Of a stretch of 64,000 bases of DNA, positions 1-64,000 are shown one piece after another (within the stretch, counting starts at the first letter, position 1; each line of letters begins with the position of its first letter). Location of the stretch: assembly GCA_001592805.2 (NCBI GenBank), contig CP051141.1, positions 2,790,001 through 2,854,000 of the forward strand, in the 5' to 3' direction. This DNA comes from Peltaster fructicola (lineage: Eukaryota > Ascomycota > Dothideomycetes). A program made the position numbers and the translations under genes. The notes below the pieces were generated by a model that was not told the DNA's origin, did no database searches, and worked only from the letters and a program-made list of their open reading frames with translations.

Positions 1-462
1 GCAGGACTTGCCAAGTGGTTGGAGACGTACACTTGCGAGCACTGGAATGAGCTTGAGCGTGATACTGATCTGACCGAGATCACAATCGAGTCTCAACGTG
101 CTGTACAAGACTACCGTCTGGTCGACCTCTCAGCAGCACCAACAAGACATGACAAAAGGATCGCATCCTGTTCCGAGGTATCGACAGCGACAGCTGCAGA
201 ACCAGCCAACTCCAAGCTTCGTACTGCCGGCCAGACACTATCACGACTTCGCTGGGACCCAGCTCACAGGGCTCAGCACTATGAAGTGGGCTATCTAGAT
301 CGCTTTGATGGCTTGAAGTGGATGCTGCTTGAGGACTGGGGCAGGGCTGTTGAAGAGGAAGACTTCATTCCAGAGCATCGTATACAGCAATATAGGAGGG
401 TGGACGACGGCCAGATTGTTTGGGATCGTTCAAGGAAGATTGACTTGACCAGCCTATCATAG
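1..462 (+). CDS. C-terminal part of an MJ1316-domain RNA-end recognition protein (truncated by window edge)
   Basis: The reading frame is open from the first base of the window and stops at 460-462, so only the last ~153 residues of a larger protein are present. The final ~80 residues match the MJ1316 'RNA cyclic group end recognition' domain (formerly DUF504). The hallmarks are a Leu-rich start, the RLRWDP motif, VGYLDRFDGLKW, and an IPEHRIQQYRRV strand ending near IVWDRSRKID. In fungi and animals this domain usually ends large multidomain proteins that carry nucleotidyltransferase, phosphoesterase or endonuclease/exonuclease/phosphatase modules acting on RNA ends. Which of these lies upstream cannot be seen here. 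The segment before the domain is polar and probably a linker. The domain call is strong; the protein's full function is not determinable. Confidence 0.8.
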   Translation, partial: AGLAKWLETYTCEHWNELERDTDLTEITIESQRAVQDYRLVDLSAAPTRHDKRIASCSEVSTATAAEPANSKLRTAGQTLSRLRWDPAHRAQHYEVGYLDRFDGLKWMLLEDWGRAVEEEDFIPEHRIQQYRRVDDGQIVWDRSRKIDLTSLS

Positions 463-710
463 ACTCAAGAGCAAGCTTCCTGTTGCATCAACACTGGCCC
501 CTGGCATCATGCTTCGGCTGACCTTAGCTTTCAACCATGGATTGTTGGAAGTGTCTTCCAACTATCGTGCTCAGCTTGGTGTTGGAAGCAGCACAGCCTA
601 GTCGATGTACTGCGCTTGAGACAGTGATCATAGTCCATACTAATTCCCTTCGTAGGTTGCTGTTCATGATTCTCGACGAGTGAGATGCATTCGTCATTAC
701 TGGTGGCTGT

Positions 711-1052
711 TCATTTCATCTTCTTCGTCAAGCTGCTCACTTCCTTTTTGTCTTTCTTGCCACCGCGAAGCAATTCCAGATGTCCTGCTTTGCTGGCGAG
801 AGACTTTTCAGTGAGCGATGCCAGTCCAGAAGTATGTTTCTAGATTGATCAGTATCTTCTGGGTCAATGCTCCTCGTTGGTATACCTTCTTCATCTGGTC
901 CTGCTTGATCAAGGCGGCTTTCTTTGGCTTGATAACTCGATTGCCCGTCTGCTTGCGCTGGGTCCTGTAGGTCATCAGCGCTGTCTAAAGCACATGGACG
1001 CCTGACATCTTAGTAGCAGGCGCCTTTGCCTTTTGATCTGTCCTTGCGCCAT
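711..1052 (-). CDS. Small UPF0390/DUF2462-type basic protein (three exons, probable GC-AG intron)
   Basis: This is a short spliced gene. The start at 1050-1052 reads MAQGQIK, the classic beginning of the UPF0390 family (Leydig-cell-tumour 10 kDa homologue). The body reads [19 protein letters not shown], then [20 protein letters not shown], then [12 protein letters not shown], stopping at 711-713. Intron 2 is 840-885 (GT-AG). For intron 1 the only splice that keeps the frame runs 965-1030 and uses a GC donor (AAG|GCAAAG), giving 1031-1052, 886-964 and 711-839, 76 residues in all. The alternative donor (GT at 1006) would need one extra base in the A-run near 1031-1034 and would add a plausible KAKAPATK segment, so a one-base indel or assembly error is the competing explanation. 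The protein is very basic. Its function is unknown; a nucleolar or RNA-linked role is only a guess. Confidence 0.78.
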
Positions 1053-1618
1053 GTTGAGTGATTATGGTGAGGTAACGACGTTAGCAGAGATACTCGCAAA
1101 AAGTCGCTGAAGTCAGCATTCGGCGGTCTGTGCTCGAGTTCAAATATATGGCACTCCTCTACACTTTGCTTCGGCTCATCCTCATCGCATCACGGTGTCA
1201 TTAGTTCACTCGTCAGCTTGAATCGAGCCTCCCATTCTGATCTGTCGGTGTGCATCACGGCACAATACACACTGCCCACACGCCTACAAAGAGATTCGGC
1301 AATGGACCAAGACTCCGCTCGGGCTGTGTTACTTCTCAACTTTGGATGGAACATTGCATTATGACTGTCTAGCTGGCACTAGTCCTCGCTATTGACTCTT
1401 GCTCTGGTCGCATGATCGATGAAGCTACGTTCGTCGCGCCAGGCATGCAGGGATCGATGCCATCCTGCGGTTGATCTCATGGGTAGCTTTATCCGACCCT
1501 CCTTCTCACCACGTTCCTTACACTGCGACTGTGGCCGTTCGTTGCTCTAACCAGCACAAGGAGTAGATCAACTTATTTTCAGAGCTGTGTCCACGTATTC
1601 AAGGTTATTCGATTTGCG
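1053..1618. other. Intergenic stretch without a recognisable gene
   Basis: It lies between the start of the UPF0390-type gene and the stop codon of the surface-protein gene, both on the minus strand. It should therefore hold the promoter of the former and the 3' UTR of the latter. I see no coherent coding frame, repeat or RNA gene. Confidence 0.5.
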
Positions 1619-2871
1619 TTATGTGGATATGAGTACAGGCTCAATGTCTGGTCCGACCTGTCCGCAACCGCTATTCCTGTTCGATGTGTCAGCTCAGCTC
1701 CTGAAGGGATCAAATGTGCTCACGAGATATAGACCTCTGGTACTTCCGCTGTTGTCTCGGAGAAGAATGCACCGGTGTACGTTGGGTCACACTCCTGTGT
1801 TCCACTCGGATCGAGCAAGAACAATGTACATGGCATCTTGTCTTGTACGAAGTAAGCGCTGCCGATGCATGACGAATTGGCCTACTCAGAATCAGATCTG
1901 CGCCGCAATGAGTGTGATATTCCTACCTGACAGATCGCACAGCAGTCAGTCTGGTCCAAAGAGTACACAGGTACATATGTCTTCGGATGAGGATTGAATG
2001 GCTCAAGGGTGTAAGCATTAACAAGGTAGCCAGGTCCATCAGGTCGTACAGCCACAACTAGATCTAGGGTCAGTCTCACGCTTTCCCGACCTCTGATACG
2101 TACTGTTCGCATCGTTGCACGCCTCGTATACAGTCGCTATAGGGTTTGTTCGCGTACTTGTGTACGTGGGAGTGACAGTGGTGACAGTGGCGTCAAAGAC
2201 TGGAATGGTGAAGGTCTGGGCTCCGGTGATGGATGTCTGCAGCTTGGTGTCAGATCGGGAGACTTTATTAAGGTCGTTGTGGTTACCTTGGTCTGTGTAT
2301 ATGTAGCACTACTGGAAATTGTGATTATATACGTCGAGAGAGCAGTCGTGGTCAGTATGCTTGTAAAGGTAAGGGTTGCCGGATAAGGTTGCTGATATGT
2401 TGCTTCACACAGTACTGGAGTGAAACCAGCAGATGTCTGCAAAGGTCAGTTCGCATACTCTGGAGAGAGATTGAATGCCTACTGGGATCGTGACTGTCGT
2501 TGTGAACTGCACCTGCTCGATAATGACAACAGGCATAGCCGTAGTAGTGACAACAGCTGTGGGGATTACTGGATAGACATACACTTGGTCGGTCTGATAG
2601 TTCGTCGTGGTCACCGTGGCTGCGTAGGCAGTGCTCGAGACAGTCCTTGCTAGAACTCGTAAGCACCTATGTCAAACACCGCCACAACGCACTTACTCCC
2701 TGTGTAGACATGACTTGTCGAGACTAGTGTGACCGACTGAGAAGTCAATGAGACCGACGGACAGCTTAGAAGTGAGGTTGTTGCTGGCAGCGATGGCGTA
2801 GTTGAAGTGGACAATGCTAAGCTGATCGTAGTCGATGAACCTGAACCAGGTAGTGATACGATTCCACCCAT
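1619..2871 (-). CDS. Thr/Ser-rich secreted or wall protein with apple/PAN-like Cys domain; seven exons, 5' end unresolved
   Basis: No single long frame exists, but seven exons join with consistent phase: 2697-2871, 2483-2649, 2287-2436, 2104-2236, 1927-2063, 1724-1881 and 1619-1676. The introns are 40-50 nt with GT-AG ends. The product (about 325 residues from the last possible Met) begins with a Ser/Thr-rich region, continues through a Thr/Val-rich beta-type stalk (VTTTNYQTDQVYVYP, TVTTVTPTYTSTRTNP), and ends in a Cys module: TVYEACNDANN, TDCCAICQANSSCIG, then CTLFLL, QEC and SGCGQVG. This arrangement is typical of fungal extracellular proteins with apple/PAN-like domains. More coding-like exons lie upstream (around 2940-3010 and 3130-3331, reading LGSLYLPFNKHQAPHVWIVV and VSITPAQTMFILLTSLSENE), so the real start and any signal peptide are probably beyond 3,000. 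Ligand and role are unknown; a wall or adhesion function is inference. Confidence 0.7.
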
Positions 2872-3331
2872 CTTCAAGCTCGTTTGCAGGTCGATTCTGC
2901 AAGGACGTATTCTGTCTTCCACGCCTGTTTGACACTCACCCCTCTCGCCCGCATGGCAGCAATATCTCTTATAGCCATTTCGTATGAAGCCACAACTATC
3001 CACACGTGCGGAGCTTGGTGCTTGTTGAAAGGTAAATACAGACTACCGAGGCTGGTATTGGTAATTCCAGCATTCGAGATGGCGCCTATGCACGACGACT
3101 GGCGGACGCCGCACCCACTTAGGCAATGTACCTTGTAGTTGTCACTGGGCGAGCAGGACTGATTAGCATGAGCGTGTGTGAGGGTTCGTTTTCAGAGAGT
3201 GATGTCAAAAGTATGAACATGGTCTGTGCAGGTGTGATTGAGACGAACAAGCAGTTCATTCTACTGGGAACGCTATGAGCGGCGATACAGGTATTGACTG
3301 ACAGCTTGCCAACCAGTGATGCCTGTTCCAT

Positions 3332-3882
3332 GTTGAGCTACCCAGTTATGCTGTGTTAGATCGGGCTTCGAGCAGCCTGCTTGAAGCATTGACAGTAGAG
3401 TCGCACTCTTTGAGAGTGTCTGACCTAATGCGTGTCTGCTTCCATGACCTGCCGCCGTGAGTGGTTCTGATCTACCTTGATCTGATGCTGAGAGGTACCC
3501 GTACTACTAGGATCACAACTCATTCTTCGACCACGGAAATGAGCGTCGCTTGTGTGCAGGCAGCTTGGCACCGATCTCACCAAGACCGCAACGTGCGACT
3601 GCCTCAGCCAAGGTGTAAAGACTCTCTTTGCTCCTTGAAGATCACCGCAAGTCTCACAGCGGCGTCCACTCAGCTCTATCATGCGAATCCCAGCGTTGGC
3701 GATGCAACATCAGCGGATGACAAGGCTGAGCTGCGTACCTTTGGAGGTTACCAAGAAGCTTCGTTGTAGGAGCACGACGTCGATGTAGTTCAACACTCCC
3801 GGTCGGCTGGTTGGAGCAGTAATCTGTTCACTGCTGACATACTCGAGCTTGAACACTCCGAGTCGAGTCGTACATCGTCCAC
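3332..3882. other. Intergenic stretch, possible 5' exons of the surface-protein gene
   Basis: No confident gene is visible. Short open frames occur on both strands without a recognisable motif. The missing signal-peptide exon of the minus-strand surface protein could lie here, but I could not pick one. Confidence 0.35.
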
Positions 3883-4554
3883 TCAGCCCGCGGTGTCTGA
3901 TAATGACTCGGAACTGTCTTCGTGACCAAACGCACGACGCTTGACGAATTCGACATATCCCAGACGACGGCCACGCAGCAGGCTTGTCAGATCCTGTAGT
4001 ATGCCATAAGCCAAACCTGCCTTCAAGCCTAGGCGTGCAAGTCTGGCAGCTGTCGGTACTGGAAAGCGATGCCAGGCACTGAAAGCGCCAGCAGTCCCAA
4101 GGCCTGCGAGTGATGTTGAGAAGAGATCCTTGCTCACGTAAAGTGCTGCTTCATCGCCCTTCCGCATCCTTGTCAAGGCCAGACGAGCCCGATCGATCGC
4201 CTCTTCCATGCCCACGAACAGGAATGTCCAGCCTGACAGCCGTCCTGCCATCTTGATGCCATCCTTAACTCCGCCTAGCATTCTGTGGTAGTTCTTGCTC
4301 TTGTGGTACAGGTACCATCCTGTCTGTGTTGTTGGCAGTCTGTGAGCATTCTCAGCTCGGAATCTGAAGCCTGCTGCTTGCGATCCATGCGCGGCACCGA
4401 GAATCATGCCAGTGCATGATGCTATAGTGATGCCAAGCGAGATGCGGATCACAAATGGTAGGGAGAGTCGTGCATCGGTGGTGCGCGATCTGGCAGCAAG
4501 CTTGGTGGCGGGCTCTTGTTCTGATGGCACTTGCATACTCGCTGATGATGCCAT
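3883..4554 (-). CDS. Tim17/Tim22/Tim23-family-like mitochondrial membrane protein
   Basis: A single-exon gene of 223 residues when started at MASSASMQVP; the frame is open further upstream to 4632, but that extension is Cys/Lys-rich and unlikely. After a polar N-terminus there are Gly-rich hydrophobic segments: a first helix near ISLGITIASCTGMILGAAHG, a central GGVKDGIKMAGRLSGWTFLF segment followed by GMEEAIDRAR, and a C-terminal helix pair. The conserved ENAHRLPTTQTGWYLYHKSKN stretch is characteristic of a fungal family distantly related to Tim17-type proteins, including the complex I assembly factor TIMMDC1. Such proteins sit in the mitochondrial inner membrane. Whether this one moves proteins or helps assemble a complex cannot be told from sequence. 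The family-level call is moderately secure. Confidence 0.65.
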   Translation of the reverse strand: MASSASMQVPSEQEPATKLAARSRTTDARLSLPFVIRISLGITIASCTGMILGAAHGSQAAGFRFRAENAHRLPTTQTGWYLYHKSKNYHRMLGGVKDGIKMAGRLSGWTFLFVGMEEAIDRARLALTRMRKGDEAALYVSKDLFSTSLAGLGTAGAFSAWHRFPVPTAARLARLGLKAGLAYGILQDLTSLLRGRRLGYVEFVKRRAFGHEDSSESLSDTAG

Positions 4555-4842
4555 ATTGCGATTGCGCTTACATTTTGTCTTTGGTTGTGATGTGAAGCAA
4601 AGCTGTAGAGATTGAAGTCGAAGCTTTGACAATCAAGCGTCGACTTCACAAAGATCCTACACAACATGTCACCCATGAAACCCACAGAGTCTGTTTGACT
4701 CCTGCATATCGTACAGACTCTATTTGAGTATACGATTCATCATACAATTCATAATCTCGTTACCGTGTTCTAAGCATCTCTGAGTCTTGTCATGCGCGAG
4801 TTGCTAACTCGAACAAATCTACCCTCACTTCGACACAAGCAC

Positions 4843-7281
4843 TCAGCTGAAAATGCTGCTTCGTGTGGACTCCTTCTCGTTGGTAGCATTGTGCAAATGC
4901 TGCGTCACATCCAGCACAGTCATGATGTGGCTCTTGCTCAAACCTTCACCGCGTCGAGAAGCCAATAGCTGAGCAGTCTTGAGGATGTTCTTGATTTGCC
5001 GCCCATTCATAGACATCTGACTGAGTGTGTCTACGTCGCGCTCGCTCATCTTGTGAGGCAAGGTACGCTTGAGATGTGTTTCGTGCTCTTGCTTTGCCTG
5101 CTCTTCGCTTGTAAGCTCGCCATTGACCTTAGCAATGTCATTCGACTTGGCAGCCGAAGCGAGCACCTTGAGCGGCTTCTCTCGAGACGCAGCCTGAGCG
5201 ACATTGTGTTGCTTGAGAAAGTTCTCCCAGACCGTACGTCTACTCTCGATGCTGAGCTCAGGGTAGTCGATGCTGATATGGATTCTGCTTTGGAAGGCAG
5301 CGTCGAAGGTATGCACACGGTTCGTCGTCAAGAACATTATACCTTCGTAGTATTCGAGCACACGCAAGAAGATCGACACGAGCTTATTACGTTCAAGCTC
5401 GTGCAAGGTTCGTTCAGTCAGAAATACATCGGCTTCGTCCAGGAGCAGGATGGCGTTCCAGCGAGTGCACATGTCGAGTATGCCTTGCAGCTTGGTCTCA
5501 ACTTGACGCGGTTCCAGGCCGAGATCGCCTGCCGACATCATGTACAAAGGCACACGCATTTCCTCGGCGACTGATTCTGCTGTCAAAGTCTTCCCGACGC
5601 CTGGAGGTCCACACAGCAGTAGGATGATGCCGCGTCCCTTTCCTTCGATCACATCATCAAACTGACTTCGATAGTTTTGCTGAGTAGCCGTGAAGCCCAG
5701 TATAAGCTCTTTCTGATTCGATGGCAGGACAAGGCTCTCAAATGCTCGGTTGTTGAAGGTGATGTCCTGTACAGCATTGACGAAGAGATTGAGCCACAGC
5801 TTCTCCTTCAGAGCATAGCCACGCACGAACGGCGATGCGATCAGTTTCTGTTCCTCGCTAAGCTCGTGTTGCTCCGGCTTGTTATCATCCTCTTCAACGA
5901 AGAATCCATCCATTGGCATGCCACCATCATCAGCTTCGCTCTCGTCGTTCTGACCAGCATCGTAATCATCTCCATAAGGGTCATCGCCGGTAACCTCGCT
6001 ACTGCCGAAGCCAACAGCAGCATTGTTGTCCTTCAGATGCAGTGGCGTGACGTAGATGGACAGGTTAGGGTTGAATCGATTCCAGCCGTAACCATCAATC
6101 ACGACACGACCTTTCACTGAATATTTCTCGATCTGACCCATGTTGCCAGTGCGCCATCCTATACCGTTGTATCCTCGATAGTGGGATCCGGCAAGTTCGA
6201 CCATTTTGGCTCCTCGCTGGATGAGCTTCTGTCGGATATCCTCCTTGGCACTGTGGAAAGATAGCGGAAAGACTATGAGGTGGCCAATCGATTTGGTTCC
6301 TTCGTACTTGGGAATCATGATGTTGAGCTTGTTGGTTCCAAAGCGGGTGCCATCGAAGTCAATGTACTGGCACGTTACCCAGTATACGGGGTTCCCGTTT
6401 CTGTCCACGCCATACTTTGAAGAATGAAGCCGGAAAACACGATCTTGACCTTGCACCTTCGAGTAGACGTGGTTGCCAGGCTGAAATAGTGTCCAAAGGA
6501 GCTCGAACGTGGTCACACCTTGCGTGACCATATCGACCGCTGAGTCGATGACTTCCTGAAACTCATTCGCCAGCAAGCGGTACAGCAGCTTAGCATGGTC
6601 AAGCTTGGTGGTGAGATCTGAGTCGACAGTCTGGTCGCTGGCGGAGACCTCCAAAGCCTCGATAGCTTTCAAAAGAGTCCCCCATCGATGGATCAAAGGC
6701 TCAAATCGGCCGGAGAACTCCAGTCGTTGCAGACCTACTGTCACTCCGGGGTAGCCAGCTAGGACTTCACCAAGAAGAGTCTTGAGGAGAGGACTCTGAA
6801 TGACAATCGAATGCATGGAAAGCACACGGCGAGGATCGTTGAACGTCTTGACGTGTCGGACCAGTATGGCAAACTTCTGTGCCTCTGCATCTTCAGCAGG
6901 CTTACCAACATCTTCTGGTATCTCGTTCTGCCACTGGAATCGTCCACGCTTGTCCTCTTTACCACTGTATAGGTGCTTGTACTCCGAGAGCATGCCTACC
7001 TCACTTGGATCTAACTTCACCAACTCTGGTCCTGCTCCTTCTCCATGGCTTGTCGATGTTCCGTTGGACATCGTGCCGGGCTCGAAACTAGCAACTCGAT
7101 GTGGTTTGCGCGTGAGACTCGATCGCAAGCTACCGCGTGGACGACCTAGCCAAGAGCCACCGCGCCGTCCTCTTATGTCGCGGTGGGCTAGTCGTAGTCG
7201 AGGAGTATCAAACGGATCGAGGAGAGACTGTATGTATGCTTGATTATGAGGTTGACCAAAATATGAAGATCCGTAGGACAT
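4843..7281 (-). CDS. AAA+ ATPase with DUF7025 domain
   Basis: An uninterrupted 812-residue frame. The N-terminus is Arg/Gly-rich and disordered. A middle region (about residues 230-420), with LELLWTLF-like, VYWVTCQYIDFDGTRFG and KLIQRGAKMVELAGSHYRGY motifs, matches the fungal DUF7025 domain. An acidic loop follows (about 430-500). The AAA module starts near 540, with Walker A GPPGVGKT (about 555), Walker B ILLLDEADVF (about 613), a sensor-1-like FLTTNR and an arginine-finger region FQSRIH. This domain order is common in Pezizomycotina as a multicopy family of uncharacterised ATPases. ATP hydrolysis is expected because all core residues are present. The substrate is unknown, and proposals such as remodelling or chaperone work are inference. 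Confidence 0.88.
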   Translation of the reverse strand: MSYGSSYFGQPHNQAYIQSLLDPFDTPRLRLAHRDIRGRRGGSWLGRPRGSLRSSLTRKPHRVASFEPGTMSNGTSTSHGEGAGPELVKLDPSEVGMLSEYKHLYSGKEDKRGRFQWQNEIPEDVGKPAEDAEAQKFAILVRHVKTFNDPRRVLSMHSIVIQSPLLKTLLGEVLAGYPGVTVGLQRLEFSGRFEPLIHRWGTLLKAIEALEVSASDQTVDSDLTTKLDHAKLLYRLLANEFQEVIDSAVDMVTQGVTTFELLWTLFQPGNHVYSKVQGQDRVFRLHSSKYGVDRNGNPVYWVTCQYIDFDGTRFGTNKLNIMIPKYEGTKSIGHLIVFPLSFHSAKEDIRQKLIQRGAKMVELAGSHYRGYNGIGWRTGNMGQIEKYSVKGRVVIDGYGWNRFNPNLSIYVTPLHLKDNNAAVGFGSSEVTGDDPYGDDYDAGQNDESEADDGGMPMDGFFVEEDDNKPEQHELSEEQKLIASPFVRGYALKEKLWLNLFVNAVQDITFNNRAFESLVLPSNQKELILGFTATQQNYRSQFDDVIEGKGRGIILLLCGPPGVGKTLTAESVAEEMRVPLYMMSAGDLGLEPRQVETKLQGILDMCTRWNAILLLDEADVFLTERTLHELERNKLVSIFLRVLEYYEGIMFLTTNRVHTFDAAFQSRIHISIDYPELSIESRRTVWENFLKQHNVAQAASREKPLKVLASAAKSNDIAKVNGELTSEEQAKQEHETHLKRTLPHKMSERDVDTLSQMSMNGRQIKNILKTAQLLASRRGEGLSKSHIMTVLDVTQHLHNATNEKESTRSSIFS

Positions 7282-7869
7282 GATGTGGTTCCTGATGGTA
7301 GACTACATGTAGTGAGTCATCTTACCGGTGAGCGTGCCTCTTAAGGTTGTGACTGTCGCTGATGAGGCTTGTGCAAGCTTTCTGGTGAAGCTATATCTGA
7401 GATAGAGGATGTTGCCTAAAGTGAGGCCGCCGTACCTCGCAGGAAAGTGACTAGAACGTCATGGAACAGCACGGACGTAGGCAGTGATTGAGCAGCCTGA
7501 GGTGCAAATAGCACTACAATCTGATCGCGATCAATAGCAGTCTTACGAATCATATACAACGAGAACTTGACATGGAAGTGGTGTAGCGTTGCACAACTGG
7601 AGGCTCAAACGGATCAGGGTTCGAGACTTCTGATAACGATCGGACGTGGCTTGCAAACACGTCAGAATATCCTCAGTGACAATGCAGTCCGTGGCTACAC
7701 ATGCAAGGATGACCAGCAGAGTAATGAAAACCACAGGTCAATCCGGTGAATGATCGGCCTGCTAAAATCGAAATCAAAGCAGCTGGACACTTCTCTAACA
7801 CAATGATCGCTGTGATGTGCTTCTGGACACTTCGTTGTTGTGCTGGCAATGCTCTCTGGACGACTTCGC
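7282..7869. other. Intergenic: 5' region of the AAA gene and 3' region of ILV3
   Basis: Both flanking genes lie on the minus strand in tandem. I find no coding frame with recognisable features, no repeat and no RNA gene. Confidence 0.5.
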
Positions 7870-9710
7870 TCAGAAGAGGTCAGTCATTGCGCCATGACTG
7901 GCATCCCCTACCAGCTTCGCATATTTAGCCAGTGTTCCTCTGGTAACCAGCATCCGTGGCCTTGTCCAGCCTTCCCTGCGTTTTTCAAGCTCTGCTGGAC
8001 TGACGTCCATGTTCAGTGTGTTGTTCTCTGCATCAATGGTGATAGTATCTCCATCCTGGACAAAAGCAATTGGGCCTCCGACGGCTGCTTCAGGGCATAT
8101 GTGGCCAACGATGAAGCCATGGGACGCTCCAGAGTATCTTCCGTCTGTGAGCAGAGCGACATTCTTCAAGCCAGCGCCCATGATTGCTGCGGATGCCTTT
8201 AGCTGTTCTGGCATTCCAGGTCCGCCTTTAGGACCTTCATAACGCACTATCAAGACCAGCTGCTCGTTTCGTGGGATCAGGCCCTTGTTCAGAGCGTGAT
8301 CGAGCTCATGCTCTTTGTTGAACACTCTTGCCTTGCCGGTGAAACGCATGCCCTCCTTGCCTGTGATCTTGGCCACAGCACCATCGGGTGCCAGGTTGCC
8401 ATAGAGGATCTCAAGGTGACCTGTTGGCTTGATCGGGTTATCAAGACTTCTGATTACTTCCTGGCCTTCTGTTAGGCTTGGCCAGGATTCGACGTTCTCT
8501 GCGAGCGTCTTGCCAGTTACTGTGATTGTGCTGCCATCGAGTAAGCCTGCTGCAATCAAGAGCTTCTGTACAGATGGAATGCCACCAATCTCATAAAGGT
8601 CGGCCATCAGATACTTGCCGCTTGGTGCCATGTCTGCAATGAATGGTATCCGGTTACTGCAACGCTGGAAGTCGTCCAAGGTCAAATCAACACCAGCAGT
8701 GCCTGCCATTGCAAGTGTATGTAGTACACCATTCGTTGATCCGCCGAGAGCCATCATCATGACTAGTGCGTTCTCGAATGCCGTCTTGGTCAAGCAATCC
8801 CTCGGAGTGATGTTCTTCTCCATACAAACCTTGATAGCTTCGGCTGCCTTTGCACATTCTCGCATCTTAGCAGGACTTGTCGCGGGAGTGCTTGCAGATC
8901 CTGGCAAAGTCAAGCCAAGCGTCTCGATCATGGTGGCCATCGTGTTAGCAGTGAACATGCCACCGCAGGCACCAGAACCAGGGCAGGCATGCTTCTCTAT
9001 ATCGCTCAAGATCTCGTCCTTGGTCTGGCTTGGGTCTGCGGGATTCTTGAGAGTGTCATAGATGTATGCTCCGTGAGCTTCGAGCGCACTTGTAATGTTG
9101 ATGGGCTTCTTGAGAAGCTTCGAGTAGCCAGGATTGATGGTACCGCCATAGATCATCAGTGATGGTCGGTTGTGCCGTGCCATGCCCATGATGCAGCCAG
9201 GCATGTTCTTGTCGCAGCCAGGAATCGTTATGCAAGCATCGTGGTGTTGAGCACATGTGACGGTCTCGATGCTGTCTGCAATGATCTCTCGAGTTTGCAA
9301 GGAGAACCTCATGCCTTCGCCACCCATAGTGATTCCATCGGAAACACCTTGTCCAAGTCAGCGCTGCCTTGCTGCCAAGCGGAACACCTACCGATAGTGT
9401 TGTATTGCCAAGCTAGCATATCTTGCTTCTCGATGTTCTTCTTGACTTCGCGACCCAAGTCTAACAGATGTTGGTTACACGGATTGCCCTCCCACCAGAC
9501 TGAGGCCACGCCAACTTGAGGAAAGGTTTTCAGAGTCTTCTCGTCTGGCACACCAGCTGCGTACAGCATAGCTTGTGCTGCTGGAAAGTCATGCTCTCTT
9601 GTCAGTGTTGAGGAGAACTTATTCAAGCCGGATCCTGGCTTAGAATGCTGAAAGTCCAAATATCTTGGCTCTTCAGGCTGAGACTGTTTTGCTGCATTTG
9701 CTGGATCCAT
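7870..9710 (-). CDS. ILV3: Dihydroxy-acid dehydratase (branched-chain amino acid biosynthesis)
   Basis: Two exons, 9392-9710 and 7870-9347, with a 44-nt GT-AG intron (9348-9391) splitting the Gly codon in [12 protein letters not shown]; 598 residues. This is an IlvD/Edd-family enzyme that converts 2,3-dihydroxy-isovalerate or -methylvalerate to the 2-oxo acids for valine and isoleucine synthesis. Fe-S and metal-binding signatures are clear: the Cys in [20 protein letters not shown] and [14 protein letters not shown], plus the C-terminal [20 protein letters not shown] motif. The N-terminus ([17 protein letters not shown]) is acidic and Pro-rich and does not look like a mitochondrial presequence, whereas the yeast enzyme is mitochondrial. 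It may be a cytosolic paralogue, or a 5' exon may be missing from the model. The enzyme call is very secure. Confidence 0.95.
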
Positions 9711-9953
9711 GGTGGTCGTTATGTTGGATGTTCACTTGATGTGATGTTGTTTTCCAAGATGCTGTTGCTCATGCACGCCAATGTGTGTCAGGATAGTCTC
9801 GCTTACGCGGTCTATCGATGTCATGTTCGAAGGTCAGTCCCCGCGAACGCCCCGCTCGCTCAGATGGGCCGTGCAACAGGTTGTCTCCAGCATCCGAAGT
9901 ACAGCCAGCAGCGCATGCTGTGTTGTATGTTGTTGACTTGTGTAGTTCCAGCT

Positions 9954-11075
9954 TCAGCTTCGATCTCTGGACCACTGATGCGCACTACTTCCTAACCCAT
10001 CGTCAGGCTGAGCATGCACAAGTGTCAGACGCTCGTCCTTGGCCGGAGGAGGTGGCGCGTCCACATCATCATCGTCCTCGAAATGCGAGGGATCTGAGAT
10101 CTCCGTGGCTCCTCTTGTGTCATGCTCATTGAGGGTATCGTCTGCGCTGACGCTGATGCCCCTTGCCCCCAGTATGTACCCCTCTCGACACAGATGCTGG
10201 TGCCTCGCCATCCTCAGCTGCTGACAACGGGCCATATTCGTCAACCTCATCATCCTCAGGATTCTGTGATCGTGTACCGATTATCCTTCTGACGAGATAA
10301 CTCTTGCTGAGGTCGTCGCCATCCACAACGCTGCCACCTCTTAACTTTACTCGCTGTCGGCTATAGTATACCCAAGCGAAATCAATGTACAGCAAAGTCT
10401 GTAATACACCGAAAACAACACTTTCTGGCTCGACGTGTCTACCGTGTGCACCCTTGTAAATCCAATTTGCGATATAGAGGGCTCGATAGCTGCCAAGCGC
10501 CACGAGATAGTAGGAATCGAGAACAGTCGGGACGGAGGTTTGGCGCAAGAGGAGGAGCTGTGGTAGGATGCAGACAGACTCTAGCTCGAGGCTGAAGTCG
10601 TTCAGATACTGCGATGGGTCAGTCGCAATCATCTTGACTAGATGTTGTGCTTGCCTCTGCGAACGTCCACTCATCCTTGTAGTTGAAGATCATCAGCGTG
10701 AAAGGTGCAGTGAGCAGACATGCCAGTGTGCTCCACAATGCCAGCTTCCATGCCAGCTCTCGCTCTCTAGTCCTCGCAAGGACTCTCAGCATCAGGAAGA
10801 TGATGAGTGCGCTCGATAAGAGGTGAAAGATCTTGAGAACAAGCAGGTAAGTGCTGAAGGTGTAAGCAATGTCGTTGTATCGGACCACGAAGACGACAAG
10901 GTAAAGCGCTTGTGTCAGGAAGGACACGCCCTCTGCAGATCGATTGCGATAGAATGTCCAGAGCAGGATCAGTTTGCTCAAGGCATGAGATCCATCTGCC
11001 AGGATCTGGAACACCTGTCTAAAGTCAGTCTATTGTGCTTGAGTGTCGGCCGTGACTTGCAGTAAATGCAGGCAT
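9954..11075 (-). CDS. ER lumen protein-retaining receptor (ERD2/KDEL receptor)-like protein
   Basis: Four exons give a consistent 326-residue frame: 11061-11075, 10655-11014, 10246-10608 and 9954-10196. ERD2 hallmarks run through it: FQILADGSHALSKLILLW, RSAEGVSFLTQALYLVVFVV RY, YLNDFSLELESVCILPQLLLL, and YRALYIANWIYKG. These sit in seven hydrophobic helices. The first two introns (11015-11060 and 10609-10654) begin with GC rather than GT (ACT|GCAAGT and GAG|GCAAGC). The third (10197-10245) has a weak GTTGAC donor; without it, a one-base change in the G-run near 10184 would be needed to reach the conserved GISVSADDTLNEHD segment. The tail is acidic, Pro-rich and about 100 residues longer than classical ERD2. 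It probably binds sorting signals in the early secretory pathway, but this long-tailed fungal paralogue may have a different ligand. Confidence 0.83.
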
Positions 11076-11290
11076 CGCAACGCCTCTCACGTCGTGAGGA
11101 AGTCTAATGAGCTGGTCCACAGGAGAGTGATGAGTGTTGTTGTAGGAGCAGTGCGCGTGATACTGTATGCCTTGTTGACCATGACGCGGCTGAGCTTGGA
11201 CCCTGGCCTCACATGCAACAGAGGATCACTGAGGAGCTATTCTAATTGGTGTCGCAGTATAGATCAATCATTGCTATTCGAGACAAGAGC

Positions 11291-13272
11291 TCAACCAATG
11301 ATTGTTCCTCTGCGCTGTATCGAGACTGCATATCTTAGATGGAGCTCATCGATAAAGTAGTCGTGCTTGATGCCTGGCGGTCTCTGTACCTTGAACTCCT
11401 GAACCGCATCTTGCACTGGCCATCCGAGCTGCTCTATCATGAAGCAGATGAGGAAGAACCCGGTGCGATTAAAGCCATAGTGGCAATGTACCCCGATCTT
11501 CGCTCCTTGTTTGATGTTCTTATCATCTTGCTTGAGGCGATTGATCAAAGCAATGAATGCAGCCACTTCATCGGGACCTGGTGGCAGCTTCGAAACGGTC
11601 GGGAACTTGTGGTAATGTACACCTTCTCTTTCCAGGCCTTTGGGATCATACACCGGTGTCTCGTGGCTGATGTCGATGACAATACCAACACCGTCAGCAC
11701 GAAACTCACCCCTCTCGTCGAAGCAACCGTACTTCTTCACAAACTCTGTTGGACAGTGTTCATCATCAACTTCCCTCATCGTCTTCATCGCTCGAAAGTG
11801 ACCCGCGATGATTCCAGAGATGGGTGGTACCTTCTCCCATTTCTTCAGATTCTTGACGTCCCACTTGCCAGACGTCGACATGTGGTTGAGCTGCCAAGCT
11901 GGTGATAGACGAGAGTCGATGTGTGAGGCGAGGAAATTCTGGACAAGACTTGCCAGAGGACGTACAGTGTTCGTCGCATACATGACGCCGTGGGATGCTG
12001 GTGCTGGGAAGAGTGTTGTCTTGATGGCGTGGGCATGATGTGTTGTTTCATGCTCGATACTAATAGTCTTCATATCTTCGTGATCATGTGGTAGCAGTGC
12101 AGGCTCATCCTGGGCAGATTCCCCAGCAATGCGGCCAATCTCCATCTCTACATCACCAGCGGCTGCTGGCATGGACTGTTGAGTTGTGGCAGTGTACTTG
12201 CTGTCAGCTGTGCTGTCACCATGAGCTTGCATTAGCCAATTCAAGATGTGATCGATAGACTTCGGATCGACCGCGGTATCGCTTTCCGCAGCGATGAGGA
12301 ACAGTGGAACATTGACACCCTTCCACACCGACTCGCCAGGCCATGGCGCATCGTCGCGACCAAGTGATCCGAGAAATGTCAGCACTGTAGCAGACTGACT
12401 TTGCGCATTATAACGTTGTTGCAGCTTTCTCGTCTCGATATCTGCGCCCTTGCCTACGAAGCGAGTTATACTTGCCGAATTCAAGCCACCTCTGCGATCC
12501 CATGCACGAAATGCGTCAAAAAGGATGGTCGGGATGTACTTGATCCTCTGCAATTGCTTGCGCTGTTTCTCTGAGATCGCCTCAGCTCGTGGACATATGG
12601 CGATCATACCTGCTGTGATGTGTTTTGCTGTGAGGTCACGACCTAGAGTTGTGGTTTGTGAGGCAAGCTGCACGTTGATACTGCATCCGAGGCTGTGGCC
12701 GATGAGAACGACCTTCTGACCATCAAGGCGAAATTGATCAATGGCTGCGCTGACAATATCGGCGAAGGCTGATAGTGTGTATGCTGCAGGATCCCTTGGT
12801 GCCCGGGTGCTTCGACCGCATCCTGGTAGATCGATCAGCAAGCAGCTGGCCGCACTTGATAGTGAAGTTGCGAGAGGTGCAAATTGGGCTGCTGAACCGC
12901 CTAGGCCATGAACGAACACAAGCAAGGGCAGATCTGCAGGAAGCTTAGCTACCTTCGAGTGTGGTATGTAAGCGAGTCTGATTGCTGGATATGTGAAGTG
13001 CCTGGTGGTCAACGGACCGATCTTGCTATGGCGTGCTAACAGTCCAGGATCCGTTGTGTGTACTGAAGCGGGTCAGTCCCGTATCGAAAGCATAGATGTA
13101 ACTCACCATCATGGTCTCGTCCTTGCCTGAAGAGTCTCAACCTCTGTATCAGTGAGATCAGGCCAACCATAATCAATGCCGTAGCTATCGATCTAGCAGG
13201 ACCTGAAGTCTTGAGCTGGTGAAACAATGGCCAGCTACGCAACGGTGGGAGCAGCAATGTCGTATTTGCCAT
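11291..13272 (-). CDS. Membrane-anchored alpha/beta-hydrolase fused to a capping-type cysteine phosphatase
   Basis: Two exons, 13107-13272 and 11291-13035 (71-nt intron, GTGAGT donor), encode 636 residues. The N-terminal exon has one hydrophobic helix (SIATALIMVGLISLIQRLRL), suggesting a membrane anchor. Next comes an alpha/beta-hydrolase: oxyanion FVHGLGG, nucleophile GHSLGCS near residue 170, an acid candidate in IAAESDTAVD, and a candidate His in PASHGVMY. After a linker, the last ~200 residues form a dual-specificity-type phosphatase with the signature HCHYGFNRTG near residue 570 (C-x5-R complete) and a general-acid-loop candidate region before it. The signature resembles the cysteine RNA triphosphatases of animal capping enzymes and PIR1/DUSP11 more than classical MAP-kinase phosphatases. 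Both catalytic sets look intact, so a bifunctional enzyme is likely. Substrates are unknown. Confidence 0.85.
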
Positions 13273-13672
13273 GCTACCTCTTCACATGACAGTGATCATT
13301 GTACTCTGTAGTATCATGACTGTTCCGTGCTCGCCATACCTATGCCGAAGGTGGCCTGTGGCCGTGTGATGAGAAAGAGTGACTAAGTGGCAGCCAGCCT
13401 CATGGAAAGGTCGAAGCTGCTGTTATAGAGCTGGTCTGCGCCAAAATGCTGCCGCAGATCTTGTCCTGAAGAGCTCACAAGTATGCATGTGGCATAATGA
13501 CAGAGCTCTACTGGAGCTAGATGTCGTTTCGCGCGAAGTTCGGCAGATCTCGCCAAGACTTTTCTCACACAGCGCAGCACGAAAACCTCCACGCTAGTAG
13601 AGAATTGTCCATATTGCACCCGCGACACCACACAATACTCCTCTATCCGCTACACACAACACAATCGCAATC

Positions 13673-14377
13673 ATGGTCGGTGTCAGCGTTCGCGATGTCC
13701 CAGCAGACAAGTTCATTGAGGCATACGCCGCCTTCTTGAAGCGCCAGGGAAAGCTCCCAATTCCTGGTTCGTGAACACCAATTCACTGCGCAATGAGCAA
13801 GAACAGCATGAGTACCTAGTTCACCGAGGATGAAAGAGAAGGATACAAAATTGTCATGAGCACTGGCGATTGGCATATAAAGGAGAAACCTGAATCCCGT
13901 GTCGACGGGGGACTCTGCTGTCTTGCTGGCGCCTTCTTGAGAGAATCATGCGCTGACAAGATATGTGGTCTACAGGTTGGAGTGATACCGTGAAGACTTC
14001 AAACGCAAAGGAGCTTCCACCTCAGTCCATCGACTGGTAAGCTAGCGATCAGCCATATCCAGCACCGACTAACATATGTCAGGTTCTATGTCCGAGCTGC
14101 ATCTGTTGCACGACACATCTACGTCCGAAAGACTGTAGGTGTCGGACGATTGCGAAAAGTCCACGGTGGTGTCAAGAACCGAGGATCGCGTCCATCACAC
14201 CACGTTGATGCCTCTGGCTCAGTCGACCGCAAGATCATGCAGGCACTGGAGAAGATCGGCGTACTCGAGCAAGACGAGGAGAAGGGAGGTCGTCGTATCA
14301 CACAGTCTGGTCAGCGTGATCTGGACCGAATTGCCCAGACCACGATCGAGGCTGAGGATGAGGAAGATGACGAGTAG
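13673..14377 (+). CDS. RPS19: 40S ribosomal protein S19 (eS19)
   Basis: Three exons: 13673-13766, 13976-14036 and 14083-14377, giving 149 residues, close to the usual ~144-150. The protein reads MVGVSVRDVPADKFIEAYAA, continues with QGKLPIPGWSDTVKTS, then DWFYVRAASVARHIYVRK and GRLRKVHGGVKNRGSRP, and ends in an acidic EDEEDDE tail. eS19 sits in the head of the small ribosomal subunit and is required for 18S rRNA 3' maturation. Intron 1 (13767-13975) is 209 nt, several times longer than any other intron here. Intron 2 (46 nt) has a textbook GACTAAC branch site. A long first intron close to the start codon is a usual feature of fungal ribosomal-protein genes and may carry expression signals. Identity is certain. 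Confidence 0.97.
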
Positions 14378-14522
14378 CTGCTTGCATAGGCGAACAGCAT
14401 GGGATGGCGAATGGCGTCTGAAATGGCCAGTCGTAAATCGTCAGCGATGACCAGCTAGGCGATATCTGCAATGATGTTATACATTACGTTGTCCAGGGCT
14501 TTCACAAAGCTGCTACTGTACG

Positions 14523-15476
14523 CTACAACTTGCTACCTGCTATATGTTTATGCATGAATTTGTACATTTGATCAAGCCCGACGCCAGAATCCAGATCGAA
14601 GAGGTGATCTGCACCTTGCAGTCGGTCGTATTGAACAGTGAGACCAAGACCGACCATAACGCCGACAACCTCGTCGGCCTGTTCGATACCCACAGCTCGA
14701 TCCACGTCGCCATGTACGACATAGGTTGGTGGTAGACCATGTGACTGAATGCTCTTGGCAATCCGCCACCGGTCGTTCTTCGGTTCGCTGTAGGCTGACT
14801 TGCCCGTCCTGAATCCAAGCAGCTCAGCAAGATTGGCTTGATCAAGCATGTAGTAGTAAAAGTTCGACCTTGAGGACTTTTGAGCAGAATTGGCAATCGC
14901 TTCCGCGTTCTTGACAAGGTATGGTCCGAGTTCTTCCTTCGTGACCTTCTTGCTTGTGTCAACCTTCCCAGGTGGTTTGAACAATGGCATAGGCTGGGAA
15001 TTAGTAAAGAAGTAACCGAGCGGATCTGTGATAGGGTAAATTGGTAGAATCACACTGGGCTTAGGTTCGCAGTAAAGCCCAGCAAGGAATGCAAGGTAGC
15101 CACCAGCTGAACTGCCACTGACAGCGAGCTTCCTTGTATCAAGGACTTCTTCTCCAACATGCTTGGACAACCCATCAGTCGATTGGATGAATTGAACACA
15201 ATCCCGAACGTCCTCAAAGATCTGGTCGATGGTGGCTTGAGGCGCGAGTCTGTAGTCGGCACTTATGACAGCATGTTTGTACTTTTCTACCGACCGCTTG
15301 AGATGTGGTGCAACTCCAGAACGGTGTCCCTGCAAGAGACCACCTCCGTGAAACCATAAAAGGACCGGCACCGATTGTGCTGAAGGAGGCAGGTAAATGT
15401 CCAGAGAGATCTCGAGCTCTCCCACAGTCTTGTAGACGATGGATCTGGGTTCAAGGTTACCAGACATCGTCTCCAA
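14523..15476 (-). CDS. Alpha/beta-hydrolase-fold esterase (HSL/BD-FAE type)
   Basis: A single exon of 317 residues; the second Met (MSGNLEPRS, residue 4) is an equally good start. The oxyanion-hole motif FHGGG (about residue 43), ADYRLAPQA, the nucleophile elbow VSGSSAGGYLAF (about 115), an acid in VVHGDVDRAV and the His in GADHLFDL give a full catalytic triad of the hormone-sensitive-lipase/acetylesterase group. No signal peptide is visible, so it should act inside the cell. Family members cleave short-chain esters, arylformamides or xenobiotic esters; the substrate here is undetermined. It is convergent with RPS19, with only 145 nt between stop codons. Confidence 0.85.
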   Translation of the reverse strand: METMSGNLEPRSIVYKTVGELEISLDIYLPPSAQSVPVLLWFHGGGLLQGHRSGVAPHLKRSVEKYKHAVISADYRLAPQATIDQIFEDVRDCVQFIQSTDGLSKHVGEEVLDTRKLAVSGSSAGGYLAFLAGLYCEPKPSVILPIYPITDPLGYFFTNSQPMPLFKPPGKVDTSKKVTKEELGPYLVKNAEAIANSAQKSSRSNFYYYMLDQANLAELLGFRTGKSAYSEPKNDRWRIAKSIQSHGLPPTYVVHGDVDRAVGIEQADEVVGVMVGLGLTVQYDRLQGADHLFDLDSGVGLDQMYKFMHKHIAGSKL

Positions 15477-16117
15477 ACCTGTTGCGATTGTGAAGTCTTA
15501 TATTCCAGTTGTGCAAATGAGTGACCATAAAGTGAAGAATCGCTTGAGGTTTATGCGAATGTGACCCCGCTGCATCCGAAGCTTGCATACTAGTCTGAGA
15601 AGAGATGAGGTTGTCATGACGAAGGCCACCTTTACAGCCTCCTGTTCTCTGATCTTGACGGCGTTATCGAATCGTCATGCTGAGAGTGCAGCTGACGAGG
15701 TGTAGTTCCTGGAGCACTCCGCTGAACAAGCCTTTGCGTGGTATGAAGTACTCGAACACTGACGCTATCGAAGCATGGCACGGCCTCGATATGCACAGCT
15801 TAGAAGCCTGGATGTTGATCCATTAAGCCTATTCGAAGAGTCTGTTGCGTACCATCACAGGAGCGCACAGGAATTGCAAGCTATCTTTTCGTGTTAGCGG
15901 CGGGGGAGCAGCGACCTTGTACCCGTAGATCGTGGTAATCATGACAGCAGCATTGACGATCTCCATCCAAGATCATGAATGAGGGAAGGACGCTTGCTTG
16001 CACACGACACCCAGACTAATGGCAGCGTATTGGCAGACCAAATGTTCGGATCGGGCGTGTTGAAGCCACATGTCCATGATGGTACTCCGTGTCAATAGAT
16101 CGTTGTAGGAGACCTGT
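15477..16117. other. Intergenic stretch without a recognisable gene
   Basis: It lies upstream of the esterase and downstream of the molybdopterin-synthase gene, both on the minus strand. It should contain the esterase promoter. Nothing else is evident on either strand. Confidence 0.5.
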
Positions 16118-16420
16118 TCAGCCGGCACTGACTGGAGGCACAATCACTACGATGCTGCCTGCTTGTATCATCATTCCCTGTTCACCCTTCTGCGCCTCCT
16201 CATCAAGATCGATGTACTCATCGTCAATGTTCAGCAAGCAAGAGGAAAGGACCTTCTCTTTCATGCCAGGGTAGAGCGTCTCGAGAGCATCGAAGAGGCT
16301 TGTGGCTAGTATTGGGGCTCTCAAGAAGTCGTGACCTCCAGACGGCTTCTTGGCGTAAGAGCTGGCACTGGCGAAGTAAAGGACTGTGAAGTGGCTAGGA
16401 GGAGCTCTTATAGATGCCAT
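16118..16420 (-). CDS. cnxG: Molybdopterin synthase sulfur-carrier (small) subunit, MOCS2A/MoaD type
   Basis: A single exon of 100 residues. It has the ubiquitin-like MoaD fold signature: VLYFASASSYAKK at the start, LFDALETLYPGMKEKVLSSC, then NIDDEYIDLDEEA, and the ending VVIVPPVSAG at the very C-terminus. The C-terminal Gly is thiocarboxylated and donates sulfur to cyclic pyranopterin monophosphate together with the large subunit (MOCS2B/CnxH), giving molybdopterin for nitrate reductase, sulfite oxidase and xanthine dehydrogenase. Bacterial and animal proteins end in Gly-Gly; here the penultimate residue is Ala, which matters because the tail threads into the large subunit's active site. The terminal Gly itself is kept, so the protein is probably functional. 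It is divergent from the RNase gene at 16,791. Confidence 0.9.
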   Translation of the reverse strand: MASIRAPPSHFTVLYFASASSYAKKPSGGHDFLRAPILATSLFDALETLYPGMKEKVLSSCLLNIDDEYIDLDEEAQKGEQGMMIQAGSIVVIVPPVSAG

Positions 16421-16790
16421 ACTGTGGAACAGAGTCAGTTAATTGCTCTGCAGTGGGAGTGTCTAATTCTTGTTGCTTGCGGTTATCAGAAAGTGAAGAA
16501 ATTGAGTTGAGTCCCCAGATCTGTCTTTGACAGAGGTCGGGTAATACATGCTGTCATTTTGAACATCATGAAGTTCAGGAGGAAACGAGGTATGAGACTT
16601 ACCTTGGTTTGTCGAGTACTCACACGCAGGTGAGCGCTGCAGGCAGATCGAGTAAGAAGTCTAGAGTGGATGGAAGAAGGTGAGCGCGGCGTCGGGGGTG
16701 TGAGGCCTGTGCTTTGATCGACGTCAACAGTGGCATTATAGCAGGAGATTCGTGTGAGATGTTCAACCGTTACCTCTTGGCTATTTAGCC
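16421..16790. promoter_or_regulatory. Shared upstream region of cnxG-like and RNase II genes
   Basis: 370 nt separate the divergent start codons, so both promoters must lie here. I cannot identify specific factor sites. A minus-strand open frame crossing this region (16,486-16,941) shows no family features and overlaps the RNase start. Confidence 0.4.
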
Positions 16791-19700
16791 ATGCGAGTAT
16801 CTGCTTGTCGATCGATGCCACCAGCAACTCAACCTCAGTACACTTGTCCGTCGTGCCGCGCAGCATTGAAATCACAACGAGCAAGGATACAGCAACAACA
16901 CTCACGAATTGTGCACACGCTACAACCGAGATCAGCAGCATATTATGTCCAACATGAAGGGAGGAGGCAGTCTTCGATCGCGACAGTCGAAGTGCGCTCC
17001 AGACCAGCTACTTCAGTGCCCGGCCGAGTGGCCACGTCAAGCCCAACACGGCCGAGGAATGCATCTAGCTATGGGCAAAGATTTACGATGAGAAGTGCTG
17101 TAGGGTCGTCTGGCAGAATAAAAGAGCAAAGAGTATGCATCACAAGCCATGAACAACGGATGAGCTTGGCCAACGCTGCGCTCTCCAAGAATCACCCAAG
17201 GCAGAGCCGAGGATTTCGCAGGCATGCGAAGCAAGGCTTGGAACAAGTCATGCATCGAACAAACGACAGTGCGTCGATCGGGACTTCTACAGCACAGTTC
17301 ATGGACCCTCCTGGTGGTATTCGCGATCGACTGCGCTTGTGGCAGCTGAACAACGTGGGTAACAAGACACCCCATGATCTGATATTGCCAAATGACAATT
17401 TTGCCAGCGAGGACGAGGTGCAGAATTTAGGGCGTTCGCACGAGCATCGAAACCTCGCCGGATCAACAGAGCCGCGCGAGCAAGAGCTCTTATTCGACAC
17501 TAACGATCCAGCTGACCTAGATCTGAGCGCATCGTCTACAACAGCAGATCACTACCTACAGCAAGGCGATCTGGTACTACTATGCTCGCCGCAGGATAAC
17601 ACTAAGACGGAACTAGCAGTCTACGTCCGAGGGAATGAGACGGAAGGCCAATTCTACACTATTCTTGGTCGATGGCATCATACTGCTAAAGTCGATGCTA
17701 TATGGTCAAGTTCTGGCTGGGCATCTCCGGAACTTGTGGAGAGGATAATACCGCATCTACCCAGCTTCGATGATATCAAAACGCCGAGCCTAGCTATCAG
17801 AGCTGCCTTTGAGGATCTCAGTGTCCCGAGAGAAGCTGGAACACCTCTGATTGAGATGATGCTAGCGCACGAGCGCGAGAGCAAAGAACTGTATCGTAAG
17901 CATGCAACTGTGCTTGACAATGCTCATGGACTGCTCTCGCATGACACTGATCTCAGATATGGCAGTCTTTCCTCAGTTGCAATGCATTTGCTGAAGATGG
18001 AACGGGCTCAGCTTACTCCTCTCGTGCTGTACACGGTACGGCGAGCACTGAGTGTCTCTTCTTTCGGCTTTTGCTTCGACAAGCGAACTCATCGCTCCAC
18101 TGGCTTCTTACAGATCCGGTCCAAGTCTCAGATGAAGATGATACAGGAGATCACGAACTGGGTTAGACAATGGCAAGAAACCGTCGTATCACGAGCGAGC
18201 TCAACACACTCACCAGGATCGGAAGTCAAGGGGGTTATCCCAGATTTCATCGCTGTTGCTAGAGATGTTGTCAACAAGAGTCGTAAAACTAGAGACTTCA
18301 CTGAGCACGGTTCTATTGGGCCTAGCAAAGTGCGCCGGAAGCTGTCTGCAAAGCAGGACTCGGTCAAGGTCTTGCGTGGACGAGAGTTCAGTCAGCAGCA
18401 CCAAAGAATCATAGAGTTTCTTGAGTCGTATGCATGCAGCAGACTCTTCAATGGCGAGGCCAGGCTTTGCTCTATACCACCCATGATACTCAAAGCGACA
18501 GGCTTGTACGATGTCACCATCGACTGGAGAACGGTGTGGGTGTTTCTGCAAGAGTTGGGCGTGGCACTGCCTTACGAAAACGCCATGGTGTATGATCCGC
18601 ATCTCATGTTGCCTATCAGCAAGCATTCAAGACCCCTCGTGCAGCTCGCAGCATCTCTGGCCTCGGAGTCTAGGCAAGGGTTTCAATTCAAGGATTCCAT
18701 GAAAGCTCTTCGACGCGATTGGCGAGACATGCCAGTATACTGCATTGATGGTGAAAGCGCACACGAGATTGACGACGGCGTATCAATTGAGCACATCGGC
18801 GTCCAAGGCGAATGCTGGGCACACATACACATAGCCAATCCGACAGCTTTCCTTGACACCAGAATGCCAATTTCACGCATGGCACGACACATGGGTGAGA
18901 CGGTCTACAGTCCTGATCGCACGCACATGATGCTTCCTCCATCGGCGACACAAACCTACTGGTCACTGGCGCCTCAACGAGCGTCTCTTACATTTTCTGC
19001 TCGGCTTGATCGCCATGGTAATATGCTCGAAACGAAGATTCAGCCAGGTATCGTCCACAACGTGAAACGATTCACTCCTGAAGCAGTCGATAGAATGCTC
19101 AAGCCTGACTATACGCCGAAAAAGGAGCTTGTATTGGTTGTTGGCGGTGAAGTCCCGCCAGGGACAGACCATGCCCGTCAATCAAATCCAACACCAGAGG
19201 ACAAGACCACTCTCACGGGGATGTTCGACATTGCACAAGTCTTGTATGCTAAGCGAAAAGCTGCAGGAGGTTTCAACTTTGATACTCCCAGCAACGACGT
19301 TGACGTTTGGACGAGCTGGTCAAGAAAAGGTCTGGCGTACAGTCCGTTAAGCATGGACTCCTCGAGGACCGTCGAAGGCGATCCAGTGATACGCATGCGT
19401 ACGGCAGGATTTCACAATCCGTTTCGTTACCTCGCATCACTAAATCGTGCATCATCAATGGTGCAGGAATATATGTTGCTTGCTGCGGAGATCGCAGCAC
19501 GTTGGTGTGCGGAAAGACAGATACCATCGCTGTTCCGAGGCACTCATCTCATGAAAGATCACCTCGCCGCCGTCCAAGCCATCCCTAAGGAGGAGTATTG
19601 GACTACCGTCTGCGAGCCCGCCATGCGTGCGAACAATGGCGCACTACCGTACAGGGTTGGCCTGGGCTTACAGAAGTATCTGGGCTTTAGCACCGTGTCG

Positions 19701-20261
19701 ACGGATCCTATCAAGCACGATGTTCTCGGTCTCTCCCACTATGTTAAGGTCACATCGCCACTTCGTCGCTACGGAGACATGATAGCCCACTGGCAGATCG
19801 AGGCAGCCCTCAGGCACGAAGCGCAAACAGGCCGATCCATGATTACCAGCAATCGAAAGGAAGATCGCAGCTTTCTGCCATTCTCCAAAACAACTCTTGA
19901 AACCTTCATGATCGGATATCAGGCTCGAGAGAAGCTTATTCTCCAAGCCAAGACGAGGTCAAGCACTTTGTGGCAGGCCATGCTCATCTTCCGAGCGTTT
20001 CATTTCAACGAGCTGAAGTTGCCATTCGAGACGTGTAGATGCAACATCATATATCCCCCGGTTGAGGGCAGACCGAGTGTGCAGGGCCTTCTTGAGGAGC
20101 TAAACATGCGTGCTGTCATGTGGCTACCGAGCAGTTATCCACAAATGGCCCAGCTAAACGTGCAGCATGGCGATGTATGGGAGTGCGCTATCGATTCAGT
20201 CGATATGACCTATCAGAGGCCCGTCCTCCGGCCTCTGAGATTGCTAGACAGATCAGAATAA
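16791..20261 (+). CDS. cyt-4: Mitochondrial RNase II-family exoribonuclease (CYT-4 / Dss1 type)
   Basis: An uninterrupted 1156-residue frame. The N-terminus is rich in Arg, Ser and Gln with few acids (MRVSACRSMPPATQPQYTC), consistent with a mitochondrial presequence. A long N-terminal region is followed by the RNB catalytic domain from about residue 640 to 1040. It carries the metal-binding cluster SAHEIDDGVSIEHI near 655, AHIHIANPTAFLD, and the late LSHYVKVTSPLRRYGDMIAH motif with the conserved Arg pair. In Neurospora CYT-4 and yeast Dss1/Msu1 this 3'-5' exonuclease works in mitochondrial RNA turnover and intron processing, in yeast with the Suv3 helicase. All recognised active-site acids are present. 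The assignment to the mitochondrial branch rests on architecture and the presequence. Confidence 0.9.
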   Translation: MRVSACRSMPPATQPQYTCPSCRAALKSQRARIQQQHSRIVHTLQPRSAAYYVQHEGRRQSSIATVEVRSRPATSVPGRVATSSPTRPRNASSYGQRFTMRSAVGSSGRIKEQRVCITSHEQRMSLANAALSKNHPRQSRGFRRHAKQGLEQVMHRTNDSASIGTSTAQFMDPPGGIRDRLRLWQLNNVGNKTPHDLILPNDNFASEDEVQNLGRSHEHRNLAGSTEPREQELLFDTNDPADLDLSASSTTADHYLQQGDLVLLCSPQDNTKTELAVYVRGNETEGQFYTILGRWHHTAKVDAIWSSSGWASPELVERIIPHLPSFDDIKTPSLAIRAAFEDLSVPREAGTPLIEMMLAHERESKELYRKHATVLDNAHGLLSHDTDLRYGSLSSVAMHLLKMERAQLTPLVLYTVRRALSVSSFGFCFDKRTHRSTGFLQIRSKSQMKMIQEITNWVRQWQETVVSRASSTHSPGSEVKGVIPDFIAVARDVVNKSRKTRDFTEHGSIGPSKVRRKLSAKQDSVKVLRGREFSQQHQRIIEFLESYACSRLFNGEARLCSIPPMILKATGLYDVTIDWRTVWVFLQELGVALPYENAMVYDPHLMLPISKHSRPLVQLAASLASESRQGFQFKDSMKALRRDWRDMPVYCIDGESAHEIDDGVSIEHIGVQGECWAHIHIANPTAFLDTRMPISRMARHMGETVYSPDRTHMMLPPSATQTYWSLAPQRASLTFSARLDRHGNMLETKIQPGIVHNVKRFTPEAVDRMLKPDYTPKKELVLVVGGEVPPGTDHARQSNPTPEDKTTLTGMFDIAQVLYAKRKAAGGFNFDTPSNDVDVWTSWSRKGLAYSPLSMDSSRTVEGDPVIRMRTAGFHNPFRYLASLNRASSMVQEYMLLAAEIAARWCAERQIPSLFRGTHLMKDHLAAVQAIPKEEYWTTVCEPAMRANNGALPYRVGLGLQKYLGFSTVSTDPIKHDVLGLSHYVKVTSPLRRYGDMIAHWQIEAALRHEAQTGRSMITSNRKEDRSFLPFSKTTLETFMIGYQAREKLILQAKTRSSTLWQAMLIFRAFHFNELKLPFETCRCNIIYPPVEGRPSVQGLLEELNMRAVMWLPSSYPQMAQLNVQHGDVWECAIDSVDMTYQRPVLRPLRLLDRSE

Positions 20262-20423
20262 TAGAGAAGGTGTGTTTACAGGTAGAAAGTATTCAGTGGC
20301 ATCTGTTGCCACACGTAGTGGCGTTTCCATGTGTCAGCGAGAGTCTAGCGTGACGTATATCATCGGCGCTGCCTTTGTCTTACAACCTACATCGCTTCAC
20401 ACGCTCTACACTTCCTCAACATC

Positions 20424-21512
20424 ATGGCATCGCTGGCGAAGCGCCCGTTTGCGCTGACGAGCGTTTTGCGTCAGCTTTCCAAACCATCACAGATACACTT
20501 CCGATGCTTCCAAACGCATTCTCGGGCACCTGTCCCGCAAAGCTTCATCAAGGCCGCCTCTCCTCTACGAGCCTCCTTCCAAGGTCATCAAACTGTATTC
20601 CGACAAGCCTTCAAGCAGTCCTCTCGATCATACCAGACTTCGACACCTACAAATCCGCTCGCTCAGGGCAATCTCACACAACGACTGATTTACGGTGGTG
20701 CGATCTTCGGCGGTACTCTTGTCCTCGCAAACTTCATTTTCAACCAGGATGGCCGCGACGATGGAGGAATGCCACCATTTGAGCGACAGTACCTCAACCA
20801 GACATTCCTACATACCGCGATGGGAGTCGGCATAATCGCCATCGCCGCAAGAGCTCTGCATGTGAATGGTTGGTCATACAGGCTGATGGCGGCAAACCCA
20901 TGGCTCGTTCTCGGTATTGGTCTCGTCGGCTCTATTGGCTCCATGATGATCTGCTACAATACATCACCTGACAACTATATGGTCAAGTACGGCTCCTGGG
21001 CGGCATTCAACGTCACTCAGGCCGCTCTGCTGTCGCCCATGCTCTTCTTCAACCCGGCTATCCTTGCAAGAGCAGGTCTTTACACGGTTGGAGTCATGGG
21101 ATCCATCGCACTTGTCGGAGCTACTGCTAAGCAAGACAAGTACCTGTACTTAGGAGGTCCACTCCTTGCTGGTGTTGCAGTGGTTGCGCTGTCTGGCCTG
21201 GCACCACTTGTGCTGCCGGCAACCGCAACAAGAGCTCTCCTGTTCACGGAAAATCTGTGGTTGTATGGAGGTGAGTGAATCGTGCTATCATGATGATGGA
21301 TGGAATACGCTGACTGTGTCTTAGGTCTTGCCGTCTTTGCTGGCTTCACTCTTTACGATGTTCAAAAGATCTTACATCACGCACGCATGGCACAAGCAGG
21401 ACGCATGCGAGCAGATGTCGTGAACGAGAGCATCAGCCTCGAGCTTGACTTCATCAACATCTTTGTCCGCATGGTTCAGATTTTGGCCATGTCACAAAAC
21501 CGCAGAAAGTGA
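20424..21512 (+). CDS. Mitochondrial BAX-inhibitor-1 family protein (GHITM/TMBIM5-like)
   Basis: Two exons, 20424-21270 and 21325-21512, joined by a 54-nt intron (GTGAGT donor, TTAG acceptor) inside the LYGGLAVFAGF helix; 344 residues. The first ~90 residues are basic and Ser-rich (MASLAKRPFALTSVLRQLSK), a good presequence. They are followed by seven or eight hydrophobic helices of the BI-1 fold, including YLNQTFLHTAMGVGIIAIAA, WAAFNVTQAALLSPML and the signature VFAGFTLYDVQKILHHARM, then the C-terminal LELDFINIFVRMVQIL helix. GHITM/TMBIM5 proteins sit in the mitochondrial inner membrane and affect cristae and cation exchange. A role in this fungus is inferred from family only. The gene follows the mitochondrial RNase in the same direction, 162 nt away. 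Confidence 0.88.
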
Positions 21513-21981
21513 GCTGCTCTACTAGCGTTACCTGCGAGTCCCTGTACGAATTGAACTGCAATACTGCATGTAGTCTGTAAAACCATCTCGTCTTCTAATC
21601 ACGATTGCTCATACAATGGTTCCGATCTGTGCCTACGGTAGTGCTAGTCAGCCAGATATTGGTAGATTGTATCTGGTGTGACACGCAGCCCGACGCCGGC
21701 CATTCGAAGCTCAGCTCTCTAGCGACGTCACTGACCTCAACTGGTCCTGCCCGATCTATGATCAGTCTTTGTGTTTATCCTGCAAACAACCTGTGATTGG
21801 TCTTGGCTGCAGCTTATCTGGTGCTTCGAGTGCGCCAACGCAAGCAATCTATAATAGCATATGGCACTTGCCAGGCCATATAAGACGTCGCCGACAGGTA
21901 GCTGCCGATCGTCCTTCTACGCTGCTTGGAAATCGACTGTCTCTCGTTCACAACGTATGCATATCCTATAGTACTATCATC
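21513..21981. promoter_or_regulatory. Upstream region of the asparagine synthetase gene
   Basis: 469 nt between the GHITM-like stop and the synthetase start. A TATA-like element (TATAAG, 21879-21884) lies about 100 nt before the start codon. Nothing else stands out. Confidence 0.4.
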
Positions 21982-24098
21982 ATGTGTGGCATCTCTTGCA
22001 TCCTAGCTCTACATGGCCAGTCCAGCGTCCATACCACCAATGGTGACGCCAAGTATGAAGACCACAAACGCCTTTCACAAGAACTGGACTCTTCGCTCGA
22101 CAAGATAAAGCATCGTGGTCCTGACGCTCGTGGTCAATGGATCAGCGAGGACAACAGAGTTGGTACTCTGGTGGCTTCGCTTTCACAATCGTACGACTCA
22201 AGCTAACAGTGACAGCGCTCGGCCATGTACGACTGGCCATCAACGACCTCTCGCCCGATGGTGCTCAGCCATTCCACTCTCCTGATCGCAAGATTCATGC
22301 CATCGTGAACGGCGAGTTCTACGACTACGACCGCATTCGCCAAGAGCTTGAAGAAACGTCCGATTACAAGTTCGCCTCTCGCTCTGATTCTGAGATTGTC
22401 ATCGCGCTGTACAAGCACCATGGCCTCAACTTCGTTCACTATCTGCGCGGCGAATTCGCCTGCATCCTGTACGATGAGGAAACACAGTTCTTTGTAGCAG
22501 TGCGAGATCGATACGGCATCAAGCCTCTGTTTTGGACGATCCAACCAGATCATGCAGGCAATCGGCGACTCTTGATAGCAGCGGAGATGAAAGCCTTCTT
22601 ACCTCTTGGCTGGTCACCCGAATGGGATGTGAAGAGTCTGAAAGATGCTGGATGGAACCACGATGAGCGCACTATCTTCAAAGGTGTGTCCAAGGTGCGA
22701 CCCGGCCACTACTTGACCTGTTCAAGCTTCGGTCATATCGAGCAACGTCAGTACTGGGATATCACCTACCCGAGCAAGAACATCGTTGATCCACGCACAC
22801 CGCAAGAGCTCATCGAGGGTGTGCGACAACGGATGTTGGAGTCTATCAAGCTACGACTGAGAGCTGATGTACCGATCGGAGTGTACCTGTCAGGAGGCAT
22901 CGACTCGTCTGTTATTGCCGGAATGGTTACTCACCTCGTCAAGGAGCAAGGCATCGCCATGGGCTCTAGGCCAGCAAGCGAGCGAGTGTGCTGCTTCAGC
23001 ATTGCCTTCGATGAAGACTCTGGTTTCGACGAGTCCAGCATCGCCAATCGCACCGCCGATTGGCTTGGCGTCAAGTATCAGAAACACCACATGAACGAGC
23101 TGGAGCTCGCAAAGCGATTCGAGGACGCTGTATGGCATTGCGAGCACCACAATCCTGATCTGAATTTCGTTGGAAAGTATGCTCTGAGTGAAGTGCCTCT
23201 GGAAGCCGGCTACAAGGTTGTTCTGACTGGTGAAGGTGCTGATGAGCACTTCGCTGGCTACCCGTTGTATCTGCCAGACTACCTTCGCGAACCAGATGCT
23301 GCTTGGCTGGAGCACAACACTCTGCCCGAGCATGAACGAGAGAAACAGTTTGAACTTGCAGAGACGGCTGCAAAGGACTACTATGATTCTGTCGGAGCGG
23401 ACACTTCGATACGTGGACCTAGTGTGGCGAGGAAGATGCTGAACAACATAACGACCGTTTCGTCGATGGTCGCCTTCCAACCCGATGTCTTCGCCAGCTG
23501 GACTGACAAATTTTTCGGGATCTGCAACCCTCAGACGACGATCGCCAACAACGCAGACTCACGAGTCCGGAAAGAAATGCTCGATTCGTGGCATCCACTC
23601 CACACTGGCGAGTATGTCTGGTGCAAAGGTCACCTTGCCAACATCTTCCTCACCTGCCTTGGTGATCGCACCGAAATGGCTCATTCCATCGAAGCACGAA
23701 CGCCATTCCTCGACCATGAGCTCACCGAGTATGTCAACCATCTCCCTCCTTCTGCCAAGATCCGTTGGTCGCCCGAGGAGAATCGCTTCATCGAGAAGTG
23801 GGTGCTGAGAGAAGCGTCAAAGCCTTTCATCACCAAAGAGCTGTACGAGCGAAAGAAGCATCCATATTCAGCTCCCACGACTTGGCCGAGAGATGGTCCC
23901 TTGCACAAGCTGTTGCAAGAGTTGATCACTAAGGACAATGTCGATGCGCTTGGGTTCGTGGAGTGGTCGAAGGTCAGTGGTCTGGTCGATGCCGGCTTTG
24001 GAGAGAACGGAAACCCTGGCGCCATGCGCAAGGCTTTGGTCATTGCCGAATGGGTCGTCTTGAGTCGGCGGTTTGGTGTCAAGAGAGCTCTGCCATGA
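21982..24098 (+). CDS. Glutamine-dependent asparagine synthetase (AsnB class)
   Basis: Two exons, 21982-22162 and 22216-24098, with a 53-nt intron that splits the Ala codon in DNRVALGHVRLAIND; 687 residues. After Met removal, Cys2 (MCGISCILAL) is the glutaminase nucleophile. The class II amidotransferase domain continues with KHRGPDARGQW, VNGEFYDYDRIR, SDSEIVIALY and RDRYGIKPLFW. The synthetase half has the PP-loop YLSGGIDSS near residue 283, GEGADEHFAGYP, and SIEARTPFLDHEL. It makes asparagine from aspartate, ATP and glutamine. It is longer than the classical ~570-residue fungal housekeeping enzyme and resembles bacterial-type AsnB proteins. A different amide acceptor is possible, though nothing nearby suggests one. 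Confidence 0.9.
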
Positions 24099-27000
24099 CC
24101 GGATCGCTCTAAGATATCCCTAGAATAGACCTTAGATTCCTGCTGCAGTTGAAATCATCATCGACAGGTTGTCGACACTTTCGCTTTGGCGAAGATCGCT
24201 GCTGTCATACTGCCATCTGCTCCGATATGCCGTTGAGTCTTCCACGCTGCATGGTGCTCAATCGATTGTTGCTGCCAGCTCGTCGGACAATTGGTACAGC
24301 GGCCGGGATCGGCGCTCGGTGAACCAGGAGGCTGGAAAGATTGAGCCGCCATGGCTCGCTTGGACATGCCATGCTGCTGCGAGGCGCCAAGCTTGACATC
24401 ACATCGTTTGTCAGATGAGATGGGAATCTGACAGCATCTCCTGCAATCATCATCACAGCAAACACTGTTCGCGCTGCCTGGAAGATGTCACCGAATGATC
24501 GGAAAGCTGTCCACGGTGCTGTATTGGCTGACTGCCTTGATAGTATGCTGGAACGGCATAATAGGTCCTTGCGCCGCGATGTACAACAGCTGTTGCATCG
24601 ATGCTTCAATCAGCAGCCATCTCTTGCAGCGTAAGAGCTGCGAGACGGATCAACGACCGACGGCTGTCTAGCTGTTGCATGGCGTGACTCCAAGCAGGCG
24701 ATGCCGCTGTTCTTGCTGGACCGCAGGTCGCTTCCCACGCATCCTGGGTATCTCTGACACTTTCGCACATCAGCTAGACCACCGGACACCGAATGCGACG
24801 AGACTGGTCGCTGTATCGCTACACAGCTGTCAAGTCACGGAGCCACTTGTTCTTGGACATCCCTAGTGCCCACAATCTTGTCTTGATGACACGATTCCAG
24901 CACGGCAGGCACTCCCAGCGTCTGAAGGCGCTCAGATATCCAACCAGAGAATCGCTGGAGCTTCTGAAACCTCTGCTGCCATTCGAGCTCAGGACGCTTG
25001 CTGTTGTGGCCAGTACGCTGTGTAATCGATAAGGACATGCTCTTGAGCTAGAGACCAGAGCACTGCCCTGAGCTCAGCGTACTGCGTTGGTCAAACCACG
25101 GATATGGTCGAAAGGCGTATCTGTTGTCCTCGACTCAGGACATTCAACAAGAGATAGCAAGGAAGGCATTGAGGGTAGCATGCACAATCCAAATGCTTCT
25201 GCTCAATAGTCAGGCATGCCGTTCTGATTCTGGATGTCAAGAAACAGATGTGAGCATCTCATCTTACCGATGCCCGGCACGCACTGGCTTATGAGCTGGC
25301 CTCTGTCAGTAATGCCACCCGATGCATGAGTTGCTTCTGGATTGCTGGTCGGACACAACCTGCTGTCTCTGTGGTCCAGCAGTGTCTCGGTGCTGCGCGG
25401 TCGCTGGTGCTATCAAACCAGGGATGTGTTGCTACTTGGTGGTAACACTAACAGTGGTTCAACTGCTCAGTGTTTCCACTGGTGGACGGTGTCGTTACTT
25501 GGCGAAGTCACTACTTGGTGATCTCAAAATCTGGTCAGCATATTGTGTGTTAATGCCGCTATCCAGTGGGCGTACTGCTAGGTGGCCGTATGACTCGGTC
25601 ATCGTGTTCATTGGTCGTCCTACCGCCAGGAAAACGCGTCTTGCGAGCGACTATTTGCTCACTGATCTCACTGCTCAGTGGGTCTGCCATCCAATGCAGC
25701 CAGCTCATGGTGCTCTGATCGCTTTGGTATGTTCGCTCTCGAGGAATCAACTACTTGATGGTTATGCTGCTCAAACGTTCCGCTGCTGGATTGGCCTGTT
25801 TCGTGGTGGTCTTGCAAGAGTTGCTGTGCTGCTGGATAGTCTTGCAGGTCGAGACTCGAACTGGCTGCTGAGCTCACTGTCCCCTGGTGATTGCCATATC
25901 CTGCACCCCTTGGCTCCACTGCTGGGTGAGTCCATTGGTGTTTCGAGCTTCTAGAGCTTCTGTACATTTTCCGGCCGTGGAATGGTTTGACGCTGACGGA
26001 CTGTAGGTGACCTTGCCGATCAAGTTAAGAAGGCTGCTCAACCTGCCATCTCGCTCTATTCGCTATAGCAGTCGGCATTGCGGCTTGGTGTTGCAATGCC
26101 CGCCGCCGAGCACACTGCCAGGAGCTTGTTGTTGCCGCCGTTTTGGCGCTGCTCTTGCTAATCTGCGTATCATCGTGCGTTATATGTCGATCTCTTGCCC
26201 ACTACGTGTATACCAAAGGTGATGAAAGGTTTGAGGCTGACTCACAGGTGTTGTAGCTTGGCGGAAGAGTGTCATCGCGGAGTGAACACGCGACACGCCC
26301 ACGAAACAACGTCCTGCACAGGCGACGCGATTGTAGCCGCAATACCGCAGGTATGGGATTGCAACCTGGTGAGAATGTACTGTAGGTGTTGCAAAAGGAT
26401 TTGGCACTAATCTTGGCATGTTTTAAGAGGTTACTAATGTCGTAGAGCGAAAATAGCAAAAAGATGGCAGCTTCACAGCGCGGTTCGTTCGCTGCGGTCA
26501 GTCAGCAAGGTTCTTAACAACTAGACTAGGCGGTGGCGGCGGCGACAGTCTTTTGGTGAGAGGACCACCCTTCTTCGCCATTATATCGAAGAGATTCAAC
26601 AGGGCGGCTTACGCACTCGCCGGTAGTCCACGCGGCGGCACAAATCCTCACTCACATATCTATGCCAGACACGTATGCCCCGGCGAGTCTGTACGACGAC
26701 TCTCAGGTCATACCGCACGCCATTGAGCAGTCTTCCACCACTGCTGCACCGGGACGCCATCCTCAGCACCAGTTTCCACAGCTCAGCCTGATGTCCTACT
26801 GATGGACGATCATTAGCATGACATGACACCATCACGCTCATGAGCAGCCTCACACCACTGCTGCTAAGTGACAAGCACTCTGGGAAGATCATGGACACCC
26901 TACTCCTGCTCCAGTCTATCTCTGACGACCACCAGCGGCTGCAATGACCAGAACTAGAGATCTACAGATGGACGAACACGATTTTGATGCGAAGGCACCA

Positions 27001-29694
27001 CCAGGGGAAGCAGATGCAACGATAGCCCTTCATAAGCTGGCAATACTATCTGACGGTTGGAAGTTCGAAGCAGCACCAACACCAGCACAGCGAGGCGATA
27101 CAGAATGTCTTTACGCCGAATGATTGATGAGAACCATGATACTGCACCACGAACGCGATCATACAACAGCTCCCTGTCGACTGCGCGGCCACAATCGCAT
27201 TTGTCACGGCGATGATCTACGTTGCGACTTGATTGACGAAGCTCTCGACCTCATAAATAAGACAACACGAACGAGAAGCAACAAGTATAGCCACGATTGA
27301 GGTACGACCGCACTGACAATGCCCCTCAACTACCAATATTGGGCCAAGACAATCCACATGGAGTCAGTAGCAATGTCTGAGCCACCGGATTTCACGCTTC
27401 CGCAAGTCATACCAGTCCGCAGACACAACATGTCACACACTCAGGAATTCGGAGCAACAGTACGAGTTCTGCCGTCACCTTCGCGGACCTTCGTTTGGCT
27501 AGTGTTTTCGAACACATATCTTTATGAGACACAGTCGCGTTCGACCGTTATCGTCACGCTCCTCGCTGAACACGCCCATACACGCTGCTACTAAGCCCAG
27601 CAAGCTCTACTGCAGCTCCTCTGATCGAACATGGAATCAGACTATTGACAAAGACTTCAAGGCAATCATCATTCTCAGACGCCCGTCTACCCTGTGTCCA
27701 TAGCTTTCTCACCTGGCAAGGCTGCACGCCAACGACTCGTGGGAGAAGAAAGACATAGACCATCTTGAAGACTATCGCGTATCGGAGCACGAGCGCGACT
27801 GGCCAGCACCCCTTCCAGAGTGCCACCTGCTCCCAACTACTAGCTAAGCACCTATCACATACGTTGGGAACACGAGTGGTGGCCTATTCAAGAGCAACAC
27901 TGACAGAACCACAGATTATGGTTATTGATCTGTATGAGCAGGACGTAGGTTCATTCGACACGATCAGCACAGCGCTTGTCTATACTTCAGCCGTTGCTAT
28001 GAACCTCTTCGATTTCCAGCCAACACACAACGATATCTCGTCACAAGTCTATGCAGCAGCCTTGGAGACTCATGTCACCTGGGTTCGTACTGCAGCAACA
28101 ATATCCTGAGTCGCTGTCAGTACTTCGCATCCAGCTCGGACCAAGACACGTCTCTCCCACCACCGTCCTCCTTCCTCATTGAGCTCGTCAACTTGGTACC
28201 TCGTAGCACTCTCTACATCAGACCCCAAGCCTAGACATCCGTGACTACGCCCTACGCGTGAGTCTCTTGTTCGTCACACAGCCGTCAACGCTGAAGGAGT
28301 TCGACAACTCTGCCACGTCCAGCTCTCAACGAAAGGTCCTTGTGTGCTACACGGCAGCCAGTGGCAACGAAGTAAGAGAAGGGATTATGGTTCTTCCATT
28401 TACACACTGACAGACTCAACATCGGAAGCATAGATTCAACGGGCTACGACCATGCAAGCGTTCTTTACGTGTCGTTATGCTTGTCGTTGCTGACTATCTG
28501 CTCTTGCTAGATACTGCTACAACACGCATACTCTGCTCGATACACTGAGGTAACGCGTTGGTCCAACACATCTATCGCTTTAGACCTCAGGAGAGCGTGA
28601 TACCATGCAGTCTTCTGGCCTGATCGGCAGGTTCGACCATTGCTTGGGTCACTCCATATGCTTCAAGCTCGTGTTTCCACCTCAATTTCAAGACCACTTA
28701 TACAATGCTCCGTAGTAGTGACAGTTGCGTGTGTCTTTCCAAGTGACACCGATTCGACTGAATGCTCAAGAAGCCTTGCTCGTTGTTGTGCAACACATAC
28801 AACCTGTCGTTGCTGTATACTTAGCAGAACTGGGGTCGTTGTGCCTCGACAGCACACGAGGTTCTCGAGGACCTTTGGTTTCTTGCCAGTGTGAGTCAGC
28901 TCGTGCTCTCGCGAGCGCTGTATGGATGTCGAGCGACGTGATTGTCGCTGACTGCCTCGAGGACCCGCGCGCGTACACTGAGCAACGAAGCAAGCTAATT
29001 TCCTCTCCAAGGCCTTGCATGAGCAAGACACTGATGAAAAAATGAGACCCGCAAGCCGAAGCCTACGGGCAGGTTCCAAAAATTCCCTGCCGATCGTGAG
29101 ACCAACAGAAGCAGTCAAGTTGATAGTTCACAACTAGCAATAACGCAAACTCGGACGAATCCTCACTGTTGTACGTAATGCCCCTGCACTGAGATGAAGA
29201 AGGAAGAGAAAGAGTTGCTGGAAAAGGCGAGTACTTATACCACGGCCCTGCTCTCTGCCAAGAGACGGCGGTGAATAATCACTGAAACCTCTGCAGCTTG
29301 GCGTCCTCAATAAGAACCGGTTTTGTGCGTCGTTAGTGGCATATGACTGCAGTGGTGGTGTGGCGCGTGCAGAGGGGGTGGGAGATTTGATATCACTGCG
29401 GTATGCTCCAAGACTCGCAAGAAAGCCTCCAAGATGGGCTACAGAGCAGCTAGAAGGACCTGGGTAGTCTGCGAATCATCGTGTTAAAAGCAGCATCGTT
29501 CTTGATGACTTTCTTGTTCTTACCGAGTATAGTGCATCCTCCTGGCGGCGAGGATTGTGTTCGTAGGTATACTGATGTGAACGGCCACCGTGATGCGTCA
29601 CAGCACGAAATCGTCCGGGTGACCTCATCAGGCACAGCAGTGGGCTGATCTAGTGCTTTCGATCTCGATTGCTAGGGCGGGAGTGAAGCCGCAG

Positions 29695-30290
29695 TCAGTC
29701 TATAAGTTCGACGCGCTCCTTTCTGAATAACAACCCAGTTTTTGCTCTGAATGTGCCGGCAACACGACAGCTCGGTCCATCGTTCTCCATCGTTGGTCCA
29801 GGTGCTGGGCAGGTACTGCTGTCAGAGTCATTGGCTAAGAGAGCTTGCCAGATCAACATGTGCCTACTCAAGTAAGGCCTGCTGCCTCTCAAGAACACCC
29901 TGGTGTCTTTGAGCTCAATGGCATCCAGGTTACAGAGAGGCAGACATTTCAGGTAGTTTGACAGTCCTAGGTAGACATGACAATACCACAGAGCGTTCAA
30001 CAATACAATCTCAGTCTCTTGCAGCTTTGAGCGCCTCGCCGTCGATAGAAAGCTCTCTGATTTGTGGCAATGTGCGCTTGGCCGCGAATCAGCTTTGGCT
30101 AAAGCGACCGAGCAACTGCTGGTAAGTCATCAGCTTCAACGATCCCAGCGGCACTACTGACTCTTTCACAACACACCTTCAGCTTGTCAAGCGTTGAAGC
30201 GCGGCGACAGTGCTGCGACAGTGCCAGCGTATCCGCCTGGCAAGAGCCAAGCACATGTGAGTTCACCTCTTCGCTCAAGCCAGCACCCAT
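29695..30290 (-). pseudogene. Possible decayed Leu-rich/F-box-like gene fragment
   Basis: Two minus-strand frames (30,099-30,290 and 29,695-30,003), plus a bridging third frame, carry Leu-rich segments: TLALSQHCRRASTLDKLKVC, LPQIRELSIDGEALKAA and LPLCNLDAIELKDTRVFLRG. They resemble the repeats of fungal F-box proteins like the one at 32,764-34,395. The pieces are in different frames and lack a start, an F-box and convincing splice sites. This may be chance; confidence is low. Confidence 0.2.
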
Positions 30291-30666
30291 GAATCATGGA
30301 CGGGACCTTGCTGCGGATCCTGACACCTCGTGCCTGAGGTCTGTTGCAAACCCCAAGATCATCCTCCTTGGCTGGGACGTCTCGAGCTTCGAAACCTTAG
30401 CTCGTGGCGTCGTATGACGGCCTCACGGCCATCCTCGACTAGCCACCACAACGGACCAAGGGACATTCCTGCTGCGTACTTACGATCTTGAAGCAGAGCT
30501 GACCAGCGAGAGCACTAGGATTGAGAGCAGCATCAGCACCTCCAGAGCTTGCTACGTCAACGCGATGTTCGCACAAGCAAGACGGCAAACACACGGTATC
30601 CAGTTCTTACTGCATTCCTACTGCTTCTCTTACGCACAAGCCACAGCCAGCATAGTGCTACTCCTA

Positions 30667-30690
30667 TTCCTCCTCCTCCTCCTCCTCTTC
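30667..30690. repeat. TCC trinucleotide microsatellite
   Basis: A short uninterrupted run of about seven TCC units within the gene-poor region upstream of proline dehydrogenase. It is a simple-sequence tract without an obvious role. Confidence 0.8.
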
Positions 30691-31067
30691 GAGCGCCACC
30701 TCAGTCTGCCTGGCCAGCACGCCTTCCATACACTTCCTTGAACAGCCAAGAACATGCTTAGAAGGTCTTCTCGAGGCGAAGAAGAAAGAGCAAGTTGACT
30801 ATGGCACATCATCGTAATTATGCCGGGAGATCAGGTCTTGCAACAGGTGGAACAAGGTAGACATCAGTCTGAAGGTCGGCGATGCTTATCGCAGCTCGCT
30901 GGCACGATAGGACATGAAGTCGATATGATTAGCGTGTTGTCGCCGGCGCGATCGACATAACTTCGGCTATACTTGCTTGTATTCACTCCGTCTCTCACAA
31001 GCCCGACGATAGCCGCTCCTGATGCGTTGAGTGATGGTTGTCTTTGTCCTTAGCACACAGTAACAAC

Positions 31068-31109
31068 GATAAGCAAACATGCTGACTGCCGAGCGTGTGC
31101 GGTATAAAG
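31068..31109 (+). promoter_or_regulatory. GATA-factor site and TATA box of the proline dehydrogenase promoter
   Basis: GATAAG at 31068-31073 (another in reverse orientation at 30885-30890) fits the core site of AreA/NIT2-type nitrogen regulators, which control proline catabolism in ascomycetes. A TATAAAG box lies at 31103-31109, about 100 nt before the chosen ATG. The motifs are seen directly; regulation is inferred. Confidence 0.45.
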
Positions 31110-31209
31110 GCCTGGCCTGGTCCAGCTCACAGTGCTACGCACGATTGACACATCCTCTGGACTTCCGCTGATCTCTGCACTACAGGCATTCAGGCATCTA
31201 TCACACAGT

Positions 31210-32625
31210 ATGGCATCACTACCAAGAGCCTTCGCTCCTCTCCAGCGCTCGTCTGGCGCCAAGACTCTATCGAAGCTCAGAGGCGATCTCACACAAGCAG
31301 AGTGCCGACGATTAATACATTCATCGAAACAGCGAGAAGTCAGCGCTAGCCCATTTGCAGCTGACTACCGTCACCGAGAACAGTCATTGCAGAAGAAAGT
31401 GTCCGGTCTAGCAAGTCTCCCAGTGAGCCAAATCCTCAGAACGTACCTGATCACCTCGATATCCAGCTCACCGGCACTCCTTGATGCTTCCAGCAGCTTG
31501 CTGAGACGTCTGATCGACAGCGATAACAGCCTGGCCAGTCTCGACAATCCTGTGCTGCGTGCTGTGTTATGGGAGACCTTCTACAAGCAGTTTTGTGCCG
31601 GCGAGACAGCTGAGCAGATCTCCAGCAGTTGCGAAGCGCTGCGACAGCAAGGCTACGCTGGCGTGATTCTAGAGTATGCTCGAGAAGTGCTCAAGGATGC
31701 CGACGGCTGCGAGGCCGAGGATGTGCTCGCCTGGCATACAGGAATGCTGAAATCCATCCAGCTTGCTGCTCCGGGTGACTTCCTTGGGCTCAAGTGGTCT
31801 GGTATGGGAGCCGCTGCACTGAAGAGACTGGCAGCTCGTCAGGATCCAAGTCCAGCTATGCATGATGCCATGGTCTCGGTCTGTGAAGCTGCTTCTGCTA
31901 AAAGCATCGCACTGCTACCGTCTGCTGAAGAGACATCTACTCTGCAAGGCTACTTCGCATGGTCGCTGATGATGCAACGACTGTTCAACCGTGCAGGCAA
32001 GAGCGTGGTGTACAACACTTACCAGGCTTATCTTAGACAGATCCCAGAGACCTTGGGTAAGCACTTGGAAGTAGCAAAGCAGGACGGCTTCACACTCGGA
32101 GTAAAGATGGTACGAGGTGCCTACCTGAGTAGTGAAGAGAGAAGCTTGCTACAACCTAGCATCGAGGCGACTCATGCTGCATACGACGGTATCTCGGCTG
32201 CATTGATACATCGGAAATACAACGATGTGCTGCAATCGAGCGGCTCATCAGCCTTTCCCGACGTCAATGTTGTTCTAGCAACGCATAACGCCGAGTCTGT
32301 GCGGAAAGCAAGAGAGGCTCGACAGCGACAAGCAGACCAGGATCAAGAGCTGACTCCGTTATGCTTTGCGCAACTCCAAGGAATGGCTGATGAAGTATCT
32401 TGCTCCCTGCTGGCTGCGGCTGATCGAGACCACTCCCAAGCTATCGTTGAGAAGGTATACAAGTGCACCACATGGGGTACCATGACCGAGTGTTTAAACT
32501 ACCTTCTGCGAAGAGCTGCTGAGAACAAGGACGCTGCCTCGAGGACTGCTGATAGTCGGAGAGCTATGCAGGCGGAGCTGTTTCGCAGGGTACGAGAGGT
32601 ATTCTCGATCAAAGCGAGTCAATAA
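31210..32625 (+). CDS. PUT1: Proline dehydrogenase (proline oxidase), mitochondrial
   Basis: Single exon. The start is the first ATG (MASLPRAFAPLQRSS), giving 471 residues; the frame is open 26 codons further up but has no ATG there. The basic, Ser-rich N-terminus suggests mitochondrial import. The FAD-dependent TIM-barrel enzyme oxidises proline to pyrroline-5-carboxylate in the first step of proline catabolism. Visible family signatures are YNTYQAYLRQIPETL, GFTLGVKMVRGAYLSSEERS, VVLATHNAESVRKA, FAQLQGMADEVSCSL, and the late YKCTTWGTMTECLNYLLRRA segment (usually Y-x-P-x-G in the family, here with Cys-Thr-Thr-Trp). The promoter shows a GATA site and a TATA box. It is convergent with the F-box gene, with about 140 nt between the stops. 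Confidence 0.93.
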   Translation: MASLPRAFAPLQRSSGAKTLSKLRGDLTQAECRRLIHSSKQREVSASPFAADYRHREQSLQKKVSGLASLPVSQILRTYLITSISSSPALLDASSSLLRRLIDSDNSLASLDNPVLRAVLWETFYKQFCAGETAEQISSSCEALRQQGYAGVILEYAREVLKDADGCEAEDVLAWHTGMLKSIQLAAPGDFLGLKWSGMGAAALKRLAARQDPSPAMHDAMVSVCEAASAKSIALLPSAEETSTLQGYFAWSLMMQRLFNRAGKSVVYNTYQAYLRQIPETLGKHLEVAKQDGFTLGVKMVRGAYLSSEERSLLQPSIEATHAAYDGISAALIHRKYNDVLQSSGSSAFPDVNVVLATHNAESVRKAREARQRQADQDQELTPLCFAQLQGMADEVSCSLLAAADRDHSQAIVEKVYKCTTWGTMTECLNYLLRRAAENKDAASRTADSRRAMQAELFRRVREVFSIKASQ

Positions 32626-32763
32626 GATCATCTTGAACATCTAAGGTTGCATTTTCTGGGTCATGGTAGACTACAGACAGGAGTTGGAGGCCGCAGGATA
32701 ATGAGATGACATAGTACAGTCGAGACATGAGAATGACCAGTCATTAGCGTCGTGTATCGCATT

Positions 32764-34395
32764 TTATTGTTGTGTTGAAGATCGAAGATGGTGCTTGATG
32801 TAGGATCGAGGTCTCAACTGCCACAACGGCTCTCTATCCTCAATGAACCACACTTCGATCGTCTCTCTGCTAGGCCGTGCAATCGGAAAGTATGTGGACA
32901 AGTCCGCCTCCAGATTGGCGAGTGCAGACTTGTATACCTCTGGTCGTGCAGTGAGGCAATGTAGGGACACTGCTTTGACAGCACGGGCAGCAAATGCAGG
33001 ACTAGGATCAGAATCCAAGAAAGCGTCATTGATGACCATAGGTAGGCCTATGCTCTCTAGGCCCGGCAGCAGACTCAAGAACGCTGCCAGATGTCGTATA
33101 GGGACCATGTTGTCCTTCTTGAATGCTTTCTCACTGTAACACCAGGGATGGAATGGATCCCATTGCGAACCGAGCTGCAAGTTCTCAAGTGACGGCATCT
33201 GCTCTGCATAGGCACGATAGATGTCTGGGTCGTATCGTTCTAGGAAGTGAGGCACACGGGACAGCTCCAGGCTTCTGAGATTCGGCAGAGTAATGGATAG
33301 ACTGTCAAGGAAGCTTTGCCCGTTCAAAGATTCGCCGGCAGGCGCTGTGAACATATCTGACCATCGTTGTAAGGACATGATGAGGTCGGTAAGCCGCTTG
33401 TGCTTTCTACGCGGATTAGCTTCAACTACCATCTGAATTGCTGCAGCCAATGCGCCAGCAGCATCCATTCCATCAGGCACAGGAGTCTTCTTGAACTCAA
33501 GAGAAAGCCGTGAGAAGCTTGCACCGAAGTCCTGACTCTGATCTGTGCCAGCGAGGACGAAGCGAGCTGCTTTGATGGTGAGATAGTATGCTGTCAGAAC
33601 ATCAAGCGAAGATGCATGATCCAGTTGATCAAGAAGCATCTTCCATGCATGTCGTAGCTTATACTTGAATGGAGAAAGCTCAGACATCGTATTCAGCTGT
33701 GGAGATAGGATAGGCTGGCTGGTTGCCAAGTAAGCCTTTGCACGCTCGACTTCAGGCGCATGCAGTCTAGGTCTTAGCTGGATGCTATCGAGTGGTGACT
33801 GTACGTGCTTGCCTAGAAGGCGCAAGTGGGTGTCAGCATCTCTCGCTGGTGGCTGCGCGAGCTCTTCGGCGTTCTGAACAAAATCTTGAGTGACTGCTCG
33901 CCGCTTCTTTCCATGGAGTCCTCTAAGGCGAAGCGTTCTGAGTTGTGTAGCCGAGAGACCGACGAGTGGGATGAGCACATCTCGATGAGTGTTATGGACA
34001 TCCACGGTGCGGAGAGCTGGGAAGGCTTGTGATTGAGGTCTCAATGCTGCGACTTCGGACCAAAGGGTGCTCCAATTCTTCTTCTTGTTCGCAGAGGCCA
34101 GCTCTTTGGTATGCTTGAACCCTGCTGGGATCGTCTTGCTCCGGAACGTAATTGTACGAATCCTAGCGAAGCGCTGATCGAGCCGAGCGACATCCTGCAG
34201 TGTCAAGGGTCGCTCACGCCAGTCCGAAGGTAGTCGACAGGTGAATGCTGCTGGACTGGTGACGTCTGCCCACAGAGCATCACTTGCACATTCTCCCAGG
34301 TGAGCACAAGTCAGTGCCAATGCCTTGAGGTCTCGTCGATCTAGGTACTCGCAGATCATATGCCAGATGTCGTCGACGTCCCATGCTCGATGCAT
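32764..34395 (-). CDS. F-box protein with C-terminal Leu-rich region
   Basis: An uninterrupted 543-residue frame. The N-terminus is an F-box: DDIWHMICEYLDRRDLKALA followed by LTCAHLGECASDALWADV. F-boxes bind Skp1 in SCF ubiquitin ligases. The rest contains irregular Leu-rich segments (IRTITFRSKTI, LRTLRLRGLHGK, LPNLRSLELSRVPHF, MPSLENLQLGSQWDPF), typical of substrate-recognition regions in fungal F-box proteins, a large and fast-evolving group. The target cannot be predicted. No signal peptide or membrane helix is present. Confidence 0.82.
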   Translation of the reverse strand: MHRAWDVDDIWHMICEYLDRRDLKALALTCAHLGECASDALWADVTSPAAFTCRLPSDWRERPLTLQDVARLDQRFARIRTITFRSKTIPAGFKHTKELASANKKKNWSTLWSEVAALRPQSQAFPALRTVDVHNTHRDVLIPLVGLSATQLRTLRLRGLHGKKRRAVTQDFVQNAEELAQPPARDADTHLRLLGKHVQSPLDSIQLRPRLHAPEVERAKAYLATSQPILSPQLNTMSELSPFKYKLRHAWKMLLDQLDHASSLDVLTAYYLTIKAARFVLAGTDQSQDFGASFSRLSLEFKKTPVPDGMDAAGALAAAIQMVVEANPRRKHKRLTDLIMSLQRWSDMFTAPAGESLNGQSFLDSLSITLPNLRSLELSRVPHFLERYDPDIYRAYAEQMPSLENLQLGSQWDPFHPWCYSEKAFKKDNMVPIRHLAAFLSLLPGLESIGLPMVINDAFLDSDPSPAFAARAVKAVSLHCLTARPEVYKSALANLEADLSTYFPIARPSRETIEVWFIEDREPLWQLRPRSYIKHHLRSSTQQ

Positions 34396-36887
34396 GTTGG
34401 GCAGCAGTGTAATGGCGAGGTGTGTCGGAGCAACATGTAGCCTCGTTTTATGCTGTCGGCGCTCATGATGTGAGTCATGACAATTGTACTCATCTTAGTG
34501 TTCCTGTGATCATAGCATTTGCTGTTGGATTCGATCTTGAGGTGGATCTCGAAGGATTCTAGCACTTTATCCAGTCATTGGCTGTGGCTGACTCATGCTT
34601 TGCTGTGCCACACACAGCCCTAAGACTACGAGATGTACTGAATGTCGTGTTGCGGGAAAGAAGACTAGTCCTGAACGATAGTGCGGTGTAGGCTATGCTG
34701 CCGGACCAAGTCTCGCACAAAGTACTGAGGTGGTCTTCTATGCACCCACAGCAATTGCTAGATTGGGCTCTTCCTCTCAGATCTGCTTGCTCGCTAGCCT
34801 TGATGCCCCAAACCCATTCCAATCTCGAGGCTGACGAGGAACAAGTGACCATGGCTGTGTGATGGAGAAACAGCATGGAGGAGTACAAGTGCTAACCATC
34901 GTGCGTGGAGGAAGCGTAGACAACATGGACGTTGGGCAGCAAGCGGCTACCGCAGAAGGATCATCATCTCGTCGTAGTATGGCCAGATGCTAAGTGTCGT
35001 AGGAGCAAATAGGTGGTGGACCACGCCATCCGACATCAGAGAGCTTCGTACTGCGTAGGTGGCTCGGATCGCAGATACTTTGCAACCAGATGATTGATGG
35101 AAGACACAGAAGCGGTTCCTGGGAAGCCTGCAATAGAGGTGACGAGGACTGCTGAACTGGAAGTTGAGGTATGACGATGGGACAGCGGCCGTCTCAAGCT
35201 CGAAGCACCTGTGATCAGGACACCATGCTCCTTGTCGATCGCTCGTAGTGAACCTTCGCTGTGTGGTGTCCCTTCCTCGTCGAGATCGTGGACAAGCAGA
35301 GCAGAATACGGGCGATGCAGAACCGTACGCCTGACGCTATTGATGAATCTCTTCCGGTAGACAATGAGCATCTCGCATGAGATCCGAGATCTCTAAGCAT
35401 GCCCAATGACGGAGTGCGTGGTCAGCGCAGTCTTCCGTATCAGTGACTGCTGAAGTTAACCAACGTACTCAAGTCGTGCTGGAGTAGCTCGGTGTGTGCT
35501 GTGTAGCAAGCCACAACAGAAGTCATCGACTGTCGTCACTAGCGAGGACTAGAATGCAAGCAGCAGGTCCCAGTCAGACCTCTTTTTGGCAAGAACAAGA
35601 CTTGCAGGTAAGTCAATCAACCGAGTTGCCTTGCATCATTTGAATGGTGTATCAGTTCTGTACGACTTACACCCAGACTCTGGCGCTTCCAAGATCGCAC
35701 AGAGACACTGTATCGTGGACGACTCCACGTCTGGCCTACGGATCCTGGTCTAAAGCCGCTCGGCAAGATGCTGACAGAAGGCTTGATCGCTGTCTATTGC
35801 TCAGAGATAGCTTGTAAACAGCGATGTGAGCTTCAGGCTTTGCACGGCCGCTGAATTCATGTTCCTGTCAAGCCAACGAGGTCCTCGACAGTGTGAAGGG
35901 CATCTTGCGATGCCGCCTGCGCCCACACCTGTGTTGAGTCGCAGGCTGCATGTCGATACTCTCAGCAGCGAGCAGGTGCGACGCTCGTGCGAGCGCTTGC
36001 AGTGAATGAAGACAAGAATTGATGCGATAGACGACTTCGATGACGTGGAGGACGAGCGCAAGCAGCACGCCATGACAATGGTGCAATCTCAAGCACACGA
36101 TTCTTGCACAACTCTCCTCACTCCATCACTCCTCTTCTCACATATCGGCAAGCTCGATTATAACCTAGTTGCGACTTCCATGGACCTCATGCGCAGCGAT
36201 ACAACACAGGTAATCATCGTCTCACACCGGGATATTTCCATCGACCCGCGGTCTCCTCACTTCTCGTTGTAGCACAAAGCGGCTCTCGTACCCGGCATGC
36301 GCTTCAGGACACTCCAAAGGCAAGACGAGTTCGACCAGATCTACGATGTTGTCACGCCCACTGCGAGGACCATGAGCCAACGACAAACGATTGCCTGAGT
36401 CAAGCTGGCCGCAAGATCGTCACCGAGCAATGCCATTTGAACGCCAATTGAGCCGTGTAGTTCTTATACATGAGAGAAAGGATGACGCTTTCGCATTGTT
36501 CAAGCACAATCGTGTGACATCGCTTACACAAACAATCCTGCTGACGGCACTGTGCCCGGCACTATGATACCCAGGTGCCAACAACAATCAATGCATACCC
36601 GGCATTTGCATCTCATCACTTCTTGGTACTAGTGACTCGTCGGTAGCGGAGGCGATTGAGATGTCGACATAATCATGCAGTCTACTCCCATCTTGTCCTA
36701 CGTCCTGGACGAGTCATGCTCGATGCGGTAGGTCGATGATCGACAGCAAACTAACTAGCTAAACGCTACGACTCCTCACGAGTCACAACAATGATGCCAG
36801 AAGGTAGCGATGTCGCAAGAGAGTGGATAACTATGTATGCGTAGCTCTTCTTCCACAGACAACCTCGCAGCCTTGAACACATCAACT
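34396..36887. other. 2.5-kb gene-poor region upstream of the carboxylesterase
   Basis: It holds the promoters of the divergent F-box and carboxylesterase genes. The longest ATG-started frame is 35,036-35,371 on the minus strand (111 codons; contains LVAKYLRSEPPTQYEAL), without a recognisable family. A plus-strand frame at 36,006-36,272 is equally featureless. From about 36,000 to 36,700 the plus strand is C/A-leaning, as in the larger desert. No repeat or mobile element is evident. Confidence 0.45.
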
Positions 36888-38677
36888 ATGGGCATCAAAA
36901 TAGGTTTCGTCTTGCTGCTGGCTGCTTCTAGCAGCATACTTGTCCGTGCTGGAGTACCTTGGGGCTATAATGGAGGCTATGGCGGTAATCAAGGCGGGAG
37001 TCGTAACAACACTACACCGACCGCACGAATCCAGAATGGCAGTGTGACTGGAGTTCACTCGACAACGTACAATCAAGACTTCTTCCTCGGTGTGCCTTTC
37101 GCCCAGCCTCCAGTGGGTGAACTTCGATTCCGCAATCCACAGTCGCTCAACTCAAGCTATAACAATCATGATGCAAGTCAATATGCTCCATCGTGTGTCG
37201 GCTACGGAGGTGATGATATTGGCTACCCTGTTTCCGAGGACTGCCTATACCTCAACGTCATTCGACCCTCAGGCTACCAGCACGACCAGCTTCCTGTCGG
37301 CGTCTGGATTCATGGAGGCGGCTTGGTCATGGGCGGGAGTCGTGACGAGAGATACAATCTGTCTTTCATCGTGGAGAACTCCGTCAAGATCGGCAAGCCT
37401 ATCATTGCTGTTTCAATCAACTATCGGCTATCAGGCTGGGGTTTCCTGTCTTCGGCAGAGGTGTCTGGTAGCGGTAACACCAATCTTGGATTGCGTGATC
37501 AGCGTCTAGCACTTCACTGGCTGCAGGACAACATTGCAGCGTTCGGTGGTGACACACAGAAGGTCACTATATGGGGAGAGAGCGCCGGAGCGGCATCTGT
37601 AGGATGGCATCTCACTGCATACAATGGCCGCGACGATAAGCTCTTCAGAGCAGGCATTATGGAGTCTGGCAATCCCATTACATACTTCAGCTATTCTGTC
37701 GAGGCAGATTACCAGCCGGAGTACGATGCACTGGTCAACATGACAGGATGTGCCGATCAAATTGACACTCTCGATTGCTTACGGAACGCACCATACGCTA
37801 CAATCAACAACTTCTTCAACTCGACAGCAGGCAGTAACTGGAACCCTGTGGTTGATGGCGACTTCATACAGAGATGGGGAAGTATTCAGCTCAACCAAGG
37901 CGATTTCGTTCATGTACCAGTAAGGTGACTAGCACATCTGACCTCCACGACTGACATCACTAGATCATTGACGGCGCAAACACTGACGAAGGAACGTCCT
38001 TTGGGCCTACAGGCATCAACACAACGGCCCAATTTGCTGCATATGCTGCAAGTCAAGCAACATCGAATCGCTTGCCAGCCGTCTTTGCAGATCAGGTCCC
38101 CTCAGCATATCCCGACACGGCTGAGTATCGCATACCGTCTGATGCAGTGGTAGGAGACTACACCTATCCGCCAAGCGACGGAGCACTATACCGGCGTACA
38201 GCTGCATATGGCGGTGATGTTGTGATGATAGCGAATCGCCGAGCCACATGTCAGACATGGGCGGAGAATGGCGTTGCTGCATACTGCTACCGCTTCAACA
38301 CACGACCCGCCGGCGTGCCATTCTATCTAGGAGTGCCTCATTTCCAGGAAGTTGCATTCGTCTTTGACAACACCAACGGTTATGGCTACAATGCTGAACA
38401 TAGCACGATCAATCCTTTCCAGGACAAACCACAATCATACTCTGATCTCGCCTTCCTCATGGACGCTAGCTGGGTGTCGTTCATATATGACCTCGATCCG
38501 AATTCATGGACTGGCAGGAATGGTGCAACTCCTGCTTGGCCAGCCTACAGTACGGCCACACCTCAGGATATCGTCTGGGATGCGAATGCCACAGCCTTGG
38601 CATATGTTGAGAGTGACACATTCAGGCAAGAGGGCATTCAGTGGATCATCGATCATGCCCTTGCATACAAGAGGTAA
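36888..38677 (+). CDS. Secreted type-B carboxylesterase / lipase
   Basis: Two exons, 36888-37919 and 37964-38677 (44-nt intron); 581 residues. MGIKIGFVLLLAASSSILVR is a good signal peptide; an earlier in-frame ATG at 36837 would hide it, so the second was chosen. A short Gly-rich segment (WGYNGGYGGNQGGS) precedes the catalytic domain. Type-B signatures are the oxyanion hole WIHGGGLVMGG, EDCLYLNV, nucleophile GESAGAAS, acid in GANTDEGTSFG, and His in GVPHFQEVAFVF, so the triad is complete. Several N-x-S/T sites fit a secreted glycoprotein. Fungal members hydrolyse lipids, feruloyl or other esters; the substrate is unknown. Confidence 0.9.
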
Positions 38678-38760
38678 TGAGGGAAGGCATGATACTTGTG
38701 CTTACTGAATAGCAGTTCTCATAAAAGTAGTATTCTCGTACTTGTACTATTCGTCCACTA

Positions 38761-40072
38761 TCACTTACTGACGGCGATTTGATCTGGTGGGAGCTTTCTA
38801 CACTCTGGACAGAGCCATTCGCCTGCAGGTTCATGCTTGAGGTTGACACAACCCCAGTGAAACCACTGATACTTGCAATTGTCGTTGTCGCAGCCTACCA
38901 TATCGCCAAAGGACACCTTTTGACAGAAGCAGTACAGGGTGGTGTCCTCGCCATCCTCACCAGCGTCATCATCGTCATCCTCTTCAGGAGAGCCTGCTGT
39001 GTCGTTGCCTGCTGTGGCATCGGCTTGATTGCGGACCTGGGAGTCTGGCGTCGGCGAGTTCGAGCGTGAGGACGCTGCAGAGCCAGATGCAACAGACGAT
39101 GGTGTGGCCGAGCGACCTGGCCGGGCAAGTTGACCTCGTCGATCCCGCTTCTTAGCTTGAGAAGGACGAGACCGCTTCTTGCTTGCTGGCTGTGGCGGCG
39201 CAAGCTTCCTTGCCACAGCACCAGCGGGAGCCTTCTTCAGCGCTGCAGCCCTCTGTGAAGGCTGCGCAGAACCGGCTCGAGAGGACACAGGATTCGGAGT
39301 GCCAGCCTTGGGAGTGCCAGGACCAATCGACGACTGTCGCAGACTAGACGATGCAGCAGGTAGTGTGCCAAGAGATGTATTAAGTCGACGACGCTTCGTG
39401 GCCTCACTCGAGGATTCTCGTTGTGACCTTGGTGCTGATGCAGGTGTTTGTACCCCACTGCCAGCTCCTCTTGAGACGACACCGGCTACTTGAGCAGCCA
39501 TGCGAATTTGTGCTGCGTTGCCGATGTTGGGCATACCGCCGGTAGAGCCGATGTTGCTGCTTACAGCTTGCAGTGGGCCAGAAGTAGGAGCTGCTGGAGT
39601 GCCAACGCCTGAGGTTGCACCGCTACCCACGAGAGATGGTCCGTTCCAGTCGGATGGAAACTCTTCTCGAGTCATCAGGCCGCGAAGTCCTACATCGAGA
39701 CGTCGAAGTTGTCGCTCAAGCACAATTGCAGCTTTCTCGGCGAGGCCACACTTCTCTGCCTGTAAGATTTCGCACTTGTCGTAGCACTCCTGGATGGTTC
39801 GCGAGAAAGCCTCTTCCTTGGGGTTGAGTACGTGACCACCGTTGACCCGAACCCACTTCTGCAACTGTGTATCTCGCTTGGAGATCTCGTCCTTGTAGAG
39901 CATAATCTGTGAGTCCTTGGCTTGTATCTCCTCGAGCAAGAAGGTCACTTCTGCAGGAGTATTGGCGACTACGACATGCTCAGCATCACTTCTCAGCGGG
40001 ATATATCTGCTTACCATCGTGCACAAACTGTTCAAGAAGCGACGCCGCATCCTCTGGGACGCCGTGTGCCAT
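38761..40072 (-). CDS. ING-family PHD-finger chromatin protein (Yng2/Pho23-like)
   Basis: Two exons, 40015-40072 and 38761-39968, with a 46-nt intron whose junction restores the conserved sequence VHDVANTPAEVTFLLEEIQA; 421 residues. The N-terminal ING domain is a helical region (about residues 8-120), with KDSQIMLYKDEISKRDTQLQ and the C-terminal TIQECYDKCEILQAEKCGLA helix. A Ser/Ala/Pro-rich basic linker follows (about 130-345). The PHD finger near the C-terminus (YCFCQ, MVGCDNDNC, WFHWGCV, EWLCPEC) supplies the C4HC3 zinc ligands and the aromatic residues that read H3K4me3. ING proteins are subunits of histone acetyltransferase (NuA4, NuA3) or deacetylase (Rpd3L) complexes; sequence alone does not decide which. 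It lies head-to-head with the deacetylase gene. Confidence 0.9.
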
Positions 40073-40438
40073 CACCGGATACCTTTGACGAGCTGTACGG
40101 TTGTCGCAGCCTTTTATGCGTCGTGTGCTTGACGCCGCCGGTCTTGAGTCGCATGCTGGCAGTCTCGGGCGAACATATGTTGTGCACGGCTTATGCGATC
40201 CACTTCCCGCAGAGCCGCATGGCTAGCGCAATTATGTCCATGTCGATTTTAGAGCTCCACGAGACCAGTGAACTCACGTTGCGCCATCGATCGTGTTGCT
40301 TGCTACAAGTGTAGAGATTGCCTCACGATCGATTCATTCAACCAGAGATATGGTTCCATACCTTCCGACCTTCAATTGAGGCCCCATATAACATCAGCCC
40401 GTTGTTGACGTGCTCGCTATGCGATACACGCTAGCAAG
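40073..40438. promoter_or_regulatory. Bidirectional promoter between ING-like and HDAC genes
   Basis: Only 366 nt separate the two divergent start codons, so both promoters share this space. A TATA-like CATATAACA lies about 50 nt before the deacetylase ATG. No other named site was recognised. Confidence 0.55.
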
Positions 40439-42070
40439 ATGGCATACACTTTCCAGAGCAGAGGAGATGTACAGACATCAATAGTTCAGCAGTACGACCC
40501 TATGGTACACCAGCAGAACGCTCGAAGTCGCAACGAAAGCCCGAATGCGCCTCCTACGAACGGTTACCACAATGAAGACGACTCGATGAACGACGACACA
40601 GTCCCAGTATACACCAGCGAGGATGAGCGGCTATGGCGAGATCAAGAGCTGAATCGCAAGATCATGGATCAGGTAGAAGAGAATGGCATCACAAGACCGA
40701 AAGGTTGGAAGGTCTCATATCACTACAACAGCACAGTCGAAGACATGCATTTTGGCAAGACACACCCTATGAAGCCTTGGCGACTCACCTTAACAAAGCA
40801 TCTGGTGCTCGGATATGGTCTACAGTACTCAATGGACACCTTCGAAGCGGTCGCGGCGAGTCGAGAGCAGGTTGCCGCCTTCCACGATCCTGACTATGTT
40901 GAGTTCCTCAGCAAGGTATCGCCTCACACGTTCGAGACGCTCTCGAAAGAACCAAAGTTTGCGAGAGTCATTCCCCCTAAGCACGAGAATGATGTGCTCG
41001 ATCTTGGACCTTACAACTTGTCAACAAGTCCTGGCGCCGATTGTCCAGTGTTCTCTGACATGTCGACTTATCTCTTCCTCTATACTGGCGCTACCATGGA
41101 AGCAGCTTCGAAGCTAATAACAGGCCAATCAGATATTGCCATCAACTGGTCGGGTGGTCTGCATCATGCTCACAAGTCCGAGGCGAGCGGCTTCTGTTAC
41201 ATCAACGACATTGTCTTAGCGATACTGGAAATGCTCAAACGATGGGCACGAGTCTTGTACATTGACATCGACGTCCATCATGGTGACGGCGTTGAGGAAG
41301 CTTTCCAGCGACAGCCTCGAGTCATGACAGTCAGCTTGCACAGATACGGTTCTTACGATGAGACTGGTAACAAATTCTTTCCAGGCACAGGAGATATTTC
41401 TGACATTGGTCTGCGTGGCACGCAAGGCGAGCACTTCGCGCTCAATGTGCCGATACCATCTGGCATCGACGATCGACAGTACAGGGAAGTCTTTCAACAA
41501 GTCATTTCAAGAGTCATCCAGAACTTCAAGCCTTCCGCAATAGTACTCCAGTGTGGTGCCGATTCGCTTGGAGGCGATCGTCTAGGTCAATTCAACCTTA
41601 ACATCAAGGCTCACGGTGAGTGTGTCTCGTATGTGAAGAGCTTCGGACTGCCCTTGTTGCTGCTCGGTGGAGGAGGTTACACAGCTCGCAATGTCGCTCG
41701 TGCTTGGTGCCACGAAACAGCCCTTACGACAGAGAATGAGCTCTCCGACGATCTGCCGCTAGACTTCCTCCCACGACCAGAAGCGTTCACAGGGAACAAG
41801 ACTCATGGCGATGGCAAGCTTTTCCCAACTTTCGGCAGGGCTCACAGCAACGAGTGCAAGGACGCCGATTTCGAGCTGATGATCAAGAAGATCGATGTCG
41901 AGCTTCGCTACGTCGCTATGAGTCCTTGGGTACAAATGGATACGCTACCTGTCAAAGCCTGCATGGAACGAGCTATGGACGAAGTTGATGAGGATATGAA
42001 AAGCGCTAAAGCTGAAAGAGACAGACGACGTAAAGAGCGAGACCCTGCAGGCAGAGGTGAGCGACGGTGA
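40439..42070 (+). CDS. HOS2: Class I histone deacetylase, Hos2/HDAC3-like
   Basis: A single-exon gene of 543 residues. A ~100-residue polar N-terminal extension precedes the RPD3-type catalytic domain: VSYHYNSTVEDMHFGKTHPM, HHAHKSEASGFCYINDIVLA with the catalytic His pair, YIDIDVHHGDGVEEAF with the zinc ligands, LQCGADSLGGDRLG, and the late GGGGYTARNVARAWCHET. The spelling 'STVEDMHFGKTHPMKPWRL' is of the Hos2/HDAC3 branch rather than Rpd3. Hos2 is the catalytic subunit of the Set3 complex, which acts on coding regions of active genes. The C-terminus is highly charged (AERDRRRKERD). All active-site residues are present. The orthologue call is strong on motif grounds but not tree-tested. Confidence 0.92.
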   Translation: MAYTFQSRGDVQTSIVQQYDPMVHQQNARSRNESPNAPPTNGYHNEDDSMNDDTVPVYTSEDERLWRDQELNRKIMDQVEENGITRPKGWKVSYHYNSTVEDMHFGKTHPMKPWRLTLTKHLVLGYGLQYSMDTFEAVAASREQVAAFHDPDYVEFLSKVSPHTFETLSKEPKFARVIPPKHENDVLDLGPYNLSTSPGADCPVFSDMSTYLFLYTGATMEAASKLITGQSDIAINWSGGLHHAHKSEASGFCYINDIVLAILEMLKRWARVLYIDIDVHHGDGVEEAFQRQPRVMTVSLHRYGSYDETGNKFFPGTGDISDIGLRGTQGEHFALNVPIPSGIDDRQYREVFQQVISRVIQNFKPSAIVLQCGADSLGGDRLGQFNLNIKAHGECVSYVKSFGLPLLLLGGGGYTARNVARAWCHETALTTENELSDDLPLDFLPRPEAFTGNKTHGDGKLFPTFGRAHSNECKDADFELMIKKIDVELRYVAMSPWVQMDTLPVKACMERAMDEVDEDMKSAKAERDRRRKERDPAGRGERR

Positions 42071-42242
42071 GCATATATCATTCAGTGCTACCTGCAATGG
42101 CGAGCGACGTCGAGCACACACTATGAAGCGCTACTCGATTGCCACAACGACGTTCGAGATCCTATATTGGCTCCTCGATGCTACAACGACAACGCACTCG
42201 ATACAAGCGCTTTTTTGTGCCCTTTCGACCGCACAACGCTTC

Positions 42243-43966
42243 TCAATAGACATATCGGAAGTCCTTGTTCTTCCTGTCCGTCAGTCCTGCGAATGCTTTC
42301 GCCTCTGATACATCCTGCTCTGGCACAGTACAACCAACATCACGATCACGCCGTCTGTTGATGATCAGGTAATAGATGGCAAGGACTATCGTCAGGCCGA
42401 CAGAAGCTGACCAGCATGCGACAAGAGTGACCTTTGCTGGCTCGTATTGAGGAGCATCTACTGCTCGGTACGTCTGGGGTCCTATGATGTTGCCGGTTGC
42501 AAAAGCAGCATTCATCATCGCCGCTACGTACGCTCGCTTGGTGTGGCCAGCAGTGTTCGTCAGGACCCACTGATAGTCCGTTGGAGCGGCACCGACGATG
42601 AAGTTCGCCAGGTAGATTCCTGCCAGCAATCCTTGTATGATCAGCATTCAAGAAGGGCTGGGAACTGCCATCAGCATACCGGATCGATTGGTCGTTGACA
42701 ACCATGACATAAGAGCGGCACCTGCAATACCCACGACGCTGACTGTCGCAGTCCAGAACCATCTCAAGCCCAAGTAGCGAGACATCAGACCACAAAAGAG
42801 CGTGGATGTGATGTTGATCACGCCTGAAGGCATATTGAGGAGAGCGGCTTGCTGAGGCGTAAAGCCAAACGAGCGAAGCAGTGTCGCAGAATATGTGGTA
42901 ATGGTACCACCGCCTACTCCTTGCTGGGAGGGCTTTAGTTGTGTCGACATCCAACTGCGAGGATACTTACGAGCAAGATAATCAGGAACATCAGCCACAC
43001 TTGTACGTCCAAGATACCCTCGAGGAGCTGTGTAGGCTGGTACCCTTTGGCAATGATACCACTTTGATTCACACGGACGTGCTCAAGAAGATTGACCTTC
43101 TCTTCCGTGGAAAAGAACCATGCCCTCCAGGGTGCGTCTGGGACAAACAGCATGATCATGATACCTAGCAGGAATGTGAACACTCCAAGGGCCACGAACA
43201 TCATCCTCCATCCAGATGTCAAGTCAGCAGGATCCTTGAGCACGAACTGAAAAGCCCATGAGATCAGTCCACCTAGGATTTGTCCAACACCCAGCCCACA
43301 ATACCAATATGCAAATCTCGAGGCTTGCTCGGCTCTCGTGTACCATTGCGAGCTGATGAGCATGAGTGCGCTCGGTATGCCTGCTTCGAAGATGCCGCAA
43401 AACACACGCACTGTTAACAAACCTGCATAGTCATGCAGAACTGCATGGAATGCTGTGCATACTCCCCACACAGTGAGGCAGAAGCCTAGCCACTTGGCGA
43501 CTGGCAGTCGTTGCAGCAGATACACTGGCTCTGTCAGCGCCACACAGTATGATGTGCAAACGCGGGACTTACTGTTGGGCACCGCTGCGATCAAGACTGC
43601 AATAAAGAACGCCGAAGACGCATTGGAGAAGTCATTACCAACGAGATTCAGAGCTGGCGTCAAGCCCATCACATTGGCATACTAGCAAGTGTTAACCGGA
43701 TGCAGGAACACGACATAATGCCTTACGTTCAGTAACACCTTGTCGAGGAAGTTCATCGAGTAACACAGTAGTAGAAATGGCATCACCAGCAGGTCAACCT
43801 TTCGTCTGAGTCGCTTTGCGTAGGCTGAATCGGCGTACAGTGTGGCGTCGACCTCATCCCGATGAGCCCGTATGAAGGTGAGAGCATCATCTTGTGCATG
43901 CGGCTCACTCCCGTCTTCAAGTATGGCAGTTGGCGTCGCCTGTTTTCCAACACTCTTGAAAGACAT
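42243..43966 (-). CDS. MFS transporter of the anion:cation symporter (Dal5/Tna1) family
   Basis: Five exons: 43727-43966, 43573-43681, 42971-43530, 42680-42923 and 42243-42631, with introns of 42-48 nt; 513 residues. The last intron (42632-42679) removes an apparent in-frame stop and joins NRSG to LLAGIYLANF. Twelve membrane helices are expected. Family features are KVDLLVMPFLLLCYSMNFLDK in helix 1, GIFEAGIPSALMLISSQWY, and NTAGHTKRAYVAAMMNAAFA late in the protein. Dal5-type permeases import allantoate, ureidosuccinate or dipeptides; relatives carry nicotinate or other organic anions. Substrate specificity cannot be read directly. It lies beside a methyltransferase and two peptidase-like genes. 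Confidence 0.9.
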
Positions 43967-44458
43967 TTCTAGCCTCGAAAACGAAGAAAGATTGGTTAGT
44001 GGGACGACTCTCGTTGCGTTATCTGTCTATGAACAAGATTCTTGGCCCCTTCACATCGAGCTGCACTCGGCTATGAAGTAAGACGCCAATGCGCGCATGT
44101 TGAGAGCTGACGATGAGATCGGTAGTCGTGAAGACGATCCCTGGGGGCCAAAACATGCCATGCAACACAGCATGAGCTTGTCTTTGGCCATGCCTTAACT
44201 TTATGGTCGGAAACGCCTATCATTACCTGGAAGGTCAGACGCCCTGCATATTGGCTGCTACTCAGACAGGCTGCACACCCGGTGGTTCATCCGATCTTCT
44301 GCATTACAAACCACTCAGCTTCGATGCGCCATCTGTGATGCTGCCGATCACATGTGACACAATGGCAATCGAGTGCAAGACAACCTCTGTTCGTGCGTTG
44401 GGTCAGTCTCTACCACCAACGCACTTCAAGTACTCAGTCCTCTTCAGCTCTGCACACC
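43967..44458. promoter_or_regulatory. Divergent upstream region of transporter and methyltransferase
   Basis: 492 nt between start codons on opposite strands; both promoters must lie here. No specific site was identified and no other gene is visible. Confidence 0.4.
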
Positions 44459-45295
44459 ATGTCCACTAAGCAAGATTCTGATGTGACTCGCCCTGCCGGC
44501 TGGGACGAGATCTCTGAACGTTACCAAGGGCTAGTAGGACGTATGACGCTTCATGGGACTACCCGAATCGTTGAGTACGTCAACACCGTTGCGCCATTCC
44601 AGGAAGATAGCTACGTTTTAGATGTCGGTGCTGGAGGAGGCTCTGTGGAGATCGTGATTAGGGAGAGGGCACCTGCTGGGACTAAGATCCTGGCCACGGA
44701 CATTGCTGTCGGTATGCTTGCGCAGATCGATGCTCTGAAGCTGCCGAACGTCACCACTCAACAAGAGGATGCTGTCAATCTGGCCGGACTCAAGAACGAC
44801 ACCTTCACTCATGCCTTCACGACTTATGCCATCCAGTTCACACCAGACGCTCAAGAGGCAGTCAACCAAATGTACAGAGTGCTCAAGCCTGGTGGTACAG
44901 CCGGCATTCTCATCTGGGGTGACTATGTCGGTATGGCAGACATCCACGACAGGGCTTGTCGCCTTGTCAATCCTCAGTATAGAGCTGCCGAGCCGATGGC
45001 AGGCAAGGCATGGTCAGGCAGAGTTGAACATCGTCAAGCGTTGATGAAGGCAGGATTCCAGAATGTCGAAATCAACGGATGCCTCATGCCATGGTATACA
45101 GAGACTGGCGAGGACTTCGCCAGGTACTGGTTCGACTTCAAGAATCCGGTGCCAGAGTTGATGTTAGCTGGTGCTGCCAAGCAGGGTATCACGCGAGAGC
45201 AGCTGCGTCCAGTCGTCACCAAGCTCGTTAACGATGAGTACAGTGGTCCCAGAGGCATTGTCGGAACTGCTGTCCTTGGATGGGGTACAAAGTGA
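44459..45295 (+). CDS. Class I SAM-dependent methyltransferase (UbiE/Methyltransf_11-like)
   Basis: A single exon of 278 residues starting MSTKQDSDVTRPAGWDEISE; the frame is open upstream, but this ATG fits the family start. SAM-binding motif I is YVLDVGAGGGSVEIVI (about residues 50-65), motif II includes ILATDIAVGML, and the post-motif is YRVLKPGGTAGILIWGDY. The last third (WFDFKNPVPELMLAGAAKQG) would form the acceptor cap. No signal peptide is present. Such stand-alone enzymes methylate small molecules in fungi, often secondary metabolites, but no polyketide synthase or peptide synthetase gene is near. The acceptor is unknown. Confidence 0.87.
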   Translation: MSTKQDSDVTRPAGWDEISERYQGLVGRMTLHGTTRIVEYVNTVAPFQEDSYVLDVGAGGGSVEIVIRERAPAGTKILATDIAVGMLAQIDALKLPNVTTQQEDAVNLAGLKNDTFTHAFTTYAIQFTPDAQEAVNQMYRVLKPGGTAGILIWGDYVGMADIHDRACRLVNPQYRAAEPMAGKAWSGRVEHRQALMKAGFQNVEINGCLMPWYTETGEDFARYWFDFKNPVPELMLAGAAKQGITREQLRPVVTKLVNDEYSGPRGIVGTAVLGWGTK

Positions 45296-45733
45296 TGATC
45301 TCGATCGATATATAGCTACAGTATAGAGCAGTAGTGGTTGCAAGCTTGGAAAAAGGTGTAGGTTGTCGACCCATATGGTCTTTGCACTCAGCCTTGCCAA
45401 TGCACCCCACTTGTCCTCAAGGATTATCTGCAAGTGACTCCCACAGGTAGATGCACGCGACTACCTTCGACATGCACACACTCATCGCCGCTCGTCGACA
45501 CATCACTCGCACGGCTATCTCGTTATCCTCTTGATCGTCGCAATGGTCCCTGGACGCGCTTGCATTACGCAGTGCCGTCGAATGACCTTCCGCATTTGGC
45601 GGTAGTGGTAGATGCCTCACAAGCGGTTCCTTGCAAACGAAGAGATGGTGTGTATACAAGTGTGGGAGGTAGGTACAGTATGGATTGGTGAGTTGTGGAG
45701 TTTGACTGTCTCTTATAACTTCTCCTTCTCACA
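45296..45733. other. Intergenic stretch upstream of the aminopeptidase-like gene
   Basis: A plus-strand frame of 85 codons (45,434-45,691) has no family features and looks spurious. The region should hold the promoter of the gene at 45,734. Confidence 0.4.
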
Positions 45734-46750
45734 ATGCCAAACGCTGGCTACCCATCTACCATGAAATCACTTGAAACGACTGAAGACCCAGTGGGACCAG
45801 GACAGCAACGTCCGTACCCGAAACCTGACAAGACCGACAAGCTTCCCTTCCAAATACCTGGATACAGCGAGAAAGGCGATACGGTCTACAAGCTCTGGGG
45901 CGATTTGGCCTCGAAGAAGACACCATTAATCTGCCTCCATGGTGGCCCTGGCATGGCGCACAACTACATCCTGCCGATATGTCTGATCGCGCAGGACTTC
46001 GGCATTCCAGTCATCATGTACGATCAGATAGGCTGCGGTCTCAGCACACACTTTCCCGAGCGCAAAGGAGATGAGAAGTTTTGGACACCACAACTGTTTA
46101 TGGCAGAGCTGGACAATCTCAAGAGCACACTAGGCATAACGGATTTCGATCTGCTGGGACAGAGCTGGGGAGGTATGCTGGGAGGACAATATGCAATCAC
46201 TCAGCCGAAGGGACTGCGAAAGTTGATCATTGCGGACAGTCCTGCCAGCATGGTCACCTGGGTTGAAGAGGCGGCGAAGCTGCGCAAGCAGCTACCTCAG
46301 GATGTTCAGGATACTCTGACGAGGTGTGAGAAGGAGGGCAAGACAGAGACGCCTGAGTATGAAGCGGCTGTCAATGTCTACTACACGAAGCATCTATGCA
46401 GGATTGTGCCTTTTCCAGACGAGATCCAACAGACGCTCGCGCAGGTGGAGAAGGACAACACTGTCTATCACACCATGAATGGGCCCTCAGAGTTCCATGT
46501 GATCGGAAGCCTCAGGACGTGGAATATCGAGAAAGACTTGAAGAAGATTACACACGAGACTGTGCCTGGCGGTATGATGGTGATCAATGGCTACTTCGAT
46601 GAAGCCACAGACATCTGTGCTCGACCATTCTTCACAGAGCCTCAAGCAAAGGTCAAGTGGACACGATATGCTCTCAGCGGGCATTGTCCACATCTTGAGG
46701 AGACAGAAAGGTATGTAGCTGACCTCGGAGCATTCTTGCTAGAGGAGTAA
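45734..46750 (+). CDS. Proline iminopeptidase / amino-acid amidase-like alpha/beta-hydrolase (S33)
   Basis: A single exon of 338 residues. S33 hallmarks are the oxyanion motif CLHGGPGMAHNYI, YDQIGCGLSTHF, nucleophile LLGQSWGGMLGGQY near residue 142, an acid candidate in NGYFDEATD, and the His in LSGHCPHLEETERY. Enzymes of this group release N-terminal proline from peptides or act on amino-acid amides. No signal peptide is visible, so it is probably cytosolic. It sits 245 nt upstream of a secreted M28 aminopeptidase in the same direction and next to a Dal5-type transporter, which fits use of external peptides. That link is inference. Confidence 0.87.
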   Translation: MPNAGYPSTMKSLETTEDPVGPGQQRPYPKPDKTDKLPFQIPGYSEKGDTVYKLWGDLASKKTPLICLHGGPGMAHNYILPICLIAQDFGIPVIMYDQIGCGLSTHFPERKGDEKFWTPQLFMAELDNLKSTLGITDFDLLGQSWGGMLGGQYAITQPKGLRKLIIADSPASMVTWVEEAAKLRKQLPQDVQDTLTRCEKEGKTETPEYEAAVNVYYTKHLCRIVPFPDEIQQTLAQVEKDNTVYHTMNGPSEFHVIGSLRTWNIEKDLKKITHETVPGGMMVINGYFDEATDICARPFFTEPQAKVKWTRYALSGHCPHLEETERYVADLGAFLLEE

Positions 46751-46995
46751 AGCTTTCTTGTTCAACTTCTGTTTGGCCTATGATGTGCGTCGTGCCGATC
46801 AACGTTCTGCGAGCTTCCTAATTTGGCAGGTCGATAAACAGCTTTCCACCTCAAGCGCAATCGATACAGACCTTCGTTGTAGACATGTCGTAATGCGCAC
46901 GAGTGACGGCTCGTAGCATGCGCCTGTACTTATGCTGCCGTCCAGAGTAAGTATGTCCTGTCCTGTCTTCCATTCCTGCATGTGACTGCAACACG

Positions 46996-48486
46996 ATGCG
47001 GTTCTCGATACCCTGCACCGCCGCTCTGATCGCAGCAGCCAATGCACAATCATGGCTCAATCTGCCAGGAAGTCTGTACAGTGCTCCCGGCTATGGTCAA
47101 CATGCCATCTCGAGTTGGCCAGTGGTCACAATCGGGCATCCTGTAGCACCACAACAACCTGATGCCGAGCTTACGGCCATGCTGGCACAGATTGACCCCG
47201 ACCGAATCAAAGACATTGTTACCACACTCGCAAACTTTGGCACTCGACATACGCTGTCTACCCAGAACTCAACAACGAGAGGCATTGGAGCTGCTAGAGA
47301 CTGGATCTACAAGCGCATGCAGACGTTTGCCAAGCCCTCGAACGGCAGCATGGAAGTGTACTTCGACTCGTACATACAGCCTGTTGCCAGCCGTATCTCT
47401 TTCCCAGTGAACATCACTAATGTCGTGGCGAGGATCAACGGCACTTCAGACTCGAATCGGACATACGTTGTGACTGGACACTATGACAGCAGGAGGATCG
47501 ACGTGATGGACTACATCAACGATGCGCCGGGTGCCGACGACAACCTGTCAGGAGTTGCAGTGCTCATGGAGATGGCCAGAATATGTGCTAAGCATCGTCC
47601 AAAGGCAACGATGATCTTCGCAGCTACAGCTGGCGAGGAACAAGGCTTGTATGGTGCTGCTCATCTGGCACAGGTACTCAAGAACACTTCAGTCAATGTC
47701 GAAGGGAACTGGAACAACGATATCGTCGGTACAGGCAAGTTCCAGCCGTTCTCGCCCATCAACGACTACACCATCCGACTCTTTGCTGCAAGCATCCTAT
47801 ATCCTAATGTGACTTCGCCCTCGCTGTCGGCCATCCTTGGTGAGATCGGTGGCGAGAACGACTCGCCGTCGAAGAATCTTGGACGTTTCATATCCGAAAT
47901 CGCTACAGGAGCCGCAAAGCAGACGGACATGCAAGTCTCGCTCATCTATCATGCAGATCGCTACCTTCGTGGTGGTGATCATGAAGCTTTCCTGGCTGCT
48001 GGCTTCCCAGGCGTCAGATTCACCGAAGCAGTCGAGGACTTCAAACACCAACATCAAGATCCACGAGTACAGAATGGCACGCAATATGGCGATCTTGTTG
48101 AATACGTCGATTTCGACTATGTGGCTCGAGTGGCGAAAGTCAACCTTGCAAGCATGTGGTCTGCTGCTAACGCACCAGCCAAGCCCAGGAATGTGACCAT
48201 CTCACAGATTGTAGGTTTCCCAGCCGCCTCAGAGGACACACCGCTGGCGGAGATAGGCAATGATAGCCAGTTCTTGTGGACAACTGGCAAGGATCCTCTC
48301 GTCGCAAGATATGAACTTGTATGGCGAACGTCTGGAAGCCTGCAGTGGACGCACTATCTCGACCTAGGCTATGTTAACAACGTCACGGTCAACCTGCCCA
48401 AGGATGACCTGCAATTCGGCATTCGAGCTGTTGGCAAGGATGGAAAGAAGAGTCCTGCAGTGTTCCCTCTGCCAGTCGCGAACTGA
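46996..48486 (+). CDS. Secreted M28-family zinc aminopeptidase
   Basis: A single exon of 496 residues beginning with a clear signal peptide (MRFSIPCTAALIAAANAQ). The metallopeptidase domain shows all zinc ligands of clan MH: His and Asp in VVTGHYDSR (about residue 159) and GADDN (about 181), the catalytic Glu pair GEEQG (about 213), the Asp in NNDIVGTG, and the His in YLRGGDHEAFL. A C-terminal beta-rich region from about residue 395 (NVTISQIVGFPAAS, YELVWRTSGSLQW) resembles a fibronectin-III-like domain. It would release N-terminal residues from peptides outside the cell. Numerous N-glycosylation sites are present. Substrate preference is not evident. Confidence 0.92.
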   Translation: MRFSIPCTAALIAAANAQSWLNLPGSLYSAPGYGQHAISSWPVVTIGHPVAPQQPDAELTAMLAQIDPDRIKDIVTTLANFGTRHTLSTQNSTTRGIGAARDWIYKRMQTFAKPSNGSMEVYFDSYIQPVASRISFPVNITNVVARINGTSDSNRTYVVTGHYDSRRIDVMDYINDAPGADDNLSGVAVLMEMARICAKHRPKATMIFAATAGEEQGLYGAAHLAQVLKNTSVNVEGNWNNDIVGTGKFQPFSPINDYTIRLFAASILYPNVTSPSLSAILGEIGGENDSPSKNLGRFISEIATGAAKQTDMQVSLIYHADRYLRGGDHEAFLAAGFPGVRFTEAVEDFKHQHQDPRVQNGTQYGDLVEYVDFDYVARVAKVNLASMWSAANAPAKPRNVTISQIVGFPAASEDTPLAEIGNDSQFLWTTGKDPLVARYELVWRTSGSLQWTHYLDLGYVNNVTVNLPKDDLQFGIRAVGKDGKKSPAVFPLPVAN

Positions 48487-48593
48487 GGCATTATAGCATT
48501 AACGAAGCTGAACGCTCAGATGTTTGAGTAGTATGTACAAGATGAGCTATTTCCCGTATAGTCTCGTAAGCTCTATGCTGTAGGGCCGTGAAG

Positions 48594-51500
48594 CTAGGCA
48601 CTATCGCTTTCGTGCCTCTTGTCCTGCTTTTGTGTTATGCTTGACATGGCGAGACCAACTGGTCCCAGTCGACTAGGCGACTGTGCTCTGCTTGGCACAG
48701 CACTCGGTGCTGAAGAGCGGTTGTGGCTCATGTGTGCTCGTACAAGATGACCAGCTGCTAGAGCTGAGCAAAGTGAAAGCTCTCCAGCAAGGACACCTGC
48801 TGCAACAACTCTCGCCAATTGGCGAGCGTTGTCACCAGGACTCGTAGGATGTGCGCCTCGGACACCTAGTAGGTCGAGCATGGCACCTTGTGGCTCAAGG
48901 ACGGTACCTCCGCCGATGGTACCGACCTCTATCGATGGCATGGATACTGAGATTTGGAGGTTGCCATTAAGACTGCGGTTATGTCAGCTGAGGGTAGTAT
49001 GGAAGTTCGTCTCTCTGACTTACTTCTTCATGACAGTAATACAATTACTGCTTTCAACATTCTGAGCAGGATCCTGTCCAGTCGCCAGGAAGATAGCTGT
49101 GACAATGTTGGCGGCGTGCGCATTGAATCCTCCGATACTTCCGGCCATTGCACTACCGATGAAGTTCTTTGAGATGTTGAGCTCAACTAGTGCATCGACA
49201 TCACTCTTGAGTACGTTCCGGACCACGTCTGCGGGAATGATGGCCTCAGCAACGACACTCTTGCCTCGACCGTCGATCCAGTTAATGGCTGCGGGCTTCT
49301 TGTCTGTGCAGTAATTGCCGGACACAGATATGATGGCCATGTCCTCAAAGCCAGCCTCCGTAGACATGATACGGAGAGCATTCTCAACACCCTTCGAAAT
49401 CATATTCATACCCATAGCATCACCAGTGGTGGTCTTGAATCGTACGTATACGTATGTGCCAGCGATTGTGGTCTTGAGTTGCTGCAGTCGTGCGAATCGT
49501 GACGTAGAGTTGAATGCTTCGCGCATGACCTTCTGGCCTTCTGGCCCATCAAGCCACACTTTGGCCTCAGCAGCTCTGGCGAGCGTCGTGAAACCGATGC
49601 ATGGTCCTCGAGTCATACCGTCAGCAGTGAGAACGGTGACAGCTCCACCTCCAGCATTGATTGCTTTGCAACCTCTGCTTGTACTGGCGACGAGCACGCC
49701 TTCAGTCGTGGCCATGGGTAGGAAGTAGCTCTTGCCATCAATCGTGAGAGGTCCGGCGACACCAACAGGTAATGGCATGTATCCGATGACGTTCTCGCAA
49801 CAAGCGCCGTGGACTCTGTCGTAGTCAAAGTGCTCGTATGGCAGGTTGGAGCGCTCGAGCTTGTTGGTCAAGTCTTTTGTTTGTGGTGTTCTTGCGATGA
49901 CCGAACGACGGATCTTGACTGCTCTGGTTTTGTCGCCAAGAGTCTTCTCCAGAGCGTAGCCCGGGATCTTGCCGCGCAGAGAGAGTTCGACCAGCTCGGC
50001 GTCATCCAGTTCCGGTGCTCTCTTGTCGATGACTAGTTGCTCACACTCTTCTCGTGTCCTACTGCTGTTCACAAGAGCGCCGTTAGCTTTCACAACACTG
50101 CTGTCGGGCTTTGGTTCGGACACAAGGATGACAGGTTCCACTGTATGTCCGTTGGCCTTTGGTGCAGACTCTGTCTGTGGTGCGCTTGTCTTGAGATCTG
50201 GCTCCTTGATGCTCCATCTTGCAGCATTGAAAAGATATCCATTGAGTCCCAGGCTGAGCGCTAATGCGATGATAATCCACTTGCTCAACACTGGATCCTC
50301 GAAGCTCTTGAGGAGTCCTTCAACGACTCGGCCTCCCATTGCCGAAAAGACCCCTTCTTGACCATCGAATAGTGACCAGTCCGAGTCCGCGACTGGTGCG
50401 TAGTGAATCGATGGATATTGTAATTCGTACTTGACGGGTGAAAAGACTTTGACGCTGAGAGGTTGCTTGTTCTTGATAGCCTGGTCGTGAAGAGCGTCAA
50501 GTCCGCTGCCTGCGACCTTGAAGGGATCCATAGTAGGCTGAGTGACAATACTGGAAAGGCCAGCTGTTGTCGCAGTGTTACTTGTCCTTGCTGCTCGTAA
50601 CGGCACTGAGCAGAGGTTGAAGACATTGATGAGAACAAAACCAGTGACCATTAACACTTTGAACCGTGGGATGCTGCTGTCTCGAACCTTGCGCCCAAAG
50701 ATGCCACGGTCCGAAGACTGGGTTATGCTGTCGTTGGGCCAGTCCTGACTACTGGCAACATTCTCAGCCACTCGTCTGCTGACTCCGTCGTCCTCCAGCG
50801 CCCTACGCAGAGTGACATGTCTGCGAATGCGGCTGATCTCGAGCTTGACAGTCAAGATGGCGGTGTAGAAAGTGAAGAGCATCAGACAGTCGAAAAAGAG
50901 AGTCCATGCTGCAAGGAAGCAGAACTGTCGTAGACCACCCTGAATACCAGAAGCAGCTCCGGCGCACAGAATTGCGATCTCGATAGCGTAGTCTCGCACG
51001 ATCTCGAAGCCTCGCTCTCGTACTGCCGACTGCACTGCGTTCTGAATCGTGAGCGGTGCGTCACTGCTGCTGTCGCGCACAGGACTGCCTGGTGGCGTTG
51101 TTCGTCGATTGTTCACAGCTGCAGAGAGCACAGCTTGAGTAAGCACAATTGGCTTCTCAAATCCAACCGTGATGACCAAGAACGGGATGCCTTCGGAGAT
51201 CAGGACAAGATTGACAGGCACGCCAAGCTTCATAGTGACGACCAGTCCGAACAGGAATGCAAACGTCGAGGAAAAGATGACGCTTGTGCCGAGCCAGAAG
51301 TTCGAACCAAGTCTGCGCATGCTCAAGAACAGCGATGCGAATGTCAGGTTCATGGAAATATATCCAAGCACCATTATGATGATGTCCAAGGTCTCAGCAT
51401 TCTTCAGGAGGTCCACGAAAGCTGTCCACGAGTTTTGTGCCCACTCCAAAATACTGTTCGATCTGTTGTTCACCCTGGCTGCTCGCATGAGCCACAGCTT

Positions 51501-52118
51501 CTGCTCGTCATCTCTTCCATCATCGTCCTGCTGCACAATCGCGTTTGGAGCCGGAATCTCTTTCACAGCTTGTAGGAAGGTGGAGGTCTGCTTGGAGGGA
51601 ATAGAGAAGGCGAGAGTCGAACCGGTCGAGAATGTGGAGAGGATGTTGGCAGAAGGTGGGAGGATCTGCACGCCTGCGAGTTTCGATGTGAGGAGGCTCT
51701 TAGCAGCAGGTGCTGCGTTCGAGTCTGGGAATGTGAGTGTCACGAGGGACAAGTCCGTCTCTTGCTGTCCAAGGACACCTTGTGTCTGCTCTTCTATCTG
51801 CCACTTCCAAGCGGTTTCAGGTCCCAGATGCAATTGCCTGCTTCCTGAAGCCAAGGATGCGAGATCAATTCTATCGACAGCCGATACTACAGCTGGAGCA
51901 AAGAAGCCAGTCTCCAGGAGGCCTCTATAGGTTGTGCTGGCAAGGATTGCGAATGCCGCGAGAGTATATATGGGATGCGTACATGCTTGATGTGAAATCG
52001 TTTGGAGAAAGGGCGTGATCTGGCGATTGTAGAAGCCAGGAGCTGAGTCAGGCCGTGCAGGCTCGGCATTGCGCCGCCATCGCATTGGTATAAGTGATTC
52101 GAGCATGTTGGAGCTCAT
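48594..52118 (-). CDS. HMG1: 3-hydroxy-3-methylglutaryl-CoA reductase
   Basis: Two exons, 49024-52118 and 48594-48972 (51-nt intron, GTAAGT donor), meet inside [19 protein letters not shown]; 1157 residues. The N-terminal half is a multi-span ER membrane domain with a sterol-sensing-like region around residues 220-500 ([40 protein letters not shown]). The catalytic half starts near 700: [66 protein letters not shown], then the catalytic-His region [16 protein letters not shown]. It reduces HMG-CoA to mevalonate, the committed step to ergosterol and isoprenoids. A CCAAT sequence lies about 55 nt before the start. Identity is certain. Confidence 0.97.
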
Positions 52119-52973
52119 GTGTGTGGGTGTGTGCTGCTCTTCTATGCGCTCCTCCTCTTCGATCGTCCTTTATTGGTGGTTGGTATTGTTCGACTCAAGT
52201 CAATGCTTCCAATGGCACCTCAGCGGTACGTTATGTGACCTCCGTGCCCAGACAAACAGTGGTATTAACTCCTGTTGCGTGCGCCTGACGAAGTGACAAT
52301 GAAGCACTTCAAGCAAGCAATGCCAGGGTATGGTTGAGGCAGGTCAAAGACGAGAGACCAGCACAGAAAGAAGCACTAAAGACCTCCCAAGCTAAGCCTC
52401 GAAAGAACGGCAACCGAGACGAGTGAGGCTAACGTAGTCGATCGCTCTTATTATTTGTTGAGGCGGTGTGCCGTGGAGCAGCAGCGTCCAGGGAAACAAT
52501 TCAAATAGAGGTGCTGGTTGACGTGCGACTCCTCGCGGCCAACAAGCAGGCTTGCATATGGTCTGATTATCGCTTCTTGGATATAAACCAGAACTTTTTA
52601 GTGCTGAGGAAGCTCTCCTGCAGAATCGCATGGACCCGTCGGGTGCTGATTGGGCGAGGCGATCGAACTGCAGACCGCCGCCGCACGAGATGAGAGTTCA
52701 AGGATCCACTTGGCGAGATGGTAGAGATTGTGAAATGCAGATGGGGAGAAAGGAGGTGGTGAGTTCGGATGAGTGGATCATGATGTTTGTATTCTACTTC
52801 TATTTGACCCAAGGCCTCGCACCACAGATCATGCGGCCCATATGCTGACTGTCTTGGTTCGACATCTGACGTTGCACCATACGAAATGTATGACGATGAT
52901 CAACCAATTCAAAAATCGGACGATTTCTCTCATGTATCTGCGCCACACGGCCGCCACGAGCCCTGGGACCACA
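52119..52973. promoter_or_regulatory. HMG-CoA reductase promoter region and 3' flank of the DUF3605 gene
   Basis: On the minus strand a CCAAT pentamer (complement at 52172-52176) lies near the reductase start; CCAAT-binding complex sites are common in fungal metabolic promoters. Open frames in this 855-nt region lack family features. No gene was recognised. Confidence 0.4.
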
Positions 52974-53725
52974 TCAGATGGCTCCTCCTCTTGTGATGTA
53001 TCCAAGCTTAAGCGCTAATGGCTGATCTCCGTTGGTGATGCGGTTGATGAGCTGTTCGTCTGGCTGGAAGAGCATAATATGAATGTGCTCAACAGCATGC
53101 ACGCTCTTCAGGCTGACCCAGTTCCTGAACCACGCAACATTGTCTGTGCCACACGGGATGGCGAACTGCTCATGAACGAAGGCCTCAACCTTGGCCTGCA
53201 TTTCTGGAACGAGCGCTCCAGTGACGGGATCCTCTGGCATCTCAAACTTGGTCCAGACGATGAGGTGCACAATACGCTCATCGACACCATATGGCCAGTC
53301 GTTGAAAAGTATCTTGTAGTTTGCTGGCTCATCAGCATTACTCTCTGCTACTATCACCACCTACCTTGATCGCCGAAGTCGCCGACTACTGCTGTCGTAT
53401 CACTCCACTGCAGTCGTTCCTTCAAGATGAACTCGAGAATGCTGCCATATCGTCCTCGAAGCTCGTGACAGAACCATCGATACTTGCGCAGCTCACTGGG
53501 CACTCGCTGAAACAGGTCAGGTCGATTACGGTTTGCATGATCTTTGACCTCGTCCCATGTCAGACACTGGTAAGCCGAGTCTGCTGTGCCAATGATGCCT
53601 CTATCCTTGTCGTTCTGGAAGCAGTAGCGGAGATACTCGGGGCAATCGACTGTCTGATGCTCAGGCTTGACGTTGACATTCCAAAACGCAGTCGGATCAG
53701 CTTCAGCGTACCGGGTAGCGGTCAT
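52974..53725 (-). CDS. DUF3605 protein (N-acetylglucosamine-induced protein 1-like)
   Basis: Two exons, 53365-53725 and 52974-53323, with a 41-nt intron (GTAGGT donor, GCCAG acceptor); 236 residues. Fungal DUF3605 landmarks are FWNVNVKPEHQTVDCPEYLR, TWDEVKDHANRNRPDLFQRV, PSELRKYRWF, ILFNDWPYGVDERIVHLIVW with the following TKFEMPEDP, and the WFRNWVSLKSVHAVEHIHIM motif. Many His, Trp and acidic residues are conserved, suggestive of an enzyme. The family's biochemical role is not established; one member was named for induction by N-acetylglucosamine. No signal peptide or membrane segment. Family call secure, function unknown. Confidence 0.88.
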
Positions 53726-54555
53726 TGTGCTGTCATCTCATCGTTGTGTCATGTCCACACCATGGAGTCGTGAAGGAAGATATGCAATCCTCCCAGCCGT
53801 TCATCTCCACAACCTAGCGACTAATGCGGAAGTCACTCTCAAACCTTGGAGCAGGAATGTACCCTTCGGATGCGAGTAGCAGATCCAGCTTCGACTATGA
53901 CGATGAGGTGTAGAGATCTGCTGAGTGCCAGAAGCCGTCTGTGCGATGTTACAAGCAATGACAAGATCCATCATTGTGATCAGCCATTGACAAGAGTCCT
54001 ACACTGGAGGAGCTGCCGCAGCGCATGTGCTTAGCGTAAATCCTCATGCAGGCCAGTGAGCTGGTCGCGCCTCATTGGTGTACCTGACAGCTGCTGGTAG
54101 ACGCTGTGCCTGGGCCCCCTTAAAAATCACTCCTCCCGATGGCATCTGTAGACATTTGATGAACGTTCCAACGATCGCCGCTCCTTTTGATCCTCCGACT
54201 CCTTGAACGTAACACAGTCTTCGCGACAACGACTTTCTCGACACTCCTTTGAACGACCCATCAACCGCCGCAATCTGTACAAAGAAGCTCTACCCGTCAA
54301 AGCAACGCACTCGGACAATAAACGCCTAGGACACCTCTCGATCAGTATAGACCAAGCAGTACCTTCTCCTCAACGACACAACGACAAGAGTGTGACGGCA
54401 GCGCCTGCGCTCGACTACATTGACTGCTCGGCTTGTCGTCTGTGCGACTACCTGTCCACTCCTTGCTTGCCGGCGCAAGTTGACTTCAGCGCACTCGTCT
54501 GAGACACACAATACACTCAGTTGCATGCTATGCATCTTAGCCTACATCTTCAATA
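53726..54555. promoter_or_regulatory. Divergent upstream region of DUF3605 and Spa2 genes
   Basis: 830 nt between divergent start codons. The part next to the Spa2 start (54,200-54,540) is C/A-rich and reads like a 5' leader. No gene, repeat or RNA was recognised. Confidence 0.4.
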
Positions 54556-56925
54556 ATGAACCGCAATAATGGACCTCTATCTCCAGCTTCATCAGGAAGT
54601 AACGACTCTTCTTTCGCACCACAGCCACGATACCAACATCATATGACAGGAGCATCGAACGGCGGCTTTATGGGAGCGCCAAGCGATATACCATACTCGG
54701 GAGGGCCGTACGCTTCTGCGCGGCCAATGCAGTCGCCTCCGTCTTCCTCAGGACACCCAAGTGGCTCAACAGATCTCTCACGACCCTCTGCCAACAGCAG
54801 CAATGGAAGGCCACAGTCGTCAGCAAGCTCACGCAGCGATGCACGAGGTATGGGCATGCCGCCAAATCAGCGCGATAGTACGCGCAGCAACTTCCGACCT
54901 GAGCACGAAGATGTGCTTCAGAAGCACTACTACTCGCTGCGTACGTACCTGGCATCACACCTGCGAGACGAGAAGGGCAACATGAAACCGAACAGGGCTC
55001 GCGACAAGCTCTTGCGTCTTAGTGTCACGCAGTTTATGGAGCTCAGCACAGACGTTTATGATGAGCTTGTGCGAAGAGAAGACGATCGGACTCGAAGAGT
55101 ACAGAATGTGCCACAATTCCTTCCTCCGAAGCAGAACTTCCATCCCAAGCGCAATCAGGCACGACAGAAGCTGTCAACACTGCCAGTCGAGCGCTTCAGG
55201 CAGCTTGCGACAGATGTCTTCTTTGAGCTGGAACGGCGTGTGCCTCGCTTTACTGGAGCAGACATTGACAGGCCGATCTCCAGCGGTTCTCGAGCGCCAA
55301 GTAGAGGCGGCATGCGTCCTCCTCCTCAACAAGGCTGGAGAGGCGGCCCACCAGGTATGCCACCTTACGGACCAGGTCCCGGGTATAGGTCATATAGTCC
55401 AGGTCCTAACGGTTTTCCAGACGCGAGATCACGACAACCCAGCGATGCGAGCTCCCTTGGCAGACCTCTCCCCAAGAACTTCAATGGCGGCACAGTTGTA
55501 CCAAATAAGAGCACCATGGTTGAAGACGATGACGATGAAGAGCTAGCAAACAGATTCAGTGAGATGGAGAGGGACAAAGAGAGGATTAAGAGTCAGGAAA
55601 TCGAGATCGAAGAGTTGAAAAAGCAACTGCAGGGACGAGAAGAAGAGTTGGAAGCAGCACGGCAATCTGGCGAAGAGCACGAATCGGGCCGCAGTGAATG
55701 GTCAGAGTTGCGAGAAGAGCTTGAGCAGAAAGTGTCAGATGCTCAACGATTGAACGATGATCTGCACAACGAGCTGGAAGTGTTGAGGAGAAATAAGCAT
55801 ATGGACGAACAGACTCTGAGAGACCAAGTCGACGAGCTCAGAGGCACGCACGAAGACCTACAAACACAACTCCATCACTCCAATCGCGACCTGGAAGAGC
55901 TGAGAGAGCACCATGACAATGTACAACACCAGCTAACGCAGCTCCAGCTCGGAAGTAGAGGAGAAGGCAGTGAAGAGCAGACATACAAGATCCAGACGCT
56001 CGAACAAGAACTAGCAACGCAAAAGAAGCTCACAGATGAAGTTCGAGCGGAATCCTTGGCCAACCTACTTGAGATGCGCCAGCTCAGTCAGCAAAATGAT
56101 GAGGCTGTCGAGCGAGAAGAGCAATTGGCATCGCAAGTGTCGGTGCTCAAGAGAGAGGCCGAGGAGTGGCGAGATCGATATGCAAGAGTGAAGGTGCAAA
56201 ATAAGTCTTTACGAGCTTCCACGATGGGTCTCGGCCTGCACACGAGCTTCAGCGACGGCGATCTCAGAGAACAAGGCCTGATCTCTCCGGATGGACTGGT
56301 CAAGGCTGTGGATATGACCAAGTTCCAGCTCACAATCGACGACTTACTCAAAAGCGCCCGACAAATAGACACCACCGCAATGATCGAGAGTGTCAGGCAG
56401 GTCACATTCAGCGTGCAGTCGATCACATCGGACATCGGCACTGATGGGTATCCTACGCCCTCGCCATCGCCTCACAGTCCAGACAGTCCAGCGGCTGTGA
56501 GTGTCGCCCGACTGAAAGCTCGAGTGACTGGAACCGCCAATTCGCTCATCACTGCGACAAAGCAGCATGCCAATGCAGGAGGACTGTCGCCTGTGGCTCT
56601 TCTTGATGCCGCAGCCAGCAATCTAACAGCATCAGTCATCGAGCTTGTCAAGGCTGTAGGCATCAAACCTGCTTCCGATAACGAAGCTCGTGATGCCGAT
56701 CTGGACTCATTCTATGGCGAGCGGACGTCAGACACCTACAGCCAAGACGAAATGCCGCCGCCTCTGGAGACAGCTGTCGCTGTTCAGCAAGGCGGCCTCG
56801 CACGAAGTAACACATCCAAGAAACCTGTTGGCTGGTTCAATTGGGGTAGGAGAATGGAGTCTGACGAGGACTCTCTGCAGGATGGACATGCACCGGCCGC
56901 CGACGAATATGATCCATATAGATAG
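54556..56925 (+). CDS. SPA2: Polarisome scaffold protein Spa2
   Basis: A single exon of 789 residues. After a disordered Ser/Pro/Gly N-terminus come two Spa2-homology (GIT-type) repeats: about residues 116-175 (EDVLQKHYYSLRTYLASHL, with KLLRLSVTQFMELSTDVYDE) and about 180-235 (KLSTLPVERFRQLATDVFFE). A Pro-rich linker precedes a long coiled coil (about 325-560, dense in Glu, Lys and Gln heptads). A conserved helical block (FQLTIDDLLKSARQIDTTAM) and a globular C-terminal part end in GWFNWGRRME. Spa2 gathers polarity factors at hyphal tips and septa and links to MAP-kinase kinases in yeast. The domain order matches fungal SpaA/Spa2, although yeast Spa2 is longer. Confidence 0.93.
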   Translation: MNRNNGPLSPASSGSNDSSFAPQPRYQHHMTGASNGGFMGAPSDIPYSGGPYASARPMQSPPSSSGHPSGSTDLSRPSANSSNGRPQSSASSRSDARGMGMPPNQRDSTRSNFRPEHEDVLQKHYYSLRTYLASHLRDEKGNMKPNRARDKLLRLSVTQFMELSTDVYDELVRREDDRTRRVQNVPQFLPPKQNFHPKRNQARQKLSTLPVERFRQLATDVFFELERRVPRFTGADIDRPISSGSRAPSRGGMRPPPQQGWRGGPPGMPPYGPGPGYRSYSPGPNGFPDARSRQPSDASSLGRPLPKNFNGGTVVPNKSTMVEDDDDEELANRFSEMERDKERIKSQEIEIEELKKQLQGREEELEAARQSGEEHESGRSEWSELREELEQKVSDAQRLNDDLHNELEVLRRNKHMDEQTLRDQVDELRGTHEDLQTQLHHSNRDLEELREHHDNVQHQLTQLQLGSRGEGSEEQTYKIQTLEQELATQKKLTDEVRAESLANLLEMRQLSQQNDEAVEREEQLASQVSVLKREAEEWRDRYARVKVQNKSLRASTMGLGLHTSFSDGDLREQGLISPDGLVKAVDMTKFQLTIDDLLKSARQIDTTAMIESVRQVTFSVQSITSDIGTDGYPTPSPSPHSPDSPAAVSVARLKARVTGTANSLITATKQHANAGGLSPVALLDAAASNLTASVIELVKAVGIKPASDNEARDADLDSFYGERTSDTYSQDEMPPPLETAVAVQQGGLARSNTSKKPVGWFNWGRRMESDEDSLQDGHAPAADEYDPYR

Positions 56926-58037
56926 ATACGCATATAGAGCATAGCACCCAAGGAGGTGGACAAAGCATGAGCATGTAGCGCTTAGTTCTGGATATGCGAA
57001 AGTTGCATATACCCTAAACAGCTGTGCAGGCTATCTTGTGCCATTGATCGTCGTTCGCTGAGTGCCGATTTGATGATTGCTTTTCGTGTACTGTCCCGTT
57101 CGACCGGAGACCACCGCCAGTGTCATGTACGCCCGCGATGCTGAGCGCTGGTCGCCGACGGTTTGTGTGTCACGTGTGTCGCACTTCTGCTGCTCGATTG
57201 GCTACGCATACGCCGAACGCTATGCGAAGGACGTATCTGAGGTCGCAGAGGAGTGCGTGCGATGTGATCCCATCTCCACCAAACATGGCTAGCGCCAAGA
57301 GGAGGCTGGGTAGAATGGAAGCCCACACCACAGTGATCCCAATACACTGTCACCTAATTGGTGCCGGGTCGTTATCTTCGCACAGTCCATCGTGGCGAAT
57401 GAATCTGACTGTTCGGTGTAAGCTGAGAAGGCGATGCGATACGACAAACGAGATCACGAACGTCGCCTCGCTCAGTCTTTTGCAGTCGCGCATACTCTAA
57501 CGATATCGCAGCCTCGTGGCCGCCATGAAGATGACAGAGCATTAAAGGAAGGGTTCTCCACAGATCTGCTGTTCTCGAAGCACTGATCGAACAAGCTTCG
57601 AAGCTATGCATCCATGCCGAGAGCCCAGATACACTTGCGTGCACCGACGAAGTCGGCTCGATCACTCGAGCGACGAGATCATTGGTGCGCTGCGTTTGGC
57701 CCGGACCTGCACAGTCAGAGGCTCTGATAAAAGAAATGGGAGATAGCTCAATGATCAGTCTAGGCGCAAAGCACGAATGTGGAAAAGACCCCGTCCAGTT
57801 CTTATCAGCGACATCTCTTAGTGCCCTGACACCAGGCTCGAAAATTCGGCGAGATGCGTGAATCTGGTAACAACTTGCATATCTTCCATGTGCCGTTCGA
57901 TTGACGAGCACTAGACACGAGGTAGGGCTCCAGTGGAGTACTTGTATCTCTCGATTGTATCCTTGCCGGTCAATCTCTTTACCATCCACCTCCACCGTCT
58001 TCGAAATACAGCTCACCTCGAGCTTTGCAAGAGCAGG
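56926..58037. other. Intergenic stretch between Spa2 and the permease
   Basis: 1.1 kb with no convincing gene. A 240-codon minus-strand frame (57,372-58,094) runs through it but overlaps the permease start and lacks recognisable features. The permease promoter must lie here. Confidence 0.45.
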
Positions 58038-59733
58038 ATGAGCTACGAATATGATATCGAGAAGCACCCGGACGTGAAGACGGCCGGGGACCACTCACCA
58101 GTCTCGCCTCAATACTACCAGGGACGAAATGGTCTTGCTGTGGATGAGCACAACGCTGTCGCAGGCGAGAGCTTCGACTATGGCGACGGCATCTATGCCC
58201 GTCTCATGCGCATAGCCGGAAAGTGGAACATCGAGAAGCGTGGCATTGAGCGCGTGCCAGAGGACGAGCGAACAGATCGTGGAACACGGGCACTCTTCAA
58301 TGTCTCGACTATGTGGCTCGCAGCCAACATGGTCGTCTCTTCCTTCGCCATTGGATGTCTTGGCGGCTCAGTCTTCTACCTTGGCACAGCCGATGCGATG
58401 CTGACGGTGCTTTTCTTCAACTTGCTGGGTATCCTTCCTGTCTGCTTCTTCTCGAGCTTCGGACCTGCCTTTGGACTGTAGGTGGTACTATGGACGATTG
58501 CGCGCAGTCGCTGACAATACACAGCCGACAGATGGTGCTCTCGCGATTCTGGTTTGGATGGTATGGAGTCAAACTGAGTAAGTCGTCACATTGACTTGAG
58601 GGAGACACCGTACTTACCCTCGCGCAGTCGCAGTGTTCAACGTCCTCGCCTGCATAGGCTGGTCTGCCGTCAATGCCATTGTCGGAGCTCAGCTCATCAA
58701 CACTGTCAACAACGATGTTCCTGGCTTCGCCGGCATCATCATCATCGCTGTCTGCACTTTCCTTGTCACCCTCTTCGGCTACAAGATTGTCCACGCTTAC
58801 GAGTTCTGGTCCTGGATCCCAACTTTCATTGTCTTCCTGATCGTCCTGGGAGTCTATGCGCATAGTGGAGACTTCATCAACATTCCATGGGGTGTTGGCA
58901 CTAGCGAGATGGGCTCTGTGCTGTCCTTCGGCGCAGTGGTCTTTGGCTTTGCTACCGGCTGGACTCCATACGCTGCTGACTACACTGTCTATCAGCCAAG
59001 CTCTCAGAAGAAGACGAAAGTGTTCTTCTGGACCTGGTTGGGTCTGATTATTCCTCTGCTGTTCACCGAGCTGCTCGCTGTGGCTATCTTCAGTGCAACA
59101 GCGGCCAACGACGGCAACAACCGATATGCAGACGGCTATGCAGCTTCTGGTGCAGGAGGCCTGTTGGGTGCAGTTCTGGTCTACAACCTGGGCACATTCG
59201 GCAAGTTCTGTCTGATCATTCTGGCTCTCTCGATCATTGCCAACAACTGCCCAAACATCTACTCAGTGTCGCTCACTGTGCAGGTCCTTGCTCGCTGGAC
59301 ACAACGTGTGCCACGTTTCCTCTGGACCATCATCGCCAGTCATGTGTACGTTGCCATTTCGATTCCAGCATACTACAAGTTCGAGGAGGCTTTGGAGTAC
59401 TTCATGGACTTCATCGGCTACTGGCTGGCTATCTACGAAGGCATTTCACTCACAGATCACTTCGTCTTCAAGCGAGGTTTCGGCGGATACGTGCCAGAGT
59501 CGTACGATGTGCCAGGCAAGCTCCCACCAGGCATCGCGGCTGTGTTTGCTTTCTGCTGTGGTATCGCTGGCATGGTCACAGGCATGTCTCAGGTTTGGTG
59601 GGTTGGTCCGATTGCTCTGTATGCTGGAGAGTTCCCATTTGGAGGTGATATTGGCTTCGAGCTTGGCTTTGCCTTTGCCGCTGTGGGCTATCTTATCGCT
59701 AGGCCGATCGAGATGAAGTTCTTCGGACGATAG
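58038..59733 (+). CDS. NCS1-family purine-cytosine permease (Fcy2-like)
   Basis: Three exons: 58038-58477, 58525-58577 and 58628-59733 (introns 47 and 50 nt), 532 residues. The short second exon encodes LRQMVLSRFWFGWYGVKL, typical of the family. An acidic cytoplasmic N-terminus is followed by about twelve helices: MWLAANMVVSSFAIGCLGGS, AVFNVLACIGWSAVNAIVGA, FGFATGWTPYAADYTVY, IIANNCPNIYSVSLTVQV, and the ISLTDHFVFKRG loop. Fcy2-type carriers are proton symporters for adenine, guanine, hypoxanthine and cytosine at the plasma membrane; related fungal members take vitamin B6 or other bases. Exact substrate not predictable. Confidence 0.92.
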
Positions 59734-60666
59734 ACCGTGGATAGCTCTGTACTCTTGTTTCTGCGTGTATCACTCTTGTGTATCATGATTGTCGCTTCAT
59801 CGGCAGCTTGTCATTCGCAGCATGGTGCAACTTGCGCAAGCTTTTCTGAACTGCTGGTAACGACCATCTCAGAAAACGTTGTACATCGGTCTGATCTCCC
59901 AACCTTCTCTCCAACAGGTTCACAGGTAGATGCGGTTGTGTCAGTGCAGAGCCAGTGCGGTAAAGACTGCCAGGAGACATAAGCGCCACCGGAAGACTGT
60001 ATCAGGAAAGCCAGGGATACTCAAAACACCATGCGCCGCAAGCAACGCTTTCTTCTGACATAGCCACCAGCATGACTTTGTTGCTCCAGTGCCGCACACA
60101 TGGAGTTTAGATTTCGCAGATCCTTTTGTGTCTGTATGACACTCCGCGATATCACCACGCCGCATAAGAGTATCCTAGTTCTCCTACATCTCTGCCGCAA
60201 ATCTCGCCGCCAACACAACAATTCCATTGTGAACTCGCCAAGCACGCCGCGAATGCTAACAGTACAACGACCAACGTTAGCAGTCAATACTCAAAATAGA
60301 CTGTAGTGATGGAGCGAGGACCATGGTGCCATGCAGATGGGGATGAGGTTAGAAGTATAAAGGTTCGTACGATTGTACCTCGAGCTCATCAGACACAAAC
60401 ACCACAGCAATACCACAGCAAGCACTACAAGGAGCAGGCTCCTCTTCCATTCTATCCTCCCTCTTCTCCTCACACGTCCCAACCACGTCACTGCAGCAGT
60501 ATTTCCGTTTGGGATCTCTTTCAAGGAACAGGCTTCCTTAACACCCACAACATCACTTCAGGAGCAGGCTTCTGACGCTATTTCCTCGCGCACAATCTCC
60601 GGACGACATATCTGCACATCCTTCTCAATCAAGTAACAGCAGTATTCTTTGACAGACGTCGTCAAC
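59734..60666 (+). promoter_or_regulatory. Promoter and long 5' leader of the repeat-peptide precursor gene
   Basis: A TATAAAG box lies at 60356-60362, 305 nt before the precursor's ATG. The stretch from 60,400 to 60,650 is rich in C, T and A, like a long leader. The signal sets the likely direction and start of transcription. Nothing else was recognised upstream to 59,734. Confidence 0.45.
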
Positions 60667-62028
60667 ATGGTCCAAATCAAGCAGCTCATCTTAGCTCCAG
60701 TCTTGCTATCAGCAGTGATAGCTGCTCCCATCCAGAGTAGCGCATCGAGCAACACCTCCTTGACGTCTGCCAAGCCGACTCCTGCTATTGGTCCAGGTGG
60801 AGGCCCAGTCGATGGCTTCTACACTCGAAACCCAGTGAGCGTTCCTACAAAGAAGCCGGCACAAGCTCCCACACAGGCTCCAGCGGGAAGTCCGACCAGG
60901 GTTCCAGCGAAGAGTCCAACAAAGGCTCCATCCAGGTGCCATGTGCAGACACATGCAAAAGGTCCAGGCAAAGATTCAGACAGGATTCCAGCAAAGACAG
61001 GCATTTCCGCTCGTAACGCTCTATTTGGTCGAGATGTCTCAGATGAGGAGCTCGCTACTGCTCTGGATACTGCTCTGCAGAGCATGGCAAGTGAGGATGG
61101 GAAACTGGTGGCTCGTGATCCATTCTTCGGCCTCCTCAAGCAGCTCTTCGGTCTTGGTCGTCGAGACGTCTCTGACACCGAGCTTGACACCGCTCTCCAG
61201 GGCATGGCAAGTGAAGATGGCAAGCTAATGGCTCGTGATCCATTCTTTGGCCTCCTCAAGAAGCTCTTCGGTCTTGGTCGTCGAGATCTTTCCGACGCCG
61301 AGCTTGCCGCCGAGCTCGACGCCGCTCTCCAGAGCATCACAAGTGAGGATGGAAAGCTGGTGGCTCGTGATCCTATCATCGGCCTCCTCAAGCAGCTCTT
61401 CGGTCTTGGTCGTCGAGACAATCCAGCAGACGCCGAGCTTGCCGCCGAGCTTGACGCCAAGCTTGATGCCGCTCTACAGAGCATCACGAGCGAGGACGGA
61501 AAGCTGGTGGCTCGTGATCCTATCATCGGCCTCCTCAAACAGCTATTTGGCCTTGGCCGTCGAGACATCTCAGAGCCGGAGCTGGAGAATGCAGTCGAAG
61601 GCATGGCTGGAGATCTCCAGGAACTCGAAAGCGCTCTCAAGGCTATAGCCCCTGCTGGTCAGGTCCAAGCTCGCGACGCTCTGCTTCCCTTCCTCTTCAA
61701 GGCGATTCCAACCGTTCTTGGTATGTTCAGCAACAAGAAGTCAGGTCGAGATGTTGCAGAGGTAGCGAACGTCTCAGAGGCCGATCTCCAGGCGCTCGAG
61801 AACGCTCTCAAGGCCATGGTCCCTGCCGGTCAGGTTCAAGCTCGCGACCCTCTCTTCCCGTTCCTCTTCAAGATGCTTCCAACCATTCTCGGTGCAGGCA
61901 GCGACAAGAAGTCTAGTCGAGATGTTGCTGATATCGCCAATGTCTCAGAGGCCGATCTTAAAGAGCTTGAAAACGCTTTGAAGTCGATGATACCAGCTGA
62001 TAAGCTTCAGAGTCGGGAGACTCGTTAA
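60667..62028 (+). CDS. Secreted repeat-peptide precursor (KEP-like polyprotein), six candidate peptides
   Basis: Single exon, 453 residues from the ATG that begins the signal peptide MVQIKQLILAPVLLSAVIA. Residues ~35-100 form a Pro/Lys/Thr/Ala spacer (PTKKPAQAPTQAPAGSPTRV). Then come tandem units. Four class A units each have an acidic helical propiece (SDEELATALDTALQSMASED) and a 16-residue core: DPFFGLLKQLFGLGRR, DPFFGLLKKLFGLGRR, and DPIIGLLKQLFGLGRR twice. Two class B units have a propiece with LQALENALKAMVPAGQVQAR and a 25-residue core beginning DALLPFLFKAIPTVLG or DPLFPFLFKMLPTILG, with KKS near the end. Every boundary is Arg-Asp (13 in all), often Arg-Arg-Asp. The layout matches fungal Kex2-processed repeat proteins and venom-type peptide precursors. 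Cores look amphipathic and cationic. No DUF3328 or other RiPP tailoring gene is in the window. Function unknown. Confidence 0.85.
   Translation: MVQIKQLILAPVLLSAVIAAPIQSSASSNTSLTSAKPTPAIGPGGGPVDGFYTRNPVSVPTKKPAQAPTQAPAGSPTRVPAKSPTKAPSRCHVQTHAKGPGKDSDRIPAKTGISARNALFGRDVSDEELATALDTALQSMASEDGKLVARDPFFGLLKQLFGLGRRDVSDTELDTALQGMASEDGKLMARDPFFGLLKKLFGLGRRDLSDAELAAELDAALQSITSEDGKLVARDPIIGLLKQLFGLGRRDNPADAELAAELDAKLDAALQSITSEDGKLVARDPIIGLLKQLFGLGRRDISEPELENAVEGMAGDLQELESALKAIAPAGQVQARDALLPFLFKAIPTVLGMFSNKKSGRDVAEVANVSEADLQALENALKAMVPAGQVQARDPLFPFLFKMLPTILGAGSDKKSSRDVADIANVSEADLKELENALKSMIPADKLQSRETR
61033..61563 (+). repeat. Class A coding repeats of the precursor (four copies)
   Basis: Cores lie at 61117-61164, 61237-61284, 61369-61416 and 61516-61563. 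The first two are exactly 120 nt apart; later spacing grows to 132 and 147 nt through short in-frame additions of Ala-Glu-Leu-Asp-type codons in the propiece. Copies 3 and 4 have the same core peptide and nearly the same DNA, indicating recent duplication or conversion. Confidence 0.9.
61564..62028 (+). repeat. Class B coding repeats of the precursor (two full units and a terminal propiece)
   Basis: Cores lie at 61675-61749 and 61846-61920, 171 nt apart. A third propiece (VSEADLKELENALKSMIPAD) ends the protein without a core. The units share the Arg-Asp boundaries with class A but differ in core length and sequence. Confidence 0.85.
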
Positions 62029-63201
62029 GGCCTCAATCTCAAGGATGTGATCCACCAGCACGGCTCTGGACCCTTGAACCTCTTCCACTGCGCAACGGAC
62101 TCAAGCTGAACGTATCATCGATCGACGATCATCTGCCGGCTCTTGGGAAGGGAACAACCTCCTGCTAAGTCTTATGCTGGCATGCTCGAAATGTGTGAGG
62201 CATAGGTGTACAGGGCCGTGGTATGCCTCTCCCTGTGGCGCCGAACGATAAGTGGCTTCGATGGATGCAATGAGATCATGTAATCATTGTGATCAGTACT
62301 TCGTAGCAATATCGAATCATCTCTCTTATCACTGAGTGTCCGGAAAATATCTACTGTGCCATAGTGGTATCATCATGGAGGCTGGCGTTACCAGCATCGT
62401 TCTTCGTCTTGTCGTTCATCAGCCAGGCTGAGCTTGGCGAGCAGTCGTCGGTACTGATCTGAAAGGTTAAAGTAGTGCTGACATACGCTTGTCACTAGAC
62501 AATCTCTGTGTCAGATGTGTGGCTGCACTGTTGCTCTTCTCGGGCAGAGTATACGCTACATCGATGTCGACGTCGTGCGCTGCCGCAACTAGCACTACCA
62601 CTGAGGACACTGCTCTCCTAGAAGTGCAGTGTCATGAAGCTCTCGTGTGTGGTAGCACACCCTTGCGCCGGTACTGTCGTTCAATAGTCAGAATGTTTGC
62701 TGAGCTTGAGGATTGCTTGGCGCTGAGTTGTGTACGAACGATAGGTTAGTACATGCTGATACCAGCGATGTATCAGGCGTGCTCCAAGCCTCGGATCTCT
62801 GCATACATGACCCGGTGGTAGAGCCCTTCTGTCTCCATGCTGCGTTAGTGAGGATGATGAAATCCTTGGCCGCAGCTTGACACATGTCCGCTGTCATGAT
62901 GAGAGAGTTCGAGGTCCAGTACGAGGGACTTGTATGTTGCAGGTCATTCAGGTGAGTTCTGTTCCTTCTAGATGTAGAGGGTCTGCGTCCACGAGATCAC
63001 TGCGACGGATAATCTTGCACTACGCCGACTCTTACAGGGTGAGAATCTGTGTATAATATGATATTTCATCTCGGTACGGACTGAAGTAAACGCACGCTCG
63101 CTGACAATCATCGAAGCATTACCAAAACACTGTCCACCATGACTGTGTCTCGGACTCTCACCCACGACATCTCGCTCAACAACTCTTTCAACGCTCAGGC
63201 T
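62029..63201. other. Intergenic stretch with no supported gene
   Basis: 1.2 kb between two convergent genes. A plus-strand Cys-rich frame (62,489-62,749) has no ATG ahead of its hydrophobic segment. A minus-strand frame (62,688-62,897) has no family features. I see no repeat or RNA gene. Confidence 0.45.
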
Positions 63202-63864
63202 CTACTGCACCTTCGATCCACAGTTGTGACAGAAAGCACCAGTGGTCTGGTGCTCGCAATTGCTGCAGAAGTGAGTTGCTCCAGTGACAGGTGCCATCTC
63301 AATGTTGGTACCAGTCTTCTCAGCCTGAGGAGCAGTACCAGTAGCGACCTGCGTTGGCTGCGCCGTTGGGTTGCTCTGCTGGTAGTTGTACTGGCTTGGC
63401 TGCTGGGTAGCGTATGTGCTCTGGTATTGTTGACCTTGTCCAAGTGGGAGACGATACCTGGCATTTGATTAGTACTGCGCCGCATGGAATGTTCAAGTGG
63501 TGACATACCAGCTAGTGAACCGCAGAATGAGCAGAACGAGCCATGGAATGAAGAGCAAGCAGGCAATGATGACCAGAGCTACACCAGCCCAATACTGGCT
63601 GTTTGCACCGCAACCCGTATAGTAGCCGCTGTAGTAAGTGTTGCCAACAAAGTAACCGCTGACATATCTACAGTTTTGATTACTGAATGAAGAGCCAATG
63701 ACAGCGCCTCCAATGATGTACTGAACGAAATGTCAGCATGAATCGAAGTTATGAAGCGATAAACTTACGAGGACAATGCCAATGACCGTAACAGAGATAA
63801 AAGACCACCTCCACCTCTTCTGTCGCTGAAGTCTTGCGGTGGTACTGTCTTGAACGTCTGCCAT
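63202..63864 (-). CDS. Small two-helix membrane protein with C-terminal zinc ribbon
   Basis: Three short exons: 63769-63864, 63509-63720 and 63202-63457 (introns 48 and 51 nt, good GT-AG ends), 187 residues. MADVQDSTTARLQRQKRWRW is followed by helix 1 (SFISVTVIGIVLYIIGGAVI). A Tyr/Gly/Cys-containing loop follows (NCRYVSGYFVGNTYYSGYYT, then GCGAN), then helix 2 (YWAGVALVIIACLLFIPWLV). The Gln/Thr/Tyr-rich tail (GQGQQYQSTYATQQPSQYNY) ends in a CxxC...CxxC zinc ribbon: FCSNCEHQTTGAFCHNCGSK. Both ends probably face the cytosol, with the Cys-containing loop outside. I do not recognise a named family. Because no exon exceeds 260 nt, the gene is easily missed by simple frame scanning. Confidence 0.82.
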
Positions 63865-64000
63865 TGTGAGTGAGGTTATATTATGTGCAGAGAGCTTTGA
63901 TGAGAGACGAAAGTGAAGTGCTGATGCAGAAAGGCTGCTGCAGAGGCAGAGCTCACGCCTTTATTGCTGCTTTTCTGGCGCTTACCCAACAACAGCATGC

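Follow-up and report, generated by a model that had tools for sequence, protein, structure and literature searches.

An uninterrupted gene in Peltaster fructicola encodes a putative secretory precursor with a Kex2/Ste13/Kex1 cutting code, and its sequence leads us to lean toward a product set of membrane-active peptides used against microbial competitors on the plant surface. The gene occupies 60667..62028 on the plus strand of the window, which is the whole 64,000-nucleotide stretch of DNA that was analyzed, and is an intron-free frame of 453 codons plus a stop with the N-terminus MVQIKQLILAPVLLSAVIAAPIQ. Its parts are as follows.

60667..62028, plus strand: complete coding sequence, 453 codons plus stop
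60667..60726, plus strand: signal-peptide-like leader MVQIKQLILAPVLLSAVIAA, residues 1-20 (cleavage point placed by eye; the paralogue leader, MVQVKSFVVVPLLAAAVAAA, is similar)
60727..61032, plus strand: Pro/Lys/Thr-rich spacer, residues 21-122, ending ISAR-NALFGR (Pfam PT repeat below cut-off)
61033..61116, plus strand: acidic propiece 1, residues 123-150, net charge -5
61117..61164, plus strand: class A core 1, DP + FFGLLKQLFGLG + RR
61165..61236, plus strand: acidic propiece 2, residues 167-190, net charge -4
61237..61284, plus strand: class A core 2, DP + FFGLLKKLFGLG + RR
61285..61368, plus strand: acidic propiece 3, residues 207-234, net charge -5
61369..61416, plus strand: class A core 3, DP + IIGLLKQLFGLG + RR
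61417..61515, plus strand: acidic propiece 4, residues 251-283, net charge -5
61516..61563, plus strand: class A core 4, DP + IIGLLKQLFGLG + RR
61564..61674, plus strand: acidic propiece 5, residues 300-336, net charge -6
61675..61749, plus strand: class B core 1, DA + LLPFLFKAIPTVLGMFSN + KKSGR
61750..61845, plus strand: acidic propiece 6, residues 362-393, net charge -3
61846..61920, plus strand: class B core 2, DP + LFPFLFKMLPTILGAGSD + KKSSR
61921..62028, plus strand: terminal acidic segment 7, residues 419-450, net charge -3, then ETR and stop, with no core after it

The preliminary description, made from the DNA letters, had proposed a signal peptide, a Pro/Lys spacer, and four 16-residue and two 25-residue cores, all of which are seen in the 453-aa frame, the signal peptide as a signal-like leader. 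The class A cores (16 aa) comprise two copies of DPFFGLLK(Q/K)LFGLGRR and two of DPIIGLLKQLFGLGRR, and the class B cores (25 aa) are one DALLPFLFKAIPTVLGMFSNKKSGR and one DPLFPFLFKMLPTILGAGSDKKSSR. Net charge is +2 to +3 in the cores and -3 to -6 in the acidic propieces; there are seven acidic segments, the seventh standing 3' of the last core. The end of the spacer, ISAR-NALFGR (residues 113-122), is possibly a decayed core. A recount returned the 13 Arg-Asp junctions reported before, and four rather than five occurrences of Arg-Arg-Asp (residues 166, 206, 250, and 299). The sequence supports the broader proposal of a secreted, protease-processed polyprotein with two peptide classes and acidic propieces alternating with basic cores.

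One paralogue was found in the genome, AMS68_003803 (C2:4064664-4067933, minus strand, 1089 aa, E 2.4e-17), on a different chromosome from the 453-aa gene. The gene first described is not, then, a lone one, and its relative is larger. The paralogue has the same leader type (MVQVKSFVVVPLLAAAVAAAP), propiece/core alternation, and promoter, and it codes for seven cores of the GFLDTLKGIFSKIFGKR type and five of the GWGSIISTG type (GFLD and GWGS below), eight more non-acidic segments, and a four-cysteine tail. This amounts to 20 non-acidic segments in the paralogue and 26 in both proteins. A Pfam match to MtrF in the paralogue (25.3 bits against a cut-off of 22, covering 28 propiece residues) was taken as chance. 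We judge the pattern of cores and propieces to be more than chance, because the class A cores differ mainly at synonymous sites and the same grammar recurs in the paralogue on another chromosome.

To describe the cutting code, segments were cut mechanically after each R preceding D, E, or A, with a net charge of zero or above defining a core and a negative charge a propiece; the 3-residue end ETR and the residues before 123 in this gene and before 37 in the paralogue were left out. All 26 non-acidic segments (6 of 6 cores in the 453-aa protein and 20 of 20 in the paralogue) start with [DE][AP], compared with 2 of 22 acidic segments across both proteins (Fisher 1.4e-11, to be discounted since the repeats derive from one another and are not independent). 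The two acidic exceptions are the cysteine tail of the paralogue and its propiece 557-584, which starts DAEA, contrary to the dipeptide rule. A stronger point than the Fisher value, as far as sequence can tell, is that the dipeptide varies among the five near-identical GWGS cores, which open with EAEA, EP, DP, DA, and EA, yet keeps to the X-A/X-P type that Ste13 trims. Removal of such dipeptides by STE13 once Kex2 has cut is known from alpha-pheromones and has been seen in other KEPs (PMC6339444, PMC9769878). The peptides had been proposed to begin at Asp; the D-P and D-A look instead like dipeptides for Ste13/DPP IV, and since all 26 non-acidic segments start X-A/X-P the products probably begin after them (FFGLLKQLFGLG).

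Arg-Asp junctions do bound the cores, as proposed earlier, and are of more than one kind. Sites from core to propiece in the 453-aa protein are RR or KKSxR, and the six from propiece to core are all a lone Arg whose P4 residue is Leu or Val (LVAR, LMAR, or VQAR). Single-Arg sites make up 10 of 14 predicted cuts in this protein and 36 of 49 in both genes, and in 25 of the 26 non-acidic segments the site preceding X-A/X-P is a single Arg rather than KR or RR. L, I, or V stands at P4 in 27 of 36 single-R|[DEA] sites across both genes. Arginine after residue 20 of the paralogue is directly before D, E, or A in 35 of 43 cases, and 6 of the other 8 stand before Pro. Proline after Arg blocks Kex2-like proteases. 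The 453-aa protein has 14 of its 24 arginines after residue 20 before D, E, or A, with the rest in the spacer (5), as the first letter of RR (4), or as the last residue (1). Kex2 is described as favoring an aliphatic P4 residue such as Leu and as tolerating P2 residues besides Lys (PMC8528282), so the Leu/Val at P4 of the single-Arg sites matches the expanded motif given there; P2 is Ala at all six propiece-to-core sites, outside the five best alternatives to Lys listed in the same source. Taken from the sequence, cutting of the precursor at the predicted sites is very probable.

Candidates for the enzymes are encoded in the genome, which has 18,987,130 bases in 5 contigs with TAGGG repeats at the two contig ends read; five chromosomes, 18.99 Mb, and a TAGGG telomere unit are reported for P. 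fructicola (PMC7181583). A kexin candidate is the one match to the P domain, a protein that also has an S8 domain and whose C-terminal part, judged by eye, holds a membrane segment and a tail. One DPPIV_N/S9 protein is the DPP IV candidate, with an N-terminal membrane segment, again by eye, as in Ste13/DapB. Candidates for a Kex1-type enzyme are 12 S10 carboxypeptidase matches, some apparently pieces of one gene. Class A and GFLD cores end in Gly followed by basic residues (G-RR/G-KR), which raised the idea of C-terminal amidation; a PAM-domain search gave no match, but its controls gave none either, and it carries no weight.

In the proposed order of events, the signal peptide would be removed and a Kex2-type protease would cut after RR or KR and after single Arg, mostly with Leu, Ile, or Val at P4. 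A membrane-bound Ste13/DapB-type dipeptidyl peptidase would then strip D-P or D-A from the cores, and a Kex1-type carboxypeptidase would take off the C-terminal basic residues. The predicted products are four 12-residue hydrophobic peptides (the FFGLLK(Q/K)LFGLG forms and IIGLLKQLFGLG twice) and two class B peptides of roughly 18-22 residues that would be strongly amphipathic as helices (LLPFLFKAIPTVLG... and LFPFLFKMLPTILG...). Peptides of the GFLDTLKGIFSKIFG type (seven) and of the GWGSIISTG type (five) would come from the paralogue. Most acidic propieces have no trimming dipeptide, and the propieces probably hold the cores soluble and harmless until cleavage.

Variation among the repeats points to constraint on most of the cores. 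Values of pN/pS are 0.18 for class A cores, 0.19 for GFLD, 0.17 for GWGS (first 16 residues from GWGS), and 0.75 for class B (a single pair, 20 residues). Among propieces they are 0.15 for class A (last 18 residues), 0.88 for GFLD (last 24), and 0.31 for GWGS (last 24 residues, three of five used). These values suggest that class A, GFLD, and GWGS cores and class A propieces are kept, and that GFLD propieces drift.

Helical character differs between core types. A hydrophobic-moment scan over 60-180 degrees placed the best angle at 90-110 degrees in 15 of 15 strings (one being a class A core shortened by the final Gly), and none of the 15 had a significant moment at 170 degrees, the beta periodicity. 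Against shuffles, 6 of the 15 strings reached p ≤ 0.03 for the helical moment, namely the two class B and the two GWGS strings, TVAS, and KVNV. GFLD (0.047-0.055) and class A (0.058-0.107) were borderline, and AKGK and KNGK showed no such signal. Separation on the helical wheel was matched by few shuffles for class B (0.0006 and 0.0064), GFLD (0.0019-0.0028), GWGS (0.0054-0.0203), TVAS (0.0103), and KVNV (0.0140); none of the nine strings from class B, GFLD, and GWGS exceeded 0.0203. No such separation was seen in KNGK, KIPL, GWGN, or the class A cores of 12 residues (0.13-0.14). Five of nine core types pass, and class A, the main type of the 453-aa protein, is not among them; the helical-wheel check suggested in the preliminary description thus bears out its amphipathic claim for class B and fails to do so for class A. 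One of five propieces fell under 0.05 in the wheel test, and just 3 of 26 cores did so by windowed moments. An AF2 model of one propiece-core unit (six window repeats) has a helix at 4-20, a junction loop, and a helix at 30-40 (pLDDT 65); a model of the whole precursor was uninformative (pLDDT 35).

Database searches returned only the genes themselves, which agrees with the earlier statement that no fungal peptide with these cores is known to have been described. Three queries (the whole 453-aa protein, its part from 112 to 453, and the stretch 430-1030 of the paralogue) were run against ~5.8 billion proteins, and each returned the query gene alone; in each, some 8000 best word-sharing candidates of 0.55-1.75x the query length were scored, so distant relatives, short peptides, or precursors could be missed. 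There was no match in the PDB for the protein, and none for three cores among chains of at least 20 residues at E ≤ 10. No Pfam family over cut-off and no NCBIfam match was found in the 453-aa protein. Among the open-licence papers listed, titles and the starts of abstracts held no report of these peptides.

Animal antimicrobial polyproteins of amphibian skin and insects alternate acidic propieces with basic amphipathic cores. Kreil is said to have described in 1980 how the pro part of promelittin is stripped stepwise by DPP IV. The fungal precursors have the same alternation, but they are from a fungus and no sequence relation was found in the searches above. KEPs are also secreted precursors with repeats between Kex2 sites and X-A/X-P after the cut (PMC6339444), whereas here most predicted cuts are at single Arg, the majority of these of the aliphatic-x-x-Arg type, acidic propieces stand between the cores, and there are several product types; in the KEP survey, two motif types were reported in 77 of 1193 and three in 2 (PMC6339444). 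Applying the definition given in that source, KR/RR cutting leaves 5 fragments here and 10 in the paralogue, where at least four are called for. Similar fragments, of which there should be at least three making up at least 15% of the protein, measure 40, 44, and 49 aa in 453 (26%) here and number six of 47-48 aa in 1089 in the paralogue; similarity was judged from repeat alignments, not FIMO. The definition also asks for a signal peptide and no other membrane span, and the leader here looks signal-like to the eye. X-A/X-P follows directly on the predicted Kex2 sites, which is the STE13 signature. By fragment number and fragment similarity, both genes qualify as candidate KEPs, and they carry this signature. 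The KEP plan is known; the cutting at single Arg, the acidic propieces, and the mix of products from one precursor we read as a new version of it.

Ece1, the source of candidalysin, is likewise a polyprotein processed by Kex2 and then Kex1 to an amphipathic, membrane-damaging peptide (PMC5784256). By its published description it is set apart in that the toxin is one of eight peptides (PMC7329392) and the cuts are at KR, whereas the cores here are repeated and are preceded by Ste13-type dipeptides and acidic propieces. A dikaritin (ustiloxin-type RiPP) or cyclised peptide was considered and rejected, with the nearest UstYa match ~87 kb away. This is one of two UstYa (DUF3328) matches in the genome and lies on the same chromosome; the other is on C1, and there is none on the chromosome of the paralogue.

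Whether the peptides have a membrane or antimicrobial action is close to an even call. It is the likeliest function given the hydrophobic basic cores, the helical periodicity in 5 of 9 types, the acidic propieces, and the surface-dwelling life of the fungus. The main rival, which we hold to be distinctly less probable, is that the peptides are surface-active and coat hyphae and the waxy cuticle for wetting, anchoring, or water-repelling. P. fructicola hyphae are described as partly sunk in apple wax (PMC4786788), and the cores are hydrophobic (mean Eisenberg hydrophobicity of class A 0.52-0.61) and weakly charged. Such a role would be like that of Ustilago maydis Rep1, a Kex2-cut repeat protein releasing several secreted peptides that act on the surface of the hyphae (PMC8528282). 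According to the same source, however, the Rep1 peptides assemble into amyloid-like fibrils, whereas the periodicity of the cores here is helical (90-110 degrees), not beta, and the genome keeps at least one hydrophobin gene, so no substitute is obviously needed. Neither point weighs decisively against a surface role.

Signaling, in which the products would be alpha-pheromone-like secreted signals read by a receptor, seems unlikely. It draws on the combined Kex2 and Ste13 grammar, EAEA included, which is that of alpha-pheromone precursors (PMC6339444, PMC9769878), and ascomycete alpha-pheromone precursors share the use of Kex2, Ste13 (EAEA-like dipeptides), and Kex1. They differ in their core sequences, and the acidic propieces, multiple product types, and lack of an MF_alpha match in the 453-aa protein (none at E ≤ 1 in the Pfam scan) set the present precursor apart; the two to many kinds of product from each precursor, and the hydrophobic nature of the cores, would also suit a bulk physical action better than recognition by a receptor. 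Searched for MF_alpha, the genome as a whole gave a single match, below cut-off; this shows little because no control rose over the cut-off either, and it gives no calibration of Ste13 use in this fungus. It is very unlikely that the protein stays unprocessed, as a secreted or wall protein in which the repeats are structural. The frame is intact and repetitive, and AF2 places helices in propieces and cores alike (low confidence), but arginine in the paralogue is almost purely punctuation (the 35 of 43 above), the X-A/X-P rule would serve no obvious purpose if the protein were not cut, and the 453-aa protein has no Pfam domain above cut-off.

The promoter and 5' leader are also shared by the two genes, and the following elements precede the frame.

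60356..60361, plus strand: TATA box-like TATAAA, 29 bp upstream of CTCATCAGACA (30 bp in the paralogue)
60385..60395, plus strand: CTCATCAGACA, common to the paralogue promoter, single copy in the window on both strands
60430..60443, plus strand: leader inverted repeat 1, 5-bp stem and loop CAGG, of the Smaug/Vts1 element type
60523..60539, plus strand: leader hairpin 2, AAGGAA-CAGGC-TTCCTT, local in the minimum-energy fold in 3 of 3 span settings
60558..60575, plus strand: leader hairpin 3, TCAGGAG-CAGG-CTTCTGA, with one G-U pair

Both genes have TATAA(A/G), the 29 or 30 bp to CTCATCAGACA, and then 282 bases (453-aa gene) or 380 bases (paralogue) to the ATG; CTCATCAGACA is the probable transcript start. 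Counting inverted repeats whose loop is CNGG with 0-2 further bases and whose stem has at least 4 bp, there are 3 in the leader of the 453-aa gene and 4 in that of the paralogue (3 and 3 with stems of at least 5 bp). All are on the sense strand, with 0 antisense, and the observed number was reached in 0 of 3000 dinucleotide shuffles of either leader. By reading, their stems vary by paired changes (G-C/A-T and A-T/C-G/T-A). The 15-base core of hairpin 2, AGGAACAGGCTTCCT, has exactly two copies in the genome (18.99 Mb), one per leader, and TCAGGRCAGGCTTCCTGA also has exactly two, both in the paralogue leader. The loops match the Smaug/Vts1 consensus CNGGN0-3 (PMC4053848), and the genome encodes a Vts1-like SAM domain (L045, E 8e-21 to yeast Vts1). 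Another protein, L042, was the best SAM-domain match and was dropped as a Vts1 candidate, being MAPKKK-like by eye.

With pairing limited to a span of 60 bases, 2 of 3 and 3 of 4 of the inverted repeats fold as local hairpins, and with no limit 1 of 3 and 1 of 4 do so, the outer copies pairing together. At none of three span settings does the minimum-energy fold show repeat 1 as a local hairpin (its mean pair probability is 0.03-0.53), and hairpin 3 is local under a limited span and pairs with repeat 1 without a limit. The few local hairpins in the unlimited fold make a palindromic site acting at the DNA level a real alternative; the RNA reading is still favored because all copies face one way and lie downstream of the TATA box. 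A genome search with leader pattern 1 gave 49 matches at ≤2 mismatches compared with 52 for a reversed control, and among the 30 of these 49 loci examined for further family members the repeated junction grammar appeared in the two known genes only. Leader pattern 2 gave 47 matches at ≤3 mismatches compared with 31 for its control, and there may be more leaders of this kind among them. No Rfam match was found in 60200-62400.

P. fructicola has among the smallest genomes known for filamentous fungi (PMC7181583) and a strongly reduced secretome of 107 predicted secreted proteins, with 12 small secreted proteins (PMC4786788), and still it retains two precursors, neither with a known relative, that together code for 26 non-acidic segments. 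A survey that cuts at KR, RR, and KK only, as in PMC6339444, would misread their products, since most of the cuts are at single Arg. As a tentative and rather doubtful extension, the two genes, found here in one sooty-blotch fungus, might form a family that is the fungal counterpart of frog-skin and bee-venom precursors, joining alpha-pheromone processing (Kex2, Ste13, Kex1) to the alternation of acidic propieces and basic cores so as to make a mixed set of helical membrane-active peptides, with Smaug/Vts1 hairpins in both 5' leaders as a shared post-transcriptional switch. It is made less likely by the unlimited fold, in which each leader has a single local hairpin. With the leader elements shared, Vts1 control could be tested directly in a filamentous fungus. 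If the peptides are membrane-active, they would represent an independent arrival, through the machinery of pheromone processing, at the design of animal antimicrobial polyproteins, and would supply new scaffolds for peptides.

The 5' leaders of the window precursor gene and of its paralogue (AMS68_003803, 1089 aa) have in common an inverted-repeat array of the Smaug/Vts1 type, with CNGG loops and compensatory stems. The arrays lie at:

window 60430-60575, leader of the window gene
G000:C2:4068049-4068269, minus strand, leader of the paralogue (locus L004)

A whole-genome pattern search identified two exact copies of one 15-base form of the repeat, one per precursor-gene leader. In the predicted folds of both leaders, long-range pairing of the inverted repeats competes with local folding.

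Two further features were identified in or near the window gene:

window 58633-59733, long membrane-protein frame upstream of the precursor gene
window 61003-61032, ISAR-NALFGR, directly ahead of the first propiece

The upstream frame resembles, by eye, a purine/cytosine-type permease. ISAR-NALFGR looks like a truncated core carrying an N-A dipeptide.

The paralogue (G000:C2:4064664-4067933) lies near 4.065 Mb on another chromosome, ~59 kb from the chromosome end; this contig has 4,126,644 bases and ends in a TAGGG repeat. Residues 1-400 contain additional segments headed by X-A/X-P (Ste13-type) dipeptides (Gln/Gly/Pro-rich ones, two GWGNYQG-like and two DGASSVSTI), and the protein ends in a 45-residue tail with four cysteines. 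These N-terminal segments and the tail are possibly further product types.
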